NCBI GenBank assembly: GCA_016874755.1
Contig: VGTH01000027.1
Span: forward strand, 1-64,000
Source of the DNA: Deltaproteobacteria bacterium
GTDB taxonomy: Bacteria; Desulfobacterota; Binatia; UBA9968
Length of the DNA stretch: 64,000 nt
Reading direction: 5' to 3'
Shown: positions 1-64,000 of the stretch, piece by piece
Layout of the letters: each line of letters opens with the position of its first letter
How positions within the stretch are numbered: position 1 is the stretch's first letter
Notes under the pieces: model-generated
Told to the model about the DNA's origin: nothing
Seen by the model: the letters and a program-made list of their open reading frames with translations, nothing else
Database searches by the model: none
Position numbers and translations under genes: made by a program

Positions 1-1
1 G

Positions 2-133
2 GCCAGTGGTTACGGCGGGCAGCGCATTGGTTGGAATCGGTCCAATAACCGTATATTGATAGCGTTTTCCAATGCAGAAAACTACATGGACGAGCTATAC
101 AAGCTCTACGCAAACTGGGCCGCACTAAGATAA
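2..133 (+). CDS. C-terminal tail of an unidentified protein (gene runs off the window start)
   Basis: An open frame enters from the left edge and ends at TAA 131-133, giving 43 codons rich in aromatic and Asn residues and ending in WAALR. I do not recognise the family. It is followed after 17 bases by a frame belonging to a different protein (151-324), so the two are not obviously one gene. The tail happens to contain MDELYK, the last six residues of GFP, but nothing else resembles GFP. Low confidence that this is a functional gene end. Confidence 0.3.
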   Translation, partial: ASGYGGQRIGWNRSNNRILIAFSNAENYMDELYKLYANWAALR

Positions 134-150
134 TCTGCTAAAAGAACTAA

Positions 151-324
151 AAACTCTCCGTGCCCGGAGGTGCGGCTTTGTGCCTGCACGTCATTCCCGC
201 TTTGGAAAAAGAATTCAACAAGCCGGCGTTCACCAACTTGAGCGCGGAAGTATGGAACGATCTGATTCGTCCCGGCATCATCCCACCCGTCGAGGGATGG
301 GGGAGACTGCTGGCAAACAGTTAG
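151..324 (+). pseudogene. Remnant of an Asp/Glu racemase / arylmalonate decarboxylase-like gene (C-terminus only)
   Basis: The frame opens right after an in-frame TAA (148-150) and gives about 57 residues. It reads GGAALCLHVIPALE, then FTNLSAEVWNDLIRPG, then PVEGWGRLLANS before TAG 322-324. This is the typical C-terminal end of the Asp/Glu/hydantoin racemase superfamily (maleate isomerase and arylmalonate decarboxylase types), where the second active-site Cys sits just before the 'vipaLe..fgkPv.tn...W' segment. Some 180 upstream residues are missing, with no proper start codon or ribosome site, so it is a truncated remnant. It converges on tldE and overlaps its stop by three bases. Confidence 0.55.
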
Positions 325-1676
325 TTTCCCGCCACCGTCATTTTGGAAATTTTAATCGTCGGCGACGCGATCCGGCCGCGCATTTCCAAGTCGCTGCCGA
401 CCATTTCGATGTTTTTGAAAATCTCTTTCAAGTTGCCGGCGATGGTCACTTCTTCGACGGGATAGGTGAGCTTGCCGTTTTCGATCCACAAACCGGCGGC
501 GCCGCGGGAATAGTCGCCGGTCACCATGTTGACGCCGAAGCCGATCAGCTCGGTGACGTAAAAGCCGTTCTTGACCGAGCCGATGATTTCCTCCGGCCCG
601 TGCGTACCGGCGGCAAAGTAGAAATTGGTCGGCGACACGCCGGGAGGTTCGCCGACCGATCGCGACGCATTGCCGGTGGAGGGCATGCCAAGCTTTTTGC
701 CGCTGTAAGTATCGAGCAAATAGCTCTGCAACTTGCCATTTTCGACGATGACTTTCTTGCTGATGGGCAATCCCTCGGCATCGAAGGGCTTGGAACCCAG
801 CGCGCCGGCGATCGTGCCATCGTCGATCACGGTCACATTTTCCGATGCAATCTGTTCGCCCAATTTGCCGGCCAAAAACGACGCGCCTTTGTACAAAGCA
901 TAACCGGAGATCGCCGAAGATAAGTTGCGCAGGAGCGAGCCGGCGATTTCCGGCTCGAAAATAATCGGCACTTCACACGTCGCCACTTTGCGCGCGCCGA
1001 GGCGCCGCACCGTGCGCTCGGCAGCGCGTTTGCCAACCGCTTGCGGCGATTCCAACCGATCGAACCGGCGGTTGGACGAATACCAATAGTCGCGTTGCAT
1101 CGAGCCGTTCTCTTTGGCCACCGGCGCCACCGAGATGCCATAGGTCGAACCGCGATATTCGCCGGCAAAGCCTTCGCTGCTGGCATAAATCACGCGGCCC
1201 GAGCCATTGGAAAATTCCGCACCTTCGGAATTGGTAATGCGCGGGTCATGACTCAATGCTGCCTTTTCAAGATCGAGCGCCATTTGAATACGCTCATCCA
1301 CCGACAGCGTGCCTCCTGCATCATCGAGCAAGGCCAGATCCGGCACGTTGCGCGCCAACAGCTCCTTAGCCGGCAGCCCGCCGCTTGGGTCTTGCGCCGT
1401 CGCCCGCGCCATCTGCACCGTGTCATCGATCAGCTTGTCGATGGCGTCGCGCGAGATATCTGAGGTCGATGCCGACGCCGAGCTGTTGCCGAGAAACAGG
1501 CGCAGCCCGAGACGTTTCTCACCGGACTGACTGATCTTCTCGACCTCGCCCATGCGCACGGTGACGAAAAATGAATCACCCTCAACCATCACGACGTCGC
1601 CCGCCGTGGCGCCGCGACTCTTTGCCTTCGCAAGTATTTCTCTGCCGAGTTCTTGGGTCAGCTCTGGACGTTCCAT
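321..1676 (-). CDS. tldE: TldE/PmbA-type protein, partner of TldD
   Basis: About 451 residues, the usual size for PmbA/TldE. TldD and TldE form a heteromeric cytoplasmic metalloprotease that trims peptides (microcin B17 maturation, CcdA turnover in E. coli). TldE is the non-catalytic partner. Family features seen: the N-terminal domain with EGDSFFVTVRMGEVEK, the central VTVIDDGTIAGALGS and DAEGLPISKK region, the TGNASRSVG segment and a C-terminal beta domain. No HExxxH motif is present, as expected for TldE. I chose the ATG at 1676 because GGAGAG lies just before it; the open frame extends further upstream without a ribosome site. It lies 113 bases downstream of tldD in the same orientation and is probably co-transcribed. 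Confidence 0.9.
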   Translation of the reverse strand: MERPELTQELGREILAKAKSRGATAGDVVMVEGDSFFVTVRMGEVEKISQSGEKRLGLRLFLGNSSASASTSDISRDAIDKLIDDTVQMARATAQDPSGGLPAKELLARNVPDLALLDDAGGTLSVDERIQMALDLEKAALSHDPRITNSEGAEFSNGSGRVIYASSEGFAGEYRGSTYGISVAPVAKENGSMQRDYWYSSNRRFDRLESPQAVGKRAAERTVRRLGARKVATCEVPIIFEPEIAGSLLRNLSSAISGYALYKGASFLAGKLGEQIASENVTVIDDGTIAGALGSKPFDAEGLPISKKVIVENGKLQSYLLDTYSGKKLGMPSTGNASRSVGEPPGVSPTNFYFAAGTHGPEEIIGSVKNGFYVTELIGFGVNMVTGDYSRGAAGLWIENGKLTYPVEEVTIAGNLKEIFKNIEMVGSDLEMRGRIASPTIKISKMTVAGN

Positions 1677-1789
1677 CTTCTCTCCAATCCGTTCCAGCGG
1701 TTCAATCCCTCGATACGCGCTTCGCGCCACTCGGGATCGTCGGAATAAAGTCACCGTTTCCCCGAGTAATCCCGCAAGCCTCGATGGGT

Positions 1790-3235
1790 TTAGTGCGCCG
1801 TCCCCCCGACCGTGAGTCCGTCAATGCGAATCGACGGCAGCCCAACCCCCACCGGCACCGACTGGCCGTCTTTGCCGCAGGTGCCGACACCTTCGTCTAG
1901 TTTTAGATCGTTGCCGACCATCGACACGCGCGTGAGCACGTCGGGGCCGTTGCCAATTAACGTTGCGCCCTTCACCGGCGTCGTCACCTTGCCGTCCTCG
2001 ATCAGATAGGCTTCGCTGGCGGAAAAAACGAATTTACCGCTGGTGATATCGACTTGGCCGCCGCCGAAAGAAACCGCATAGAGCCCCTTTTTCACCGAGC
2101 GCAAGATGTCTTCCGGCGCGCTCTCACCGGCAAGCATAAAAGTATTAGTCATACGCGGCATCGGAATACACGCGTAGCTTTCGCGCCGGCCGTTGCCGGT
2201 GGGCGCCATCTTCATCAGACCGGCGTTGAGCTTGTCCTGCAGGTAGCCTTTGAGGATACCCTTTTCGATCAACACGGTGCGGCGCGTCGGCGTGCCTTCG
2301 TCGTCAACGTTGATCGAGCCGCGGCGCGACGGAATCGTGCCGTCGTCGATCACGGTGCACAGCTCCGACGCAACTTTCTCGCCAATACGGTCTGAAAATG
2401 CCGAGGTCTTCTTGCGATTGAAGTCGCCTTCAAGGCCATGGCCAATCGCCTCGTGCAAAAGAATGCCCGGCCAACCGGGGCCAAGCACGACGTCCATCGT
2501 TCCAGCCGGCGCATCCTTGGCTGACAGATTTAGCACCGCTTGGCGCACCGCTTCGCGCGCGTAGCGCTCGTAATCTTTGGCGTCGATGAAAAAACCAAAC
2601 TCGACGCGCCCGCCGCCGCCAAAGCTGCCCACCTGGCGGTTGCCGTTTTCTTCGACGATGCAGGTAACATTCAGGCGCGTCAGCGGCTGGACGTCGCCAA
2701 TCACCAGGCCTTGGGAGTTCGCCACCAGCATGACCTTGTACTCGCAGCCGATCGACGCCATGACGTTTTTTACCCGCGGATCGAGGGCGCGGGCGTATTT
2801 GTCGATCTCGTAGAGCAGCGCGACTTTCGTGTCGAGGGGCACATCGTTGACCGGGGTTTTGATCGGATACAGGTCATGTGCCTCGGCCTTTGCTTGCCCC
2901 ACCGGCACCGGAGCTTGGCCGACGCGATTCTGCGCGATGTAGTGCGCCGTGCGCGCGGCGATTTCCAAATTCTTGATCGTGATATCGTCCGTGTAGGCGT
3001 AGCCCGTCTTGGCCTCCGCCAGCACGCGCACCCCGACCCCGTTGGAAGTCGATTGCGAGCAGTTCTTGACGAGCCCCTCTTCAAGACTAACGCCTTCGTT
3101 CTTGCGATATTCAAAAAACAGGTCCGCGTAGTCAGCCTTCTGTCCGAGCGCCGCGCCAACAACTTTGTCAAGATCCTTGGTGCCGATGCCAAAATTGCTG
3201 TCGAAAAACTTCGCCGGGAGATTCTCCTGTTTCAT
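1790..3235 (-). CDS. tldD: TldD metalloprotease subunit
   Basis: 481 residues. Catalytic subunit of the TldD/TldE protease. The zinc-binding motif HEAIGHGLEGD (HExxxH) is at residues 261-271. It is followed by CTVIDDGTIPSRRGS, the DDEGTPTRRTVLIEKG region and a C-terminal CGKDGQSVPVG stretch, all typical of TldD. TldD cleaves unstructured peptides in the cytoplasm together with TldE, which is encoded just downstream. The start ATG at 3235 follows a short purine-rich site (AGGAGTAA). The upstream gap of about 160 bases to the divergent GAPDH-like gene must hold its promoter. Confidence 0.93.
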   Translation of the reverse strand: MKQENLPAKFFDSNFGIGTKDLDKVVGAALGQKADYADLFFEYRKNEGVSLEEGLVKNCSQSTSNGVGVRVLAEAKTGYAYTDDITIKNLEIAARTAHYIAQNRVGQAPVPVGQAKAEAHDLYPIKTPVNDVPLDTKVALLYEIDKYARALDPRVKNVMASIGCEYKVMLVANSQGLVIGDVQPLTRLNVTCIVEENGNRQVGSFGGGGRVEFGFFIDAKDYERYAREAVRQAVLNLSAKDAPAGTMDVVLGPGWPGILLHEAIGHGLEGDFNRKKTSAFSDRIGEKVASELCTVIDDGTIPSRRGSINVDDEGTPTRRTVLIEKGILKGYLQDKLNAGLMKMAPTGNGRRESYACIPMPRMTNTFMLAGESAPEDILRSVKKGLYAVSFGGGQVDITSGKFVFSASEAYLIEDGKVTTPVKGATLIGNGPDVLTRVSMVGNDLKLDEGVGTCGKDGQSVPVGVGLPSIRIDGLTVGGTAH

Positions 3236-3334
3236 AAGCGTTACTCCTTTACGAAATTTTTATCATGTGGCGGCCGACCTTTAAAGGCGCGCATTTACTT
3301 GATATGGAGAGCAGAGCACCGGCGACTTTCCAAC

Positions 3335-3362
3335 TTGACACCGGCACTCATTGGGCTACAAT
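3335..3362 (+). promoter_or_regulatory. Sigma70-type promoter of the type II GAPDH-like gene
   Basis: TTGACA (3335-3340), a 16-base spacer and TACAAT (3357-3362) form a near-consensus promoter. The start codon at 3395 lies about 25 bases beyond the expected transcription start, and GGGGGAAGGA (3381-3390) provides the ribosome site. Confidence 0.7.
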
Positions 3363-3394
3363 TTCGCCAGCAACGGCTGTGGGGGAAGGAATTT

Positions 3395-4462
3395 ATGGCT
3401 AACAAGAAAATCGTACACATCGTCGGCACCGGCACCATTGGCGAGCCCCTTATAGGCATCCTATCCACCTTTCGGGAACAATTTGGCATCGACGAAGTGA
3501 CCTTCCATAAGCGCACGCCGTTATTGACCGACCGTTCCAAAGTTAAAGTCTCCGGCGCCAAGGGTGCCAAGCTCGCCGTCGACAAAGACCGCTGGTCGAA
3601 GTTTGTTGAAATGGGCATGGAGCCAACTTTCGAAGCCGAAGAGGCGATTGAGCGCGCCAGTGTCATTATCGATTGCACCCCGGTGGGCAACCAGAACAAG
3701 GAAAAGATCTACAATAAATACGCCGGCAACGGGCGCGGCTTCATAGCCCAGGGCAGCGAAGACGGCTTCGGCAAAAAATACGCACGAGGGATCAACGATA
3801 AAGCATTGGTCAAAGGCAAAGACCAATTCATTCAGGTCGTGAGCTGCAACACCCATAATCTCGCCGTGCTGATCGATACCATCGCATTGGGGCCGGAGAA
3901 GGAAGACAATCTGACCGAAAGCCGTTTTGTCTGTATGCGCCGCGCCAACGATCTGAGTCAAGAGGGTGATTTCATTCCAGCGCCCGAGGCCGGCAAGCAT
4001 GACGATAAACACTTCGGCACGCATCAAGGCCACGATGCGCACGAGCTATTTAAAACCTTGGGGCTAGATTTGAATATTTTCTCGTCGGCGTTGAAACTAA
4101 ACACCCAGTATATGCACACGATTCATTTCAACCTGCGACTGCGCCGCGCCATCGACAAGGACGAACTTTTGCGCCGCTTCCGCTCAACGCGCCGTGTTGC
4201 GTTGACAAACAAAGCTTCCTCCGCCTCGGTGTTTTCATTCGGCCGCGATCACGGTCTGTTCGGGCGAATTCTCAACCAGACCGTGATCGTTAATCAGAGC
4301 TTGACGATCCACAACCACAAAGAAGTGATCGGCACGTGCTTTACGCCCCAGGACGGCAATTCGTTATTAAGCAGTATCGCCGCCAGTTTGTGGTTTATGT
4401 ATCCGGATTCATACGAGGAGAAGTTGGCGCCGGTGCGCCCCTATTTCTTCGACGAGATTTAA
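3395..4462 (+). CDS. Archaeal-type (type II) glyceraldehyde-3-phosphate dehydrogenase homologue, divergent
   Basis: 355 residues. The N-terminus has a Rossmann signature (IVHIVGTGTIGEPL). The segment VVSCNTHNLAVLI carries the catalytic Cys in the position of SCNTTGL in archaeal type II GAPDH. The C-terminal half (MRRANDLSQEGDF, then LKLNTQYMHTIHFNL, then FGRDHG) follows the order of archaeal enzymes (RRAxDP; tsavivPttlMHxH; yGRDlGR). The HHGPD motif of archaeal enzymes appears as HQGHD here. It probably binds NAD(P) and acts on a phosphorylated or activated aldehyde, but the divergence leaves the substrate open. The start was chosen at the ATG behind GGGGGAAGGA; the frame stays open far upstream, antisense to tldD. 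Expression is monocistronic from 3335 and stops at the terminator at 4482. Confidence 0.7.
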   Translation: MANKKIVHIVGTGTIGEPLIGILSTFREQFGIDEVTFHKRTPLLTDRSKVKVSGAKGAKLAVDKDRWSKFVEMGMEPTFEAEEAIERASVIIDCTPVGNQNKEKIYNKYAGNGRGFIAQGSEDGFGKKYARGINDKALVKGKDQFIQVVSCNTHNLAVLIDTIALGPEKEDNLTESRFVCMRRANDLSQEGDFIPAPEAGKHDDKHFGTHQGHDAHELFKTLGLDLNIFSSALKLNTQYMHTIHFNLRLRRAIDKDELLRRFRSTRRVALTNKASSASVFSFGRDHGLFGRILNQTVIVNQSLTIHNHKEVIGTCFTPQDGNSLLSSIAASLWFMYPDSYEEKLAPVRPYFFDEI

Positions 4463-4481
4463 CTTCGCCCTCTGTGTTCAC

Positions 4482-4518
4482 AAAAAGCGACCGCGGCGCC
4501 CAGCCCGGTCGCTTTTTT
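4482..4518. terminator. Bidirectional rho-independent terminator
   Basis: AAAAAGCGACCG (4482-4493) pairs with CGGTCGCTTTTTT (4506-4518): a 7-bp GC-rich stem flanked by A and T tracts on both sides, so it can work in both directions. It sits between the converging GAPDH-like and DUF192 genes; the DUF192 stop codon lies inside the T tract. Confidence 0.85.
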
Positions 4519-4972
4519 ATTGCTTCACGGCGGCAACATCGATGCCATCAAAAGCCACGGCATCACCGACCCGAATGCCGTGCTTCTGCGCTAGGCCGCC
4601 GTTGATCTCCAGCACAAACTGACTAGGCGTTGGCACGCCGCGCGGATCGAGGGAAAAAGGCACCGCCTGCTCGACGATACCGACGATTTTCTTGCCCGCG
4701 CTGATGAAGATCATATCCAACGGCAGCGGGGTATTTTTCATCCAAAACGACTGCGGATACTCTTGTGGGAAAATAAAAATCATGCCCCGGTCGGCCGCCA
4801 TCTCTTTGCGATACATCAGGCCCATCTCACGTTTTGACGGTGTGTCGGCGATTTCCACGGAGAAAGCAATCGCTTTGCCGTCGCGCGTCGTGATCGTCAC
4901 CTTGGGCTCAGCTTGACAGCTCGTTGCAGCCATAAGCAAAATTCCCGCAACCAGTAGCCGTAGCGCTTTCAC
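4517..4972 (-). CDS. DUF192 family exported lipoprotein
   Basis: 151 residues starting at GTG 4970-4972. The N-terminus is a signal peptide ending in a lipobox-like ATSC, so the mature protein is probably a lipoprotein. The rest is a full DUF192 domain: KREMGLMYRKEM, then GMIFIFP, SFWMKNTPLPLDMIFI, and FVLEINGG with the HGIRVGD end. The family forms small periplasmic beta-barrel proteins of unknown role. The start is separated by a single base from the stop of the upstream Emo-like gene (TAAGGTG), which indicates translational coupling. No promoter of its own is visible. Confidence 0.85.
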   Translation of the reverse strand: MKALRLLVAGILLMAATSCQAEPKVTITTRDGKAIAFSVEIADTPSKREMGLMYRKEMAADRGMIFIFPQEYPQSFWMKNTPLPLDMIFISAGKKIVGIVEQAVPFSLDPRGVPTPSQFVLEINGGLAQKHGIRVGDAVAFDGIDVAAVKQ

Positions 4973-4973
4973 C

Positions 4974-6974
4974 TTACTTGACCACGCTGCGGGCGACGAT
5001 CTCGGCGATGTCCATCACCTGCATCGCGACCTCCGGCTCTTCTTTGGCGGTTTCCTCGGTGATCATCCGCATGCAAAACGGGCAGCCGGTGGCGACGGTT
5101 TTAGCGCCGCTTTGCTTTAGCTCGCGATAGCGGTTGGTGCTCACTCGTTCTTTGCCCTTTTCCTCTTCCTTCCAAAACTGGCCGCCGCCGGCGCCGCAGC
5201 AAAAACTATTGGAACGGTTGCGTTCAGGCTCGGTGAGTTTGGCGCCGGTCGCCTGGATCAACGCGCGCGGTGGATCGAAAATCCCGCTGTGGCGGCCCAA
5301 ATAGCAGGGGTCATGATAGGTGATCGAGTCCGTGCCATTGGCCGCCAGTTTGATTTTTCCGTCGCGAATCAGCTCGTTGATAAAATCCGTATGATGCTTG
5401 ACCACATAATTGCCGCCGAACTGCGGGTACTCGTTACCAATCGTGTGAAAGCAGTGCGGGCAGTTAGTGACAATGGTTTTGGCTTTGACTTCGTCGAGCA
5501 CCGCGACGTTTTCCGCGGCCATTTGCGCGAACAAATATTCGTTGCCGGTGCGGCGCGCCGTGTCGCCGGTGCACTTTTCTTCGCGGCCGATGACGGCCCA
5601 ATCGAGCCCAGCTTGATGAAAGATTTCCGCGAGGCTGCGAGCGATTTTCTGGGCGCGCGGATCAAATGCGACGGCACAGCCGACCCAATAGAGCACGGTC
5701 GGATTGGGCTTCTCGGCGAGGGTCGGCACTGGAAACGGCAGGTCTTTGGCCCACACCATGCGCTCGTCCGGCGCCATGCCCCACGGATTGCCAGCGCGCT
5801 CCATATTATTAAAAGTGTTTTGTAAGCCCTTAGGAAACTCGGCGGCACTCAGCACACGTTCGCGCCGGATGTCGAGGATGTGCAGCATCTGCTCGTTACC
5901 GACGGGGCAAATTTCGATGCAGGCATTGCAGGTCGTGCAGGCCCAGGTCGCTTCTTCACTGATCGCAAACTCGAGCAGCGGCCGCGGGCTAGCCTCTCCA
6001 GAGGCAAACGCGGGCAAAATCTTGTTCAGCTCATAGCGCTCGTTGATCAATAGCGCGGCCGGGCTGAGCGCCTTGCCCGTGGCATTGGCCGGACACACGT
6101 CCTGGCAGCGGTTGCACATGATACAGGCGTAGGAGTCCAAGAGCCTCGGCCAGGTGAACTCTTCCAATTTGGCCACGCCGAAGACCGCGTCTTCTTTCTC
6201 GAAGTCCATCGGTTGCAGCACGCCCGGTTTGTCCTGCTTGAGGGCCAGATTGATCGGCGCGGTAAAAATATGGATATGCTTGGAGCGCACGAAATAAGGG
6301 AGAAAGCAAAAAATGGCGCCGAGCGAACCCCACCAGAACAGATGATTCAACACTTCGAGCACGCCGGGGCTCACCGCCGAGAAAAGGCCCGCGAACAGAG
6401 AGCTAACCGGCAAGAACGGATCGTGGCCTTGGCGCGCCACCTGGGTCGCTTTGAACAGCAAACGGCAGCCGACGTGAAACAGTATGAAAGCCGCAACGAT
6501 TTGTGAGTCGCGCGCAATCCCACCGCGCACCTCCGGCAGCACCGGCGTGTTGTCGGCAAACGAAAAATCCTTTGGGCGAAACACAAAGCGCCGCAGCACC
6601 ATGCCGACCACACCCGCCAGCACGCCCAAGGTGAGGAAATCGGCGAGCAGATTAAACGGATTCCAAAGCCCGCCGTGCAGCTTCAGCGCGAAAAAGCCCT
6701 CTACGAGGTCGACGAAATTGACCGCGAAATAGCTGACAAAGCCATAAAAAATTAGCGCATGAAAAAACGAAACCACCGGGCGCGTCTTGAAAACCGTTTG
6801 CTGCGTCAAGACCTGCCATAGGCCACGGCGAATCCGCTCGGCCAAATTGTCGAAACGAGCATCGGGTTTGCCACGGGCGATGGCACGGTAAACTTCGCAG
6901 AATCGCTTGCCGCCGTAGTAGAGGGCAGCGCTAGCGAGCAGCAAAAACAAGATTTTTTCGATCCCGGTCAACAT
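4974..6974 (-). CDS. Membrane-bound HdrD/Emo-like Fe-S oxidoreductase (NarI-like domain plus two CCG domains)
   Basis: 666 residues. The N-terminal third holds about five membrane helices of the NarI/DUF3483 type. Two ferredoxin-type clusters follow: CIMCNRCQDVCP near residue 290 and CTTCNACIEICP near residue 350. Two CCG domains complete it, with GCAVAF, NCPHCFHT, CCGAGGGQ and GCPFCMRM as cysteine-rich ends. This layout matches the ETF:(methyl)menaquinone oxidoreductase (Emo) family, which moves electrons from electron-transfer flavoprotein, fed by acyl-CoA dehydrogenases, into the quinone pool. No etfAB lies adjacent, but the window encodes an acyl-CoA dehydrogenase at 48-49 kb. The start may instead be GTG at 7004, which has a nearer purine-rich site. 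Confidence 0.85.
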   Translation of the reverse strand: MLTGIEKILFLLLASAALYYGGKRFCEVYRAIARGKPDARFDNLAERIRRGLWQVLTQQTVFKTRPVVSFFHALIFYGFVSYFAVNFVDLVEGFFALKLHGGLWNPFNLLADFLTLGVLAGVVGMVLRRFVFRPKDFSFADNTPVLPEVRGGIARDSQIVAAFILFHVGCRLLFKATQVARQGHDPFLPVSSLFAGLFSAVSPGVLEVLNHLFWWGSLGAIFCFLPYFVRSKHIHIFTAPINLALKQDKPGVLQPMDFEKEDAVFGVAKLEEFTWPRLLDSYACIMCNRCQDVCPANATGKALSPAALLINERYELNKILPAFASGEASPRPLLEFAISEEATWACTTCNACIEICPVGNEQMLHILDIRRERVLSAAEFPKGLQNTFNNMERAGNPWGMAPDERMVWAKDLPFPVPTLAEKPNPTVLYWVGCAVAFDPRAQKIARSLAEIFHQAGLDWAVIGREEKCTGDTARRTGNEYLFAQMAAENVAVLDEVKAKTIVTNCPHCFHTIGNEYPQFGGNYVVKHHTDFINELIRDGKIKLAANGTDSITYHDPCYLGRHSGIFDPPRALIQATGAKLTEPERNRSNSFCCGAGGGQFWKEEEKGKERVSTNRYRELKQSGAKTVATGCPFCMRMITEETAKEEPEVAMQVMDIAEIVARSVVK

Positions 6975-7104
6975 ACCGCCACCACCGACCTCCGTTTCTC
7001 GCACCTTCCGCTAAGAACATTCGTCAACCAAAGCACGTAGATCGTCACAAGCGCAACCCAATTGAAGGGCGCACGACAACGCTCAGGGCAGCCTCAGTCG
7101 CAGT

Positions 7105-7884
7105 CTAAGCGGAATAACCGAGTTTTTTGGAAAGATCGCTACTCGCGCGCAGAATCGTTGGCGCAATGCTAGATCTAATCACCTCAGATGAAAACCTGTG
7201 GCTCGGCCCGATCACCGCCAGACTGCCCACCAACGTCCTGGTATAGTCACGTATCGGCGTCGCCACCGAACTGACTTCCTGAGCGAACTCTTGTTGCTCC
7301 ACAGCGTACCCCTGCTCGCCGATTTCCCTTATCTGTTGATCGAGCAGATGGCGGTCGACGATCGTCTTGTCCGTGTAGCTTTGCAAACGTTCCGGCAGGG
7401 TTTGGCCCAGTGCCGCTTCAGATTCAAAAACCAGATGGACCTTGCCCGCGGCCGTGCAATGGGGCGGCAGCAGGGTGCCAAGAAAGGACGTGACCCGCAC
7501 CGGCCGGCGCGCTTCGACGAAGTCGAGGGGAATGACCCCGGCGCCTTTGCGCACAGCCACGAAAACGCTCTCGTTCAACGACTTGGCAAGCTCTTGCAAA
7601 ACGGCGCGCGATTGCAGCAACAGACCGGTCTGATGAATGAAAGTCTGACCGAGTTGCAGGCATTTCAAGCCGAGTCGATAATTTTCCGTCAGCCGGTTCT
7701 GCTCGATGTAGCCGCGCGCTTCCAAGGTCGCGAGCAAGCGAAACACGTTGTTTTTGTGCAGCTTTAACCGTTTACTCAGCTCCGTGACGCCGATCTCTTC
7801 GATGCTGCCATTGAACTGCTCCAGAACGTCAAGGGCGTGTGAAACGGACTGAATTGTGTAGTTAGATTTTTCACGCCGGACCAT
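7105..7884 (-). CDS. IclR-family transcriptional regulator
   Basis: 259 residues. The N-terminal winged helix-turn-helix (SVSHALDVLEQF, GVTELSKRLKLHKNNVFRLLATL) spans about residues 12-60. The rest is the IclR effector domain (LPPHCTAAGKVHL; YAVEQQEFAQEVSSVATPIRD; GSLAVIGPSHR). IclR proteins bind small carboxylic acids or aromatic ligands and often control a neighbouring catabolic operon. Here the divergent neighbour is trpEG and the downstream gene on the same strand is the Emo-like oxidoreductase, so the target is not obvious. The 115 bases between its start and the trp promoter could hold its operator. Confidence 0.92.
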   Translation of the reverse strand: MVRREKSNYTIQSVSHALDVLEQFNGSIEEIGVTELSKRLKLHKNNVFRLLATLEARGYIEQNRLTENYRLGLKCLQLGQTFIHQTGLLLQSRAVLQELAKSLNESVFVAVRKGAGVIPLDFVEARRPVRVTSFLGTLLPPHCTAAGKVHLVFESEAALGQTLPERLQSYTDKTIVDRHLLDQQIREIGEQGYAVEQQEFAQEVSSVATPIRDYTRTLVGSLAVIGPSHRFSSEVIRSSIAPTILRASSDLSKKLGYSA

Positions 7885-7999
7885 GGTCCCCTCTTCCCTA
7901 CCAAGAACTGAACAAGTAGCTTTCCACGTTTGGTTCCAAAAAAGCGTTTTAACCTACCTTGGGGGGGTCCGGCTTGTCAAATGACGAAATTCCTGCCGC

Positions 8000-8028
8000 T
8001 TGACCGCCTAGAAGCTATCGTGCAGAAT
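8000..8028 (+). promoter_or_regulatory. Probable promoter of the trp leader
   Basis: TTGACC (8000-8005), a 17-base spacer and CAGAAT (8023-8028) precede the leader ORF. The -35 matches 5/6 and the -10 matches 4/6. The predicted transcript start is near 8035, leaving about 30 bases before the leader GTG. Confidence 0.45.
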
Positions 8029-8065
8029 GCTGTTTGTGGCACAGCGAGTAGGTCTCACGCGTAAA

Positions 8066-8116
8066 GTGCAATCCTGGTGCGGCTGGCGAATCGATCCCTG
8101 CCGGCGCTATCGCTAA
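8066..8116 (+). CDS. trpL: trp leader peptide (16 codons, two Trp)
   Basis: GTG 8066 to TAA 8114-8116 encodes MQSWCGWRIDPCRRYR. Trp codons are at 8075-8077 and 8084-8086, the second inside the first arm of the attenuator. The same frame extends back to GTG 8036 and ATG 8027, but these lie at or before the predicted transcript start, so the 16-codon form is preferred. Its job would be to let the ribosome sense charged tRNA-Trp. The SD is weak (AGG near 8050). The inference rests on the tight fit with the RNA structure that follows. Confidence 0.6.
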   Translation: MQSWCGWRIDPCRRYR

Positions 8117-8179
8117 ATATTAAATTGGCGCAACGAACGGCGGCAGGGCCATGGGGAAACCTCATGGCCCTTTTTGTTT
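8082..8179 (+). promoter_or_regulatory. Ribosome-mediated trp attenuator
   Basis: Four pairing segments are visible. Segment 1 GCTGGC (8082-8087, spanning the second Trp codon) pairs with segment 2 GCCGGC (8100-8105, one G-U). Segment 2, as CCCTGCCG (8096-8103), can instead pair perfectly with segment 3 CGGCAGGG (8141-8148). Segment 3, as GGGCCATG (8146-8153), pairs perfectly with segment 4 CATGGCCC (8163-8170) to form the terminator. Segments 2:3 and 3:4 share GGG and exclude each other. A ribosome stalled on the Trp codons would free segment 2, form 2:3 and allow read-through into trpE. Confidence 0.8.
8146..8179 (+). terminator. Attenuator terminator upstream of trpE
   Basis: The 8-bp stem GGGCCATG/CATGGCCC extends inwards by G-U and two G-C pairs to a 3-base AAA loop and is followed by TTTTTGTTT. 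It ends only seven bases before the trpE start codon. Confidence 0.85.
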
Positions 8180-8185
8180 CTACGC

Positions 8186-9673
8186 ATGCTTCAACCGACA
8201 TTTAAAGAATTTGTCCAGCTCGCCAAGCGCGGCAACCTGGTTCCGGTCTATCAAGAACTATTGATGGACTTGGAAACACCGCTCTCCTTTTTTAAGCGTT
8301 TGGAGCGAGATCGCTACGCCTTCCTGCTCGAAAGCGTCGAAGGCAGCGAGCGCTGGGCGCGTTACTCTTTTCTTGGCACCCGCCCGCAGCGAGTCTTCAA
8401 AGCGCGCGGCGATCAGGTCGAAATCATCGAACATGGCAAGACTAAACGCTGCACCGTCGCCGAGCCGCTCAAAATGCTCGAAGAGCTATTAAAAGGCTGC
8501 AAGCCAGTGACGGTGCCGGGCGTGCCGCCGTTTTTTGGCGGCGCGTTGGGTTACGTCGCTTACGATGCCGTGGCGCAGCTGCACGAGGTGCCCAGCGACA
8601 AGCGCGACCCGCTCGACACGCCCGAGATATTTTTTCTCTTTGTGCAGACGCTAGTTGCCTTCGACAATCTGAAACATACCATCAAGGTCATCGACAACGT
8701 GCGCATCGACACCGGCACCGACCTGCGCAAAGCCTACAATCAAGCCAGCGCGCGCATCGAAAAAGTCATTTCGACTTTGCAAAAAAAACCGCGCGGCATC
8801 GAAAGCCGCGCCGTGGCCGGCGGCAACGGCAAAGTCAAATTTCGCTCCAATTTGTCGCCGGCAAAATTCAAACAGGCCGTCGAACGGGCTAAGGAGTACA
8901 TCCGCGCCGGCGACATCATCCAGGCCGTGCTCTGCCAGCGGCTGGAGACCGAAACCCAAAGCGATCCGTTCGAGATCTACCGCGCCCTGCGTTTCATCAA
9001 TCCATCGCCTTACATGTATTATCTGGAACTGGAGGACCTGCGTGTCATCGGCTCCTCACCCGAGACGATGGTCCGCCTGACTGGTGACACCATCGAGCTC
9101 CGCCCCATCGCCGGCACGCGCCGGCGCGGCGTCACCCCGGAAGAGGAACGCGCTCTAGAAGCGGAGCTGCTCGGCGACCCCAAAGAACGCGCCGAGCATA
9201 TTATGCTGGTCGACTTAGGGCGCAACGACGTCGGCCGGGTCGCCAAGATCGGGACCGTGGAAGTGAACGAATTGATGGCGATCGAGCATTACTCACATGT
9301 GATCCATATCGTCTCCAACGTGCGCGGCCAGCTGGCACCGGAGAAATCTGCCTTCGACCTGTTCGTCTCAGCCTTCCCCGCCGGCACGGTCTCAGGTGCG
9401 CCGAAGATTCGCGCCATGCAGATCATCAGCGAGTTAGAGCCGCAGAAGCGCGGCCTCTACGCCGGCGCCATTGGCTATTTCGGCTACAACGGCAACCTGG
9501 ATACCTGCATCGTCATCCGCACCATCGTCATGAAAGCCAAAAAAGCCTATATCAACGCCGGCGCCGGCATCGTCGCCGACTCCGATCCCGAGTCCGAATA
9601 TCAAGAAACCCTCAACAAAGCCCGCGGCATGCTCAAAGCGATTGAATTGGCCGAGCAATGGAGGAAGCGATGA
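8186..9673 (+). CDS. trpE: Anthranilate synthase component I
   Basis: 495 residues, the normal length. TrpE converts chorismate plus ammonia (from TrpG) to anthranilate, the first step of tryptophan synthesis. Seen: the N-terminal GNLVPVYQELLMDLETPLS region, WARYSFLG, and the chorismate-binding domain with IIQAVLCQR, RPIAGTRRRG, VDLGRNDVGRV and PAGTVSGAPKIRAM. The ATG at 8186 matches the family N-terminus; an in-frame TTG at 8174 lies in the terminator T tract. The gene overlaps trpG by ATGA, which fits a coupled TrpE-TrpG pair. Transcription is controlled by the attenuator just upstream. Confidence 0.96.
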   Translation: MLQPTFKEFVQLAKRGNLVPVYQELLMDLETPLSFFKRLERDRYAFLLESVEGSERWARYSFLGTRPQRVFKARGDQVEIIEHGKTKRCTVAEPLKMLEELLKGCKPVTVPGVPPFFGGALGYVAYDAVAQLHEVPSDKRDPLDTPEIFFLFVQTLVAFDNLKHTIKVIDNVRIDTGTDLRKAYNQASARIEKVISTLQKKPRGIESRAVAGGNGKVKFRSNLSPAKFKQAVERAKEYIRAGDIIQAVLCQRLETETQSDPFEIYRALRFINPSPYMYYLELEDLRVIGSSPETMVRLTGDTIELRPIAGTRRRGVTPEEERALEAELLGDPKERAEHIMLVDLGRNDVGRVAKIGTVEVNELMAIEHYSHVIHIVSNVRGQLAPEKSAFDLFVSAFPAGTVSGAPKIRAMQIISELEPQKRGLYAGAIGYFGYNGNLDTCIVIRTIVMKAKKAYINAGAGIVADSDPESEYQETLNKARGMLKAIELAEQWRKR

Positions 9674-10236
9674 TCCTCCTGATCGACAATTACGACTCAT
9701 TTACCTACAACCTTTATCATTACCTGGGCGAGCTCGGCGCCGACGTCAAAGTTTTTCGCAACAACAAAATCACCCTCGACGAAATCGCCGCGCTGCGCCC
9801 AGAGAAGATCGTCATTTCTCCGGGCCCTTGCACACCGAAAGAAGCCGGTATTTCCTGTGACGCCATCCGCCGCTTCGGCGCTCAGACACCGATTCTCGGT
9901 GTCTGTCTCGGCCATCAATCGATCGGCGCCGCCTACGGCGGTGCCATCATCCGCGCGCCGTCGATCATGCACGGCAAACTGTCCGCAGTTAGCCACGACG
10001 GCAAAACCATCTTTCGTGCAGTAAAAAACCCCTTTGCCGCCATGCGCTACCATTCGCTAGTCATTGACTCCACCCGCGTGCCGGAAGACTTGGCCATCAG
10101 CGCGCGCACCGAAGGCGGCATCATCATGGCGGTGCGCCACAAGAGATTTCCGGTTGAAGGCGTGCAATTTCACCCCGAATCGATTCTCGCCGAGGAAGGC
10201 AAAAAACTCTTAAAGAACTTCCTCGATAGCTACTAA
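9670..10236 (+). CDS. trpG: Anthranilate synthase component II (glutamine amidotransferase)
   Basis: 188 residues, a class I glutamine amidotransferase. It supplies ammonia to TrpE and may also serve PabB. The catalytic Cys is in LGVCLGHQSIG, the oxyanion strand is SPGPCTPKEAG, and the His/Glu pair is in GVQFHPESIL. The ATG overlaps the trpE TGA and has GGAGG six bases upstream (9660-9664), so the longer reading from 9658 was rejected. TrpD and TrpC do not follow; the next gene is a ThrRS editing domain. Confidence 0.95.
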   Translation: MILLIDNYDSFTYNLYHYLGELGADVKVFRNNKITLDEIAALRPEKIVISPGPCTPKEAGISCDAIRRFGAQTPILGVCLGHQSIGAAYGGAIIRAPSIMHGKLSAVSHDGKTIFRAVKNPFAAMRYHSLVIDSTRVPEDLAISARTEGGIIMAVRHKRFPVEGVQFHPESILAEEGKKLLKNFLDSY

Positions 10237-10242
10237 GGCGCG

Positions 10243-10659
10243 ATGAAACTCTTGTGCTTTCAGACTAAACGCTTTCGCTGGAAGAGCCACTCGAAAACGT
10301 TGCCGGATGTCCCCGACCTGGACATCGAGGAAAGCGTTGCTGAAGCCGTCGTCATTTTCGTTCATGCCGAAGCCAAGGATGAAAGCGACGAACGGCAAGG
10401 GTCCGTACTGCGCCAGAGCCTCAAGCACATCAAATGGCTCGCCAACAAACGCGGCCTAAAAAACATTGTGCTGCACTCCTTCACCCACCTGGGCGGCGCG
10501 ACGGCGAGCGCAGCCTATGCCCAAGCATTTATCGAAGGATCAGCCCAACGGCTGCGCGAAACCGGCTACCAGGTCTGGATCACACCGTTCGGCTATTTCT
10601 GCGAGTGGGATTTGAGCGTTTACGGCGACAGTCTGGCGAAGGTTTGGAAAGAAATCTAG
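10243..10659 (+). CDS. Free-standing threonyl-tRNA synthetase editing domain protein (archaeal type)
   Basis: 138 residues, resembling the N-terminal editing domain of archaeal ThrRS (tRNA-Thr_ED), a D-aminoacyl-tRNA-deacylase-like fold that removes Ser from tRNA-Thr. Matching segments: AEAVVIFVHAE, GLKNIVLHSFTHLGG and YQVWITPFGYFCEWDLSVYG, which correspond to the archaeal 'krIVLYPyaHLs' and 'APFGWYKaFki' blocks. No synthetase or anticodon domain is attached, so it would act in trans. It begins six bases after the trpG stop and is therefore almost certainly co-transcribed with trpEG under the attenuator, an unexpected partner. The substrate is inferred from family only. Confidence 0.75.
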   Translation: MKLLCFQTKRFRWKSHSKTLPDVPDLDIEESVAEAVVIFVHAEAKDESDERQGSVLRQSLKHIKWLANKRGLKNIVLHSFTHLGGATASAAYAQAFIEGSAQRLRETGYQVWITPFGYFCEWDLSVYGDSLAKVWKEI

Positions 10660-10684
10660 CGGCGCAGCGGCGCCCTGCGCGGTA

Positions 10685-11299
10685 CTATTTCGAATCGTGT
10701 TTGCGAATAAACTCGCCGATCTGATTGCTTAGTAGAAACGGCAGGCTCTTGCGAATTTCTTCATCGGGCCAATTCCACCAAGCAATCTTCAGCAATCCTG
10801 CGATTTCTTCCGGCGTAAAGCGATATTTGATCACTCTCGCGGGATTGCCGCCAACGATGGCGAAGGGCGGAACATCCTTAGTGACGACTGCATGGGCGGC
10901 CACCGCGGCACCGTGGCCAACTGTAACCCCCGAAAGGATCAAACACTTTCGGCCCAACCAGACATCGCTGCCGATGGTGACGTCCCCTTTGGTCGCAGGA
11001 TGTCCGACAATGTGGCGCGCCTTGTCCCAAAGAACGCTAAAAGGATAAGACGTTACCCAATCGGTGCGATGCTCTCCGCCAAGGAGTATCGTCACGCCGT
11101 CGGCGATCGAACAGAAGTTGCCGACCCGCAAAGTCGCGCCTTCGCCCCACGACAACACCTCCAAGTCGCCCGCGTAGCTGCCTCTGCCAAATTCGTACTC
11201 TGGGAACCGCTCCTGTAAGGCCCGCGTGGAGACATCTTCTTTGAGAACATGCTCCAGGAGGCCCGCAATTTTTTTCTTGATCGAAGTATTCTTGGCCAT
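10685..11299 (-). CDS. Hexapeptide-repeat acyltransferase (CatB/xenobiotic acetyltransferase type)
   Basis: 204 residues. The left-handed beta-helix repeats include [68 protein letters not shown]. The loop [14 protein letters not shown] is typical of the xenobiotic acetyltransferase group, where its His is catalytic. Such enzymes transfer acetyl from acetyl-CoA to hydroxyls of antibiotics or sugars; the acceptor cannot be told here. It faces the trp operon and stands downstream of an amidohydrolase on the same strand. Confidence 0.88.
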
Positions 11300-11344
11300 C
11301 GGCTGTACAGTCTATTGCGATCAATTCTCCGCTTGATTGCAAGA

Positions 11345-12316
11345 TCAGATCTTCAAGAGCCGCTTCGCCGTCCCGCTGAGAATCGCCTCTTTTTGGCCAG
11401 CTGTCAGTTCGAGCGCGTGCACCGCGCCAATATAGGCCCGGATGTCTTTCATCCCCCTGCCGGTGTCGGTGTTGACGCCGCTGAAGTCCTGCGGATAGTC
11501 GCTGGCAAAGACGAGCTGCTCCGGGCGCATCCCTTGGAGGGCGCAGTTGAGCGCCGGCAGACAACCTTCGAAGCCGGCAAGGTCAAAATAGAGTTTGTCG
11601 AAGTACACGCCTAACGGCTGTTTCAACGTGCCAAAGCGGTAGCCTTTGTTAAGCAGGCGGTCTTTGACCGCGGCGATGCCGCCGCCGAAGTGGGCGATGA
11701 CGAGCTTGAGATCAGCAAACCGGTCAAAGACGCCGCCAGCGATGAGCCGCGTCGTCGCCACCGTGAGATCGACTTCGCGGCCGAGCACGCGCGGCAGATC
11801 GTAGTCCTGCAAGAGATCGTAGCCGATTGGCGCAAGCGACGGGTGCACAAAAATCGGCACGTCCAACTCACAACATTTTTCGTATAGTGGGTACAGCTTT
11901 TCCGAGTCGAGCGACAATCCATCGGTTTGCGAAGTGATGGTCGTGCCCTTGAGCCCAAGTTGGCGCACGGCGCGGTCGATTTCAGCGACGGCGGTTTTGC
12001 CTTCGAGCACCGGCGCCTGCGCCAGACCGACGAACTTGCCCGGATATTTCGCCTGCACCTTCGCAAGGTCCTCGTTAATCATGCGGCACTCTGCCATTGG
12101 CGCGCTCCAACCAAGCAGACAGGAAAGCACCGAACAATCGATACCGGCCTCAGCCATTTCTTCGAGCTGCAAGTCGAGATCGTAGAGCCGCGTGTGCAGG
12201 GTGGTGGCGCGCTTGCCGCCCTCTTGCAGATAGGTCCTCTCGCCTTTTTCAGAATAGAGCCCGCGCTTTTTCGCCAATTCAACCGGCACATAGTGATGTT
12301 GAAAATCGATAACCAT
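11345..12316 (-). CDS. Amidohydrolase 2 / ACMSD-like metal-dependent hydrolase
   Basis: About 323 residues. TIM-barrel hydrolase of the ACMSD-related family, which catalyses decarboxylation or hydrolysis of small carboxylic or aromatic acids. Metal-site features: VIDFQHHYVP at the N-terminus, IFVHPSLAP in the middle, VIAHFGGG and VFASDYPQDF towards the end. The start was set at the ATG (12316), which has GAGGTG eight bases before it; a GTG nine bases upstream is also possible. No neighbour points to a substrate. A block of intergenic repeats lies upstream. Confidence 0.85.
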   Translation of the reverse strand: MVIDFQHHYVPVELAKKRGLYSEKGERTYLQEGGKRATTLHTRLYDLDLQLEEMAEAGIDCSVLSCLLGWSAPMAECRMINEDLAKVQAKYPGKFVGLAQAPVLEGKTAVAEIDRAVRQLGLKGTTITSQTDGLSLDSEKLYPLYEKCCELDVPIFVHPSLAPIGYDLLQDYDLPRVLGREVDLTVATTRLIAGGVFDRFADLKLVIAHFGGGIAAVKDRLLNKGYRFGTLKQPLGVYFDKLYFDLAGFEGCLPALNCALQGMRPEQLVFASDYPQDFSGVNTDTGRGMKDIRAYIGAVHALELTAGQKEAILSGTAKRLLKI

Positions 12317-12442
12317 GGTTGTCACCTCTGTTCTGCCTCAAATTAAGAAAGTCCATCTCACCACGAAGCACCCAGCGCGGGGAGCCGCAACCGACCGGAA
12401 GAATCTCCCGCAAAGGCACAATGTTTCGGAGGGGAAATATTC

Positions 12443-12526
12443 GCCACGAAGGCCACGAAGACCACGAAGGTAAGAAAATCAAGAAGTTTTCTCCGAACTT
12501 TGCGTCCTTCGTGCGCTTCGTGGTGA
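12443..12526. repeat. CACGAAGG-type intergenic inverted repeat
   Basis: A left arm of CACGAAGG-like units (12443-12470) and a right arm CCTTCGTG..CTTCGTGGTG (12506-12526) surround a spacer ending in TTTTCTCCGAAC. The same element, with the same flanking GGAGGGGAAA and spacer words, recurs at 39607-39697 and in altered form at 62648-62745. Confidence 0.7.
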
Positions 12527-12591
12527 AAAATTCTCTTTGCACTTCACCGAGCCAGGTTCTTTGCGCCTAGATCCGCGCATTCGTCTCTCTT

Positions 12592-13995
12592 CTACGTACG
12601 GCGCCAGCGAAACGAGACTGCTATAGCCAATAACCCGATTGGCAAGAGCCACGCAAACGCAAAGCTCTGCGCGCGGGCAAATACCGTTGGCTCGCTCCAT
12701 AGCTGGCGACCACCGGCGTTTTCCATGAGCGCCACCGCCAGGGTAATACCGATGGTGCCTGCCGAGGTGCCGAACGAGCTTAGCATCGCTGCTAACACGC
12801 CATAATCTTCTTGCCCGACGGATGAAAACGCCATCTTCTGATTGGCCGGCGTGAAGCAGCCGATGCCGCAACCGATCAGCGCCAACACCGCGCTCGCGCC
12901 AAGAAACGTCGAATGCGCGCCAAGGCGCGCGTAGAGCGCAACGCCAAGAACTATCGTCACGGCGCCGAGGCCAGCGATGCGCCGCGCATCGAAGCGGTCG
13001 GCCAACCGACCGCTCAGTGGCGAAGCCAGCGCAGTCGACAACGGCAAGACGGCCAACAGCAAGCCTGCTTGCACCGCCGAAGCGCCGAGCACGTTTTGTA
13101 AATACAGCGGCGCGCACAGCGCCAGCGGCTGATGCAGCATGTGCGTTAAAGCATTGACCAGTTGGGCCACCGCCATGCGGCCGCGGCGGAAGATCGCGAC
13201 CTCCACCAACGGCTTCACGACGCGGAGCTCGACAACCAAGAACGCGCTCAAACCGCACAGCGCGATCACAAACGCCGTTAACACGAGCGGCTCGCGCCAG
13301 CCGATCTTCGCGCCAAAGGTCAAGCCGATCAACAAAGCAGGATAGCCTATGAGCAGTGCCAACGAGCCCGCGAAATCGAAGGGCTCGGGGCGGCGCGCGC
13401 CGATACCGCGAAGGATCTGCGCGACTGAGATCGTGACTGCGACGCCAACCAGAAAGTTCATCCAGAAAATCCAGCGCCAACCGCCCGCTTGTAGAAGAAA
13501 ACCGCCGACCGTCGGGCCAGACATGCGACCGACGGCAATAGCGGCGGCGAAGAATCCCAAAGCACGGCCGCGCCGTGACGCCTCGAAGCTCGCCGCCAAG
13601 ATCGCGGTCGACATGGGCAGCGCCATCGCCAAGCCCATGGCCATCACCGCTCGCGCAAACAACAAGGCAACAAACGAATCTGCCAAAGCCCCAAGGCCCG
13701 CGCCGGCCGCATAGAATGCTACACCAATTTTGTACAAACGGCGCTGACCGAAAATGTTGCCCGCCCTGCCGAAGCAAAACGACAAGCTCGAGATGGTGAC
13801 GACACCCATCAGCGTCACCCACTGCAACTCGGCGAGACTGTTGCCAAACTGTTTTTGAATTGCCGGCAGCGCCACACCGATGCTGCCGAAGCTGTTGAAG
13901 AACAGAAACGCCGCGAGGCCAGTCACCGTGAGCATGGCTCGCTCCTCAGCGCGCGACAGTGGCGATTCAGATAACGAAGGAGCTTGCGATGACAT
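12592..13995 (-). CDS. MFS transporter, drug:H+ antiporter (DHA2/EmrB-like)
   Basis: 467 residues with about 14 hydrophobic helices, as in DHA2 transporters. The conserved GRAGNIFGQRRLYKIG loop after helix 2 is motif A, ARAVMAMGLAMALPMS is helix 4, and GPTVGGFLLQAGGWRWIFWMN is the antiporter motif C region. It probably exports small hydrophobic compounds in exchange for protons at the inner membrane. It is monocistronic as far as can be seen, with an intergenic repeat downstream. Confidence 0.9.
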   Translation of the reverse strand: MSSQAPSLSESPLSRAEERAMLTVTGLAAFLFFNSFGSIGVALPAIQKQFGNSLAELQWVTLMGVVTISSLSFCFGRAGNIFGQRRLYKIGVAFYAAGAGLGALADSFVALLFARAVMAMGLAMALPMSTAILAASFEASRRGRALGFFAAAIAVGRMSGPTVGGFLLQAGGWRWIFWMNFLVGVAVTISVAQILRGIGARRPEPFDFAGSLALLIGYPALLIGLTFGAKIGWREPLVLTAFVIALCGLSAFLVVELRVVKPLVEVAIFRRGRMAVAQLVNALTHMLHQPLALCAPLYLQNVLGASAVQAGLLLAVLPLSTALASPLSGRLADRFDARRIAGLGAVTIVLGVALYARLGAHSTFLGASAVLALIGCGIGCFTPANQKMAFSSVGQEDYGVLAAMLSSFGTSAGTIGITLAVALMENAGGRQLWSEPTVFARAQSFAFAWLLPIGLLAIAVSFRWRRT

Positions 13996-14451
13996 AAGGG
14001 AACGGCGCGGCGGGTTTTACCATCCTTAACGCATGTTGGGCGCCAACGAAACTAGCGCGGCAAAGATTTTGTTGAGCAATTTTGTTCAGCACGCGAGATG
14101 AGCTTTCGATTTTTGTCCAACATTTTACGTTTTTGTTCGCTTCACGGCCGTTAGAAACTCTATGAAATTTTCTTTCTACATCCAGAAACCCTTGGAGCAT
14201 CGGTGCTTTACGAAGTTGCGACCAGATCTAACCTAGTTGGCATGGCTTTCGCTGTTGTTCCAAAGCGAAGTCCACTGCGGCTTCGGAGGGTGTCGGACCC
14301 CTTTTGTGTATGGCGCAGGCCGGCAACAGCTTGGCGATAATTTTTGCACGCGCGCAATGTAGTACGAGCGCGCCGTTGAAATGACAGTCAAACTCTGACG
14401 GCCTGCGCCACGCACACTCGCAACCCCTGCCTGCTCTTAGGGAGCTAATCT
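13996..14451. other. 456-base region without a supported gene
   Basis: Two short antisense frames (77 and 60 codons) lack ribosome sites and recognisable content. There is no clear promoter or hairpin. AGGGAG just before 14452 is the ribosome site of the next gene. Confidence 0.5.
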
Positions 14452-15651
14452 ATGGAGAACCTGGTTGTCTGGATCCTGATTTTCGCCGGGGCGACCATCG
14501 GCCTGCTGGCTACATTCCTACTTGCCTCGGAAAGACAGTTGCAACAGGCGGAAGAACAAGAAGCACAAGTCAAATCTAATCAAACAGCAGATGCGGCGCA
14601 GCTCTCCACCTATGCCACTCCGCGCGGCGAGGAGTTTCACGCCGGCGAACCCCACAACGAGCTGGTGCGCGAAATCACCAAGCTCAACAATGAAATCAAG
14701 TCTAGTCAAGCGATGGTGACCGAGCTCCAAGAATGGTTAGTGCATAGCCAGCGTCGGCAGCAAGATCTGACCGAACGCGCCGACCGTCTGGAGACCGAGC
14801 TCGACGCCTACAGGCGCCAACCAAAGACTGCATCGCGCGCGGACGAAGGTCGCCGAGAAGAAACACTGATTGAGTTGAACGCCCCGCAAAGTGAAACTGT
14901 TGTGACTCATCCCCCGGTTTCGCGCGAGCAGCACGAAGAATTGACGCGTGCAGCTGAGCGTTTGCGGCAACAGGGGGCCGAAGATTGCGCCAGGATCGAC
15001 GAACTGGAAGGCGCTCGCCGGCAGCTCGTTGAGAGCAACCGCGCAACCAACGAAGACAACCAACGGCTGCGCGCGCAGGTCGACGAGCTGCGGCAGCAGC
15101 TTCAGGGCTGCAACGAGGCACGCGAACGTTGGCAACATGCACACATGGTGCTGGGTGGCATTGCCGCCAAGCAAGCGGCCTGCGCGGGCAGCGCCCAAGA
15201 GGTTCAGCATGCGCTGCTGCAGCTGACCGAATTCATGGTTAGCGGTAACAGCGCTCAACTATCAGCACCCACGCCGGAGCCGGCGAAAGACTCCCACGAT
15301 GACCCGGTGGAATTAAGCGAACGCCAAGTGTTCTTCTCACCGCCCCTGGCGGACAATCGCGCGGACCGGCGGCTACGCCATCGCACCGACACACGCGCTG
15401 ACATGGCTAGCTCGGCACTGGCGATTACCGTGTTTGTGTTCGCCATTGGCATCCTCGTCAGCCAAACCTGGCGTCTCAATCCGGCCGAGCCACCGGCCAA
15501 CGGCGATGGCACGTCTGCGCAGAAGTCGCTGTCAAACGGCAAAGCCGGCGCGACCGAACGCACCACGGGCGAGCCGCCGCAAAAACAAACGGCCCAACTC
15601 ACCGAAGCCAACGCCGACGAACGAGTCGAGGCGCAGGCCGGGACGAAGTAG
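14452..15651 (+). CDS. Unknown membrane-anchored coiled-coil protein
   Basis: 399 residues, family not recognised. A membrane helix at residues 4-24 (VWILIFAGATIGLLATFLLA) is followed by long charged heptad-like stretches, about 65-130 and 155-235, rich in Glu, Arg, Gln and Leu, which predict coiled coils. A second membrane helix (LAITVFVFAIGILVSQTW) lies near residue 325-342, and a hydrophilic Ala/Glu/Thr-rich tail follows. Both anchors would leave the coiled coil on one side of the membrane. The start has AGGGAG eight bases upstream. It stands alone between the MFS gene and a small convergent gene. The role could be structural, but that is a guess. Confidence 0.7.
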   Translation: MENLVVWILIFAGATIGLLATFLLASERQLQQAEEQEAQVKSNQTADAAQLSTYATPRGEEFHAGEPHNELVREITKLNNEIKSSQAMVTELQEWLVHSQRRQQDLTERADRLETELDAYRRQPKTASRADEGRREETLIELNAPQSETVVTHPPVSREQHEELTRAAERLRQQGAEDCARIDELEGARRQLVESNRATNEDNQRLRAQVDELRQQLQGCNEARERWQHAHMVLGGIAAKQAACAGSAQEVQHALLQLTEFMVSGNSAQLSAPTPEPAKDSHDDPVELSERQVFFSPPLADNRADRRLRHRTDTRADMASSALAITVFVFAIGILVSQTWRLNPAEPPANGDGTSAQKSLSNGKAGATERTTGEPPQKQTAQLTEANADERVEAQAGTK

Positions 15652-15657
15652 CCGTGG

Positions 15658-15933
15658 TCACACCAAGCGTTTGAGCAATCGGTGAATGGTCTTGTTCTTG
15701 CGGATTTCCCGCTTCAAGCCGGCAAGATGAGACTCACTGAGAATCAACGGCCCACCCTGATAGAATCCTTCGTGGTAGTAGCAAAAACGCAGCGACTTCT
15801 CGCCCGAGTCGAACGATAGCAGCTGAATCGAAGGCTCGTGATACTGCGTTTGGGAGCGAGCCTCCTCGCTGATCCAGCCTTCGCCCCAATGCAGTTTAAA
15901 GCGTCTTTTGCCGACAGTTTTGGTTTTCTTCAT
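15658..15933 (-). CDS. Small conserved-looking hypothetical protein
   Basis: About 91 residues, basic at both ends, with an aromatic centre (FCYYHEGFYQGGP) and a C-terminus rich in Lys and Arg (KREIRKNKTIHRLLKRL). The codon use and amino-acid pattern look like real coding sequence and no overlapping frame is better. The start at 15933 has GAGAG five bases before it; an ATG three codons upstream is also possible. Family unknown. Confidence 0.55.
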   Translation of the reverse strand: MKKTKTVGKRRFKLHWGEGWISEEARSQTQYHEPSIQLLSFDSGEKSLRFCYYHEGFYQGGPLILSESHLAGLKREIRKNKTIHRLLKRLV

Positions 15934-16056
15934 AGCTCTCATCGGTATAGTCGAAGCGTGCCCGACGTGTCCAACAGGAGTGTGGCCAGCCTTCGGCCGC
16001 TAGACCGAGCTCTAACGCCATGGTATGAAACGGGGCAATTGTCCAAGGAGCTCACT

Positions 16057-16437
16057 ATGGCAAAACGCAAAAGCATCCACATCAAAGGCATGGAACATGG
16101 CGCACCGATCCCCAACGGTGCGGTGCTCGGCAACGTAGTTTTCTCTTCAGCGATCGGCGGTAAAGACGCGAAGACCGGCGTGTTGTCCGACGACCCCGAC
16201 GAGCAGGCCGCAGCGATGTTCCGCAATCTGGAACTCTTCATGGAAAGCGTCGGCGGCACGCCGGCCAACATCGGCTACATGAAGGTCTATTTAAAGGACG
16301 AAAAATACCGCGACAACGTCAACGGCCCCTGGCTCAAAATGTTCCCCGACGAGCACGACCGCCCGGCGCGCCATGCGATCAAAGTCGACCTGCGCGGCAA
16401 GAATTTATTTCAAATCGAAGTGATCGGGGTGCTGTAA
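16057..16437 (+). CDS. RidA/YjgF family protein
   Basis: 126 residues. RidA proteins hydrolyse reactive enamines and imines formed by PLP enzymes, as trimers in the cytoplasm. Seen: the conserved VVFSSAIGG, the QAAAMFRNLELFMESVGG helix, VYLKDEKYRDNVNGPW, and RPARHAIKV with the substrate-carboxylate-binding Arg. The ATG has AAGGAG upstream (16045-16050). The C-terminal Glu region is shortened to FQIEVIGVL, as in several RidA subfamilies. A cupin gene remnant follows in frame directly after its stop. Confidence 0.88.
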   Translation: MAKRKSIHIKGMEHGAPIPNGAVLGNVVFSSAIGGKDAKTGVLSDDPDEQAAAMFRNLELFMESVGGTPANIGYMKVYLKDEKYRDNVNGPWLKMFPDEHDRPARHAIKVDLRGKNLFQIEVIGVL

Positions 16438-16479
16438 GACTCGGAATATCTCGCGCAAAGACGCCAAGGGCGCAAAGAG

Positions 16480-16680
16480 ATCTTCAACACCAAACGCTTT
16501 CACGCCTGGATGCATTATTATAAGCCGGGCCAGAAAGACGACATGCATTGCTACAACGCCGACCAGACGTTCTACGTCATCGTGACGCAACTGTGCCGGC
16601 TGTTCCAAAGCGGTCGCGCTTGGCAGATCAGGCACAGCCGGAGTTCTTTTTCGGGAACTTTTCGCGGCGCTGGGAGTTAA
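16480..16680 (+). pseudogene. Broken cupin-domain gene fragment
   Basis: After an intergenic repeat word (GCGCAAAGACGCCAAGGGCGCAAAG) the sequence reads FNTKRFHAWMHYYKPG and DDMHCYNADQTFYVI, the usual beginning of a small cupin with the metal-site His/Glu region altered (HCYNADQ). It then loses homology. A neighbouring frame ends as PEFFFGNFSRRWELTP before TAA at 16684-16686, which may be the original C-terminus. This suggests an internal deletion with frameshift. The N-terminus and ribosome site are missing. It sits between ridA and the DUF3179 gene. Confidence 0.55.
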
Positions 16681-16710
16681 CCCCATAAATCCCTTCCGAC
16701 GAGGAGTTCC

Positions 16711-17727
16711 ATGGGGCCGCGCATTAGCAGATTTCTCGCGCCATTTTTCTTTGGCGTTTGCCTAGTCTCCTCCGCTCCAGCCCAGCACCGCTCCCGGCAG
16801 GACATTGAGAAAGAATATCTCGCCCACGCGCAGCAGGCGGTGCCGCGCGATGCTTTTCCCGTGCTGCTCAACCCAGCCATGGGAACAGTGGCCGACGGCG
16901 ACAAGCTATTTCAGGCCAATGAATGGATCATCGGCGTTGCCATCAATGGCGAGGCCAAAGCCTACCCGGTCACGGTGATGGGCATCCATGAGCTGATCAA
17001 CGACAAGGTGGGAGGCCAGCCGATCACGGTCTGCTGGTGACCGCTCTGCCAAACGGTTGTCGTGCACAACCGTAACCTCAACATTGCCGGCAAAAGCACG
17101 ACCTTGGAATTTGGCCACGAGGGCGTGCTCTACCGCCAGTCGTTCATCATGTACGACAAGCAAACCGACACCAAGTGGAATCATTCCACGGGCCTCGCCA
17201 TGTTCGGCAAACTCACCGGCATGCGGCTGGAAATTTTGCCGAGCTGGGTGGTGCGTTGGGAGCAATGGAAGGCCATGCATCCGACGACGAAAGTCCTGGC
17301 GCGCGAAGGGCGCGGCGGCTTCATGGGCACCTACGTCGCGGATCGCAATTTTGCTGAGTTCGGCCTCAGCGTCGGTCAGGGACCCCAGGCCAAGCTCTAT
17401 CCGTACGATCTGCTGGCCAAACGGGAGGTGGTCAACGACACGGTCGCGCCGCACGCGCTGGTCGTCACCTTCGACCCCGCGCACAAGCAAGCCATGGCGT
17501 TTTCACGCAAGCTTGGCGCGCAAGACTTAAGCTTCGAGCCCGGCAAAGAACCCAATCCGCGCAGTCTGATCATGCGCGACCGTGAGACCTCCAGCCTCTG
17601 GGATCGCCTGAGCGGCAAAGCCGTCGAGGGGAAAATGAAAGGCAAGAGCCTGCAACCCTTGATTGCCGTTCCCTGGCTAAAAGAACGCTGGCGGCAGATC
17701 TATCCAGAAGGAATTGTCTACAAATAG
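16711..17727 (+). CDS. DUF3179 exported protein, candidate selenoprotein (Sec110 by UGA)
   Basis: A single frame of 338 codons runs from ATG 16711 (GAGGAG upstream) to TAG 17725-17727, interrupted only by TGA 17038-17040. DUF3179 proteins carry a conserved T-Y/W-CPLC motif; here the reading is VCW-[UGA]-PLCQT, so UGA stands exactly at the first Cys and gives UxxC. Both sides match the family: AYPVTVMGIHELINDKVGGQP before, then MYDKQTDTKWNHSTGLA, WKAMHPTTKVL and SLWDRLSGKAVEG after. The N-terminus is a signal peptide (FLAPFFFGVCLVSSAPAQ), so the protein acts outside the cytoplasm; its function is unknown. A hairpin follows the UGA (17053-17073). If Sec is not inserted, this is a nonsense-mutated gene. 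Confidence 0.7.
17053..17073 (+). promoter_or_regulatory. Candidate bacterial SECIS hairpin after the DUF3179 UGA
   Basis: ACGGTTGT (17053-17060) pairs perfectly with ACAACCGT (17066-17073) around a 5-base loop CGTGC. The stem starts 12 bases after the UGA and the loop lies 20 bases after it, with G as the second loop base. Distance, stem length and loop G fit the published bSECIS pattern for SelB recognition. Functional proof is lacking. Confidence 0.6.
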
Positions 17728-18022
17728 CGCTCGTAGAATTGTAGAGTAGCGTCTGCGCCGCGTGCCGGGCGCTAACCCGACCCACATGAATCACATTTGC
17801 CGCGATTGTTCGTAGGTTGGGTTAGCGGAGCGTAAGCCAACTCACCTCTCCGCCTCACTCCGACCCAACGCCCTCGAAATCGCGCACTTCCCCGCCCCAA
17901 CTTCGTGATAGATTCCCGCCTCAACAAACCGACCGAAACTAGCCAGATAGTGCGCCGACCCTGGCATTTGACCACGGGTCAGTAGCCCCCCCGGGCTGAA
18001 CGCGCGCGCCAAATGCCGATCT
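17728..18022. repeat. Intergenic region with a GGGTTAGCG-type inverted repeat
   Basis: CGCTAACCCGACCC (17770-17783) and GGTTGGGTTAGCG (about 17815-17826) form an imperfect inverted pair typical of the common 'GTAGGTTGGGTTAGCG...' intergenic element. The rest of the 295 bases shows no gene. Confidence 0.5.
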
Positions 18023-19330
18023 TCACTCGGCGTCGCCGTCGGCGTTAAAAGTTACCTTGCGCAGCAGCATGTTCTTATCGCTCAATATTTCGATGTCGAC
18101 GCTCGGACGCTCGCGCTCGGCGTTGACCGTGACCAAAGCGTAATTGAACACTTCGTTGTTGAAGTACTCGAAGCGCTTTGCCGTGCCCGAGGCTTTGCCC
18201 ATTGGCGCACCCAACGGTCCGGTGATGATCTCCCGCAGCACTGGGGCACCCGGCACTCTCACAACCGCCGCATAGTGCACATCGGCTGTCAGAAATATCA
18301 CGCCGCGAATCGGCTTTTTCTTGATTGCCGCCAACACTTCGTCGCGATCCGCAGGGTAGCCGCCCCACTTGTCCGCGGAAGGACTGGAAAACGGCACCGA
18401 GGTGCAGACAAACTTGAACCGCGCATCCGAGCTGGCAAGCCCATCAAGAAACCACCGCATCTGTCGCGGTCCAAGAATCGCCCCGGCCGCCTCGTCACGG
18501 TACTGCCGCGTGTCGAGGACAAACAATTCCGCCGCACTGCCCCAACGAAGCGAACGGTACAGGCGGTCGGGATCGGTGGGGTCCTGCCGCACCGGCCAAT
18601 ATTCCATGAAGGCGCGGCGTCCGAGCGGCGCCAAAGGATGCGCCGCGCGATAATTATCAGAAACTTCGTGATCGTCCCAAGCGACCACCAGGCTCGCCTC
18701 GGCCAGCAAGCGCTGCGTCGGCGCGTCCTTGCGGTTGATCACGTACTTATTGCGAAACTGCTCCAGCTGGCGCGCCACACCCTCACGGTCTGCATAGATC
18801 GTGTCGCCAAGGTGCATGAAGAAATCCGGCTGTTTGTTGCGGATCGCATCCATGATCGAGAACGGCTGAAAATTCTGCCGCGTATCGCCGCTAAACGCGA
18901 AGCGCACATTGGCCGGCTGATCGGCGCGCGGCGCGGTCACGAAGCGCGCAATCGGCCCCGGCCTGCGATTCTCCACCAGCGCGCGATAATAGTAGGTTGT
19001 TCGCGCATCGAGCCCCTGCAGCACCACTTTTCCCGTGAAGTCCGCGGCAGTTAAAAGTTTAGCAGGCGCCGATCTCTGCGCATTTGCGAGCGCTGGATCT
19101 TTACCATACTCGATAACCCCCGCGCCTTCGCGCTCACCGCGCAACCAGATCACCGCACCGTCGGCCGCAACGTCCCCGGCCGCACAAGGCAGCGACAACC
19201 CCGTGTCTTGCAGCGGCTCTGCCGCAGCCACTTTAGACGGCGCGAGCCATGGCGGCATGGCGGCGCTCGCCGCGGCTGCGCCGGCCATCGCTAGAAACCT
19301 ACGTCGGCTAACGCGTCGTCTTCGCAACAT
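18023..19330 (-). CDS. phoD: PhoD-type alkaline phosphatase / phosphodiesterase, Tat-exported
   Basis: 435 residues. A twin-arginine signal (SRRRFLAMAGAAAASAA) directs folded export. An N-terminal Fn3-like domain follows, then the metal-binding phosphatase core: FAFSGDTRQ, MHLGDTIYADRE, VVAWDDHEVSDNY, LFVLDTRQYRD and LTADVHYAAVV. PhoD enzymes hydrolyse phosphomonoesters and diesters with Ca and Fe in the periplasm. No Pho box is obvious upstream. It is transcribed alone. Confidence 0.9.
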   Translation of the reverse strand: MLRRRRVSRRRFLAMAGAAAASAAMPPWLAPSKVAAAEPLQDTGLSLPCAAGDVAADGAVIWLRGEREGAGVIEYGKDPALANAQRSAPAKLLTAADFTGKVVLQGLDARTTYYYRALVENRRPGPIARFVTAPRADQPANVRFAFSGDTRQNFQPFSIMDAIRNKQPDFFMHLGDTIYADREGVARQLEQFRNKYVINRKDAPTQRLLAEASLVVAWDDHEVSDNYRAAHPLAPLGRRAFMEYWPVRQDPTDPDRLYRSLRWGSAAELFVLDTRQYRDEAAGAILGPRQMRWFLDGLASSDARFKFVCTSVPFSSPSADKWGGYPADRDEVLAAIKKKPIRGVIFLTADVHYAAVVRVPGAPVLREIITGPLGAPMGKASGTAKRFEYFNNEVFNYALVTVNAERERPSVDIEILSDKNMLLRKVTFNADGDAE

Positions 19331-19361
19331 GGATCGTCCTTAGAAATACACCTAGACTCGC

Positions 19362-20282
19362 CTAGCCCATTGCAAACACCTCACCCAACGCCTCCAACTG
19401 CTCGGCGTAACGGCACACAGGATTCAAAATCAGGTGATTCACACCGGTCACGGCGAGCTCTTCTATTTTGGCGCGGACTTGTTCCGGCGCGCCGCAAAAT
19501 CCCGACGTATCGGCGCCCTTGGGGTTGCGATAGACAATGGTAAACCAGTGTTCCAGCTCAGCGCGCGCAATGTCGGCGCGTTCGTGCACGGAGAGAAAAA
19601 CGCGCTTCGATATCGGAAATGTTGCCGGATCCCGTCCGGCCCGCCGCAGCTCCTGTTTCAAAAGCGAAATGTCTCGCTTGAATGACTCGACGCTGCCGCC
19701 GCCGGCGCCCATCCAGCCGTCGCCGATAGTCGCGGCGCGCCGGATGGCGTCCGGGTGAGTGCCGCCGAGCCATATCGGCGGGCGCGGCTGCTGCACAGGC
19801 TTGACGCCGAGCTTCGCGCCCTTGAGTTGAAAGATACTGCCGTTGAAATTGGCTTCAGGCTCGGTCCAGAGCTGTCTGATCAGCTCGACGCTCTCGCGAA
19901 ACCGCGCCACGCGCCGTTCACGGGGAACTTGAAATTCCTCATAGTGGCTATCGCGTCCCAAGCCAGCGCCAAGAATCGCCCGCCCACCGCTCAAGTAATC
20001 CAAAGTCGCCATCTGGTGCGCCACATGCACGGGATGGTGCAGCGGCAGCACGATTACCGATACCCCCAGGCGAATCCTGGTCGTGACAGCGGCCGCGTAG
20101 GTCAGCGCCACCACCGAGTCGAGGCAAAACACGTGGTCGAGGGTATTCTCCGTCACCCACAGGTCGCTGAAGCCGAGTTCTTCAGCACGTTGCGCCACCC
20201 GGCGCACCGCAGCGGCATTGATTGGGTCCGGAGACCGGTGTGGCAAAGCGAAGCCGAGGGATATGGTGTCGTTGAGAGCCAT
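19362..20282 (-). CDS. LLM-class flavin-dependent (F420/FMN) oxidoreductase
   Basis: 306 residues, luciferase-like TIM barrel. Signatures: LGFALPHRSPDP, RVAQRAEELGFSDLWVTEN, TTRIRLGVSVIVLPLHHPVHVAHQMATLDYLSGGRAILGAGLG, and PIWLGGTHPDAIRRAATIGDGWMG. Members use reduced FMN or F420 to oxidise or reduce small substrates, and the cofactor cannot be decided here. No neighbour gives the substrate. The start ATG (20282) is followed closely by the family N-terminus. Confidence 0.88.
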   Translation of the reverse strand: MALNDTISLGFALPHRSPDPINAAAVRRVAQRAEELGFSDLWVTENTLDHVFCLDSVVALTYAAAVTTRIRLGVSVIVLPLHHPVHVAHQMATLDYLSGGRAILGAGLGRDSHYEEFQVPRERRVARFRESVELIRQLWTEPEANFNGSIFQLKGAKLGVKPVQQPRPPIWLGGTHPDAIRRAATIGDGWMGAGGGSVESFKRDISLLKQELRRAGRDPATFPISKRVFLSVHERADIARAELEHWFTIVYRNPKGADTSGFCGAPEQVRAKIEELAVTGVNHLILNPVCRYAEQLEALGEVFAMG

Positions 20283-20345
20283 CGTTCGAAAAACAAAGTC
20301 AAAATCCTCTTGTTGTTCTTGTTACGGGAGTGTTGCTGTCGTGGA

Positions 20346-20706
20346 TTACGGGAATTCTCGGACTCGGTAGCGGCTCTCTTCAACGATAACAATCGCGCCT
20401 CTGCTCAGCTCTCCTTCACAGTCGGCAATCACTGCGGAAAGCCGCTGAATGACAAAAGCCAAGCGAGTGTTTCGCAGGCGAAAAAGAATGACCCCAGTCT
20501 TTTGGCCTTTCGAAAATGCCACGATCTCGCCGAAATCTAGATCGTAGGTTACGACCACACGAGATTCGGCAACCGCCTTTTCGCAAATCCCACCGTTAGG
20601 TAACTTTTGCAGGCCTTCGTCGCGCAAGTGTGTTGCATCATGACCTTGCGAGTTGAGCCAAGTGTATGAGCCTCACATCCATGCACATGTCGATTAGGAA
20701 CCGCAC
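20346..20706 (-). pseudogene. Frameshifted DUF5615 (PIN-like toxin) gene
   Basis: From GTG 20706 the frame reads RFLIDMCMDVRLIH, which is the DUF5615 N-terminus. One extra base in CACTTGG shifts the frame; the next frame continues WLNSQGHDATHLRDEGL, then VVVTYDLDFGEIVAFS, TGVILFRLRNT and GAIVIVEESRYRVRE, covering the whole family domain. DUF5615 proteins are PIN-like nucleases of putative toxin-antitoxin modules. A single indel in an otherwise complete gene could be recent decay or a sequence error. No clear DUF433 antitoxin was found upstream. Confidence 0.7.
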
Positions 20707-20941
20707 CGGGAAAATCTAACGGAAATGAATTTCTTCCTGCGTCAGCCAAGCGGCCTCTTGTCCGATTTTCATCTAAAGATACATCATTGCCAGTACGTAG
20801 CCAAACAAGCAACATAAGGGTGGCGCAACGAGGCATCTAGCCGCACGTCTCAACTTATCGGCGATAAGTGGTTACGCGCCAGAACGTCCGTTCTTATGGA
20901 AGTACCGTCGGCGATTATTCCGACACAAACAAACCTCGTCA

Positions 20942-21220
20942 TCAATCCCTTGCATCCGGAAGGGTGGCGAGCCAGTGGAAGTAGTAGGTTTCGCCGGTGT
21001 CTGGATCGCCGGCGGCTTGGGCTTTCTTGATCTCTTCGCCGAGCATTGTGGACCATTCCGGCCAGACGAACAGACCCTTTTCGTGCAGCGTTAGCACCAT
21101 GGCGAATGCGTGGGCTTCCCAGGGTGCGCGGAAGACCGGCCCGGTGGCGTCGCGTGGAATGCCTGGCACAGGTTCCGCGGCGGGGCCGCTTCGGATTCAA
21201 TCAGGCACTCGGATGTTCAA
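20942..21220 (-). pseudogene. Partial, decayed duplicate of the nitrile hydratase accessory gene
   Basis: About 75 residues are nearly identical to the first two thirds of the intact accessory protein (21596-21991), including GIPRDATGPVF, PWEAHAFAM, LHEKGLF and GDPDTGETYYFHWLATL. The start codon is lost (ATG is ATC here) with a TGA shortly after, and the C-terminal 50 or so residues are missing. It is the upstream half of a direct repeat: 20961-21220 against 21732-21991. Confidence 0.8.
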
Positions 21221-21417
21221 ACACAAGACAGTTTGGAATCGGTTTAACTCATGAAACAGAAATATTGACGCGCCCGTTTCGTAGGCTACTTTTATTGACG
21301 GGTCGCCTGTCGCGAACGCGCTGTACGTGACCAGAGGCGGCCTTTGCGGTATTTGCTAATAACCGTAATGCCCTGTTTACCGACTCTGTATCCGGAAAAA
21401 TATTCGTCAAGTCTGGC

Positions 21418-21592
21418 TCAATCAAAACGAGGTTGCTTCCCGCTCATCTTAGTCGGAGTGATCGGGGTCGGGGAAAGTGATCGCCAAGGGATCTGAAAAA
21501 CCGTTGATGCTTTTTCAAATGAGACGCCGTGTTTCCGGAAATTTGTCTTGGCCTTTTTAGCGTCCCAATATACCCCGGTCAGGTTGGCATGC
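21418..21592 (-). pseudogene. Broken BrnT-family toxin fragment
   Basis: The frame reads VYWDAKKAKTNFRKHGVSFEKASTVF, which is the N-terminal BrnT signature (family: 'WDxxKAxxNxRKHGVsFeeA'). A one-base shift then moves the homology to another frame (SDPLAITFPDPDHSD, then TAA, then DEREAT). The gene therefore carries at least one frameshift and a stop, and lacks the C-terminal catalytic region. No BrnA antitoxin is visible. It lies directly after the nitrile hydratase operon. Confidence 0.6.
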
Positions 21593-21595
21593 CCA

Positions 21596-21991
21596 TCATT
21601 TTCCAAAATCCTCAGTCTTAAGCTCAATCGGTTTCCCATGCGGCGTGCGGTGCATAGCGCGCTCCCAGGCGTCAAAATGCTCTTTGAGCGCTTGGGATGA
21701 GGTTGCGCCTTTTTCCGCGACCATGCGTTCGAGGGTGGCGAGCCAGTGGAAGTAGTAGGTTTCGCCGGTGTCGGGGTCGCCGGCGGCTTGGGCTTTCTTG
21801 ATCTCTTCGCCAAGCATGGCGGACCACTCGGGCCAGGCGAATAATCCTTTTTCGTGCAGCGTTAGCGCCATGGCGAAGGCGTGGGCTTCCCAGGGCGCGT
21901 GGAAGACCGGGCCGGTGGCGTCGCGGGGAATGCCTGGCACAGATTCGGCAGCGCGCCGGGCGGCTTCGGGTTCGATCAATGGTTCAGACAT
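21596..21991 (-). CDS. Nitrile hydratase accessory/activator protein
   Basis: 131 residues from ATG 21991. Such small proteins resemble the N-terminal part of the beta subunit and help incorporate cobalt into the alpha subunit. Seen: VFHAPWEAHAFAMALTLHEKGLFAWPEWSAMLGEEI and GETYYFHWLATLERMVAEKG. It overlaps the beta-subunit stop by eight bases and is the last gene of the alpha-beta-accessory operon. A partial copy lies 770 bases downstream. Confidence 0.85.
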   Translation of the reverse strand: MSEPLIEPEAARRAAESVPGIPRDATGPVFHAPWEAHAFAMALTLHEKGLFAWPEWSAMLGEEIKKAQAAGDPDTGETYYFHWLATLERMVAEKGATSSQALKEHFDAWERAMHRTPHGKPIELKTEDFGK

Positions 21992-22643
21992 GTTCAAGAT
22001 AAGGTTCAAATGCTTCAATCGAAACTTTCAACGTTGGGTCGGCATCCAACCCCCAGATTTCTTGCGAGTCGAATTTCACCGTGTAGAGCCACTGAGGATC
22101 GTCGCCTTTGCCCGACGCTACTGAGTCAGGAAACGCGTGGGTACCGTGGATGCGCTCGACCACCCCGACGTGGCCGCGGGCGTAGCGCGGCAGGCGCGTG
22201 TGGGTCTGCGGGTGAATATTTTTGGTCCGGACGCGGTCGCCGATCTTGAACTGCGCCGGCCCTTGGGCCGGTCGATAAAACGAGCCGCGCTTGGTGACCT
22301 TATCGATGTCGGCGATTGCGAACGGGCCGCGAGTTCGATTTTTCGCCGGACGCAGGGCGTGACCGGCCTCGACTTCGTCGGCGTCTATCAATCCCTTCTC
22401 GATGAGCAGGTTTTGATTGCGCACGAACCACTTCTCGTAATAAGGGCGGCTCAAATAAAAACTCGGCGCCATCATTTCAATGGCGTAGCGGCTGGTGTCG
22501 ATGGTCCAGGCACGAAAAACACCGATGGCGCGGCTCATCGCCAGCACGCGCCCTTCCCAGCGATGATGAAAAACCGGCTCGTTGGGCTCGGGCTGGACTT
22601 TGCCGAACCCGTCCATGCCGCCCATGTCGTGTACGCCGTCCAT
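21984..22643 (-). CDS. nthB: Nitrile hydratase beta subunit
   Basis: 219 residues. The N-terminus MDGVHDMGGMDGFG is the hallmark of the beta subunit. It is followed by VFHHRWEGRVLAMSRAIG and YYEKWFVRNQNLLIEKGLI, and by the C-terminal SH3-like domain (FKIGDRVRTKNIHPQTHTRLPRYARGHVGVVERIHGTHAFPD). With the alpha subunit it hydrates nitriles to amides. The start ATG overlaps the alpha-subunit stop by one base (TGATG), with GAGGTG before it. Confidence 0.95.
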   Translation of the reverse strand: MDGVHDMGGMDGFGKVQPEPNEPVFHHRWEGRVLAMSRAIGVFRAWTIDTSRYAIEMMAPSFYLSRPYYEKWFVRNQNLLIEKGLIDADEVEAGHALRPAKNRTRGPFAIADIDKVTKRGSFYRPAQGPAQFKIGDRVRTKNIHPQTHTRLPRYARGHVGVVERIHGTHAFPDSVASGKGDDPQWLYTVKFDSQEIWGLDADPTLKVSIEAFEPYLEHV

Positions 22644-23269
22644 CACTTCACCTCGCTCGGATTTTTCGCCAGCCGGGCGCCAATCATGCTGTCGCGAGTT
22701 ACCAGTTTGGCGAGCCGTTCCTCGCTCCAACCTTCGGTGCCAGCGGGCCGCATCGGCACGACCATGTAACGGGTCTCCGCCGTCGAATCCCAAACCCGAA
22801 TCTCTGTCTGGGCCGGCAGCGTCACTCCGAAATCCGCCAGCACTCCACGCGGATCTTTCACCACGCGCGAGCGGTAAGGAAACGACTTGTACCAGGCCGG
22901 CGGCAAGCCAAGCACGTCGGTCGGATAACAGGAGCAAAGCGTGCAAACGATTATGTTGTGCTGCTGCGGCGTGTTCTCAACGGCGACCAAATGTTCGCCA
23001 ACGCGCCCCACCTGCTCAGCAATCGTCGCCGCCGCCTTGCTGGCGTCTTCCAACAATGCCTTGCGAAACCCGTCATCGACCCACGCCTTGGCAACGACCT
23101 GCGCGCCGATGTGCGGCCCAATTTTGGTCTCGTAGAGCTCGACGATGCGGTCGAGGGCCGCAGTCTCAATGTAGCCCTTCTCGACAAGAATCGTCTCGAG
23201 CGCGCGCACCCGGAGGTCCATCTCGGTCAGCGTCGAGCCTTCATTGTGATCGTGATCATGTGTTTCCAT
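22643..23269 (-). CDS. nthA: Nitrile hydratase alpha subunit, cobalt type
   Basis: 208 residues from ATG 23269. The metal claw VCTLCSC is at residues 108-114 (C109, C112, C114); Thr at 110 marks the cobalt-dependent type, where iron enzymes have Ser. The N-terminus is rich in His and Asp (HDHDHNEG), as in many cobalt enzymes. PAWYKSFPYRSRVVKDPRGVL and VWDSTAETRYMVVPMRPAGTEGW complete the fold. The family hydrates nitriles to amides. No amidase is in the window. The longer reading from 23305 lacks a ribosome site. Confidence 0.95.
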   Translation of the reverse strand: METHDHDHNEGSTLTEMDLRVRALETILVEKGYIETAALDRIVELYETKIGPHIGAQVVAKAWVDDGFRKALLEDASKAAATIAEQVGRVGEHLVAVENTPQQHNIIVCTLCSCYPTDVLGLPPAWYKSFPYRSRVVKDPRGVLADFGVTLPAQTEIRVWDSTAETRYMVVPMRPAGTEGWSEERLAKLVTRDSMIGARLAKNPSEVK

Positions 23270-23305
23270 AGGTGAAATATAGCTAAGGAGAGCCGCTTCC
23301 TGCAA

Positions 23306-23350
23306 TCAGTAATTGATGGGTATCGCTGCGCTCAACCCATCCTACACTTG
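23306..23350. repeat. GGGTATCGCTGCGCTCAACCC-type intergenic repeat
   Basis: The words GGGTATCGCTGCGCTCAA and CCCATCCTAC match one arm of the widespread 'GTAGGATGGGTTGAGCGCAGCG' intergenic element. It lies between the SDR gene and nthA. Confidence 0.5.
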
Positions 23351-23356
23351 TATGAA

Positions 23357-24100
23357 TCAGTGAAACACACTGCCGCCATCGACGACAATCGCCTGGCCGG
23401 TCATGAAATCGCTGTCGGAGGAGCAGAGAAACACTAGAGTTCCCATCAAGTCCTCCGGCGTTTGCAGCCGTTTGATGGAGCGCTCCTTGAGCTGCAGCTC
23501 GGTCAGCGCTTTGGGCGCGTTTTGGCCTTCGTGTTCGACCAGGCCGGGAGCGATGGCGTTGACGCAAATGCCGAACTCGCCGACTTCGCGGGCCAGCGAA
23601 CGGGTCATGCCGATCAGCGCGGCTTTCGATGCAACATAATGCAAGAAATTCGGCGTGCCCCAGTAAGCCGTCGATGACGAGATGTTGATGATCTTGCCGC
23701 TCTTCTGCTCTTTCATTTGCGGAAATACCGCCTTAGCGCAGAGAAACGGGCCTTTGATGTTGACCGCCGAAACTTTGTCCCACTCCTCGGCGCTGATCTC
23801 GTAGAAGGGATGGCGATGGATGGCGATAAAAATCGCGGCGTTGTTGACTAGGATATCAATGCGGCCAAACGCTTTGACAGCTTCGGTCGCCATGCGGTTG
23901 GTGTCAGTTTCACTCGACACGTCAACTTTGAGCGCCAGCGCTTTGCCGCCCTTGGCGCGAATCTCGTTGGCCACCGGCTCGCCGTCGAGCACGTCGGCGA
24001 TCACGATTGCCGCCCCCTCTTCTGCCAAACGCCGGCAATACGCTGCGCCGATATGGCGCGCACCGCCGGTGACGATGGCGACTCGCCCCGCCAGTCTCAT
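23357..24100 (-). CDS. Short-chain dehydrogenase/reductase (SDR)
   Basis: 247 residues from ATG 24100 (GAAGGGG upstream). Classical SDR: the NAD(P)-binding TGGARHIGAAYC (a variant of TGxxxGxG), the NNAAIF motif, catalytic Ser in INISSSTAYWG and the YVASK motif (Tyr/Lys). The C-terminal DSDFMTGQAIVVDGG is typical. It oxidises or reduces an alcohol or ketone. The start overlaps the stop of the FAD oxidoreductase upstream (ATGA), so they are translationally coupled and may act on one pathway. Confidence 0.92.
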   Translation of the reverse strand: MRLAGRVAIVTGGARHIGAAYCRRLAEEGAAIVIADVLDGEPVANEIRAKGGKALALKVDVSSETDTNRMATEAVKAFGRIDILVNNAAIFIAIHRHPFYEISAEEWDKVSAVNIKGPFLCAKAVFPQMKEQKSGKIINISSSTAYWGTPNFLHYVASKAALIGMTRSLAREVGEFGICVNAIAPGLVEHEGQNAPKALTELQLKERSIKRLQTPEDLMGTLVFLCSSDSDFMTGQAIVVDGGSVFH

Positions 24101-25719
24101 ACCAGCCCCTTCAGATGCTCGCGAAAATCCACCGGCTTCCACCATGGCTTCATGCCGAGCGATTCGGCGATAACTTTAGCGGCGTTGTAGCCCGGCGCGC
24201 CGGTGATGTTGCCGCCGGGGTGGCAAGACGAACCGCACAGGAACAGGCCGTCAATCGGTGTCTTGTACTGGCCCCAGCCACGGAACGGACGATTTTCCAG
24301 CGCTTGATCGCCGCTGTATTCGCCGACCATCCAATCGCCGCAGTACATGTTCTTGTCGTGACGCTCGATGTCAAGCGGCGTGGTCGAGTCGGTGGAGAGA
24401 ATATTATTGTCATCTAGGTTAGGCGCGAACTTCTGCCAGATGGCAAGCTGCTTTTTGAACCAATCGTCGCGCGCCTTGTCCCAATTCAACGGGTTGCCCC
24501 AAAGATTGTAGGTCATGAGCTGCCACATGAACGCCGTCGCTTTGCCCGGCGGCGCCTGGGTTGGATCGTGAAACGACGGCGTCGCGCCGTTCATAAACGG
24601 CTTGCGCGGCAATTGGCCGGTGCGGCAGTCTTCGAACAGATTCACCAGATCCTGATATTCCTCTAACCCGACGATATGCATGAATGAACCCGCGACCTCG
24701 GGATGTTTTTCTTCGGTGATGTATTTGGGCCGTTCGTTCAACGCCAGATTGACCGCGAAGATCGGCGTCGTTTTTGAAAACCGGAAATTGCTCGCCAGCT
24801 CGGCAAACTTGTTATCGAGATTCTCCCTGCCGACGAGCTTGATGAAAGTCTCCACCGGATTGACGTTGGACGCGACGAACTTGCGCGCGTTGATCACCGT
24901 GCCGTCTTCCAGCACCACCGCGGTGGCTTGCCCTTTGTCGACGAGAATTCTTTCGACGCCGTTGGCCTCGATATAGTCGACATGATTGTGCGACATCATG
25001 TGCGCAAGATTGTCGCCGAGCGCGTGCGACGTGCCGCGGCAGAGCTGCGGATTGACGCCCCAGGCGATCATCGCAGGGATCAAGTAGCCGGTCTTCGGCG
25101 CGTCTAATTCGTAGCCGCGCATGACACCGAGAAAACCGATAAAAGCACGGACGCGCGGATGTTCGAAGTGTTTCAATACAAATTCTTCCGGGGTGGTCTC
25201 GAAGTATTTCAAATACTCGCGGCCCTCCGGTGTCTTCTCCAGCAGCGGCTTTTTCTCTTCGAAGGGCAGCGGCACAGCGTAGGTCTCGGTGAAGACGATC
25301 TTCTGCACCACCGGCTGCCAGCGCGTCCAGATATCGATAAAGGACGCGGCGTCTTTCTTCGAGAGGCACTCGATGGTCTCGACGGTCTTCTTCACGTCGG
25401 CAAACCAGCCGAGATAGGTCTTGTCGAGAAAGTGATGCACCACGCCCGGATCGGGCCGATAGTAGTGAATGCCGAAGTTCTCCAGCTCCAAATCTTTGTA
25501 CCACGGCAGCATCATCAAACCGCGGTGAAAAACGGAATGAATGTTGTGCCAAAAGCCGGGATAGTTGCGGTCCTCGTGGGAGTCGAGCCCACCGCCCACT
25601 TCCATGTTCTTCTCGACGACCATGATCTTGAGGCCGCACTTGGCCAGGTAGCCAGCGCAGATCATGCCGTTGTGGCCGGCGCCGATGATTACGCCGTCGT
25701 ATTCTAGGAGTTTTGCCAT
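24097..25719 (-). CDS. FAD-dependent oxidoreductase, phytoene desaturase / PYROXD2-like (copy 1)
   Basis: 540 residues. The FAD-binding dinucleotide fold is at the N-terminus (GVIIGAGHNGMICAGYLAKCGLKIMVVEKN) and the second FAD contact at the C-terminus (DGLFLCGSSCHPGGNITGAPGYNAAKVI). The middle resembles carotenoid-desaturase-like proteins of the CrtI/PYROXD2 group, which dehydrogenate hydrophobic substrates. It forms a coupled operon with the SDR downstream and a homologous gene upstream (25879-27456). The substrate is unknown; no carotenoid gene is in the window. Confidence 0.88.
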   Translation of the reverse strand: MAKLLEYDGVIIGAGHNGMICAGYLAKCGLKIMVVEKNMEVGGGLDSHEDRNYPGFWHNIHSVFHRGLMMLPWYKDLELENFGIHYYRPDPGVVHHFLDKTYLGWFADVKKTVETIECLSKKDAASFIDIWTRWQPVVQKIVFTETYAVPLPFEEKKPLLEKTPEGREYLKYFETTPEEFVLKHFEHPRVRAFIGFLGVMRGYELDAPKTGYLIPAMIAWGVNPQLCRGTSHALGDNLAHMMSHNHVDYIEANGVERILVDKGQATAVVLEDGTVINARKFVASNVNPVETFIKLVGRENLDNKFAELASNFRFSKTTPIFAVNLALNERPKYITEEKHPEVAGSFMHIVGLEEYQDLVNLFEDCRTGQLPRKPFMNGATPSFHDPTQAPPGKATAFMWQLMTYNLWGNPLNWDKARDDWFKKQLAIWQKFAPNLDDNNILSTDSTTPLDIERHDKNMYCGDWMVGEYSGDQALENRPFRGWGQYKTPIDGLFLCGSSCHPGGNITGAPGYNAAKVIAESLGMKPWWKPVDFREHLKGLV

Positions 25720-25749
25720 AACAGTCTCGATGATCGAATCAGGTTTTTG

Positions 25750-25860
25750 TCATACCGGTCCCTCGATTTAGCTCAGGGTAAACATGGCCGGTATCCATCA
25801 TGCAAGTTTGCGCTTCGAACGTGGATGCCGGCCTGCGCCGGCATGACGGACTGCTGAAAA
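25750..25860. repeat. Inverted GGATGCCGGC..GCCGGCATGACGG repeat
   Basis: GGATGCCGGCCTGCGCCGGCATGAC (near 25823-25847) is a near-palindromic hairpin of the class often found between bacterial genes. A related left arm, CATACCGG.. ..GGCCGGTATCC, lies just before it. Confidence 0.6.
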
Positions 25861-25878
25861 TGCTGTTGTTGAAACACC

Positions 25879-27456
25879 TCACAACCCCAAATCCTGTCTC
25901 ATCACCTTCCAACAATTGTATCCCGAGCCGGCGATGACCGCGTCGGCGGGATGCATCGATACGCCAACCTGGTACAAGCCCTTGATCGGCGTGCGGTAGT
26001 CTGAAATCTGCTCGATGGGCCGCATCGCGCCCATTTGCTCGGGAACTTTTCTTGCGCCCCAGACCGAGCCGCGGCGCATGCTCGGCCAGCGGCCCGCCAT
26101 GTAGAACGGCTCCATGGCGACCTTCATGGTGATGTTTTCGTCAGTCAGATTGGTCGCGTAGCGACGCCAAATTTTCAGCACCGATTCCATGAATCCGTTC
26201 TTGAGCTTCACCCAATCTTCTGGCTTTTTGCCTTTCAATTGAAACGGCACCGGTAAATAAACCGACGCCGCATGCTTCCCGGTCGGCGCCTGCAACGAAT
26301 CGAATGCCGTCGGACAGATCGCATGCAAACAGGCATGCGCGGGAAACTCACCCGCGCGAATTTCTTGCCACATCGCCTCGATATCCGCCGGCTTCTCTGG
26401 TCCGATATTGACGTTCATCGCCTGGCCGACGGCAGGATCATTGGCCTCATGCAGCGCGTAGCGCACCGGTGCCTTGAGCGCGAGGTGCACTTGAAAATAG
26501 GAAAACTCATCGAGCTGAATGTCTTTCACTCGCTCGTAAAACGTCCGCGGCAAATAATCTTCGCCGACCATGTCGACGAGTGTCGTGTATGGGTCCGAGT
26601 TAGAAACGACCGCCAACCGCGCCTTCCATTCGCGCCCGTCGCGCAGCCTCACGCCGACAGCCTTGCCATTGTCGTCGACAAGAATCTTCTCGACGTGATG
26701 CACGGCGCGAATCTGCCCGCCGCTGTGCACGTAGGCGCGCTGTAACACTTGGGCGATCGAATGCGATCCGCCGCGCGCCAGCTCAGGCTTTTCGTCGCCG
26801 GCAATCATTTTTAAGACTTCGATGCCGCCGCCACGGTAATCGACCCCAACGCCGCGCGGGATCGCCATCTGCGACAGCACCAGCGTCTTCACCGCGTTGT
26901 TCTCGAACAACACATCGACAACTTGGCGCGGCGTCAACTGCCACAAACGGCGAAACTCCTTGCCGTCTGGCTCGCCGTCCAGCTTTTGCAAGAACGCCGC
27001 GCCCTCAGCCGGCAACTGGTAGTAGAACGGAATTAAGTATTCACGGATGAGCCTGTGAAAGCGATCATGAGTCTGAGGCCAGGTCGCAGCGTCTTTGGAT
27101 GAGAACTTTTGGATGCCGGCGACGGTGCCATCCAACGATTGGTGACGCGAAATCGACCGTCCATCCGTAAGCAGCAGCGAACTCACCACCGGCGGTGAAA
27201 CAAAATCGGCGTGGTGGCCATTTTCCCATTGTAACTCTTTCCACGGCGGCGAGACTTCCCGGTTGTCCTGAAAGTAAGCGAGGGTGTTGTGCCAATAGCC
27301 CGGCAGCGTGATCTCTTCACTGGCCAGCCGCCCGCCGTTTTCCAGACGCGACTCGCAGATAACGGTTTTTAGTCCCGCCTTGCCAAGATAGGTGCCAAGG
27401 GCAAAGTTATTTTGCCCGGCACCGATGAGAATCACATCCCATGCGCTATCGACCAT
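25879..27456 (-). CDS. FAD-dependent oxidoreductase, phytoene desaturase / PYROXD2-like (copy 2)
   Basis: 525 residues from ATG 27456 with GGAGAG upstream; the longer frame to 27516 lacks a site. The N-terminal FAD fold (VILIGAGQNNFALGTYLGKAGLKTVICESR) has Asn-Phe in place of the usual Gly-Leu. The C-terminal GLYQVGVSMHPADAVIAGSGYNCWKVM is the second FAD contact. Distant paralogue of 24097-25719, same orientation, 160 bases upstream. The two plus the SDR could act in sequence on one substrate, but this is inference from order only. Confidence 0.85.
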   Translation of the reverse strand: MVDSAWDVILIGAGQNNFALGTYLGKAGLKTVICESRLENGGRLASEEITLPGYWHNTLAYFQDNREVSPPWKELQWENGHHADFVSPPVVSSLLLTDGRSISRHQSLDGTVAGIQKFSSKDAATWPQTHDRFHRLIREYLIPFYYQLPAEGAAFLQKLDGEPDGKEFRRLWQLTPRQVVDVLFENNAVKTLVLSQMAIPRGVGVDYRGGGIEVLKMIAGDEKPELARGGSHSIAQVLQRAYVHSGGQIRAVHHVEKILVDDNGKAVGVRLRDGREWKARLAVVSNSDPYTTLVDMVGEDYLPRTFYERVKDIQLDEFSYFQVHLALKAPVRYALHEANDPAVGQAMNVNIGPEKPADIEAMWQEIRAGEFPAHACLHAICPTAFDSLQAPTGKHAASVYLPVPFQLKGKKPEDWVKLKNGFMESVLKIWRRYATNLTDENITMKVAMEPFYMAGRWPSMRRGSVWGARKVPEQMGAMRPIEQISDYRTPIKGLYQVGVSMHPADAVIAGSGYNCWKVMRQDLGL

Positions 27457-27526
27457 TGGAACTCTCCAACCAGAGAGGAGTAAGGAGTTTCCGATCCGAG
27501 TCTCCTCACTCCTCACTTATTACTCA

Positions 27527-28528
27527 TTACTGCAAGAACATCTTCCTGTACTCCGCCATTTTCTCCTTGAGCTCGCCGCGCCCCATATTGAGCATTTCCA
27601 CCAGCTCAATCTTATCTGCGTCCACAAGCGGCGGATAGATCCCCTTGCGGGTGACGAACTCGCCCAGCCCAGCCATGATTTTCAAACTTTCCTCACCAAG
27701 AAAATAATCGACAAAGGCCCGGGCCGCATTGGGATGCTGCGGCTTGGCGGATATGGCGAGCGACTGGCCGTCGCCCATGAATTTGCCCAAACGAACATAA
27801 TCGAGCGGCACACCCTTCTTGCCGTAGAAAATCACGTTCTTCAGAAACGCGACGCCGATCGCCGCCTCGCCGGTGGTGATGCGCTCGCCGGCGGGTGTCA
27901 ACGACTCCACCAACAATGGCCTCGAAGCAGCAAGGTCGCGAATGAACCTATCCGCCTTTTCTTGACCCAAGATCTTGTGCAAACTTGCCAGCCACTGCGC
28001 GGTGGTCACATGCTGGCTCGGATCGGGGAAAACCACTTTGCCCTTGTATTGCGGCTTGACCAAGTCCTCCAAAGACTTCGGCGCCTCCGCCAGTTTCATC
28101 ACGCTGGTGTTGTAAACCAGGCCGATGACGCTGTTGCGATAGCTGGGGTAACCGAGAACCGGATTGATGACTTCTTTTGGAAAGGCCCGGGCCGACGGCG
28201 AGTCGTATTTGCCCAGAAAGCCGTCGGCGGCGATCAATTGCAACGTCACGTCGGTCGTTATAACCACGTCGAAATTGGCCTTGCCGGCGCGCGACTCCGT
28301 GGCGATACGGTCGGTAACTTTGTTCGATGCCGAACGCCAGTAATCGACGTCAATCCCATGGCGCTTTTTCAAAGCGGCAGCGATCAGATCCATGGTCTCG
28401 TTTTCCAACGAACCGTAAACGATCACCTTCCCGCCCTCTTTTTTGGCGGCCTCAAGCAGCTTGGCGTCCTGCGCCCAACCCAAGCTCGCCCCTAAAAACA
28501 AAGAAATGATGAACGTAAACTTAAACAT
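27527..28528 (-). CDS. Family 1 / FutA-like extracellular solute-binding protein
   Basis: 333 residues with a signal peptide (FIISLFLGASLGWAQ). Type II periplasmic binding fold of the Fe(III)/spermidine-type group: VIVYGSLENETMDLIAAALKKRHGIDVDYWR, FDVVITTD, YNTSVMKLAEAPKSLEDL, KGKVVFPDPS and ANPAG-like end 'QHPNAARAFVDYFLGEESLKIM'. It binds a ligand in the periplasm for ABC import. No permease or ATPase lies beside it. It starts the strand-minus block that contains the FAD oxidoreductases. Confidence 0.85.
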   Translation of the reverse strand: MFKFTFIISLFLGASLGWAQDAKLLEAAKKEGGKVIVYGSLENETMDLIAAALKKRHGIDVDYWRSASNKVTDRIATESRAGKANFDVVITTDVTLQLIAADGFLGKYDSPSARAFPKEVINPVLGYPSYRNSVIGLVYNTSVMKLAEAPKSLEDLVKPQYKGKVVFPDPSQHVTTAQWLASLHKILGQEKADRFIRDLAASRPLLVESLTPAGERITTGEAAIGVAFLKNVIFYGKKGVPLDYVRLGKFMGDGQSLAISAKPQHPNAARAFVDYFLGEESLKIMAGLGEFVTRKGIYPPLVDADKIELVEMLNMGRGELKEKMAEYRKMFLQ

Positions 28529-28592
28529 CTAATCCCCTTTCTTGCGACCTTCATATGATTCTAATATCGAAAAGCACAGGCGAAGTCTATGT

Positions 28593-28621
28593 TTGTCACC
28601 GCGACACCCTTTTGCTACGAT
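28593..28621 (+). promoter_or_regulatory. Promoter of the RavA-like gene, near-leaderless
   Basis: TTGTCA (28593-28598), a 17-base spacer and TACGAT (28616-28621). The start codon ATG (28632) lies only ten bases after the -10, so the transcript would begin about four bases before the gene. Confidence 0.5.
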
Positions 28622-28631
28622 TTGAATTCAC

Positions 28632-29753
28632 ATGACGCCCAGCCAAGAAAAGCTCAAGAAAATCCGCGACGAGCTGCGCCAGCAATTTCTCGAACGCGCT
28701 GACCTGATCGACGGCGCGCTGGCAGCCCTCCTATCGTCGAATCATATCCTGATCATCGGTCCGCCGGGCACCGCCAAGTCGATGCTCGCCGACGAGCTGT
28801 GCCGGCGCATCGAAGGGGCGAATTATTTTCAATGGCTGCTGACCCGCTTTACCACGCCAGAAGAAATCTTCGGCGCCGTCAGCTTGAAAGCACTGGAGCA
28901 GGACGACTACCGCCGCGTCACCAGCCGCAAGCTGCCCGAGGCGCACATCGCGTTTCTGGATGAAATCTTCAAAGCCAATTCGTCGATCCTGAACGCGATC
29001 TTGACGCTGATCAACGAGCGGCTGTTTCACAACGGCAAGGAAATCGTGAAAGTGCCGCTGCTCACGCTTTTTGGTGCGAGCAATGAGCTGCCGGAAGAAG
29101 AAGAGCTAACCGCGCTCTACGATCGTTTCCTCGTTCGCTTTGTCGTCGGTTACATCAGCGAAGACTACCGTTTTCTGCGCATGCTCGAATCGCAAAAAGC
29201 GCCGGAGCGGACGATCCTGACTCTGGACGAGCTCACCGAACTGCAGGCAAGCGTGCGCGCCGTGATGATCCCGCCTCATGTTAACCGCAGCATCGCCGAC
29301 ATTCGGCGCGAGCTGAATAAAAAAAATATCCAAGCCTCTGACCGCCGCTACCGCCAATCGCTGGCCCTCCTCCAGGCCCATGCCTTTCTCGAAGGCGCGA
29401 CTGAAGTCCAGGAAAAGAGTCTGTTCTTTTTGGAGCATGTGCTGTGGCGCGATCCTGCCGAGCACGAGCCGGTGCGCAACACCATTCGCGAACAGCTTTT
29501 GGGCTACGAAGAAGAGATCGCCGAGCTGCTCTATGAATCGCGCGAGATCCGCGATTCGGCGTTGCAACCGGGAAGGACCAGCGACGAGCGCGCCCGCGCA
29601 TTGATCGAGTACCACACCAAACTTCGCAACATCATGGCCAAGGTCGATCAAATCGCCGAGCGCGCCGAGCGCATGGGCCGACCGCTCGATAAAGTGAAGT
29701 CCGTGCGCAACGAGATCGAAGAGATGCAGAAGGAGATGCTTGAACAGTTTTGA
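28632..29753 (+). CDS. MoxR-family AAA+ ATPase, RavA-like
   Basis: 373 residues. Walker A GPPGTAKS at 43-50, Walker B IAFLDEIFK near 104-112, sensor 1 in LFGASNELPEEEE and an arginine-finger segment DRFLVRFVVGYI. The C-terminal part (QAHAFLEGATEVQEKSLFFLEHVLW) matches RavA. RavA-like ATPases work with a VWA partner as chaperone-like machines that load cofactors or remodel membrane complexes. The VWA gene follows 124 bases downstream. A promoter is visible just upstream. Confidence 0.9.
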   Translation: MTPSQEKLKKIRDELRQQFLERADLIDGALAALLSSNHILIIGPPGTAKSMLADELCRRIEGANYFQWLLTRFTTPEEIFGAVSLKALEQDDYRRVTSRKLPEAHIAFLDEIFKANSSILNAILTLINERLFHNGKEIVKVPLLTLFGASNELPEEEELTALYDRFLVRFVVGYISEDYRFLRMLESQKAPERTILTLDELTELQASVRAVMIPPHVNRSIADIRRELNKKNIQASDRRYRQSLALLQAHAFLEGATEVQEKSLFFLEHVLWRDPAEHEPVRNTIREQLLGYEEEIAELLYESREIRDSALQPGRTSDERARALIEYHTKLRNIMAKVDQIAERAERMGRPLDKVKSVRNEIEEMQKEMLEQF

Positions 29754-29780
29754 GGCGCGAGGCGCGGGATTCGGAACACG

Positions 29781-29872
29781 AAACAAATGGATAATGGAGA
29801 ATTGATAATGAAGGAGACTCGGAGTTTTCAAACCCCCAAATTATCCATTATCAACTATCCATTATCCATTCC
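29781..29872. repeat. AT-rich inverted repeat (GGATAATGG / CCATTATCC)
   Basis: ATGGATAATGG..AATTGATAATG on the left and CATTATCAACTATCCATTATCCAT on the right form an imperfect inverted repeat between the AAA+ and VWA genes. It is of the same style as AT-rich elements at 46590-46660 and 47887-47975. Confidence 0.65.
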
Positions 29873-29877
29873 CTTCT

Positions 29878-31452
29878 ATGCCGCCCAAACCGCGTAAGAA
29901 ACCGCCCACGAAACGCGTCTTCGCGCCGCTGCCGAAGAACACCTTCTGGATTGAGAACGACCCCTACGATCGCCGTGTGTGGGAGCAACTCCGCGCCGAC
30001 TCGCCGTCGCTGCGTGAGTTGGAAGAAAAAGGCAGCATGTTTTTGCCCCACTTCGGCTCGCTGCTGCAGGATATTTTTTCGCTCTTGTTCAAATACAACA
30101 TCAACTACTTTCCAGACCAGCAAGTCCTGCCGAGCGCGCTGCTCAATCAGAAATTTCTCCGCGGCGTTCATCAAGGCGGCCAGTACCCGATGCTGCGCGA
30201 GCAAACTTTATTGAATGAGGCGCACGCCGGCCTATCGACCTTGATTCTCGGCGATCGCTTGCTCGCTCTCGTGCGCGAGCAAAAGTTTTTGAACCAGCGC
30301 GATCTGCGCGATCTCTGGGATATTCAAAAGCAAGAAGAAATCGTCGGCGAAAAGATGGAAGAGTACGACGCCGCCGACACGATCCCGGAAGACGAGTTAT
30401 CGGAAGAAGGCAAAAAAGCGCTGCAAAAAGCCAAGGGAAAAATGGCCGGTGAAGTGCAAGGCGCCGAGGCGCTTTTGCGCCACAAGACCGCGCAGTTGAA
30501 AGAAGACCTAAAACAGATCGAGGGCCAGGCGAGCCAGCGTTTGCAAGCCGAAGCGATCAAAGTCGCGCAGCAGCTCGAAGACGCCACCGAAGAAGCCGAA
30601 ACCTGGGGCAACACCATCGGCACGGGGCAAAAGTCACCGCCGGGACAGCAGCTGGAATTGGGTCGCCGCCTGGCCGGCAACGAGAAGCTCAAAAAACTCG
30701 CCAAGATGGTCGGGCGCATGAAATTTCACGCTCTGGCGCTGCGCAAAAAAGTCTTCGAGCGCTCCAGCGAAGAACTATTGGAAGTCGAGCAAGGCGACGC
30801 CCTGCACAGACTATTGCCGCATGAAATGCTCTCGCTGCATCATCCCGTCCTGCGCAAAGATTTCTACCGGCGCTTTTTGGACCAAGAGCTGATTCAATAC
30901 TCACTGCGCGGCGTTGAGGAAAAAGGCAAAGGACCGATGGTGGTCTGCCTCGACGGCAGCTCCTCCATGTCCGGCGATAAAGAGATCTGGTCCAAAGCCG
31001 TCGCGCTCACGCTATTGGAAATCGCCCGCAAACAGCGCCGCCGCTTTCGCTCGATCTGTTTTTCGTCGGCGGAAACACCGCTGCAAGTCTTGGAGATGAA
31101 CCCGCGCGACCGCTACGAGGTCGAAACCAAAACCATTATGGATTTGGCCGAGTACTTTCCTGGCGGCGGCACAGATTTTCAAAAACCGCTGGACGCGGCT
31201 TTAGAGTGCTTGCAGCAATCGCAGTTCAAAAAAGGCGACATCATTTTCATCACCGACGGGGAATGCCAGGTGAGCCCGGAATGGGCCGAGAACTTTCGCG
31301 AGCAAAAAGAAAAACTCGGCTTCTCACTATTTTCGATCCTCATCGACATGGGCCCCGCGCAGCTCGGCACGCTGAAAGAGTTCAGCGACCGTATCACGAC
31401 GATCAAACAGCTCACCGGCGACGAGGCCAAAGATATCTTCGTGTCGTTTTGA
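29878..31452 (+). CDS. VWA-domain protein, ViaA-like partner of the RavA-like ATPase
   Basis: 524 residues. The N-terminal half is helical and highly charged, with coiled-coil stretches around residues 150-260. The C-terminal VWA domain has an intact MIDAS (DGSSSMSG from D359, then TDF near 430 and TDGE near 455). In E. coli ViaA binds RavA through such a domain and the pair associates with respiratory complexes. Here the AAA+ gene is directly upstream. The N-terminal basic stretch (PPKPRKKPPTKR) is unusual. Confidence 0.85.
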   Translation: MPPKPRKKPPTKRVFAPLPKNTFWIENDPYDRRVWEQLRADSPSLRELEEKGSMFLPHFGSLLQDIFSLLFKYNINYFPDQQVLPSALLNQKFLRGVHQGGQYPMLREQTLLNEAHAGLSTLILGDRLLALVREQKFLNQRDLRDLWDIQKQEEIVGEKMEEYDAADTIPEDELSEEGKKALQKAKGKMAGEVQGAEALLRHKTAQLKEDLKQIEGQASQRLQAEAIKVAQQLEDATEEAETWGNTIGTGQKSPPGQQLELGRRLAGNEKLKKLAKMVGRMKFHALALRKKVFERSSEELLEVEQGDALHRLLPHEMLSLHHPVLRKDFYRRFLDQELIQYSLRGVEEKGKGPMVVCLDGSSSMSGDKEIWSKAVALTLLEIARKQRRRFRSICFSSAETPLQVLEMNPRDRYEVETKTIMDLAEYFPGGGTDFQKPLDAALECLQQSQFKKGDIIFITDGECQVSPEWAENFREQKEKLGFSLFSILIDMGPAQLGTLKEFSDRITTIKQLTGDEAKDIFVSF

Positions 31453-31469
31453 GCTCGCCGGTCACGTGC

Positions 31470-31530
31470 GGCAGCGCAGCAGCTAAGCAGATGCTTCGCT
31501 TCGCTCAGCATGACAACCCTGCAGAGTAAT
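31470..31530. repeat. GCAGATGCTTCGCT..CAGCATGAC repeat arm
   Basis: AAGCAGATGCTTCGCTTCGCTCAGCATGACA (31485-31515) is one arm of the TCATTCTGAG..GAAGAATCTGC element family, also at 41055, 52379, 56303 and 62435. Confidence 0.6.
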
Positions 31531-31603
31531 GTGCCTACGCTGTGGGGTGAGAGTACAACCCCGATAACAAACAGATTATTTTCTTCGGTTTAAGGTTAGT
31601 TGT

Positions 31604-34423
31604 TCATTCCTTAATCACATACGCTTCCAACGCCGGCTTGTAGGACCGCGGCAGCCAATAGGGCCGGCGCATATTGCCCGGCCCCGGCGCCGGGCGCGTC
31701 TTCAGCATCCACTTCTTATAAACCTCGTGCGATTTGTTGGTGTCGACGAAGACGTCGCCGTATTTGTCGTCCGGCCCCGGTTTGGTGACGCGGACCTTTT
31801 GATGCCAGCAGTGCTGGCCGCTGACGAAGTCGGGCTGCACCGGGAACGTCAAGTTTTGGTGCACGCCGCCGTCCTGCCAGAAAATCCGGCCCGAGTCGGG
31901 GTCGTCGCTTTTGAACGGCGCGATACCGTGGATGGTCCGCATCATCCACTGCCCTTCGCCGACTCTCTTGATATCGACCAGCGCGGTCGACCAGCGCTCG
32001 CCGCCTTGATCTTCGGCCAAACGCCAACGGCCGAGATGGTGCGAGCAGGCGATCACGCCGGGCTTGATGCCTTCGGTCACCCAGACTTTGTCGACGAAGT
32101 AGCCGATCTCGGTGTGCACTTTCAAGAGATCGCCGGTTTTGACGTCGAAGTTCTGCGCGTCTTTGGGACTGAGCCAGAGCGGATTACGGTGTGAAATCTC
32201 ATAAAGCCACTTGGCGTTGCCCGAGCGCGTGTGAATCAACGTCGGCAAACGGAAGGTCGGCAGCAGTAGCATTTCGCCGGCGTTCAAGTCGATATTGTCG
32301 GCGTGCACGTGGCTCTTGATGTAGCCGGGAATTGCATGCTCCGGCCATTTCCAGTCTTTCAGAGTTTTTGAATAGAACTCCAACTTGCGCGACGGCGTCG
32401 GGAAGCCGGCGCGGGGCTGGCCGTCAATCTCTACGCCTAGCGCTGCGCCATTTTTTGCAATGATCTTGCTTTTCGGGTCGGTCGTCGCGCCATCGAGATC
32501 CGCCGGCTTCACGGCGCTTAGATGGACCGCGTAGACATTGTCCTCAATCAGAAACGCACCATACTTGCGCATGTATTCGAGCGGCGTCAGGCCTTGTTTG
32601 GATGCCGCGGCCGGCAAACCCGGCACACTGTTCTCGAACATCCAACGATAATAATCGTCGACGGTCATCTTCTTGCCGGGCTCGAAGGGCGACTCGAAAT
32701 ATCTGCGTATGCCGAGCGAACCGTCGGGATCGACACGCCAGGAAAGCTCGATCCAGAACTCGTCTTCCTCCCATACTTGGCCGATGCCGGCGGCTTCGTG
32801 CGCCTCCCACGTTGTCGAAAATTTCTTGCCTTGCTTTTCCAGCGCCACCCGCAACACCGGCTGGCGAAAGCCAATCCAACGCGCTGCTTGGGTTTCCTGA
32901 CTCATGACGTCGTGGCGCTCCGAGCCATGGCCCATGGGCAGCACGTAATCGGCGTACCACGCCGTCTCGCTCCAGGTCGGCGTCAAACAGGCGTGGCGCT
33001 CGACTTTGCTCTCGTCGGTGAGCATCTCGATCCAGCTCATGCCGTCGGGATTGGTCCACACCGGGTTGTAGACGCGGGTGAAATACATCGCCAGCTTGCC
33101 GCGCCCTTCTTTGACAAAGTGCGGCAGCAAAAAGCTCATCTCGAAGAACGCCAGGGGAAACTCTTTCGGAATGAGCATCTCATTCCAAACCTTGGAGGGC
33201 GGCGGCATCAGCGGTGGCGCTGGGATGAATTTATTGAATGCATTGGGCGCCGTGCCGCCGAGGGTGCCGACGGCGCCGACCAGCACCGAAAGAAACTGCA
33301 GCGCGCGCGCCACCTGCCAGCCACCGAGATTGCCGGCGGCGGTATTGCGCCAGACGTGGCTGGAAAGAGCCGTGCCCGCCTTGGCGATCTCATGGGCGAC
33401 TTCGACAATCACCTTTGGATCGATGCCGGCTTCTTTGGCTGCGAATTCTGGCGTGTAGCTGGCATATTGCTGTTTGAGGATTTCGATGAACGATTCGAAG
33501 CTGTGCGCTTTGTCGGCATGCTCTTCGCGCAGGTACTCTTCCCAGTTGACCCACTGGCGCACGAATTCGCGGTCGAAGAGATTTTCCTGCAAGAGAATAT
33601 TGCACATCGCCAGCAAGAGCGCCGCTTCACTGCCCGGCCAGGCGGAAATCCAATAGTCGGCCTTGGACGCCGTATTCGACAAGCGCGTGTCGATGACGCA
33701 GATTTTCGCGCCGCGCTCTTTGCCCTCGATAATCCGCTGCGCGTGGGGATTGAAGTAATGGCCGGTCTCCAAATGGGAGCTCAGCAGCAGCATGAAGCGT
33801 GCATTGGCGTGATCCGGCGACGGCCGGTCGATGCCGGACCAGAAAGCATAGCCGGCACGCGCGCCCGCGGAGCAAACGTTAGTATGACTGTTGTGGCCGT
33901 CGATGCCCCAGGAGTGCAGTATCCTTTGATGATAGAGTAGCTCATGGCCCGGCCGGCCGACGTGATACATGATTTCGTTGCGCCGATCTTCCTGCAGCGC
34001 CTTGCGCACCCGCCCGGCGATATCGTCGAGCACTTCGTCCCACGAAACCCGCTCCCATTTGCCTTCGCCGCGCTTGCCGACGCGCTTTAACGGATAGCGA
34101 ATGCGCTCGGGATCGGTCACTTGGTTCAGCGTCGCCGGTCCCTTGGCGCAGTTGCGGCCGCGGCTGCCAGGATGTTCCGGGTTGCCCTCGAAGCGGCGAA
34201 TCTTGTTGGTGTCTTTTTCAATCACTGCCACCAGACCGCAGGCCGCTTCACAATTAAAACAGATCGTCGGCACGATGCGGCAATGTTTTTCCACCTTGCG
34301 CGGCCACTGCGCCGTGTCGTATTCGACCCAATCGTCCCATTTTTCCACCGACGGATAGTTGGCAAGACCATTGGGTTCCAGTCGCAAAGCGTCGGGGTTT
34401 AACGGCGTACGGGCTTCACTCAT
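31604..34423 (-). CDS. Molybdopterin oxidoreductase catalytic subunit (DMSO reductase superfamily, Psr/Phs-like)
   Basis: 939 residues. An N-terminal [4Fe-4S] site is formed by C55, C58, C62 and C92 (CFNCEAACG..NCAKG). The Mo-bis-MGD domains follow; the likely Mo ligand is C184 in NVCSAGARAGY, in the position of Cys in polysulfide, thiosulfate and some other reductases. No twin-arginine signal is visible at the N-terminus, so the enzyme appears cytoplasmic or is exported with a partner. The upstream gene (34534-36054) encodes its Fe-S and membrane subunits fused. The substrate cannot be named; Psr, Phs and related oxidoreductases are the nearest by layout. Confidence 0.85.
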   Translation of the reverse strand: MSEARTPLNPDALRLEPNGLANYPSVEKWDDWVEYDTAQWPRKVEKHCRIVPTICFNCEAACGLVAVIEKDTNKIRRFEGNPEHPGSRGRNCAKGPATLNQVTDPERIRYPLKRVGKRGEGKWERVSWDEVLDDIAGRVRKALQEDRRNEIMYHVGRPGHELLYHQRILHSWGIDGHNSHTNVCSAGARAGYAFWSGIDRPSPDHANARFMLLLSSHLETGHYFNPHAQRIIEGKERGAKICVIDTRLSNTASKADYWISAWPGSEAALLLAMCNILLQENLFDREFVRQWVNWEEYLREEHADKAHSFESFIEILKQQYASYTPEFAAKEAGIDPKVIVEVAHEIAKAGTALSSHVWRNTAAGNLGGWQVARALQFLSVLVGAVGTLGGTAPNAFNKFIPAPPLMPPPSKVWNEMLIPKEFPLAFFEMSFLLPHFVKEGRGKLAMYFTRVYNPVWTNPDGMSWIEMLTDESKVERHACLTPTWSETAWYADYVLPMGHGSERHDVMSQETQAARWIGFRQPVLRVALEKQGKKFSTTWEAHEAAGIGQVWEEDEFWIELSWRVDPDGSLGIRRYFESPFEPGKKMTVDDYYRWMFENSVPGLPAAASKQGLTPLEYMRKYGAFLIEDNVYAVHLSAVKPADLDGATTDPKSKIIAKNGAALGVEIDGQPRAGFPTPSRKLEFYSKTLKDWKWPEHAIPGYIKSHVHADNIDLNAGEMLLLPTFRLPTLIHTRSGNAKWLYEISHRNPLWLSPKDAQNFDVKTGDLLKVHTEIGYFVDKVWVTEGIKPGVIACSHHLGRWRLAEDQGGERWSTALVDIKRVGEGQWMMRTIHGIAPFKSDDPDSGRIFWQDGGVHQNLTFPVQPDFVSGQHCWHQKVRVTKPGPDDKYGDVFVDTNKSHEVYKKWMLKTRPAPGPGNMRRPYWLPRSYKPALEAYVIKE

Positions 34424-34449
34424 AAATCTATGATCCTCAAAGGAACCTG

Positions 34450-34513
34450 CTTCGACAGGCTCAGCATGAATGGTATTCGCTTCATTGCTCCGTTTGTCCT
34501 GAGCTTGTCGAAG
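34450..34513. repeat. CTTCGACAGGCTCAG / CTGAGCTTGTCGAAG inverted repeat
   Basis: Arms 34450-34464 and 34499-34513 match in 14 of 15 positions around a 34-base spacer. The element lies between the two oxidoreductase genes and could form a hairpin in their shared transcript. Confidence 0.75.
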
Positions 34514-34533
34514 GACTCCGAAGCGATTTTACT

Positions 34534-36054
34534 CTAGCTCAGCGGCAGCGCCTGCCCGGCCTTGATCCAAAGATGCTCGTAGTACCACAGGCCAAAGAGC
34601 ACCAAGGCTGCAGCAACAATGTTTGGAATCAACGAATTGATCGGCGCCAAGACCAGGGCGATCGGAATCACAATGCCCACGCCGATCGCCAGCAGCCAAA
34701 ACTGTTTGGCCAGCGAACCGCGCGCCAGCAGCGCGCCGGCGCGGATGGCGTCTTCGGCGCCATGCTTCATGAATAGCTCGCCCATGATCATCGCCAAGCT
34801 CGCCAGCAGTGCGATAATCAGGAAATGGCTGAGCGAAATGAACAGCGTCAAACTCGCACCGAGGGTGCCGAGGAGAATCATGGTCGCCGCGCCGGCGGCG
34901 ATCGCTTGAATGATCAAATGCCAAAACAGCAGCGGGCTCTGCCAAAAATCCCGCCCGCGCGCTTGAGCGAACAAAAACGCCGAATACCCAGCGGACGCGA
35001 TCGCAAACAGCGCCGCCGGCCAAGTGATCCAGCGCGACACGGTGCCTTGAAGAAACATCTGCGTTAACCATGCCGCCAATAGCGCACCGAAGATCGCCAA
35101 CACATAGCCGCCCAACACCAGCCATGAATTCAGATTTGGCTTGGTCAACAGAAAGAAAAACCGCCCGGGCTTTTTCAGATCGAAGATCAGCAAGAGCACG
35201 GTCGCGATCAAAAAGACCAGCGAGACGATGGGATTGATCAAGCTCAAGATCGCGGCGTCCTGCTCGTAGCCCATGTTGAGAAAAAGCACCGACAGCAATA
35301 ACACCCCCGCGGCAATCGACTTGGTCCAGAGATAAGACGCGACGCGCTTGCCCCAGGGCACGATGTGCGGCACGTCGTAGACTTCGCGCGCCGCGCCCGG
35401 CGTCGGCCGCTCTTTGCTCTGCAAGCTGAGGGCGTAAAGATCTTCGCCGGGGTCTTTGTCGGCCCAGAAGTGCGCCGCCTGGGGCTCCATCATCGACGGG
35501 TTCAACAGATCGCCATCGGCGCCGGCGTAAAACAATTTCGGCTTGGTCCCTTTCTCGGCTTTGCGCACACTGACCTTTTCCATGGCGATGCGCTTGCTGA
35601 TCGTGCTGGTGGGGTCGTCGAGGTCGCCGGAGAGAATCGCTTGGGTCGGGCAAACCACTTCGCAGGCCGGCTTGTAGCCCATGTCGACGCGCGAGGCGTC
35701 GAAGTTGCACTTGGCCGCCGTGTTGCGGTCGGGATCGATATAAAGCGCGTCGTAGGGACAGGCCTGCATGCAGGATTTACAGCCGATGCAGCGCTCGCTA
35801 TCGAAATCGACGATGCCGTCGGGGCGACGAAACAAAGCCACGGTCGGACAAATCTCGACGCACGGCGCGTCGTCGCAATGATTGCAGCGCAAGACGGCGA
35901 AGTGGCGCCGCGTGTCGGGATAGTGGCCCTTCTCGATGTACTTGACCCAAGTGCGGTTTACGCCGAGCGCGATATTGTGTTCTTCCTTGCACGCCACCGT
36001 GCAAGCGTGGCAGCCGATGCAGCGATTTTGATCGATGAGGAATCCGTAGCGCAT
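34534..36054 (-). CDS. Fusion of four-cluster Fe-S subunit and NrfD/PsrC-type membrane subunit
   Basis: 506 residues. Residues 1-190 are a ferredoxin-like electron-transfer subunit with cysteine sets C12-C15-C18-C22, CNHCDDAPCVEICP, CIGCKSCMQACP and a final set around ACEVVCPTQAI, as in PsrB/DmsB. From about residue 240 to the end there are eight or nine membrane helices of the NrfD/PsrC type, which handle quinols. In most systems these are two proteins; here they are one. It would pass electrons between the quinone pool and the molybdenum subunit encoded downstream. Confidence 0.88.
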   Translation of the reverse strand: MRYGFLIDQNRCIGCHACTVACKEEHNIALGVNRTWVKYIEKGHYPDTRRHFAVLRCNHCDDAPCVEICPTVALFRRPDGIVDFDSERCIGCKSCMQACPYDALYIDPDRNTAAKCNFDASRVDMGYKPACEVVCPTQAILSGDLDDPTSTISKRIAMEKVSVRKAEKGTKPKLFYAGADGDLLNPSMMEPQAAHFWADKDPGEDLYALSLQSKERPTPGAAREVYDVPHIVPWGKRVASYLWTKSIAAGVLLLSVLFLNMGYEQDAAILSLINPIVSLVFLIATVLLLIFDLKKPGRFFFLLTKPNLNSWLVLGGYVLAIFGALLAAWLTQMFLQGTVSRWITWPAALFAIASAGYSAFLFAQARGRDFWQSPLLFWHLIIQAIAAGAATMILLGTLGASLTLFISLSHFLIIALLASLAMIMGELFMKHGAEDAIRAGALLARGSLAKQFWLLAIGVGIVIPIALVLAPINSLIPNIVAAALVLFGLWYYEHLWIKAGQALPLS

Positions 36055-36193
36055 TCCATACCTTTCTGATCGGAAAACTTTACAGCGAAAAAAGAAATTT
36101 TCGATTCTCTAGCAGGAAGTGCGCGGCAGGGTCAATGAAAACTCCGAAAGTTTCTGACAAGCTTGAGCGCCCCCAACGGGCCGTATCGAAGGG

Positions 36194-36688
36194 TTAACGC
36201 GCGGTCGCGCGCGTCGCACACCAGGCAAGCATTTCCATCTGCGCCATGGTCTCCACCGTCGATCCGGCGCGCGACACCGTGCGCTCGGCGTGGTGGGCAG
36301 GCTGCCCCAACGCCATCAGCACCGACACCGCAAACATCGCGGTACGCCCGACACCGCCGGCACAATGAATTAATACTGACTGACCGCCGTGCAGACGGGA
36401 GGCGACATCGCGCACCATAGTCCAAAAGGCGTCCTTATCAACGGGAATGCCACCCTCGCGAATCTCCATTCCCAACATGGAACAAGGCACGGTGCCTGCC
36501 TCGATGGCATCGGCGTAGGCGGAAGACTTCTGGCGGATTTCAAAGTGCTCGTTCAAGCAAACGATGGCGCCGACTTCGTCTTCTCGCACTTGGTGCCAAA
36601 CCCGATCAAGCGCCTCGAAGCGGCCGGGCATACTGTGCAGTAAAAGTTTTCCCGGGACCTGTGCGGGCATCTCGACACGACGAAACAT
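36194..36688 (-). CDS. Dual-specificity / tyrosine protein phosphatase-like protein
   Basis: 164 residues. The P-loop HCAGGVGRT is at 108-116, with catalytic C109 and R115. LLLHSMPGRFEALD at the N-terminus and VGAIVCLNEHFEI resemble the small cytoplasmic dual-specificity phosphatases, and REGGIPVDKDAFW includes the general-acid region. It removes phosphate from Tyr or Ser/Thr, or from inositol-like substrates. It stands alone between the Psr-like operon and the chromate transporter. Confidence 0.85.
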   Translation of the reverse strand: MFRRVEMPAQVPGKLLLHSMPGRFEALDRVWHQVREDEVGAIVCLNEHFEIRQKSSAYADAIEAGTVPCSMLGMEIREGGIPVDKDAFWTMVRDVASRLHGGQSVLIHCAGGVGRTAMFAVSVLMALGQPAHHAERTVSRAGSTVETMAQMEMLAWCATRATAR

Positions 36689-36846
36689 CTAGGCAACTCT
36701 CCTGAAAGTCATCCTCTTAGCAATACGCAAAGATCGACCAACAGACAAGGACGCTATCGCTTTCGTCGCTCGTGCTCGTAAGTCGCAACTCGCACCGACA
36801 CTCCCCAATACGAGCACGAGCAACGAGCACGAACCACGATCCCTGC

Positions 36847-37371
36847 TCACACAATCCCAACAATCCCCGCCAACGCCCCCACCGCCAAGAGCCAGAGCGG
36901 ATTCCACGGCTTCCACAACACGAACGCAACCGTTGCCAGTGACAACAGATAGCCGCGCCACTCGTGATTGACGGCGCGCAACAAGATGGTTGCGCTGGCG
37001 AGCATCAAACCGAGCGTGATCGGCGTCAGCCCATTGCGCAGCGCCTGGAAGATGCGCGCTTTCGGATAACGCTCGTTGAAATGCACGATCACCATCGTCA
37101 GCGTGCAGGCCGGAATCAACAGCGGAATCGTCGTTGCGGCCGCGCCCGCCAAACCGGCCAGGTGCCAGCCAATCAGCGTTGTGTACATGACGTTGGGTCC
37201 CGGCGCGGCCTGCGCCAATGTGTAGAGCTCGGCAAACTCGCGATTGGTCAGATAGTGATGCACGTCGACGACGTAGCGATGAATGTCCGGCAAAACTGTG
37301 GACGGCCCGCCGACCGCGATAAACCAGAGCAGCAACAGATGAAAGAAAAGCCCGACCAAATCGACCTGCAT
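36847..37371 (-). CDS. chrA: Chromate transporter, C-terminal-type half (short-chain ChrA)
   Basis: 174 residues with about five or six hydrophobic helices. GLFFHLLLLWFIAVGGPSTVLPDI and LYTLAQAAPGPNVMYTTLIGW carry the ChrA signature (F..G......P and QA.PGP). Short-chain ChrA proteins come in pairs that together match one long ChrA, and export chromate by proton antiport. Its ATG overlaps the stop of the first half by one base (TGATG). Confidence 0.88.
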   Translation of the reverse strand: MQVDLVGLFFHLLLLWFIAVGGPSTVLPDIHRYVVDVHHYLTNREFAELYTLAQAAPGPNVMYTTLIGWHLAGLAGAAATTIPLLIPACTLTMVIVHFNERYPKARIFQALRNGLTPITLGLMLASATILLRAVNHEWRGYLLSLATVAFVLWKPWNPLWLLAVGALAGIVGIV

Positions 37372-37934
37372 CACTTCGCCTCCCGCCATGCCGCGATCAC
37401 GCCCAACGGCGCTAAACCGAGAATCACCCAAAACAACGGCCAGCGCAGCACTCCGACGCCGACGAAGGCCGCCACCGCAAGAAGCCACGGGCGCCAGCGC
37501 CGCGGCAAAACCATTGCAAGCTTGATCACGGTGGCGAGCAGCAAGCCCGGCGCAACCTTCGACATGCCCGAGAGCGCCTGCGAGACAAACGGCAGCGAGC
37601 CGTAGCGATGGTAGAGATAGCCCATGCCGATCACCACCAAGCAAGGCCAACCGAGATAGCCAATGACCGACGCCGCCGCGCCGCGCCAACCGCCAAAGCG
37701 GTAGCCGACCATCACGGTGAGATTCAGGACGTTCGGCCCAGGCAAAAGTTGGCCGAGAGTGAGCAGCTCGACAAATTCTTTGTCGGTTATCCACTTGCGT
37801 TGATCGACTAACGCTCGGCGCGTCCAGTAGATGGCGCCGCCAAAGGCGGACAGCGTGATCTGTGAAAAGGTGATGAATAGCGCCAGCGGCGCGACCCGCT
37901 GCCGCGATGAGCTGGACGAATTGATTGGCTCCAT
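37371..37934 (-). CDS. chrA: Chromate transporter, N-terminal-type half (short-chain ChrA)
   Basis: 187 residues with about five helices. LFITFSQITLSAFGGAIYWTRRALVDQRKWITDKEF and LTLGQLLPGPNVLNLTVMVGYRFGGWRGA are ChrA signatures. Forms a pair with the coupled downstream gene. No chrB regulator is present in the neighbourhood. ChrA-like pairs may also carry other oxyanions. Confidence 0.88.
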   Translation of the reverse strand: MEPINSSSSSRQRVAPLALFITFSQITLSAFGGAIYWTRRALVDQRKWITDKEFVELLTLGQLLPGPNVLNLTVMVGYRFGGWRGAAASVIGYLGWPCLVVIGMGYLYHRYGSLPFVSQALSGMSKVAPGLLLATVIKLAMVLPRRWRPWLLAVAAFVGVGVLRWPLFWVILGLAPLGVIAAWREAK

Positions 37935-38094
37935 GATTTCTTGATTACCCTACACACGCAGATTTGTCGCGTCGACCGCACCCCGCGTCAGAATTTTGAC
38001 TCGCTTTATTCTGTTTCCTTTTAACTTGTTGCTGCCAAGCCCACGCCGATCTGCTATCATGCTGCGAATTGTTCGGAGCGAAGGAGACAGAGTC

Positions 38095-39450
38095 ATGGCC
38101 GATGCCGTCAAAACGGAGCTTGAAACATTCATGCAAGGAGTGCAGCAGCGCAACCCCGGTGAAGTCGAATTTCACCAGGCGGTGCGTGAGGTAACGGAAT
38201 CGTTGATATCCTTTGTCCTGGAAAACAAGAAATATCGCGACGCGAGTATTCTCGAACGCATCACCGAACCGGAGCGCATCATCATCTACCGCGTCAACTG
38301 GGAGGACGACCGGGGACACATCCAAACCAACCGCGCCTGGCGCATCCAATTCAACAGCGCCATCGGTCCATACAAAGGCGGCCTGCGCTTTCATCCGAGC
38401 GTCAATCAGTCGGTGCTCAAGTTCCTGGGCTTCGAGCAGATTTTCAAAAACTCTCTGACGGGGTTGCCGATGGGCGGTGCCAAGGGCGGCTCCAACTTCG
38501 ACCCGAAAGGCAAAAGCGATCGCGAAGTCATGCGCTTTTGCCAGTCGATGATGAACGAGCTTTTCCGTCACATCGGCGAAGATACCGACGTCCCAGCTGG
38601 CGATATCGGCGTCGGCGGGCGCGAGGTTGGCTTTCTCTTCGGCCAGTTCAAGCGGCTCGCCAATCGATTCACTGGGACGTTTACCGGCAAGGGGCTCGCC
38701 TACGGCGGCAGCTTGATCCGCACCGAAGCCACCGGCTACGGCTGCGTTTATTTCTGCGAGAACATGTTGAACCACAAAGGCGATTCGTTGAAAGGCAAAA
38801 CCTGCGCCGTCTCCGGCTCCGGTAACGTGGCGATCTATTGCGTCGAGAAAGCGCTTCAATCCGGCGCCAAGGTGCTCACCATGAGCGACTCCAATGGGAC
38901 CATCTACGATAAGGACGGCATCGACGCCGACAAGCTGGCGTTCATCAAAGACTTGAAAGAAGTGCGCCGCGGCCGCATCTCGGAGTACACTGACAAATAC
39001 CAATCGGCACAGTACCTCGCTAACCAGCGGCCCTGGTCAGTGAAATGCGACGCCGCGTTTCCCTGCGCCACGCAAAATGAAATCAATCTCGACGACGCCA
39101 GGGCGCTGGCGCAGAACGGCGTCAAAGTCGTCGTCGAAGGCGCCAACATGCCGACCGAATTGACCGCTGTTCATCTATTGCAGGAAAGCGGCGTCCTATT
39201 CGGCCCCGCCAAAGCCGCCAACGCCGGCGGCGTCGCGGTCTCAGGCTTGGAACAAAGCCAAAACTCACTGCGCCTCAGCTGGTCCCGCGAAGAAGTCGAC
39301 GAGCGCCTGAAGAACATCATGCGCAACATCCACAATAAATGCTTACAGTACGGCGCCGGCGCCAACGGCCAAGTCAACTACGTTGCCGGCGCCAACATCG
39401 GCGGCTTTGTAAAAGTCGCCGACGCCATGCTAGCGCAGGGGCTGGTGTAA
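38095..39450 (+). CDS. gdhA: NADP-type glutamate dehydrogenase
   Basis: 451 residues, the hexameric 50-kDa type. It interconverts 2-oxoglutarate plus ammonia and glutamate. Seen: GPYKGGLRFHPSVNQSVLKFLGFEQ and the substrate-site LPMGGAKGGS with catalytic Lys; PAGDIGVGGREVGFLFGQ; the dinucleotide fold CAVSGSGNVAIY; VVEGANMP; and AANAGGVAVSGLEQSQN. The long N-terminal segment is that of the biosynthetic NADPH family. AAGGAG lies just before the ATG. The frame extends upstream to 37996, but without a ribosome site. Confidence 0.95.
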   Translation: MADAVKTELETFMQGVQQRNPGEVEFHQAVREVTESLISFVLENKKYRDASILERITEPERIIIYRVNWEDDRGHIQTNRAWRIQFNSAIGPYKGGLRFHPSVNQSVLKFLGFEQIFKNSLTGLPMGGAKGGSNFDPKGKSDREVMRFCQSMMNELFRHIGEDTDVPAGDIGVGGREVGFLFGQFKRLANRFTGTFTGKGLAYGGSLIRTEATGYGCVYFCENMLNHKGDSLKGKTCAVSGSGNVAIYCVEKALQSGAKVLTMSDSNGTIYDKDGIDADKLAFIKDLKEVRRGRISEYTDKYQSAQYLANQRPWSVKCDAAFPCATQNEINLDDARALAQNGVKVVVEGANMPTELTAVHLLQESGVLFGPAKAANAGGVAVSGLEQSQNSLRLSWSREEVDERLKNIMRNIHNKCLQYGAGANGQVNYVAGANIGGFVKVADAMLAQGLV

Positions 39451-39803
39451 GGAGATGCGAATTCGGACTTTATGATTCACCACGGAGACATGGAGGGCAC
39501 GGAGTTCGGAAGGAAGGATGAACCCAGCGCGGTGCAACCCCAACTGACCGGATAAGAGATTTAACCGCAAAAAGCGCAAAAGACACAAAACTCGGAGGGG
39601 AAATTTTCACCACGAAGACACCAAGATCACGAAGGTAAAGAGAAGACAATCAATAAGTCTTCTCCGAACTTCGTGTCCTTCGTGCGCTTCGTGGTGAGAC
39701 TAGAGTTTTTCTCCGCAACAAAGTTTGCGCAAGCTGCGCAAATCCTCAAACCATAGCAGCACGTTTTGTAGTTTGTAGGGTGCGCCGTGCGCACCATTCG
39801 TGG
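39451..39803. repeat. Intergenic region with two repeat elements
   Basis: Contains the CGCAAAAAGCGCAAAAGACAC-type element (39564-39588) and then an inverted CACGAAG element with arms at 39607-39635 and 39671-39697, flanked by the GGAGGGGAAA word. The latter is almost identical to that at 12443-12526. A CACCACGGAG word starts the region. No gene seen. Confidence 0.65.
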
Positions 39804-40712
39804 CTACTCCCCTCGCCCGCCGCGCACGATCAAGACCGGATCGTCGCCGTGGCGCACGACTTTCTCTGTCACGCTGCCGAGCAGCCAGCGTTTGACGCCG
39901 GTATAGCCATGGGTCGACATGGCGACCAGCGCGTGGGTTTCGTTGTGCGCAAAGTTAATGATCTCGTCCGCGGCCGTGCCTTCCATGGTCCGTATGGCAA
40001 CCGTGCGGACGCCCTCTTTTACCAGCCGCACTTCTTGGTGTTTCAGATAGGCGGCTGCCTCATCGTGCGACTCCTTACGCAGCTCGTCATAGTCCGGCAG
40101 ATACACTTCGCTGCCCGCGTACATGGCACCGGGCATCTGAAAGGCGCGAATCAATGTGACCTCTAGGTCGAGCGCTTGTGCCCAGCTCGAAACCGTCGGC
40201 AGAATCTCTTCCGCCAGGGCCGAACCATCCAGCGGCACCACGATGGAATTGATAATCCGCTGCGGTGAAGTCTTCGCGACACCCGCGCGGACCAGAAAGA
40301 GCGGATTCGTCGTGCCGCGCAGCACTTTTTCCGCCACGCTGCCGAGCAGCCAGCGCTGCGCGCCGGAGCGGCCATGGGTCGCCATGGCGACCAGCGTGTT
40401 GCGATCTTTAGCCGCGGCCTCAAGAATCGCCTCTGCCGCATGACCGCGAAGGACGCGACATTGGCTTGAGATGCGGGCAAAGCGCTTGGCGATATTTTCC
40501 AGATAGGCAGCGCTGTTTTTCGCCTCGGCCGCAACCACCGCGTCGGCACGGTGCGTTTTGTCCGCCGCCAGGTGGCTTGTCATGGCGCCGACATCGGCCA
40601 CAGACAAAAATTCAACCGCTGTCCTAAAACCGAGAGCCAGCGCTTCCACGTAGGGCAAAACCGCTTCGGCAGTTGTCGACCCATCCAGGGGAACCAAAAT
40701 CTTCGTGTACAT
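39804..40712 (-). CDS. Universal stress protein with two Usp domains
   Basis: 302 residues. Two tandem UspA domains, each starting with a strand of the type ILVPLDGS / IVVPLDGSALAEE and each ending in the ATP-binding loop GxxGx9G(S/T): THGRSGAQRWLLGSVAEKVLR near 105-125 and THGYTGVKRWLLGSVTEKVVR near 270-290. Such tandem proteins bind ATP and take part in stress survival. Transcribed alone. Confidence 0.92.
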   Translation of the reverse strand: MYTKILVPLDGSTTAEAVLPYVEALALGFRTAVEFLSVADVGAMTSHLAADKTHRADAVVAAEAKNSAAYLENIAKRFARISSQCRVLRGHAAEAILEAAAKDRNTLVAMATHGRSGAQRWLLGSVAEKVLRGTTNPLFLVRAGVAKTSPQRIINSIVVPLDGSALAEEILPTVSSWAQALDLEVTLIRAFQMPGAMYAGSEVYLPDYDELRKESHDEAAAYLKHQEVRLVKEGVRTVAIRTMEGTAADEIINFAHNETHALVAMSTHGYTGVKRWLLGSVTEKVVRHGDDPVLIVRGGRGE

Positions 40713-40863
40713 GATCGCCTCCCGAATTTTTCCGCGCTGATTTTGTCCTAACCGAGGCCGCGCCGCTACACAATAGCCAAAGATTTTTTGTCACGGCGCC
40801 GCCAAATTTTCGTTGACGGATTTTTCAGCCGAGTGGGAACTCGGCAATGACAAGGAGATATCC

Positions 40864-41043
40864 ATCGCGAAACGGTTTCGGCTGCATCCCATTGCTTTGC
40901 TGTTCGTTGGATTGGCCCTGGGCATCACTCATGAGACCTGTCGCGCGGCCCAGCCCGACAGCGTGACCATCGGCAATTCGTCTTTCTCAGAAGACTACGT
41001 GCCGCTCTGGCTCGGCGTCGAGGGGCGCCTCGCGGTGCAATGA
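40864..41043 (+). pseudogene. N-terminal remnant of an NMT1/THI5-type substrate-binding protein
   Basis: AAGGAG (40852-40857) stands seven bases before ATC, where the start ATG would be expected. The frame continues with a signal peptide (PIALLFVGLALGITHETCRA) and then SVTIGNSSFSEDYVPLWLGVEG, the first strand of this family ('..S.s..y.PlWlA.e.G'). Homology stops there and a repeat element begins. So the gene lost its start and about 270 residues; the repeat abuts the break. Confidence 0.65.
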
Positions 41044-41054
41044 CGAAATAAGCC

Positions 41055-41160
41055 GTTTTGTTATCCTGAGCGTAGAGAAGGATCTGCTTTTTTCACGCAC
41101 TGGCATTAAGCGGATTCTTCGGCACCGCCTCATCAGAATGACGATTCTGATACAGTCTCT
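41055..41160. repeat. TTATCCTGAG..GGATCTGC / GGATTCTTCGG..CAGAATGAC inverted repeat
   Basis: A left arm near 41060-41093 and a right arm near 41107-41143 belong to the TCATTCTGAG..GAAGAATCTGC family. The element lies exactly at the break of the truncated binding-protein gene. Confidence 0.6.
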
Positions 41161-41162
41161 CA

Positions 41163-42347
41163 CTAGAACGGAAAAAGTTTCACTCGCTGCCCGGCGCGCA
41201 GTTGTTCGACCGGGTAGTGGGTGCCGCGCCAGTCGATGCCATCGTCGCGGATGCACTTGTAGGCGGCGCGGATCATCATGCACGTAAACAGCAGCACGCC
41301 TATCGGAAACAACAACGCACTCAGCATATCCGCTGGGCTTTCACTGTAGAGAAGAGCAAAAATCCAATGCAGACCAATAGCGAGCAGGGCCGGGGTCAGC
41401 ACAAGCAGCGATCCTAAAATCATGCCCGCTGCCAGCGCCATCGGCGGCACCAGCAGCAGGGTCCAAATCGCCAAGACCTGCAGCGCCACCAACCATCCGC
41501 GGTAGCCGGAACCGGGGCCAAAAAGATTTTTTTCCAAGCCCTTGAACATCGCCGGCAAGGACTCGTACCAATTGACGCGCAGTTCGTCGAGAGCAAACGC
41601 CAAGCGCGTTACAGCGCCCGCTTGTTTGATCATCAAACCTAAACCCACATCGTCACCCGGCTCGAGTCGCAGCCACTCAAAACCGGCCGTGCGGTGAAAC
41701 GCTTCGGCTTTGACCAGATTAAAAGCGCCGATGCCGACGAACGCCCGTCGGCTCGAACGATTGACGCGGCTCGCATGGGTCGCCAGAACAAACAACAAGC
41801 CGAACGCGCGCGCGGCAACATTGAGCCAAAAACCGTGCAGCACCATCCGCGGCACTAGCGCGAGATGATCGGCGCCCTGCCCTACAGCAAAAGCGAGCGC
41901 GCGGCGCAGCGTCGCCGGCGCAACATGCACGTCGGCGTCGGTGAATAAAAACCATTCGCCGCGCGCCAATTGGACACCTTGATGCAGCGCGTGAACTTTG
42001 CCGAGCCAACCCGCCGGCAGAGAGTGAATGTGCACGGGCCGAATACGCGAGTCGGCCGCAGCCAAGCGATCGACGATTTCGCCTGTCGTGTCCGTCGAGC
42101 GGTCGTTGACGAGGATGATTTCGAAGGCCGGATAATCCTGCTGTGACAGTGTCGAGACCGCAGACTCAAGATGCACTGCCTCGTTGCAAGCGGGAATGAT
42201 GATGCTGAGAAACGGCCAGCTCTCCGGCGCTGCGACGTTTTGCTTGCCAAGCGCCGGCACGTAGAGCGGCAGCAGCATGAGCCGCGCGAAAGCGAGCGTC
42301 CATAAGCTGCAAAGTAAGATGAGAAAGATTTGCAGTTCGGCAATCAT
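41163..42347 (-). CDS. Family 2 glycosyltransferase, membrane-bound (HpnB-like)
   Basis: 394 residues. One N-terminal helix precedes the GT-A domain: FLSIIIPACNEAVHLESAVSTL, EIILVNDRSTDTTGEI, WLGKVHALHQG, and FTDADVHV with the DxD motif. LRLEPGDDVGLGLMIKQ includes the catalytic ED/DD region. Three C-terminal helices follow. The layout resembles hopanoid-biosynthesis HpnB and ceramide glucosyltransferase-like proteins, so it may glycosylate a lipid. No hopanoid gene lies next to it. A repeat element touches its stop. Confidence 0.85.
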   Translation of the reverse strand: MIAELQIFLILLCSLWTLAFARLMLLPLYVPALGKQNVAAPESWPFLSIIIPACNEAVHLESAVSTLSQQDYPAFEIILVNDRSTDTTGEIVDRLAAADSRIRPVHIHSLPAGWLGKVHALHQGVQLARGEWFLFTDADVHVAPATLRRALAFAVGQGADHLALVPRMVLHGFWLNVAARAFGLLFVLATHASRVNRSSRRAFVGIGAFNLVKAEAFHRTAGFEWLRLEPGDDVGLGLMIKQAGAVTRLAFALDELRVNWYESLPAMFKGLEKNLFGPGSGYRGWLVALQVLAIWTLLLVPPMALAAGMILGSLLVLTPALLAIGLHWIFALLYSESPADMLSALLFPIGVLLFTCMMIRAAYKCIRDDGIDWRGTHYPVEQLRAGQRVKLFPF

Positions 42348-42384
42348 TCGCCCAAGGACTTAATGTGATCAACCCATTCCGATT

Positions 42385-42485
42385 CCCTCGCCCTCCGGGA
42401 GAGGGTGAGGGTGAGGGCGCTATGTGGCAACAAACCTGCTTACAGGCGCCCTCATCCCAACCTTCTCCCAGAGGGAGAAGGAGTA
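42385..42485. repeat. CCCTCACCCTCTCCCGGAGGG-type inverted repeat
   Basis: CCCTCGCCCTCCGGGAGAGGGTGAGGGTGAGGGCG (near 42388-42420) and CGCCCTCATCCCAACCTTCTCCCAGAGGGAGAAGG (near 42447-42481) are the two arms of a well-known intergenic repeat type. A related copy lies at 49233-49272. Confidence 0.7.
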
Positions 42486-42537
42486 GAACACCAAGCGGCT
42501 ATTGCTGCCCTGACTCTCGCTGCGGTTGAAGTTCCAC

Positions 42538-43983
42538 TTACTCTTTTCTCGTCGGAAACGCCGGTGGAATAATGTCTTCCACTTTCCGTCCCGCCCAATC
42601 GCGCGCCGACCAGGCGTCCCAGGCGCGGTTCGCGCCGGCCTGCGCCTGGGCGAAAAGCTCGGCGTCGTTGACGCGCGTCGACTTGCCGCCTTCAATCACT
42701 ACTTCACCATCGACGATCACGGTCTCGACGTCGGCGCCGCTGCCATACTCCAGCAGCGCGTTGATCGGATCGCGCACCGGACCATAGCGAGTCGTGCGCA
42801 GGTCGATGATAACGAGATCGGCTTTGGCGCCGGGCGCCAGCCGGCCGAGGTCGCTGCGACCCAGCGCGGTTGCGCCGCCAATGGTCGCTGCGTTGAAAAC
42901 ATCCGCGGCGCGCGCCACCGCCGCCCGGCGATCGACGAGGCGTGAAATCAAAGAGGCGTAGCGCATCTCAGAAACGATATCGAGCGGATAGGTATCTGTC
43001 CCCAACCCAATTCTTACGCCGGCCTGCAGATAGCGATCGAAGGATTCCATGGCGAAGGCCATCTTGGCGCACTTATGCGGGCAGTGTCCGACGGTCGCCC
43101 CGGTCTCGGCGAGGATTTTCATTTCGTTGCCGAGCGGGTAGTCGACCCGCGAGTGGCCGCCGGTGATCGCCATGTGCCCCAGCGTCGTGCGCGGACCGAG
43201 AATGCCGACGTCCGCGAGAAACTCGGCCACCGGCTTGCGATGGCGATTTAAAATTTCCAAGAACTCACGAAAATTGCCGCCGGCGTGAATGTGCAGCGGC
43301 ACGTCCAACTCTTTCGCCGCCGCGACACTTTCTCGCAGCAACGACGGCTCGCAGGTCTCGGCCTGCGCCGGATTGAGAATGCCCTGCAGCCGGCCGTTAT
43401 GCGCGCCATGAAACTTCTTAATGAAGTCCACCGCGACCTTCAATCCTGGGCGTCCCTTATCAGCGCGCTCTTCGTAATAATGCCGTCCCTCGGCGTCGGT
43501 AAAAATGTCGTGGCTGCGAAACGGTGGACTAAAAAACACCCGCCCGCCGAGTTGACCGACGATGGCGACGTAGTCGTCCAGTGCTCCCGGGCCGCCGCCG
43601 GGATCGAGCACCGTCGTCGCGCCATTGCGCAGCGCGCTGTAAAGCGCATACTTGCGGCCCATGGCGACCGCCGGCGCCGCCGGTGGCTCGACTTTATCTT
43701 TTAGCGGCGCGCCAAAGACAAACCAGTTGGCGGCCAGATAATCTTTTTTCGTGACGTCGGTAAGCAGGTAATCGCCGACGTTCAACTGGGAATGCACGTG
43801 CAAATTGACGAACCCGGGAGAAACGATCTTTCCGGCGGCGTCGATCACCCGATCCGCCGCCGGCTTGTCGGTGCCGACGGATTTGATCGAGTTGCCGTCG
43901 ATCAATACCGAACCGTCGGGAATAATCTCATGGCCCGTGCCGGACCAACCGACCACCGTGCCGCCATCGATGCGAATGCTCAT
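42538..43983 (-). CDS. Amidohydrolase / chlorohydrolase-like (TRZ/ATZ-type) metal-dependent hydrolase
   Basis: 481 residues. Urease-type amidohydrolase: VNLHVHSQ (HxH) after the N-terminal beta domain, LHIHAGG near 225, an HMAITGGHSR segment, and the metal Asp in GLGTDTYPLDIV. PLHIHAGG and GHCPHKCAKMAF correspond to the family's substrate pocket. The group deaminates or dechlorinates heterocycles and guanidine-like compounds; the substrate is unknown. Neighbour to an NMT1-type binding protein. Confidence 0.87.
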   Translation of the reverse strand: MSIRIDGGTVVGWSGTGHEIIPDGSVLIDGNSIKSVGTDKPAADRVIDAAGKIVSPGFVNLHVHSQLNVGDYLLTDVTKKDYLAANWFVFGAPLKDKVEPPAAPAVAMGRKYALYSALRNGATTVLDPGGGPGALDDYVAIVGQLGGRVFFSPPFRSHDIFTDAEGRHYYEERADKGRPGLKVAVDFIKKFHGAHNGRLQGILNPAQAETCEPSLLRESVAAAKELDVPLHIHAGGNFREFLEILNRHRKPVAEFLADVGILGPRTTLGHMAITGGHSRVDYPLGNEMKILAETGATVGHCPHKCAKMAFAMESFDRYLQAGVRIGLGTDTYPLDIVSEMRYASLISRLVDRRAAVARAADVFNAATIGGATALGRSDLGRLAPGAKADLVIIDLRTTRYGPVRDPINALLEYGSGADVETVIVDGEVVIEGGKSTRVNDAELFAQAQAGANRAWDAWSARDWAGRKVEDIIPPAFPTRKE

Positions 43984-44127
43984 GAGTGAAGCCCTTCTTA
44001 GTAAATGATGTTCAGCATAGTTAGCATGGCCGCCGGGCGAAAAAAAAGGGCGGGTTTGAAACCCGCCCCAGCCACGTTGCCACCGGAATGCCCTGCGGCG
44101 TTTGCGGTAAAGTTGACGCCGAGTCTC

Positions 44128-45108
44128 CTAGCGCGCGCCTAACTCTTTCAATGCTTCGCGCAGGTAGCTCTGATCGACATATTTTGCCGCGTTTGGCGCC
44201 GCACCCTTGGCTTGCGACTGCTCCCAATAAATTTGCGTGACGTTTTGCAAACCTTCGACGTTGAGATCGCCGTCCGGGTGCCACATCTTGGTCGACGTGT
44301 AGAATTCCCAACCGCGCCGGGCGTGCTCGCGCTTGAGGTTCATTTCTTTGGCGAGATAATCCACTGACGCATCCTTGTTTTGATAGATCCAACGCATGGT
44401 CTGCGCCATGGCGCGCATCACACGCACCAACACGGGCCGGTTCTTTTCGGCCCAGGAGCGTGGCACCGATAACGATGCCAATTGATAGTTGGGAATGACA
44501 TCGACAAAGCGACCGATCTCGTTGAAGCCCTGCTCTTCCGCGGCGTAGTTCACCGGCAGCGACAGCGCCGCTGCGTCGATGGAGCCCGCCACCAGCGCTG
44601 CATAGGTTTGCGGCGTACCGCCGATGACGAGCAGCTTGTAGTCACGCGGGTATTCGAGCCCTTTGATTTTTAGAACCTGCCGCAGCGCAAACGTCACCCC
44701 GGAAGTCAGGCTAATGGCGCCGAAGGTCGCACCGCGCAGATCGCCGTAGGTCTTGAATCGCTTAGCCGCCATGATCGACTGGGTTAGCCCGTTGATCAGG
44801 CCGCCGACAATCACCAGATCGAGCCCCTTTTCGATGGCCGCAACCGGAGCGTCCGACGAGCTGCCAGCGATCTCCAACGACCCACCAGCAAGCGCCTGAA
44901 TCCCAACATCGGAAGCGCGAATCACCACCAGATCGACGTCGAGCCCCTGCTTGGCGAAAAACCCCATGCGCGACGCGATCCACAACGGCCCGTAGCCAAG
45001 CGTCTTGGTCGCCGAGCTGATGCGCAGCTTGGCGCGCTCTTGGGCGCGGCCGGCAGTGCTGGTGCAAACGACAAAAGCAATGACCAGGAAGAAAATGGTT
45101 TTAGGCAT
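44128..45108 (-). CDS. NMT1/THI5-type ABC substrate-binding protein
   Basis: 326 residues with a signal peptide (FLVIAFVVCTSTAGRAQ). The family start ISSATKTLGYGPLWIASRMGFFAKQGLDVDLV and the segments ALAGGSLEIAGSSSDAPVAAIEKG, GATFGAISLTSG and AALVAGSIDAAALSLP are clear. Members bind pyrimidines, sulfonates, aromatic acids or similar. Closest relative in the window is 51376-52383; both end in KYxDQSYLRxAL. No permease or ATPase gene lies near. Confidence 0.87.
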   Translation of the reverse strand: MPKTIFFLVIAFVVCTSTAGRAQERAKLRISSATKTLGYGPLWIASRMGFFAKQGLDVDLVVIRASDVGIQALAGGSLEIAGSSSDAPVAAIEKGLDLVIVGGLINGLTQSIMAAKRFKTYGDLRGATFGAISLTSGVTFALRQVLKIKGLEYPRDYKLLVIGGTPQTYAALVAGSIDAAALSLPVNYAAEEQGFNEIGRFVDVIPNYQLASLSVPRSWAEKNRPVLVRVMRAMAQTMRWIYQNKDASVDYLAKEMNLKREHARRGWEFYTSTKMWHPDGDLNVEGLQNVTQIYWEQSQAKGAAPNAAKYVDQSYLREALKELGAR

Positions 45109-45222
45109 GGTGAGCTCCTTGGGAGAAAGGCCACAAACAGATCATACCCCGTGAATGACCCGGAACTTTTGTAACTGTCTCTGCCAAAACAAAAAAGGGC
45201 GCGATAAATCGCGCCCCTAGAT

Positions 45223-45355
45223 CCGGATTTTTCTTTGCGTTCTTTGCGGTTAAATTATCCGATTCGGAATCTCTTTTGCGCCTTTTGCGCTTCTTGCGGT
45301 TAATTCTCCGACTCCGATTTTCTATTTTGCGTCTTTTGCGTTTTTTGCGGCCATT
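45223..45355. repeat. TTTGCG(C/T)(C/T)TTTTGCG..TTGCGG repeats
   Basis: Three related units ending in TTGCGGTTAA, TTGCGGTTAA and TTGCGGCCAT are repeated at about 45228, 45276 and 45324, each followed by a TCCGA-like word. The same words occur at 39564 and 62755. Confidence 0.65.
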
Positions 45356-45356
45356 C

Positions 45357-46571
45357 TTAGGTCAGCACTTCCTCTTGCTGCCACTTCTCAATGGTCGCTT
45401 TGTCGTAGCCTAGCAGCTCCGTCAGGATCTGCTCGTTGTCGGCGCCGAAGCGCGCCGGTAGCTTGAGCGGCTCTTCCTCCATGCCTTTGAACTTGAAGCC
45501 GGCGCGAGAGATCTCGAACGGACCGATGAGAGATTCTTTGAACGGCGAAAAAAAGTCCCGATGGCGCAGCTGCGGATCCTGCAGCAAATCGGCGCCGGTT
45601 TGCACCATACTCCCCGGCACGCCGGCGCTTTGGCACTTGTTCATGATCTCTTCTGAGGGTCGCGCCTCAGTCCACTCTCTAACAATCGCATCCAGCTCGG
45701 CGCGGTGCTGCACCCGCGCCTGCAGCGTCGCGAAGCGCGGGTCGCTCAATAGCTCGGCGCGGCCAATGACGCGGCAGAAATTTTTCCATTCCTCCTCGGT
45801 CCTAACCGAGATCACACACCAGCGATCCTCGCCCTGGCAGCGATAGACGCCGTGCGGCGCGGCCAGCGCGTAGTGATTGCCCTTGGGCTTGGGATCGTCG
45901 CCGTTAACGGACGTTTCGAGATATGTCGTCCCCAACACCGCCGCCGTGCCTTCGATCTGCGCCAGATCGATGGTCACGCCCTTCCCCGTGCGCCGGCTGT
46001 TCAAGAGCGCTGCCATCAGCATGGTCGGCCCCAAGACGAAACCGAGATGATCGGGATAAACGCCTTGCGATCCAATCGGTCGGTCTTGCTCCGGATGATT
46101 CCAAAGATAGGTGATGCCGGAGAACGCCGTGAGATTGAAACCCCAAGTGCCGTAGCTGCTCTTCGGCCCCTCGGTGCCGAAGCCGGGCAGCTTGACGATA
46201 ACCAGTTTCGGATTCACTTTGCGCAAATCGTCATCGCCCAGGCCCAACTTGTCCAACACCCGCGGGCGAAAATTCTGCAGCACCGCATCCGCTTTGCCGG
46301 CTAGCTCGCGGATCAATTTGGCACCGGTCGGATGCTTCAAGTTGATCGCCAGCGAGCGCACACCCAAGTTGCACTCGATAAAACGCGGCGCCTCGTCGAT
46401 ATCCTTGTGCTGGCCGTAGTGGCGAAAGGTATCGAGCCCGCCCTTCTTCGACTCGATCTTGATCACCTCCGCGCCATAGTTGGCCAACAACCGGCCAGCG
46501 TAGGGCCCGGCGTAGCCGGTGGTGAATGCCAGGACTCGGATGCCTTTTAGGATGTTGTTTGCTGCTTCCAT
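45357..46571 (-). CDS. CaiB/BaiF family CoA-transferase (copy 1)
   Basis: 404 residues. Class III CoA-transferase: VLAFTTGYAGPYAGRLLANYGAEVIKIES, SLAINLKHPTGAKLIRELAGKADAVLQNFRPRVLDKLGL, and the catalytic-Asp region GKGVTIDLAQIEG. It moves CoA between a carboxylic acid and an acyl-CoA donor. It stands before a second CoA-transferase, an acyl-CoA dehydrogenase and a hydratase/lyase, so it likely activates an acid for this pathway. The ATG at 46571 was preferred over a GTG two codons upstream. Confidence 0.9.
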   Translation of the reverse strand: MEAANNILKGIRVLAFTTGYAGPYAGRLLANYGAEVIKIESKKGGLDTFRHYGQHKDIDEAPRFIECNLGVRSLAINLKHPTGAKLIRELAGKADAVLQNFRPRVLDKLGLGDDDLRKVNPKLVIVKLPGFGTEGPKSSYGTWGFNLTAFSGITYLWNHPEQDRPIGSQGVYPDHLGFVLGPTMLMAALLNSRRTGKGVTIDLAQIEGTAAVLGTTYLETSVNGDDPKPKGNHYALAAPHGVYRCQGEDRWCVISVRTEEEWKNFCRVIGRAELLSDPRFATLQARVQHRAELDAIVREWTEARPSEEIMNKCQSAGVPGSMVQTGADLLQDPQLRHRDFFSPFKESLIGPFEISRAGFKFKGMEEEPLKLPARFGADNEQILTELLGYDKATIEKWQQEEVLT

Positions 46572-46589
46572 GGTCACTACGTTCCCGAT

Positions 46590-46660
46590 TCCAGATTACA
46601 AATTAGATTATAGATTCTCCGCAGCCAATTTGGAATTTGGAATCTGTAATCTGGAATCCT
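46590..46660. repeat. AT-rich inverted repeat (CCAGATTACAAATT / GGAATCTGTAATCTGG)
   Basis: CCAGATTACAAATTAGATTATAGATT near 46590 and GGAATTTGGAATCTGTAATCTGGAATCC near 46632 are imperfect complements. The element sits between two CoA-transferase genes of the same strand. Confidence 0.6.
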
Positions 46661-46662
46661 TA

Positions 46663-47871
46663 CTATATAATTCGCTCCGCCGTGAGTGCTGGCAGGTCCC
46701 TGGGATCAACCCCTAATTCGCCGCAAAGAATTTCCTGATTGTGTTGTCCCGTCAGCGGCGCCGGCGCCGGGGCGTTGCGCTTGCCGTCCATGGTAAAAAA
46801 ACCGCCGGGCGCCGCGAACGTGCCGAGAACCGGGTGCGTCACGTTGCTGAAAAAGCCACGCGCTTGGATGTGCGGGTCTTTCATAAAATCGGACGGCGAG
46901 TTCACCGGCAGGCCGGGGATGCCGTGCTTCTGCATCAGCTCGGCCAGGTCTTCTTTGGTGTAGCGCATGGTGAACGAGGTCACCTGGGCGTTGATGTAGT
47001 CGGCCTCTTTGCGTCGCGTGTTGCTGTTGATCCACTTTGGATCGTCGAGATCGGCGTCGTGGTTGTCCCAGACCTTGAGCAAGAGCGGCCAATGGGTCTG
47101 CGTGACGAACAGCGCGATCCAGCCGTTTTTGCACTGAAATAAGTTCGCCGGGGCGTTGTGCTGGTGCTGGCTGCCGGCGCGCTTCATGACGCGCTTTTCT
47201 GCGGCGTAATTAAACGCGACATGCTCGTGCAGCGCCATGCTCGCCTGCACTGACGCATCGATCCACGCGCCGATGCCGCGCTGCTCGCGCTGCCACAGCG
47301 CCAGCATGGTCGCGTAACACGCAAACAAACTGGCATAGTAGTAGGCTTGGGTCTCCGGCGGATTGCACGGCGTCATCTTCGGGTCGCCGCTGATATAAAG
47401 CAGCGAGCCCATGGCATTGCCGATGATGTCCGGCGCTTTGTATTTCGCGTACGGCCCGTCCTGCCCGAAGCCGGTCAGCGAAATAAGAATCAAATTGTTC
47501 TTCTTTCTCAGCAGCTCGTCGTAGCCAAGACTATTGGCCGCAAGATGACCGGGCTCAAAGGTCTCCAGCACGATGTCGGACTTCCCAACCAAATCCAGAA
47601 ATATTTTGCGCCCGCTCTCTTTGGTGATATCGAGCGTGACGCTTTTCTTGCCGCCATTAAGATAGTTAAAGCGCAGGCTGCCCTCGCGATGGGCATGTCC
47701 CTTGGCAAACGGCGGCTCCAAGCGGCCGGCATCGCCCTCGGGCGGCTCGATCTTGATGACGTCCATGCCAAGGTCGCGCAGCACCTTGCCGCAAAACGAT
47801 CCCATGGAGGAGCTTAGGTCGAGGACGCGGTAGCCGGATAGTAACGAGAACTTTTCGGTGGTGATGCTCAT
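46663..47871 (-). CDS. CaiB/BaiF family CoA-transferase (copy 2)
   Basis: 402 residues. Class III CoA-transferase: VLDLSSSMGSFCGKVLRDLGMDVIKIEPPEGD, SVTLDITKESGRKIFLDLVGKSDIVLETFEPGHLAAN, and the catalytic-Asp region GIGAWIDASVQASM. It shares the family only with copy 1, with low sequence similarity. The neighbouring acyl-CoA dehydrogenase begins the next step of a degradation path. No formyl-CoA decarboxylase is seen, so the FrC-type role in oxalate use is unlikely. Confidence 0.9.
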   Translation of the reverse strand: MSITTEKFSLLSGYRVLDLSSSMGSFCGKVLRDLGMDVIKIEPPEGDAGRLEPPFAKGHAHREGSLRFNYLNGGKKSVTLDITKESGRKIFLDLVGKSDIVLETFEPGHLAANSLGYDELLRKKNNLILISLTGFGQDGPYAKYKAPDIIGNAMGSLLYISGDPKMTPCNPPETQAYYYASLFACYATMLALWQREQRGIGAWIDASVQASMALHEHVAFNYAAEKRVMKRAGSQHQHNAPANLFQCKNGWIALFVTQTHWPLLLKVWDNHDADLDDPKWINSNTRRKEADYINAQVTSFTMRYTKEDLAELMQKHGIPGLPVNSPSDFMKDPHIQARGFFSNVTHPVLGTFAAPGGFFTMDGKRNAPAPAPLTGQHNQEILCGELGVDPRDLPALTAERII

Positions 47872-47886
47872 TGCAGCTTCGACTCA

Positions 47887-47975
47887 ATTGGAAATGGAAA
47901 GTTGAAAATTGAAAACTATCGAAGTACGGAACTCATTTCCGATTCTTTCATCTTCAATTTTCCATTTTCAATTAC
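47887..47975. repeat. AT-rich inverted repeat (GGAAATGGAAAGTTGAAAATTG / CAATTTTCCATTTTCAATT)
   Basis: Left arm near 47889-47914, right arm near 47953-47974, imperfect. Same class as the elements at 29781 and 46590. Located between the second CoA-transferase and the acyl-CoA dehydrogenase. Confidence 0.6.
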
Positions 47976-49135
47976 TATTTGTGATTGCGAATGATGTGCT
48001 CCGCCAGCCGCCAGCGCAGCACCTCCGGGGTGCCCTCGGTGATGCGGATGCTGCGCACTTGGCGGTACCACCATTCGAGCGGCAGCTCGCGCATCAAACC
48101 CAAACCACCGTGGACTTGGATCGAGCGGTCGACCACGCGGCCCGCCATCTCGGCGCACTGAATCTTCGTCATGTAAGATAGCTGGCGGATGTCTTCGCCG
48201 CGGTCGTGGCGCCAGGCGCATTCGTAGACCATCAAGCGGCAGGCGTGCAGCTCCATGGTCGAGTCGGCGATCATGAACTGGATCGCCTGGCGATTGGCGA
48301 GCGGCTGGCCGAAGGTCGTGCGCACTTTGGAATATTCGATCATCATGTCCAACGCACGCGAGGCGATACCGCAGGGGCGCGCGCCGTGGCCGCGCACCCG
48401 GCCTTCTTCGATCCATTTCTGCGCGATGGAAAAGCCCTGCCCTTCGGCGCCGATGCGATCAGCCTCCGCCACACGGACATTCTCAAAATGAATCTGCCCC
48501 GGCGTGTCGCCCATCATCGTCGGCCATAATTTTTCCAGCGTCACCCCCGGCGCTTTCATACTGACCATGAAGCAACTCACGCCGCCGCGCGCCCCTTTGG
48601 CCGGGTCGGTGACAGCGATGACCTGCGCGTAGTCGGCGTTCTTCGCGCCGGTGATAAATCTCTTGGTGCCGTTGAGAATGTAGTGATCGCCATTTTTGAC
48701 GGCGCGAGTCTTCATCCCCGCTGGATCGCTGCCCGCGTCCGGCTCGGTCTGGGCGAAGCAAATTTTGATTTTGCCCTCGATCACCGGCAGCAGAAAACGC
48801 TTTTTCTGCTCGTCGTTGGCGTTGAACAAGACCGGCCGGACTTCCGGCCCGAAGATCGGCGCGTAGCGGAAAGGAATCGCAATCGTCCGTGCGACCTCTT
48901 CCATGATCACGCAGCGGCTCAACAGATCGAGCCCGGCGCCGCCGTATTCCTGCGGCACGTCGAGCAGCCACAAGCCGATCGCCTTGGCCTTTTCCTGCAG
49001 AGGCTTGATGAACTGCTCCGGCATATCCTCCCCTTCGGGACGACATTCGCGCTCGAGCGGGATCAGCTCGCGATCGACGAATTTGCGGACGGTATCTTTG
49101 AGAACTTGCAGTTCTTCGGGGAGATTGAAATCCAC
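47975..49135 (-). CDS. Acyl-CoA dehydrogenase
   Basis: 386 residues, start GTG. FAD-dependent enzyme with the usual three domains: helical N-terminus, a middle beta domain with KICFAQTEPDAGSDPAGMKTRA and FITGAKNADYAQVIAVTD, and a C-terminal helical domain ending in RSIRITEGTPEVLRWRLAEHII, which holds the catalytic Glu/Gly segment of the family. It oxidises an acyl-CoA to the enoyl-CoA and passes electrons to ETF, possibly to the Emo-like reductase at 5-7 kb. Neighbouring genes supply CoA-transferase and hydratase/lyase. Confidence 0.93.
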   Translation of the reverse strand: MDFNLPEELQVLKDTVRKFVDRELIPLERECRPEGEDMPEQFIKPLQEKAKAIGLWLLDVPQEYGGAGLDLLSRCVIMEEVARTIAIPFRYAPIFGPEVRPVLFNANDEQKKRFLLPVIEGKIKICFAQTEPDAGSDPAGMKTRAVKNGDHYILNGTKRFITGAKNADYAQVIAVTDPAKGARGGVSCFMVSMKAPGVTLEKLWPTMMGDTPGQIHFENVRVAEADRIGAEGQGFSIAQKWIEEGRVRGHGARPCGIASRALDMMIEYSKVRTTFGQPLANRQAIQFMIADSTMELHACRLMVYECAWRHDRGEDIRQLSYMTKIQCAEMAGRVVDRSIQVHGGLGLMRELPLEWWYRQVRSIRITEGTPEVLRWRLAEHIIRNHK

Positions 49136-49140
49136 GCTAC

Positions 49141-49275
49141 ACCATTTTGGATTTTGGATTTCCGATTTTGGATTACCGGATCAACGCCCGACCACAGTTG
49201 CTTCCAAAGTTCTTACATTATCAGCTTCATTCGCCCTCACCCTAACCCTCTCCCAGAGGGAGAGGGCAGGGATAA
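49141..49275. repeat. Two short intergenic repeats: TTTTGGATT tandem and CCCTCTCCCAGAGGG element
   Basis: 49145-49175 carries three copies of a TTTTGGATTT-like word. 49213-49272 carries CGCCCTCACCCTAACCCTCTCCCAGAGGGAGAGGGCAGGG, the same family as at 42385. Confidence 0.6.
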
Positions 49276-49336
49276 GGAGGGAAAATGAATTACGACGTTG
49301 AACGTTTGAACCGTTGAACGGCGCGGCAAAGCCGCG

Positions 49337-50173
49337 CTATTTCGCCCGGTTGTACTCGCCCAAACCCGGACGATAGGTCTTCTTGTCGAGGAACTGTTCC
49401 ATGCCGGTCTCACGGCCCTTTTCCGGGTCGGTGAGGCGCAGTGCCGTGCCCTTGGCGCTCATGTACTCTTCGGCCTGGCCGTAGTCCATCGTGCGGCAGT
49501 ACTTGTAAACTTCTTTGGCCGCGCGCAGCACTGCCGGGTTTTTCTTTTTCAGCTTATCAGCCAGCTCGAGAGTTTTCGCGCGCAGCTGGTCTTTCGGAAC
49601 GGCAAAGTTGACGAGCTTGATTTCCGCAGCGCGTTTGCCGTCGAACGGATCGCCGGTCATGATGTACCACATGGCGTCGCGATAGCACATGGCGTCGGCC
49701 AACACGCGGCTCACCAAACCGCCAGGGAAAATACCCCAGTTGATTTCGCTCAGGCCGAAGGTCGCGTCCTCGGCGGCGATGGCAAAGTCGCAGGCGATGA
49801 GCGGCGTAAACGCGCCGCCAAAGCAGAAGCCGTTGACCATGGCGATGGTCGGCTTCGGGAACCAGAACAGCCGGCGCCAGCGCCATTCCTGTGACGCCCA
49901 GCTCGCTTTGCGCCGCTCCAACGGATTGTTGTCGGTGCCGCGGAAATATTCGCGCAAGTCCTGCCCGGCGCACCAGCTCGGCCCCGCACCGGTGATGATC
50001 AGCACTTGCGTTTCTTTGTCCACTTCCAGCTCGGTGATCGCTTCGAGCATGTCGTAGTGGAGTTGCGGGTTCATGGCGTTTCGTTTCTCTGGGCGATTCA
50101 AGATACACCAGCTAACGCCATCCTCTTTTTCGACGCGGACGGTCTTATATTCTTTCCACAGGGTTGCAGCCAC
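49337..50173 (-). CDS. ech: Feruloyl-CoA / p-hydroxycinnamoyl-CoA hydratase-lyase-like enzyme (crotonase family)
   Basis: 278 residues, start GTG with GGAGG upstream. Crotonase fold. The blocks LNRPEKRNAM, GAGPSWCAGQDLREYF, PTIAMVNGFCFGGAFTPLIACDFAIAAEDATFGLSEINWGIFPGG and MTGDPFDGKRAAEIKLVN match hydroxycinnamoyl-CoA hydratase/lyase closely, including the Glu of LSEINWG and the YMSAK segment near the C-terminus. HCHL turns feruloyl-CoA or coumaroyl-CoA into the benzaldehyde and acetyl-CoA. Substrate assignment is by family; an ordinary enoyl-CoA hydratase cannot be fully excluded. No feruloyl-CoA synthetase lies nearby, so a CoA-transferase could supply the substrate. Confidence 0.8.
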   Translation of the reverse strand: MAATLWKEYKTVRVEKEDGVSWCILNRPEKRNAMNPQLHYDMLEAITELEVDKETQVLIITGAGPSWCAGQDLREYFRGTDNNPLERRKASWASQEWRWRRLFWFPKPTIAMVNGFCFGGAFTPLIACDFAIAAEDATFGLSEINWGIFPGGLVSRVLADAMCYRDAMWYIMTGDPFDGKRAAEIKLVNFAVPKDQLRAKTLELADKLKKKNPAVLRAAKEVYKYCRTMDYGQAEEYMSAKGTALRLTDPEKGRETGMEQFLDKKTYRPGLGEYNRAK

Positions 50174-50243
50174 GGTTCGTACCTCCTAAGTAAATTTACT
50201 CCCTACTTATTCGAGCGCTCGTCAGTCTGTCAAGCGATTCATT

Positions 50244-51236
50244 TTATTTGGTATAGAGCGTCTTGACGAACCCTGTCTGCTCAATCTCTTTCAGCAAACT
50301 GTCGTCGTAGAACTGCTTCGGATCGGCGCCTTTGGCCTTGGGATTGTCCTTTTCGATAAAGCCGAGCACGGTCTCGACGCCGCGGTGCGACGTGTAGGGA
50401 ATCTGTTCGTAATATTTGTCGGCCACGAGATCGACCGCGCGCTGCAGGTTTTTCTCCCGGGCCGCACCGATGCGCAGTTTCTTTTTGACGATCTCGATGC
50501 TCTCTTTGCGGTTTTGTTTGACGAACGCGACGCCTTCCAAATAGCCCTTCAGGAAGCGCGTGACTTTGTCACGGTTGTTTTTCACGTAGCTCCGCGTCGA
50601 GCCGATCATCGTGTGCAGGTAATAAATGTCCGTATCAGCCATGTCGAGCAGAATTTTGTAGCCACGGTCTTCGGCGACAAACATTGATGGAATCGTCAGC
50701 ACCGCCGCGTCGATGCCCTTCTTATCGAGGCTCACCAGCATGTCGGGTGAAGAACCGACCTGCAGGACGGTCACGTCGGCGGGGTTCATCTTCCAGCGCT
50801 GCAGCATCATCTGCAAAACGACATGCGAAACCGCGCCGATGCGGGTTACGCCGACGCGTTTGCCCTTGAGGTCCGCCGGCGTCTTGATCTCTGGAATAGT
50901 CATGATGCGCTGCAAGCCTTTGTTCACCACACCCGCCAGCATCACCGCCTCACCGCCGCGCAGACCCGCCGCCGCCAGCAGGTCGCCTGCAGAGCTAATC
51001 ATCTGCACATCGTTGGATAACAGCGCGGCGATGCCGACGGTCCCGCCCTGCCCGGTGACAATCACTTCCACGTCCAAGTTTTGCTTGCGAAAGAAACCTC
51101 GCTCGGCCGCGACCCACGTCGCCGTATGCAGCGCGCTCACCGAGCTAAGCCCCATGCTAATCTTGTCCTGTGCAGAGGCCGAAGTTGCGGTGCAGGCCAA
51201 CAATCCAAGAACCAAAATGGTTTTCAAGCTAGTCAT
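50244..51236 (-). CDS. NMT1/THI5-type ABC substrate-binding protein
   Basis: 330 residues with a signal peptide (ILVLGLLACTATSASAQ). Core segments: SMGLSSVSALHTATWVAAERGFFRKQNLDVEVIVTG, GGTVGIAALLSNDVQMISSAGDLLAAA, LKGKRVGVTRIGAVSHVVLQMML and IDAAVLTIPSM. The C-terminus DPKQFYDDSLLKEIEQTGFVKTLY resembles that of 61421-62404. Ligand unknown. No permease or ATPase lies near. Confidence 0.87.
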   Translation of the reverse strand: MTSLKTILVLGLLACTATSASAQDKISMGLSSVSALHTATWVAAERGFFRKQNLDVEVIVTGQGGTVGIAALLSNDVQMISSAGDLLAAAGLRGGEAVMLAGVVNKGLQRIMTIPEIKTPADLKGKRVGVTRIGAVSHVVLQMMLQRWKMNPADVTVLQVGSSPDMLVSLDKKGIDAAVLTIPSMFVAEDRGYKILLDMADTDIYYLHTMIGSTRSYVKNNRDKVTRFLKGYLEGVAFVKQNRKESIEIVKKKLRIGAAREKNLQRAVDLVADKYYEQIPYTSHRGVETVLGFIEKDNPKAKGADPKQFYDDSLLKEIEQTGFVKTLYTK

Positions 51237-51375
51237 CGTTCAACTCTCCTAATGCATGAGTTAAAGCTTCCAAGTCCTTCGCCCCTGAGACTGTGTCGCA
51301 ATGCGAATTTCTCGTTGTTGTCACTCTTTCGACGCTTTTTCATTGTCGCGCGAACTATTGCCTACTGCCTGTTGC

Positions 51376-52383
51376 CTATTGCCTTAGCTTCAATTCAGAA
51401 AGCGCCTGTCTAAGATAACTCTGATCGATATACTTCGCCGGCGGCGCCAGCGGCTCTTTCTGATTGTTAATTTCGCCGACGATCTTGATCATCGTGCGCA
51501 CGCCGTCCAGGGATAGCTCGGCGTTGCGGTCCCAGACTTTTTTGACGCTGTAGTCCCAGGCAGCGCGGCAGCCATCCAGTGTCATCGCCATCTCTTTCGA
51601 TAATAGAGCGCAGGTCGGCTCACGGTTTTCGAACATCCAGCGATGGGTCTGGGCGATCGCCTTCATAAAGCGCACCACCAGCGGGCGATTCTTCTCGGCC
51701 CAGGAGCGCTTGACCGTGTACGGATTCAAAAAATAGTTGGGAATGTCATCGGCGAAGTAGCCAATGATATTGAAACCCTGTTGCTTGGCCGTCATGTCGA
51801 GCGGCACGCTGACCGGCGTCGCGGCGATCTGGCCGCTTTGCAGCGCGATCCAACGATCCGACACACCGCCGACGTGGAGTATCTGATAATCGCGCGGATA
51901 CTCCAGCCCATGCGCGCGCAGCACCAAACGCAAAGCGAAACCGGTGCCACTCGTGATTGTCTGCGAACCGATCACTTTGCCGCGCAAATCGTCCCACGTC
52001 TTGTATGGCTTGGCAGCGACCAAGCTCATGCTCAAATTGTTGAGCAGGCTGCCGATCATGGCGAAGTCGAGCCCCTTGTCGACACCGGTTATAACAGCGT
52101 CGGTGCCGGCGTTGGCAACGTAAATCGATTCCGTCGCCAGCGCCTGCAGCGTGATCGGCGTGCCGCGCATGACGACGATCTGGCCCTCGATGCCCTCTTT
52201 CTCGAAGAAGCCCATCTTCTGCGCCACCCAGAGGGGTCCGTAGCTGAACGTCTTGGAAGAAGCGCCGATGGGAAAGCGAACTTTTTCTTGCGCGGAAGCT
52301 AAAGCAGTTGACGCAGCAATCACAACGACAAAAATCAGCGCTGCATGCGCCCTTACCCTAAGAGTCAGTGCCGCAATTGTCAT
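51376..52383 (-). CDS. NMT1/THI5-type ABC substrate-binding protein with a repeat at its 5' end
   Basis: About 335 residues if it starts at the ATG 52383, which lies on the edge of the repeat element 52379-52458 and has no good ribosome site. The signal peptide is AALIFVVVIAASTALASAQ. Core segments: PIGASSKTFSYGPLWVAQKMGFFEKEGIEGQIVVM, ALATESIYVANAGTDAVITGVDKG, LRGKVIGSQTITSGTGFALRLVL and the end KYIDQSYLRQALSEL, as in 44128-45108. The longer frame to 52530 runs through the repeat and was not used. The true start remains uncertain. Confidence 0.8.
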   Translation of the reverse strand: MTIAALTLRVRAHAALIFVVVIAASTALASAQEKVRFPIGASSKTFSYGPLWVAQKMGFFEKEGIEGQIVVMRGTPITLQALATESIYVANAGTDAVITGVDKGLDFAMIGSLLNNLSMSLVAAKPYKTWDDLRGKVIGSQTITSGTGFALRLVLRAHGLEYPRDYQILHVGGVSDRWIALQSGQIAATPVSVPLDMTAKQQGFNIIGYFADDIPNYFLNPYTVKRSWAEKNRPLVVRFMKAIAQTHRWMFENREPTCALLSKEMAMTLDGCRAAWDYSVKKVWDRNAELSLDGVRTMIKIVGEINNQKEPLAPPAKYIDQSYLRQALSELKLRQ

Positions 52384-52458
52384 TCTGAGCCGGAGGCGAA
52401 GAATCTGCTTCGTGCGCCTGCGCCAAAAAGCAGATCCTTCGCGAGCGCTCAGGATGAC
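52379..52458. repeat. TCATTCTGAG..GAAGAATCTGC inverted repeat
   Basis: Arms 52379-52410 (GTCATTCTGAGC..GAATCTGCTT) and 52428-52458 (AAGCAGATCCTTCG..CAGGATGAC) are long imperfect complements with a 17-base spacer. This is the best-preserved copy of the family in the window. It overlaps the probable 5' end of a binding-protein gene. Confidence 0.85.
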
Positions 52459-52561
52459 AAAACCGACAATTCTTCGCATTACGCGACCGTCTCTATTCTT
52501 CATCGGCAATTTGAAAGCACCCGCGGGCACGATAAATCGCGCCCCTACTATTGCCTGTTGC

Positions 52562-53629
52562 CTATTGCCTTATTCCCTTGATCACACACAACGTATTACG
52601 CCCCGTCCACATGGGCAAAAACACCGAATGGCGATGCTTGCCGCCGATGACGATCACCATGATGTCCTCGGGCTTGCTTGATAGATGGACGACACCGTCA
52701 GGGGTCATGTTGATCGACTCGCGCATCAGCTCTTCGTCGGACTTGTGGCCTTTGCGGCGCGCCGGTATTTCCGAGAACTTAAGCGACGCGTGCTCGTAGA
52801 GATAATCTTTGACTTGTTTTTTGGTAATGCCGTCGCGCGCCATGATCTCGGCGTCTTCGATGCCGAGCGCTATCAGCGGCGTGCCGCCGCCGAAGCTGCC
52901 GACGTCGAGATGGCTCACACCGTGATGCATTCTGATCACTTCCGCCAATGACGACAATGCCTGCTCGCCGGTGTTGCCGGCGGTGTGAATCGGCAAGAAA
53001 CCGTTGATGCCGAAAACCGTCACCGCACTTTCTTCGGCCTTGAAGCCGAACTCGACATGGTACGGCTCCCACGGACTTTTTTCCTGATTCTCGCCGAAGC
53101 ACATGGTGTACTTTCCCGGCCAGCCGAAGGTCGAGCGATCGGTGTCGCCGGGATAGCCGCCGCCGACGGTGATGAGGATCAAACGAATCGCCCGGCCAAT
53201 TGTCGCGTTGGAGCGAAAGCCGGGACCGAACACACCCGAGTCGCAATTGACGTTCAACTGCTTGCGGATCGGCCCGTTAAGCAGCAGCGCTGGGCCAACA
53301 TAGCCCGTAGTCGCCTGCACGCCGTAAAGATTGAAGCGCGGCTCGCAGATCGCTTCGACGGCAGCGATGACGACCGGAAGATACTCCGGCGCACAGCCCG
53401 CCATCACGGCGTTGATGGCAATCTTCTCCACCGAGCAAGGCGCCCACTTGGGCGGAATCGGGCCGATCACTTCCGCCGCATCGCGCGTCGTGCCGGCGAG
53501 CATGCGCTCGACCCGCTCCCGCGTCGGCGGCACGATTGGCAAACCGTCGCTTAGCTTTTCGTTCAGAAACCAATCGTTGACAGCTTCCCAGCTATCTTCG
53601 ACTTCGATGACATTTGAGGTGAGGTTCAT
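52562..53629 (-). CDS. Conserved protein of unknown function (SDGLPIVPPT family)
   Basis: 355 residues. N-terminus DSWEAVNDWFLNEKLSDGLPIVPPTRERVERML, then GPIPPKWAPCSVEKIAINAVMAGC, FGPGFRSNATIGRAIRLILITVGG, and a C-terminal end NTLCVIKGIRQ. I know this type from soil and marine genomes, often near small thiol- or Sec-related proteins, but not its function. No signal peptide, no membrane helix. Two Cys (CSVEK and AGC) 17 residues apart could form a metal or redox site. It lies between a binding protein and the molybdenum hydroxylase. Confidence 0.75.
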   Translation of the reverse strand: MNLTSNVIEVEDSWEAVNDWFLNEKLSDGLPIVPPTRERVERMLAGTTRDAAEVIGPIPPKWAPCSVEKIAINAVMAGCAPEYLPVVIAAVEAICEPRFNLYGVQATTGYVGPALLLNGPIRKQLNVNCDSGVFGPGFRSNATIGRAIRLILITVGGGYPGDTDRSTFGWPGKYTMCFGENQEKSPWEPYHVEFGFKAEESAVTVFGINGFLPIHTAGNTGEQALSSLAEVIRMHHGVSHLDVGSFGGGTPLIALGIEDAEIMARDGITKKQVKDYLYEHASLKFSEIPARRKGHKSDEELMRESINMTPDGVVHLSSKPEDIMVIVIGGKHRHSVFLPMWTGRNTLCVIKGIRQ

Positions 53630-53696
53630 GGAAAATCAAACTCCAGATATTCGAGAGTTAGAACAGATGAAAATAGCGCGCTTAGAACTCCGTTGA

Positions 53697-53795
53697 CTGC
53701 TCCTTCCCCCGCCTCGGGGGAAGGTTGGGATAGGGCCACACGCTTCGAGACGGCCCCCACTCTAACGCTCCCCCGAAACGGGGTAGAGAACTTTC
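53697..53795. repeat. CCCCCGCCTCGGGGG..CCCCCGAAACGGGG repeat
   Basis: CCTTCCCCCGCCTCGGGGGAAGG (near 53702-53725) is a perfect palindromic hairpin; a related CTCCCCCGAAACGGGGTAGAG lies near 53767-53788. Class of the CCCTCTCC..GGAGAGGG elements. Confidence 0.6.
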
Positions 53796-53832
53796 ATGCT
53801 TCGTGGGCGAGCGTAAGCACATTCCCCTTGCG

Positions 53833-56052
53833 TTACCCGCGCGCTTTCAGCGCCGCCCACACCTTTTCCGACGTTACCGGCAGATCGGTGATGCGCACGC
53901 CGCAGGCGTCGGCGACGGCGTTGGCCACCGCAGCCGCCGTCGGCGTGTTCGCTACTTCGCCGATGGCCAAACTATTATAGGGTCCAGGGCCGCCGGGCAC
54001 GATCTCCGCTACGTGCGTCTTCAACGGCGGAATGTCCGTGATGTTGGGAATCTTGAACTCGCCCATGTTGGTGGTTGTGATGCGCGGGCCATCGAAATTG
54101 ATCTCTTCGGTCAGCGCGTAGCCCAGACCGAACACCACACCGCCGTCGATCTGCCCCTGGTGCATCAGGGGATTGATGACTTTGCCTGTAGTATGCGCCG
54201 AGACCATGTTGCGCAGCGTGACTTTGCCGGTCTCCGGGTCAACGTGCACTTCGCAGATCTGCGCCGAGACGGACGCATCGTGCGACTTTTCCGCGCTCTT
54301 GTAGTAGCCCAGCTCGTGAATCGGCGAACCTTTAAATTTTATTACCTGAGCAAAACTCATCTTGCGTTTGGATTTCTTGTGCGCGACGCTGCCGCGGTCG
54401 AGCTCCAGCTCTTTGGCGTCCACTTCCAAAGACTGCGCCGCATATTTGAATAATTCCTCGCGCGCTTTCTTGCCGCCTTCGTAGGCCGCGTTGCCGTACA
54501 CGCGCGTCGCCCGGCTGCCGCCGACGCCGCCGTCGCTCGGCACCACCGTGCTGTCGGTTTGGATCAGTTCGATTTCCGCGGCGGGGATGCCAAGCTCTTC
54601 GCCGACACACTCGACGATGACGGTCAACACGCCGGCACCCTGATCGACCACGGGCGAAGAAATTTTCACCTTGCCCGATTCGTCGATGGTTACAAAAATG
54701 CTGCCTTCGCCGCCGCTCGGGCTCCACTCGGAAAATGCCAAACCGCGGCCGATGTTTTTGCCCTTGGGTCTACGATAGCCGGCGAGATCGATGGCTTTGT
54801 CCAACGCTTCGTTGCCGCGGATGTGCGAGATGTGGCCGCCGATGGGTGTCGAGTCGCCGTCCTTCATTAGGTTTTTGCGCTTGAAATCCACCGGATCCAT
54901 GCCGAGCTTGCGCGCGACGATGTCCATCTGGCTCTCGTTGGCGAAAAAGCCCTGCGGGTCGCCCGGCGCGCGCATGTGACCGCAAGGGATCTTATTCGTA
55001 TAAACCATGCGCTCTTCGATCAAACAGTTGTTGATTTTGTACGGGCCGGCGCAGGTCGACGCGCCGATCAAATAACCCGCCGGCTTCATCGACGCATAGG
55101 CACCGCTGTCGAAGAGAAAGTCCATGTGATGCGCCGTGATCACGCCGTTTTTCTTAACGCCCGTCCGAACTTTTATGATCGACGCGTGACGCGGATTGCC
55201 GGCGGTCAATTCTTCGGTGTAGTCCATCACCATCTTCACCGGTGCGCCCGCCTTCTTCGACAAAAAGTAAGCCAGCGCCACGTCCATGAAGCCGCCCTTG
55301 CCGCCGAAGTCGCCGCCGATGTGCATCGGATGAAAAACCAACTTTTCCTTGGCGATGCCGATGCAGTTAGACAATTGGCCGCGCACCGCATACGGCGTCT
55401 TGCTGCACGACCAGATATCGGCGCTGCCGTCAGGCCGCGCGTTGGCGACACAGGCGTGCGGCTCTAAATAAGTCTGATGCGTCACTTGCGTCGTAAAAGT
55501 ATTTTCGACGATCAGATCGGCTTCGCGAAAGCCGGCCTCGATATCGCCCTTGCCCCATTTGAGATAGGCAAACACGTTGCCCAACTTCTCCACCGGCACC
55601 GGTAGACCTCGATAGGAAAGCAGATCGGGATGCAAAATCATCGAGCCGTCTTTGGCGGCTTCCTCGGGGTCGAGCAGCGGTTCCATCTCTTCATACTCGA
55701 CCTCGATCAATTCCAGCGCGGCTTCGGCCTGCTGCTTGGTCGCCGCGGCGACCGCCGCGACCTTCTCACCGATGAACCGCACTTGGCCATCGGCCAACAC
55801 CGGCGTGTCGTAGATGCACCGTCCAATGCGCAGGCCAGGCACCTCTGAACCGACCAACACCGCCTTCACCCCTGGCGCGCGCTCGGCTTTGCTGGTGTCG
55901 ATGCGCTTGATCTTGCCATACGCCACCGGACTGCGCAGACAACGCCCCCACAGCGTCGCCGGCAATTTCAAATCGGCGCTGTATTGCGCCTTGCCCGTTA
56001 CCTTCAGCTCACCTTCCACCCGAGGCGTCGGCTTGCCCACTACCTGCGTCAT
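53833..56052 (-). CDS. Xanthine dehydrogenase / aldehyde oxidase-type molybdopterin subunit
   Basis: 739 residues. Domain order: a/b hammerhead (VGKPTPRVEGELKVTGKAQYSADLKLP, residues 1-110), then two molybdopterin-binding domains with HIGGDFGGKGGFMD, MRAPGDPQGFFANESQMDIVARKLG and GGVGGSRATRVYGNAAYEGG, and the late AIGEVANTPTAAAVANAVADA with the Glu position of the catalytic residue in this family. Such enzymes hydroxylate aromatic heterocycles or aldehydes with water. The partner Fe-S and FAD subunits are not adjacent, so they must be encoded elsewhere or it is an orphan. Confidence 0.9.
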   Translation of the reverse strand: MTQVVGKPTPRVEGELKVTGKAQYSADLKLPATLWGRCLRSPVAYGKIKRIDTSKAERAPGVKAVLVGSEVPGLRIGRCIYDTPVLADGQVRFIGEKVAAVAAATKQQAEAALELIEVEYEEMEPLLDPEEAAKDGSMILHPDLLSYRGLPVPVEKLGNVFAYLKWGKGDIEAGFREADLIVENTFTTQVTHQTYLEPHACVANARPDGSADIWSCSKTPYAVRGQLSNCIGIAKEKLVFHPMHIGGDFGGKGGFMDVALAYFLSKKAGAPVKMVMDYTEELTAGNPRHASIIKVRTGVKKNGVITAHHMDFLFDSGAYASMKPAGYLIGASTCAGPYKINNCLIEERMVYTNKIPCGHMRAPGDPQGFFANESQMDIVARKLGMDPVDFKRKNLMKDGDSTPIGGHISHIRGNEALDKAIDLAGYRRPKGKNIGRGLAFSEWSPSGGEGSIFVTIDESGKVKISSPVVDQGAGVLTVIVECVGEELGIPAAEIELIQTDSTVVPSDGGVGGSRATRVYGNAAYEGGKKAREELFKYAAQSLEVDAKELELDRGSVAHKKSKRKMSFAQVIKFKGSPIHELGYYKSAEKSHDASVSAQICEVHVDPETGKVTLRNMVSAHTTGKVINPLMHQGQIDGGVVFGLGYALTEEINFDGPRITTTNMGEFKIPNITDIPPLKTHVAEIVPGGPGPYNSLAIGEVANTPTAAAVANAVADACGVRITDLPVTSEKVWAALKARG

Positions 56053-56424
56053 TTAGATTCCTCCGTTATGAATGATGAAAGCCCCGCGTGCAGCGCTGCC
56101 GCACGCGACAGCCATTTCTAAAACGGAACCTGGCGCTTGTCCAGGGCTTATGGATGGGTAAACGCTGACAAGATGCGCGCCGAATGCGGTGCGCCGGGTT
56201 AGGAGTCAGGATACAGGTCCGGCGGTGATGAGAAAAATCTCCCCTGCCGTCATGGCAATCGACAGCGTGAACTCATCACTCCTCGTGCGTCCACGACTGT
56301 CATTCTGAGACCAAGTCGAAGAATCTGCCGATTGCGCCAGCCGAACAAGCAGATGCTTCGCTGCGCGCGGAGTCCAGCTATCAACACTGTCTCCGCTGAG
56401 ACGCCAACAACAAAGCGGACAGCG
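56053..56424. repeat. Intergenic region with one TCATTCTGAG element
   Basis: GTCATTCTGAGACCAAGTCGAAGAATCTGC (56300-56329) and GCAGATGCTTCGCTGCGCGCGG (56350-56371) are the two arms of the element family. The remaining 300 bases show no gene. Confidence 0.6.
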
Positions 56425-57243
56425 CTATTTGCGCAGCGCTTTCCAGCTCTGCCCGCTGCTGGTTTTACCTTCGATGCTGTTGCCGTTCACACGGCCCGTG
56501 TAGGTGGTCGCACCGATGGCAAAGCTGATCTGCTCGCCGTTTATGCGGCCGTTGCTGATGCCGGTGGACTGATTCCCTGCTTTCAAATCGCCGGACAACA
56601 TCTGATAGCTCTGCTTGAGCGTCAGCTCGCCCTGCGGCAGCTGCCATGTGCCGGCGACTTTGGCCGGCACGATCCATAGGAGCGCGGTTCACCAGGTCAT
56701 GCAGTCGTCGCTCAGGATCGCGTGCTCGTCCGACGACCACTCGCCCATGGTGAAGGAATTGGAAACCACCCGCGTGCCTGGCTTTAGGTCGAGAATCTTC
56801 GGCCGCAGCTTGAGATTGATTTCGGGCAGCAAGAACAACGTAATCACCGAGGCCTTTGACAGGTCGGTTTCGAAGAGGTCGGCTTTCTCGAAGGTCGCGC
56901 GGTCGCTCACCCCCTCTTTGACGGCGTTGCGCTTGGACAGCTCGACCATGTCGGCGTTGTATTCGATGCCGTGGGCGCGAATGCCGCGTTTGGCCGCGGT
57001 GATCACGGTGCGGCCATCGCCGGAGCCCAGGTCCATGACGAAATCGCCCGGTGCCGCCTTGGCCATATTGAGCATCCTATCGACCAGCTCCTGCGGCGTC
57101 GGCACCCAGATAACATCTTTGCCGGCCTGGCCGACGCGCGGTTGATAATCCTTGGGCGCGTCGGTTTGCGCGGCAGCAGTCGAGGCCAACGCAAAAACAA
57201 CCAAGACGAAAAACATACCGCGGGCACTGTAACAATTTACCAT
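56425..57243 (-). CDS. Exported class I methyltransferase-like protein, candidate selenoprotein (Sec185 by UGA)
   Basis: 272 codons from ATG 57243 (GGGAAGAG upstream) with a single in-frame TGA at 56689-56691. The N-terminus is a signal peptide (MFFVLVVFALASTAAAQ). Then comes a SAM-binding fold: FVMDLGSGDGRTVITAAKRG and GIEYNADMVELS. Before the TGA it reads DDCMTW; the paralogue 57310-58110 has EGCASYC at this place, so TGA stands for Cys182 of the copy (C-x3-C becoming C-x3-U). After it the frame goes on without a break: TALLWIVPAKV, then WQLPQGELTLKQS, and ends at TAA. Read-through would give a full protein. A hairpin at 56648-56670 supports Sec. Otherwise this is a nonsense-mutated copy. 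Confidence 0.65.
56648..56670 (-). promoter_or_regulatory. Candidate SECIS-like hairpin after the methyltransferase UGA
   Basis: On the minus strand GTGCCGGC (56670-56663) pairs perfectly with GCCGGCAC (56655-56648) around a 7-base loop CAAAGTC. The stem begins 18 bases after the UGA; the loop is 26 bases after it. The Cys paralogue keeps the first arm but has GAAGGGAC in place of the second, so the stem exists only in the UGA copy. Against it, neither of the first two loop bases is G. Confidence 0.45.
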
Positions 57244-57309
57244 GAGATCTCTTCCCAATTTTCCACGAAAATTTTTAATGGGCAGACACAGGAGTCCGCA
57301 CCTACATCG

Positions 57310-58110
57310 CTACTTCGCGCGCGTCGCCTTCCAGGGAATCGGGCCTTCAATGGTATTGCCGCTGACACGCCCACGATACGTCGTGCCGCCGGCGGTGAAA
57401 GAAATCTGCTCGCCATTCATCTTGCCGTCGGTGATTTGCACCACGCGATCGCCGGTTTTCAGCGAGCCGGTGAGCATCTGGAAGCTCTGCTTGAGCGTCA
57501 ACTCGCCCTGCGGCAGCTGCCAGGTCCCTTCCACTTTCGCCGGCACGATCCACAGATAGGCCGTGCAATACGAAGCGCAGCCCTCGGTCACCTTCTGAGT
57601 GTCCTCGGCGGTCCATTCGCCCATGGTGAAGGAATTGGAAACGATGCGCGTGCCGGGCTTCAAGTCGAGAATCTTCGGCCGCAAGCGCAAATTGATATCC
57701 GGCAGCAAGAACATGGTAATCACCTGCGCCTGGGAGAAATCGCTCTCGAACAAATCGGCTTTGATAAAGCTCGCCTTGTCGCTCACGCCCTCTTTGGCGG
57801 CGTTGCGTTTCGACAGCTCGACCATGTCGGGGTTGTATTCGATGCCCAGCGCTTTGGAGCCGCGCTTGGCCGCCGTGATGACGGTGCGGCCATCGCCGGA
57901 GCCAAGATCGATGACGTAATCTTTCGGCGTCACCTTGGCCATGTCGAGCATCTTCTCGACCAAAGCCTGCGGCGTCGGCACCCAGATGACGTCTTTGCCC
58001 TCTTGGCCGACCTGCGGCTGGTACTCCGCCGCCGGCACGACAGCAGCAAACAACAACAGCGCGAGCAGGCTCACGCCCATTCCGAACCGCTTGTACGACG
58101 AAAGTTTCAT
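57310..58110 (-). CDS. Exported class I methyltransferase-like protein (Cys paralogue)
   Basis: 266 residues. Signal peptide (GVSLLALLLFAAVVPAAEY), then VGQEGKDVIWVPTPQALVEKMLDMA, the SAM motif YVIDLGSGDGRTVITAAKRG and GIEYNPDMVELSKRN. The region after the fold has EGCASYCTAYLWIVPAKV and a C-terminal domain of about 80 residues (WQLPQGELTLKQSFQMLTG). Cys178 and Cys182 are close. A methyltransferase with a signal peptide is unusual, since SAM is cytoplasmic. It is the upstream tandem paralogue of 56425-57243; the two are 66 bases apart. Substrate unknown. Confidence 0.85.
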   Translation of the reverse strand: MKLSSYKRFGMGVSLLALLLFAAVVPAAEYQPQVGQEGKDVIWVPTPQALVEKMLDMAKVTPKDYVIDLGSGDGRTVITAAKRGSKALGIEYNPDMVELSKRNAAKEGVSDKASFIKADLFESDFSQAQVITMFLLPDINLRLRPKILDLKPGTRIVSNSFTMGEWTAEDTQKVTEGCASYCTAYLWIVPAKVEGTWQLPQGELTLKQSFQMLTGSLKTGDRVVQITDGKMNGEQISFTAGGTTYRGRVSGNTIEGPIPWKATRAK

Positions 58111-58180
58111 AGCTGTCTCCTATATTTATTAAGAATTGATTGCCCGCGAGATTTGCACGGAAGCCCACCTTTGTCCATAG

Positions 58181-58783
58181 CTACAAGCCGCCCAATCTTT
58201 GCAACTCTTGGGCGCATTGCGCGGCGTGCTGGAAGCGAATCGTGCGCATGCCGAGTTGCGCCGCGGCCGCCACGTTGGCCTCGACGTCGTCGATGAAAAT
58301 AGTCTCGTTCGCCGGCAGCCCATGCGCGCCCAACAGATGCTCATAGATCGCCGCTTCCGGTTTGATCAGGTTCAAGCGGCAGGAGATCACCGCGCCGTCG
58401 AAGAGTCGAAAGAAACCATGGGTGCGCTCGATGTAATCGATGGATGCGAAGTGCATGTTCGACAAACAGAATAACCTTCGACCCTGGCTCTTCAAGTGCT
58501 CCAACAAAGCGACGGTCTCGGCGATCGGCGTAAGCGACGCCGGCACACCGTCGAGAAATTGGGCAATCTCGCGCGCCGGCAAGCCCGTGCGCGCGCTGGC
58601 GCGCGCCACCGCATCGCGCGGCGCCAGCGTGCCGCGGTCGAGCGCCTGCCAATCGGCATGGGCAACGAATCCATCGAGCACTTTCTGACGCGCCGCCGGA
58701 TCGCTGAACGACTCGGCAATAAGCGCCTCTGGCGCCCAGCGCACCAAAACTCCCCCAAGATCGAAAACGATATTCAACGCCAT
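58181..58783 (-). CDS. HAD-superfamily hydrolase
   Basis: 200 residues from ATG 58783 with GGGAG upstream. HAD motif I is VFDLGGVLVRW; the second Asp is replaced by Gly, as in haloacid-dehalogenase and epoxide-hydrolase N-domain-like members. Motif II is CLSNMH, motif III is KPEAAIYEHLL, and motif IV is FIDDVEANVAAA. It is a YihX-like phosphatase type, active on sugar phosphates in E. coli, or a similar hydrolase. It is transcribed alone. Confidence 0.85.
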   Translation of the reverse strand: MALNIVFDLGGVLVRWAPEALIAESFSDPAARQKVLDGFVAHADWQALDRGTLAPRDAVARASARTGLPAREIAQFLDGVPASLTPIAETVALLEHLKSQGRRLFCLSNMHFASIDYIERTHGFFRLFDGAVISCRLNLIKPEAAIYEHLLGAHGLPANETIFIDDVEANVAAAAQLGMRTIRFQHAAQCAQELQRLGGL

Positions 58784-58902
58784 CTCCCAACTGTTCGAAA
58801 CCGGCACTGTTATTGTTGCGACGCCAAACCGTTCAATGATAAAAAATTCACGAGCCGTTCGCTAACTCAACCGAACAGAATTTCTCTGCAGGAGTTGTTG
58901 AA

Positions 58903-60057
58903 ATGCGCCAACGATCCGATTACCCGACATTTGCCGACGAAGAGTTGAACCGCCGCCACAAAGCCGTCTATGGCTTGATGGAACAGGAAGGCGTCGACGC
59001 CGTGCTTTTTTACGGCAGCGGCCGCTACGCGTCGGATATCTATTGGCTCTCCGACTGGCCGAGCAGCCGCGAAGCCTACCTGCTGATGCAGCCCGGCAAA
59101 GATCCGGTCATCTTGATGCAGCTGTTCAACCACTTCCCCATGGCGCGGGTCATGTCGTGGATCAAAGACGTGCGCTGGGCCGGCGCCAACACCAACCGCA
59201 GTGTGATGGAATTGATCGCCGAGCGCGGCCTCGAAGGAAAAAAGATCGGCCTGGTGGGGTCCGTCGGTTTCCAACTTTACAATTCGTTACGTGAAAAATA
59301 TCCCAACGCCACCTTCGTCGACTTGGGCGGCAGAATGCGCGTGATGCGCACGATCAAGAGCCCGGCGGAGATCGAGCGGATTCGTCTGGCGTCCAAGCTC
59401 ACCGACGATTCGATCAAAGCGATGGCCGAAGGGCTCAAAGCCGGCCTGCGCGAAGACGAAATCCCGGCGATCATCGAGCCGGTCTATCTCAAACAAGGCG
59501 GCTACGCCGGCATTCACTTCATGAGCAGCATGCCGATGCGCAGCCCGGACTTCTGCGTGCCGTCGCAGTTTCATTCTAGTCGGAAATTAGCGCGAGGTGA
59601 CGCGCTGATCACGGAAATCAGCGGCGCCTACTCTGGCTACAGCGGCCAGATACATCGGACTTTTTCGATCGGCGAAGGACCGACGCCGGAATGGCAAAAG
59701 ATGCACGACGCCGCGATGGAAGCTTTCGACGTGCTAGCGAAAGTCATCAAAGACGGCGCCACCGTCAGCCAAGCCGAGGAAGCCGCGGAAATCATCCACC
59801 AGCGCGGCTACAGCACCTACGACGACCTGGTCCACGGCGTCAATCAATATCCGCCGATCTTTCAAACCAAAACCCGAAAACGCCACGAATCGCGCGACAT
59901 CACCTTCCGCGAAAACATGGTCATCGTCATCCAACCCAACTTGATGACCAACGACGAGAAGATGGGTTTGCAGTTCGGCGAGACGCTGCTGGTGACAAAG
60001 ACCGGCTGCGAGTCGTTGAACAAGTATCCGCGGCAGTGGGTGGTGTGCGGCGGCTGA
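58903..60057 (+). CDS. M24-fold protein (Xaa-Pro aminopeptidase / creatinase-like), metal ligands apparently missing
   Basis: 384 residues with a creatinase N-terminal domain (1-135) and a pita-bread C-terminal domain. In M24 peptidases the metal sites lie at 'DxG', 'xDxTR', 'H', 'E' and 'E'. Here the matching places read ITEISGAY, YSGQIHRTFSIG, LVHGVNQYP, ENMVIVIQPN and LQFGETLLV, so Asp, Asp, Glu and Glu appear as Glu/Ile, Gln, Gln and Gly. Creatinase itself works without metal, so a related hydrolase role is possible, as is a non-catalytic role. The ATG follows GGAG. Confidence 0.8.
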   Translation: MRQRSDYPTFADEELNRRHKAVYGLMEQEGVDAVLFYGSGRYASDIYWLSDWPSSREAYLLMQPGKDPVILMQLFNHFPMARVMSWIKDVRWAGANTNRSVMELIAERGLEGKKIGLVGSVGFQLYNSLREKYPNATFVDLGGRMRVMRTIKSPAEIERIRLASKLTDDSIKAMAEGLKAGLREDEIPAIIEPVYLKQGGYAGIHFMSSMPMRSPDFCVPSQFHSSRKLARGDALITEISGAYSGYSGQIHRTFSIGEGPTPEWQKMHDAAMEAFDVLAKVIKDGATVSQAEEAAEIIHQRGYSTYDDLVHGVNQYPPIFQTKTRKRHESRDITFRENMVIVIQPNLMTNDEKMGLQFGETLLVTKTGCESLNKYPRQWVVCGG

Positions 60058-60071
60058 ACTCAACCGCGCTG

Positions 60072-60245
60072 CTATTTTCTGCTTCGTGGTTTTTGCGGCG
60101 CATTCGCCGCGTCGGCCTGGATGAAAAGATCTATATCCTTCGTGAAGCGAGGGGCATGGAACATGACCGCATAACCCCCAACGATAAGATATCTAACGCC
60201 ATGGGCATTGAAGGCGGACAAAAGGTCTTTGTAGTCTGAGTTCAT
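60072..60245 (-). pseudogene. Truncated MNT-type nucleotidyltransferase
   Basis: 57 residues reading DYKDLLSAFNAHGVRYLIVGGYAVMFHA and FTKDIDLFI, the first strand and helix of AbiEii/MNT-type nucleotidyltransferases with the GGxAV and DxD-like DID sites. The rest of the domain, some 100 residues, is missing; the frame ends with a foreign tail and TAG 60072-60074. Its start overlaps the 68-residue gene by about 50 bases. This is the usual HEPN-less pair seen in related genomes, but broken. Confidence 0.6.
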
Positions 60246-60399
60246 CCGGCTCCATCTCCCAGCCCTTGAGGGCGAAGGCGGTTTTGATCATTTCTTCTAC
60301 GGCGTCGATTCGTTCATAGGCGGGCCGACTCTGCCAATAGCGATACTCGTCGGCTTTCATCTGGTCGAAGTTGCTATATTTACGGTTCGTCTTGTCCAT
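60193..60399 (-). CDS. Small protein paired with MNT-type nucleotidyltransferase
   Basis: 68 residues: YSNFDQMKADEYRYWQSRPAYERIDAVEEMIKTAFALKGW, ending RLQRPFVRLQCPWR. I recognise this pattern from small ORFs that precede and overlap nucleotidyltransferase genes with the GVRYLIVGGYAV start. That suggests a two-gene module, possibly toxin-antitoxin-like. The function is unknown. The partner downstream is truncated, so the module is probably dead. Confidence 0.65.
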   Translation of the reverse strand: MDKTNRKYSNFDQMKADEYRYWQSRPAYERIDAVEEMIKTAFALKGWEMEPDELRLQRPFVRLQCPWR

Positions 60400-60432
60400 A
60401 CAAGGGCTCCGAAGTTCCTGCGAACGATCACC

Positions 60433-61296
60433 TCACCGCACCAACGATATCGTAATCGTTCCCGCGACGACGCATATCGCCCCGAGCACCGTGCGCAGGG
60501 TCAGTTTTTCGATGTCGTGCAAGAACAACCAGGTGCCGAGCGTGATCCACAGCGGGCTTGTGGCGATGATCGGCGAGACCACCACGACTTGGCCGACGCT
60601 GAGCGCGGCGATGACTAGGACAATGCCCAACGTTTCGAAAGTTCCTGCCATGAGAAACGGCCCAAGCGCGCGGCGGTCCCATACGGGCTTCTGCTTTTGC
60701 CCCGGCATGAGCGTCGCGCTGGCCAACCAGGGCAGCGCGACAATGCCAATAACCGCGGCGAGATAAAGCGGTTCGTTCGCCAAGCCCAAGCTGTAGCGGC
60801 GCAGCGGATGGCTGACGCCGGCAAGAAACGCCGCACTGAGCGGATAGGCAAGATACCACCAGCGAAAGTTGGCCGGCCAGTTGCCGCTCTGCCAGGACAC
60901 CAGGCCAACACCGGTGACAATGAGAATCGTGCCGAGCAAGATCGGCAGCGTCAGCGGCTCACCCAGCAATAGCACCGCCAGCGAGGTGCTAAACAACGGG
61001 TGCGCGCCGCGCAGCGTCGTCCCCGCGGCGGCGCCGACATGATGAATGCCGGCATAGGTGAGAAAGCGCAAGACCGGCTGAATCAAACCGCTCACGGCAA
61101 ACAGAAACAGCACCCACCAGGAAACCTCGGGGATACCGCGAAAAATCAGCAGCGCTACCCAGAGCCCAACGGCGTGGATCGCCACCGACACCAGCGTCAC
61201 CGTAATCGGTGTTGAATAACGTAGACCGCGCTTGGCGGAAATGCCGGAGATCGCGTAGGACAGCGCGGCGGCAAGAGCGATCAGTTGTGGAGACAT
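60433..61296 (-). CDS. EamA/DMT-family transporter
   Basis: 287 residues with about ten helices in two EamA repeats: ISGISAKRGLRYSTPITVTLVSVAIHAVGLWVALLIF at the start and VVSPIIATSPLWITLGTWLFLHDIEKLTLRTVLGAICVVAGTITI at the end. Drug/metabolite transporters of this type export amino acids, their analogues or other small molecules. The substrate is unknown. Monocistronic by spacing. Confidence 0.88.
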   Translation of the reverse strand: MSPQLIALAAALSYAISGISAKRGLRYSTPITVTLVSVAIHAVGLWVALLIFRGIPEVSWWVLFLFAVSGLIQPVLRFLTYAGIHHVGAAAGTTLRGAHPLFSTSLAVLLLGEPLTLPILLGTILIVTGVGLVSWQSGNWPANFRWWYLAYPLSAAFLAGVSHPLRRYSLGLANEPLYLAAVIGIVALPWLASATLMPGQKQKPVWDRRALGPFLMAGTFETLGIVLVIAALSVGQVVVVSPIIATSPLWITLGTWLFLHDIEKLTLRTVLGAICVVAGTITISLVR

Positions 61297-61420
61297 AGAA
61301 CCGTGCTGGTGGATCGTGCTCGTCGCTCGTCTACTGTGCTCGAGATTCGCGCTTGCCCAATATGAAGGCTAGCGCTGTGAGTTGGTCGAATCATCCTATG
61401 TCAGCTAGAACAAAGTGGAC

Positions 61421-62404
61421 CTACTTCCACAGGCGCTGGATGAACCCTTCTTTATCCAGCTCCTGAAAGAAGCGGTTGTCGATGAACTGCTCGGGCTTGA
61501 GTCCGGCGGCGCGCGGCTCGGTTTCAACCATCTGATCGATGACAGTTTTCAGCGACTCGGGCGATGGCCGGGGAATGCGCGGGATGTTTTGCAAAATATA
61601 CATGTCGTAGAGCTCGTTGAACATCGACGCGTCGCTGCTGCGCAGATATTTCATCATGATCTTGGTCGCCGGCCCGCGCTGAGTCTTGGCGAAATGCACG
61701 CCCTCGACAAAGCCACGGATGAATTTGCGCACGGTGTTTTCGCTGCGCTTGATGAACGACCGCGTCGTGATCACCGACGAAGTCGGAAACTGGATGCCCA
61801 TTTTTGCGATGTCCGCCAGCTCACGGAAATTTTCTCTGCGCCCAATGATGGCAAGCTCGGCGTTGATCACTCCGGCGTCGATCACCCCGGCGCGCAAGGC
61901 GTTGAAAACATCGGTCACACCTCCCATTTGTAGGACGGCGAAATCGCGCTGCCGTTTGACCGGCCACTGTTCCTCAACGTAGCGCAAACCGAAATCTGTG
62001 GCGGAGCCAAAGCGCGACACACCGAGCTTTTTGCCCTTGAGCTCTTCGATGCGCTTGATATCGGGACGCGCCATCACGACGAACGTCATGACATTCATCG
62101 AGCTGGCGATAACGACCAGATCGCCGCCGGCCAGGTTGGAATTGATCACTGAACCGCCGGTGAAAACCCCGATCGGCACTTCGCCCGACTGCACCACCTG
62201 CGCCGCCCGGCCGCCGCCGGCGACGTAGAGCAATTCGACGTCAAGCCCGTGGTTGCGAAAGATGCCGGCTTCGTAGGGAATCCACAACGAAGCCTGCGAA
62301 CCGCCGATGGCGCTGTAAGTAAGGCGGAGCTTTTCCAGGGGCTGGGCGTCGGCGGCGCCGAACGACGAAAAAACCATGAATACCAGCGACAAGAATAACA
62401 ACAT
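61421..62404 (-). CDS. NMT1/THI5-type ABC substrate-binding protein
   Basis: 327 residues with a signal peptide (LLFLSLVFMVFSSFGAADAQ). Core: RLTYSAIGGSQASLWIPYEAGIFRNHGLDVELLYV, GGRAAQVVQSGEVPIGVFTGGSVINSNLAGGDLVV, LKGKKLGVSRFGSATDFGLRYV, and the end FIDNRFFQELDKEGFIQRLW. Ligand unknown. Like the other binding proteins here it has no permease or ATPase beside it. Confidence 0.87.
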   Translation of the reverse strand: MLLFLSLVFMVFSSFGAADAQPLEKLRLTYSAIGGSQASLWIPYEAGIFRNHGLDVELLYVAGGGRAAQVVQSGEVPIGVFTGGSVINSNLAGGDLVVIASSMNVMTFVVMARPDIKRIEELKGKKLGVSRFGSATDFGLRYVEEQWPVKRQRDFAVLQMGGVTDVFNALRAGVIDAGVINAELAIIGRRENFRELADIAKMGIQFPTSSVITTRSFIKRSENTVRKFIRGFVEGVHFAKTQRGPATKIMMKYLRSSDASMFNELYDMYILQNIPRIPRPSPESLKTVIDQMVETEPRAAGLKPEQFIDNRFFQELDKEGFIQRLWK

Positions 62405-62789
62405 AAATTCCGCTCATTCGTACGACCCCCGAATGTCATCCTGAGGTCCGCCGAAGGATCTGCTTTCTCTGCTAGATCGTGCTTGTTGGCACAGGTTTCG
62501 AAGAGCGGGCGGGTCTGAGACCCGCCCCTACATCCGATTGTTGTTTTTTGCGTTCTCTGCGTTCCCTTCGACTGAGCTCAGGACATGCTTTGCGGTTAAT
62601 CAATCCGACTTCGGGCGAAAACTTTATTGGGGGCGAAATTCTGATTTCACCACGAAGGAGCACACGAAGGGCACGAAGTTCGGATGAAACGTTTTAATTT
62701 TCTTCTCTTACCTTCGTGTCCTTCCTGTCCTTCCTGGTGAATATCCCCACTCCGATTTTTGCGCCTTTTGCGTTTTTTGCGGCCATCCT
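62405..62789. repeat. Repeat-rich intergenic region
   Basis: Four elements: GTCATCCTGAGGTCCGCCGAAGGATCTGC (62434-62462), an AGCGGGCGGGTCTGAGACCCGCCCC hairpin (near 62502-62526), CCTTCGACTGAGCTCAGGAC (near 62565), and a CACGAAG-type element (62648-62745) followed by TTTGCGCCTTTTGCGTTTTTTGCGGCC (62759-62785). No gene seen. The second half repeats the order found at 39564-39700. Confidence 0.7.
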
Positions 62790-63989
62790 TCACCATCTGC
62801 GCCGCGGCCGCGCGCCGGCGCGCGCCTTGGTGCCGAAGATCGGCTTCGGATTGGGGTCGAGCAGCCGGCAATATTCGTAAGCAAAGCCTTCCAATTTTAC
62901 GCGCGGGATTTTCTGGCCAATGAAATGCTCGATGGCCGCCACTTCCTGCAAATCTTCCGCAGTCATGATCGTAAAGGCGTCGCCGACGCTCTGCGCTCTG
63001 CCGGTGCGGCCGATGCGGTGCACGTAGTCTTCCGGATGGTGCGGCACATCGAAATTGATCACGTGGCTGATCTGTTCGACGTCGATGCCGCGCGCCGCAA
63101 TATCGGTGGCGACCATCACTTCGTAGCGGCCGTTGCGAAAACCGTTCAACGCCTGCTCGCGCTCGCGCTGGGTCCGATTGGAATGCAGCACTGCCACCGA
63201 GTGGCCCTGTTGATGCAACTGACGCGCGACTTTGTCTGCGCCGTCCTTGGTGCGGCAGAAGATCAGCACCTGATCGTAATCGGTGCGTTTCAACAGATCT
63301 TGGAGCAACTCCTGCTTCTGGCCGATGTCGACCGGGTAGAAGGCATGGGTCACCGTCTCCGCGGCAGCCCGCCGCTGGCCGATCTCCACTGTCTCGGGAT
63401 TGCGCAGCGCCCAGCGGCAGAGCTGTTCGATCTCCGGCGGGATGGTCGCGGAAAATAGCATCGTCTGGCGCGCCTTCGGGCAGCGCTCGATGATCTTGCG
63501 CACGTCGGGCATGAAACCCATGTCGAGCATGCGGTCCGCTTCGTCGAGCACCAACATGTCGATGCGGTCGAGCCGTAGCATCTTGCGCTGCAACTGATCG
63601 AGCAAACGGCCCGGCGTGGCGACCACGATGTCAGCGCCGCGGCGCAGCATCTGATCCTGCTTGCCGTAACCCGTGCCGCCGAACAGCACCACAGTGCGCA
63701 GATCGGTAAAGCGCGCGTAGTCGCGAATCGCCGTCTCCACCTGCGCCGCCAGTTCGCGCGTCGGCTCGAGCACAAGCGCGCGCAAATGGCCGCGCTGCTC
63801 TAACTTTGATATCAGCGGCAGCGCAAACGCCGCGGTTTTTCCCGTGCCGGTCTGCGCCGAGCCGATCAAATCGCGGCCTTCGAGAATCAGCGGAATCGCG
63901 CACAGCTGAATCGGCGTCGGATCGGTGTAGCCCGCGGCCGCAACGCCTTCGACAACTTTGGGAGATAAACCTAGTTTAGAAAATGGCAT
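62790..63989 (-). CDS. rhlE: DEAD-box RNA helicase, RhlE-type
   Basis: 399 residues. Motifs in order: Q motif (GYTDPTPIQLCAIP), I (AQTGTGKT), Ia (LEPTRELAAQ), Ib (TPGR), II (VLDEADRMLDMGF), III (FSAT), IV (VLIFCRTKDGAD), V (DIAARGID), VI (HRIGRTGRA). It unwinds RNA duplexes with ATP, in ribosome assembly and RNA decay. The C-terminal tail is short and basic (GTKARAGARPRRRW). Its upstream region ends at the window edge. Confidence 0.94.
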   Translation of the reverse strand: MPFSKLGLSPKVVEGVAAAGYTDPTPIQLCAIPLILEGRDLIGSAQTGTGKTAAFALPLISKLEQRGHLRALVLEPTRELAAQVETAIRDYARFTDLRTVVLFGGTGYGKQDQMLRRGADIVVATPGRLLDQLQRKMLRLDRIDMLVLDEADRMLDMGFMPDVRKIIERCPKARQTMLFSATIPPEIEQLCRWALRNPETVEIGQRRAAAETVTHAFYPVDIGQKQELLQDLLKRTDYDQVLIFCRTKDGADKVARQLHQQGHSVAVLHSNRTQREREQALNGFRNGRYEVMVATDIAARGIDVEQISHVINFDVPHHPEDYVHRIGRTGRAQSVGDAFTIMTAEDLQEVAAIEHFIGQKIPRVKLEGFAYEYCRLLDPNPKPIFGTKARAGARPRRRW

Positions 63990-64000
63990 AGTTTTTCGGT

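Follow-up and report, generated by a model that had tools for sequence, protein, structure and literature searches.

Probable selenocysteine decoding of an in-frame UGA in a diverged DUF3179 gene from a Binatia genome

The gene at positions 16711-17727 of the window (the whole stretch of 64,000 nucleotides analysed here, positions 1 to 64,000 of contig VGTH01000027.1, assembly GCA_016874755.1, Desulfobacterota, Binatia) very probably encodes a selenoprotein of the DUF3179 family, itself probably exported, in which the UGA at 17038-17040 would be decoded as selenocysteine (Sec) under the guidance of an RNA hairpin. Sec at codon 110 is strongly supported by comparative sequence evidence, since the genome carries the Sec machinery, UGA and Cys codons are exchanged at this position among homologues, the UGA occurs across phyla and the hairpin that follows it covaries. 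The features of the gene and its surroundings are:

15838-16437, plus strand: RidA-like flanking gene
16701-16706, plus strand: GAGGAG, a putative ribosome-binding site 4 nt 5' of the ATG, as read from the sequence
16711-17727, plus strand: probable selenoprotein gene of the DUF3179 family, 338 amino acids with Sec as residue 110, translated with TGA as U
16711-16785, plus strand: signal-peptide-like N-terminal segment, about residues 1-25 (...SSAPAQ), assigned by eye
16987-16989, plus strand: His93 codon; H93, E94 and N97 do not vary in the 61-row and 81-row alignments
17038-17040, plus strand: in-frame TGA at residue 110, where CPLC begins; probably a selenocysteine codon, from the codons of homologues
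17047-17049, plus strand: Cys113 codon, second Cys of the UPLC motif
17053-17073, plus strand: putative bSECIS hairpin, 8-bp stem of 17053-17060 with 17066-17073
17365-17724, plus strand: second half of the protein (residues 219-338 or thereabouts), which repeats the first half without its U/C motif
17725-17727, plus strand: TAG stop of the DUF3179 gene
18023-19330, minus strand: PhoD-like flanking gene
19362-20282, minus strand: luciferase-like flanking gene

The first-pass annotation had described the TGA as the lone interruption of a 339-codon frame whose two parts both belong to DUF3179, and both statements were borne out: translation with TGA as U showed no other internal stop, and PF11376 (gathering cut-off 27 bits) matched the read-through frame with 241.3 bits and each part alone (57 bits for the part ahead of the TGA, 161 for the part behind it), with a second match at 17383-17724. 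Third-position GC was 0.73 before the TGA and 0.76 after (0.73 ± 0.04 in 34 window genes), and codon log-odds were gene-like on both sides; past the TGA, neither of the remaining forward frames nor the single reverse frame tested showed such usage. There was no NCBIfam model matching the protein at E 0.001, and no other Pfam family at E 0.01 in any of 61 DUF3179 members. The protein is probably exported, to judge by eye from its signal-peptide-like N-terminus. Among 25 further read-through frames in the window, domains were sought in the 10 that looked least like extensions of a gene's start or end: seven had no match, and the matches in the other three all lay within the frame's ordinary part. 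Ahead of the gene, at 16498-16581, a short sequence (FHAWMHYYKPGQKDDMHCYNADQTFYVI) resembles by eye a broken cupin-like gene.

The motif codon in 118 homologous loci was TGA in 32, TGC or TGT in 86, and never another codon. This alignment of DUF3179 homologues at codon 110, which the first-pass annotation had proposed, agrees with its placing of the UGA at the conserved Cys of CPLC. The count omits L021, L022 and L029 (duplicates of the genes in L034 and L035), and L032 and L033 (fragments lacking the motif). The window's protein was matched in 43 of 395 genomes drawn from the phylum, from which 30 loci were taken; a further 80 loci from named genomes are the best 80 of at least 575 found with an alignment query, the scan of named-genome contigs with the single window protein as query having given no match. 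In the window's own family, PF11376 was matched in 11 of 25 genomes, and the ten distinct loci with a readable motif comprised nine with TGA (window's gene included) and one with TGT. Among the named genomes, TGA was carried by one each of Anaerolineae, Nitrospinota, Acidobacteria and Geoalkalibacter; the UGA is thus kept in at least four named phyla besides the window's family.

This distribution bears on the possibility that a nonsense mutation or sequencing error struck an ordinary Cys-type DUF3179 gene, leaving a pseudogene or an artefact. The gene is indeed diverged, and DUF3179 was not found in four other genomes of the same genus (one of them 67% complete), but the TGA stands at the same codon in 31 other loci, eight of them from the same family, the frame holds no further stop or frameshift, codon usage past the TGA is gene-like and the residue before it, W109, is typical of the UGA type. 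We consider this explanation very improbable.

The UGA/Cys label needs five changes on a tree of 114 rows, compared to 25 for shuffled labels, and the starred branches force at least two (the bootstrap had not settled); the Sec and Cys forms of DUF3179 were therefore probably exchanged a few times. The window's protein sits on a long branch, with at most 41% identity to the 69 other rows of a reduced alignment and a best local identity of 43%, over a local stretch, in the phylum search. In the 114-row tree it groups with the long-branch L062; in the reduced tree, built without six long rows (L057, L060, L061, L062, L074, L097) and the even-numbered named Cys rows, it falls with the Sec rows of its own family (SH-aLRT 82). 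We are unsure of its placement. The short rows L031, L058, L059 and L063 were left out of the trees.

Folding placed the hairpin where the first-pass annotation had described it: an 8-bp stem beginning 12 nt after the TGA and closing the loop CGUGC (17061-17065), with G as the second base. The bSECIS element has a small apical loop containing guanosine, according to PMC1088965, and the window's hairpin fits this description as a stem-loop just after the UGA with a small, G-containing apical loop. The hairpin is present and bSECIS-like, but the weight given to it had been overstated: under bSECIS-like rules, hairpins scoring as well follow 522 of the 15,490 codons of 39 window genes, and 6 of 178 in-frame Cys codons. 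Its folding z-score was -1.1, -1.9 or -2.7, depending on the segment chosen, and Rfam gave no match in the window. Taken alone, a hairpin of this kind is weak evidence; its significance comes from the homologues.

The 24 UGA segments compared form the eight stem pairs in 79.2% of cells, compared to 31-43% for slid registers, and neither the percentage paired nor the covariation score was reached in any of 500 shuffles. Two of the five covariation measures (double-change pairs and pair types) showed no excess in these rows. The 10 Cys segments were 42.5% paired, with no excess. The UGA set comprises 24 of the 32 loci, without the near-copies L030, L042 and L063, the short L031, and L065, L072, L085 and L121, which were found later; the Cys set comprises, on the same grounds, 10 of the 86 Cys loci. 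In these alignments compensating changes preserve the stem in the UGA homologues and not in the Cys homologues. RNAalifold returned no consensus pairs for all 24 UGA segments, five pairs for a chosen subset of 14 (without L050, L052, L059 and L062, which are in another register, and six same-family rows with a C-A mismatch) and none for the 10 Cys segments.

A stem score of at least 12 was reached by 16 of 31 UGA loci and by none of the 86 Cys loci (Mann-Whitney p = 3.5e-5, the rows not being independent). The rule demands an uninterrupted stem and a loop of 3-14 nt that starts 16-37 nt after the codon and has G among its first two bases, limits which are those of the bSECIS literature; L031 was omitted as too short. 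The seven same-family UGA rows scored carry a C-A mismatch at the position of a U-A pair in the window's stem, and under the uninterrupted-stem rule six of them score 0 and one scores 4.

Gene calling that ignores Sec would either end the protein after 109 residues or place its start at the GTG at 17062. An ORF from this GTG (17062-17727) does exist, so that the locus might be read as two genes, an exported peptide of 109 residues and a second, restarted protein. The split would nevertheless fall between two strands of one hairpin, with an invariant P and L beside the codon, the GTG itself belongs to the RNA hairpin (loop and arm), and the homologues with Cys are read straight through; this reading is even less probable than a damaged gene.

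The genome containing the window (5.56 Mb, 101 contigs, 99.55% complete, 3.1% contamination) encodes SelA (600 bits), SelB (411 bits) and SelD (382 bits), adjacent on one contig (C16), and a tRNA-Sec with anticodon UCA (75.9 bits) on another (C40), all four scoring above the cut-offs. The search for selA, selB, selC and selD suggested in the first-pass annotation thus recovered the complete set. In 14 control genomes, the cut-offs were exceeded once for SelA, twice for SelB, twice for SelD and five times for tRNA-Sec. UGA terminates 12 of 34 window genes and is consequently not a general sense codon. That the organism reads UGA as a sense codon (Trp, for example) for reasons unrelated to selenium, in favour of which there is the open frame and nothing else, is the most remote of the alternatives, given these 12 TGA-terminated genes, the Cys at the motif position in 86 of 118 loci, and the Sec tRNA with SelA and SelB.

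Other genes of the genome also carry an in-frame UGA. SelD has one, in AGUAAK. The redoxin of a relative, used as query, gave 14 matches in the window's genome, 10 of them among the matches listed, and the six listed regions with one TGA were examined. In five, the UGA stands where the reactive Cys would be, at what we take to be the peroxidatic site (TPTU twice, TPGU, WUPYC and WUGKC; L164, L165, L166, L168 and L169); the sixth, L167, yielded nothing under the filter applied. Related genomes also gave many redoxin matches with one TGA. From these sequences, the window's lineage seems rich in selenoproteins. The presence of SelA was also considered as a discriminator between genomes with UGA-type and Cys-type DUF3179, and proved uninformative: it was over the cut-off in all 10 Cys-type genomes examined and not over it in 4 of 28 UGA-bearing genomes, one of which is listed as 100% complete.

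The motif of the window's protein is UPLC (residues 110-113), of the UxxC/T subtype, and besides U110 the protein holds three cysteines (C17, C108 and C113). The P and L next to the motif codon are invariant. The residue three positions after the motif codon is C in 80 of the 86 Cys loci; in the 32 UGA loci it is C in 12, A in eight, T in five, S in four and V in three. The UxxC redox pair put forward in the first-pass annotation is therefore plausible here, C113 being present, but does not seem to be general in the family, the second Cys being replaced by A, S, T or V in 20 of the 32 UGA loci. The residue just before the motif position is W in 23 of the 32 UGA loci, the window's among them (W109), and in 2 of the 86 Cys loci. 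Chemistry, ancestry or the context of the hairpin are possible sources of this preference.

In the mechanism we propose, SelB bound to the hairpin at 17053-17073 would guide the ribosome at the UGA, and Sec carried by tRNA-Sec(UCA) would enter where CPLC has its first Cys. The selenolate of Sec110 would be the reactive group of a thiol/selenol redox reaction, and might form a selenenylsulfide with Cys113; in homologues with UPLA, UPLS, UPLT or UPLV, Sec would work with no Cys at this position. The window's protein is most likely, as far as its sequence tells, an exported selenol-dependent redox protein.

Two reviews, PMC9312934 and PMC13188914, include the DUF3179 domain-containing protein (PF11376, UxxC/T) among the prokaryotic selenoproteins and cite Zhang and Gladyshev 2007 for it. 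The gene is therefore a new member of a catalogued selenoprotein family, and the first-pass suggestion of a new selenoprotein does not stand at the level of the family. The catalogued Sec-DUF3179 proteins, compared here by description, share with the window's protein the Pfam family and the kind of motif (Sec, then C or T three residues on); to the homologues aligned here the window's protein is at most 41% identical (43% over a local stretch). The Cys-type DUF3179 proteins of Chloroflexota, Thaumarchaeota and other phyla have the same domain and differ in the Cys at the aligned codon, the rarity of the preceding W and the lack of a conserved hairpin in the 10 segments aligned, with a stem score below 12 in all 86. 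The call made from raw sequence was correct, and it adds a diverged member to a little-studied selenoprotein family.

The AlphaFold model of the whole DUF3179 protein had a pLDDT of 87.8 (below 50 at residues 1-15), and a separate model of residues 39-214 had 91.0. The protein is predicted to consist of two similar domains, with Sec110 at a turn joining two strands of the first. Both halves resemble Rieske-fold proteins in these models: for 3gce, Z was 8.0 with the first half (rmsd 2.9, 95 aligned) and 8.9 with the second (model residues 224-324, rmsd 2.9, 94 aligned), values which, near 8, may mean only a common arrangement according to the tool's warning. All 50 listed rows in each of the two structure searches were Rieske-fold proteins by title and aligned range. 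Foldseek itself gave no match at E ≤ 0.001, a search for solved relatives by sequence gave one chance-level row (E 0.84), and hhalign of the 114 DUF3179 rows against 20 sequences from Rieske-matching loci of the genome (one of them, L160, a wrongly cut fragment) gave a probability of 0.3. The cluster ligands CxH...CxxH of Rieske proteins are absent from the window's protein, which has no CxH. The likeness to Rieske ferredoxins and NirD-type proteins would thus be one of modelled fold in both halves, with neither ligands nor profile similarity, a resemblance and not membership.

Sec as a Rieske cluster ligand was considered and rejected. Its appeal was that H93 and U110 lie 17 residues apart and that CPLC resembles CPxH; the His and Cys of Rieske proteins are likewise 17 residues apart. 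In the first-half alignment with 2qpz (model 41-145 with chain 2-96, 93 aligned), U110, which is residue 72 of the model of residues 39-214, falls at or before about chain residue 35, ahead of the cluster loops with ligands 44, 46, 63 and 66 (counted on the sequence, assuming that the entry numbering follows it). The genome has 43 matches to the Rieske family PF00355, all above the cut-off (L144-L163 among them), which may reflect a large oxygenase repertoire. There was no publication combining Rieske and DUF3179 among the matches listed in a full-text literature search.

None of the genes flanking the window's gene suggests a function for DUF3179, and no AhpC/TSA redoxin was found beside it. 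In five genomes of the same family (G002, G005, G014, G016 and G021; pairs at L025, L026, L027, L031 and L035) an AhpC/TSA-type redoxin is encoded no more than about 1.5 kb 5' of DUF3179(Sec), in the same orientation, and an extra ORF separates the two in G014 and G016 (L027 and L026). These redoxins carry an in-frame UGA in the motif WUPYC (WUPDC in G014, L027), so that two selenoprotein genes would stand close together; Pfam (AhpC-TSA) was run on those of G005, G014 and G021. The AhpC/TSA-family Sec peroxiredoxins are a separate Pfam family with a UPYC-type motif like that of the window's protein. Three genomes (G003, G018 and G023) had no close relative of this redoxin beside DUF3179 among the matches listed; the contig of G018 ends at the DUF3179 gene, and G023 has a TlpA-like redoxin lacking a TGA on the opposite strand. 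Recurrent neighbours of DUF3179, assigned by eye, were TlpA-like (four loci), CcdA-like (three) and disulfide-reductase-like (seven).

The predicted Rieske-like fold, the dispensable partner Cys and the Sec-redoxin neighbourhood together suggest a concrete redox role for DUF3179. Sec-DUF3179 might be a periplasmic selenoenzyme of two ligandless Rieske-like domains with the selenol on a different loop, forming in this family a two-selenoprotein relay with the neighbouring Sec redoxin (WUPYC). We hold this rather unlikely as a whole; were it true, most Sec forms, lacking the second Cys, would receive the partner thiol in trans.

Near the Cys-type DUF3179 of nine loci labelled as Thaumarchaeota or relatives (L073, L076, L086, L088, L090, L091, L096, L111 and L120) there is a conserved small ORF resembling a membrane protein, which in L120 (1217-1696) directly follows the DUF3179 gene.
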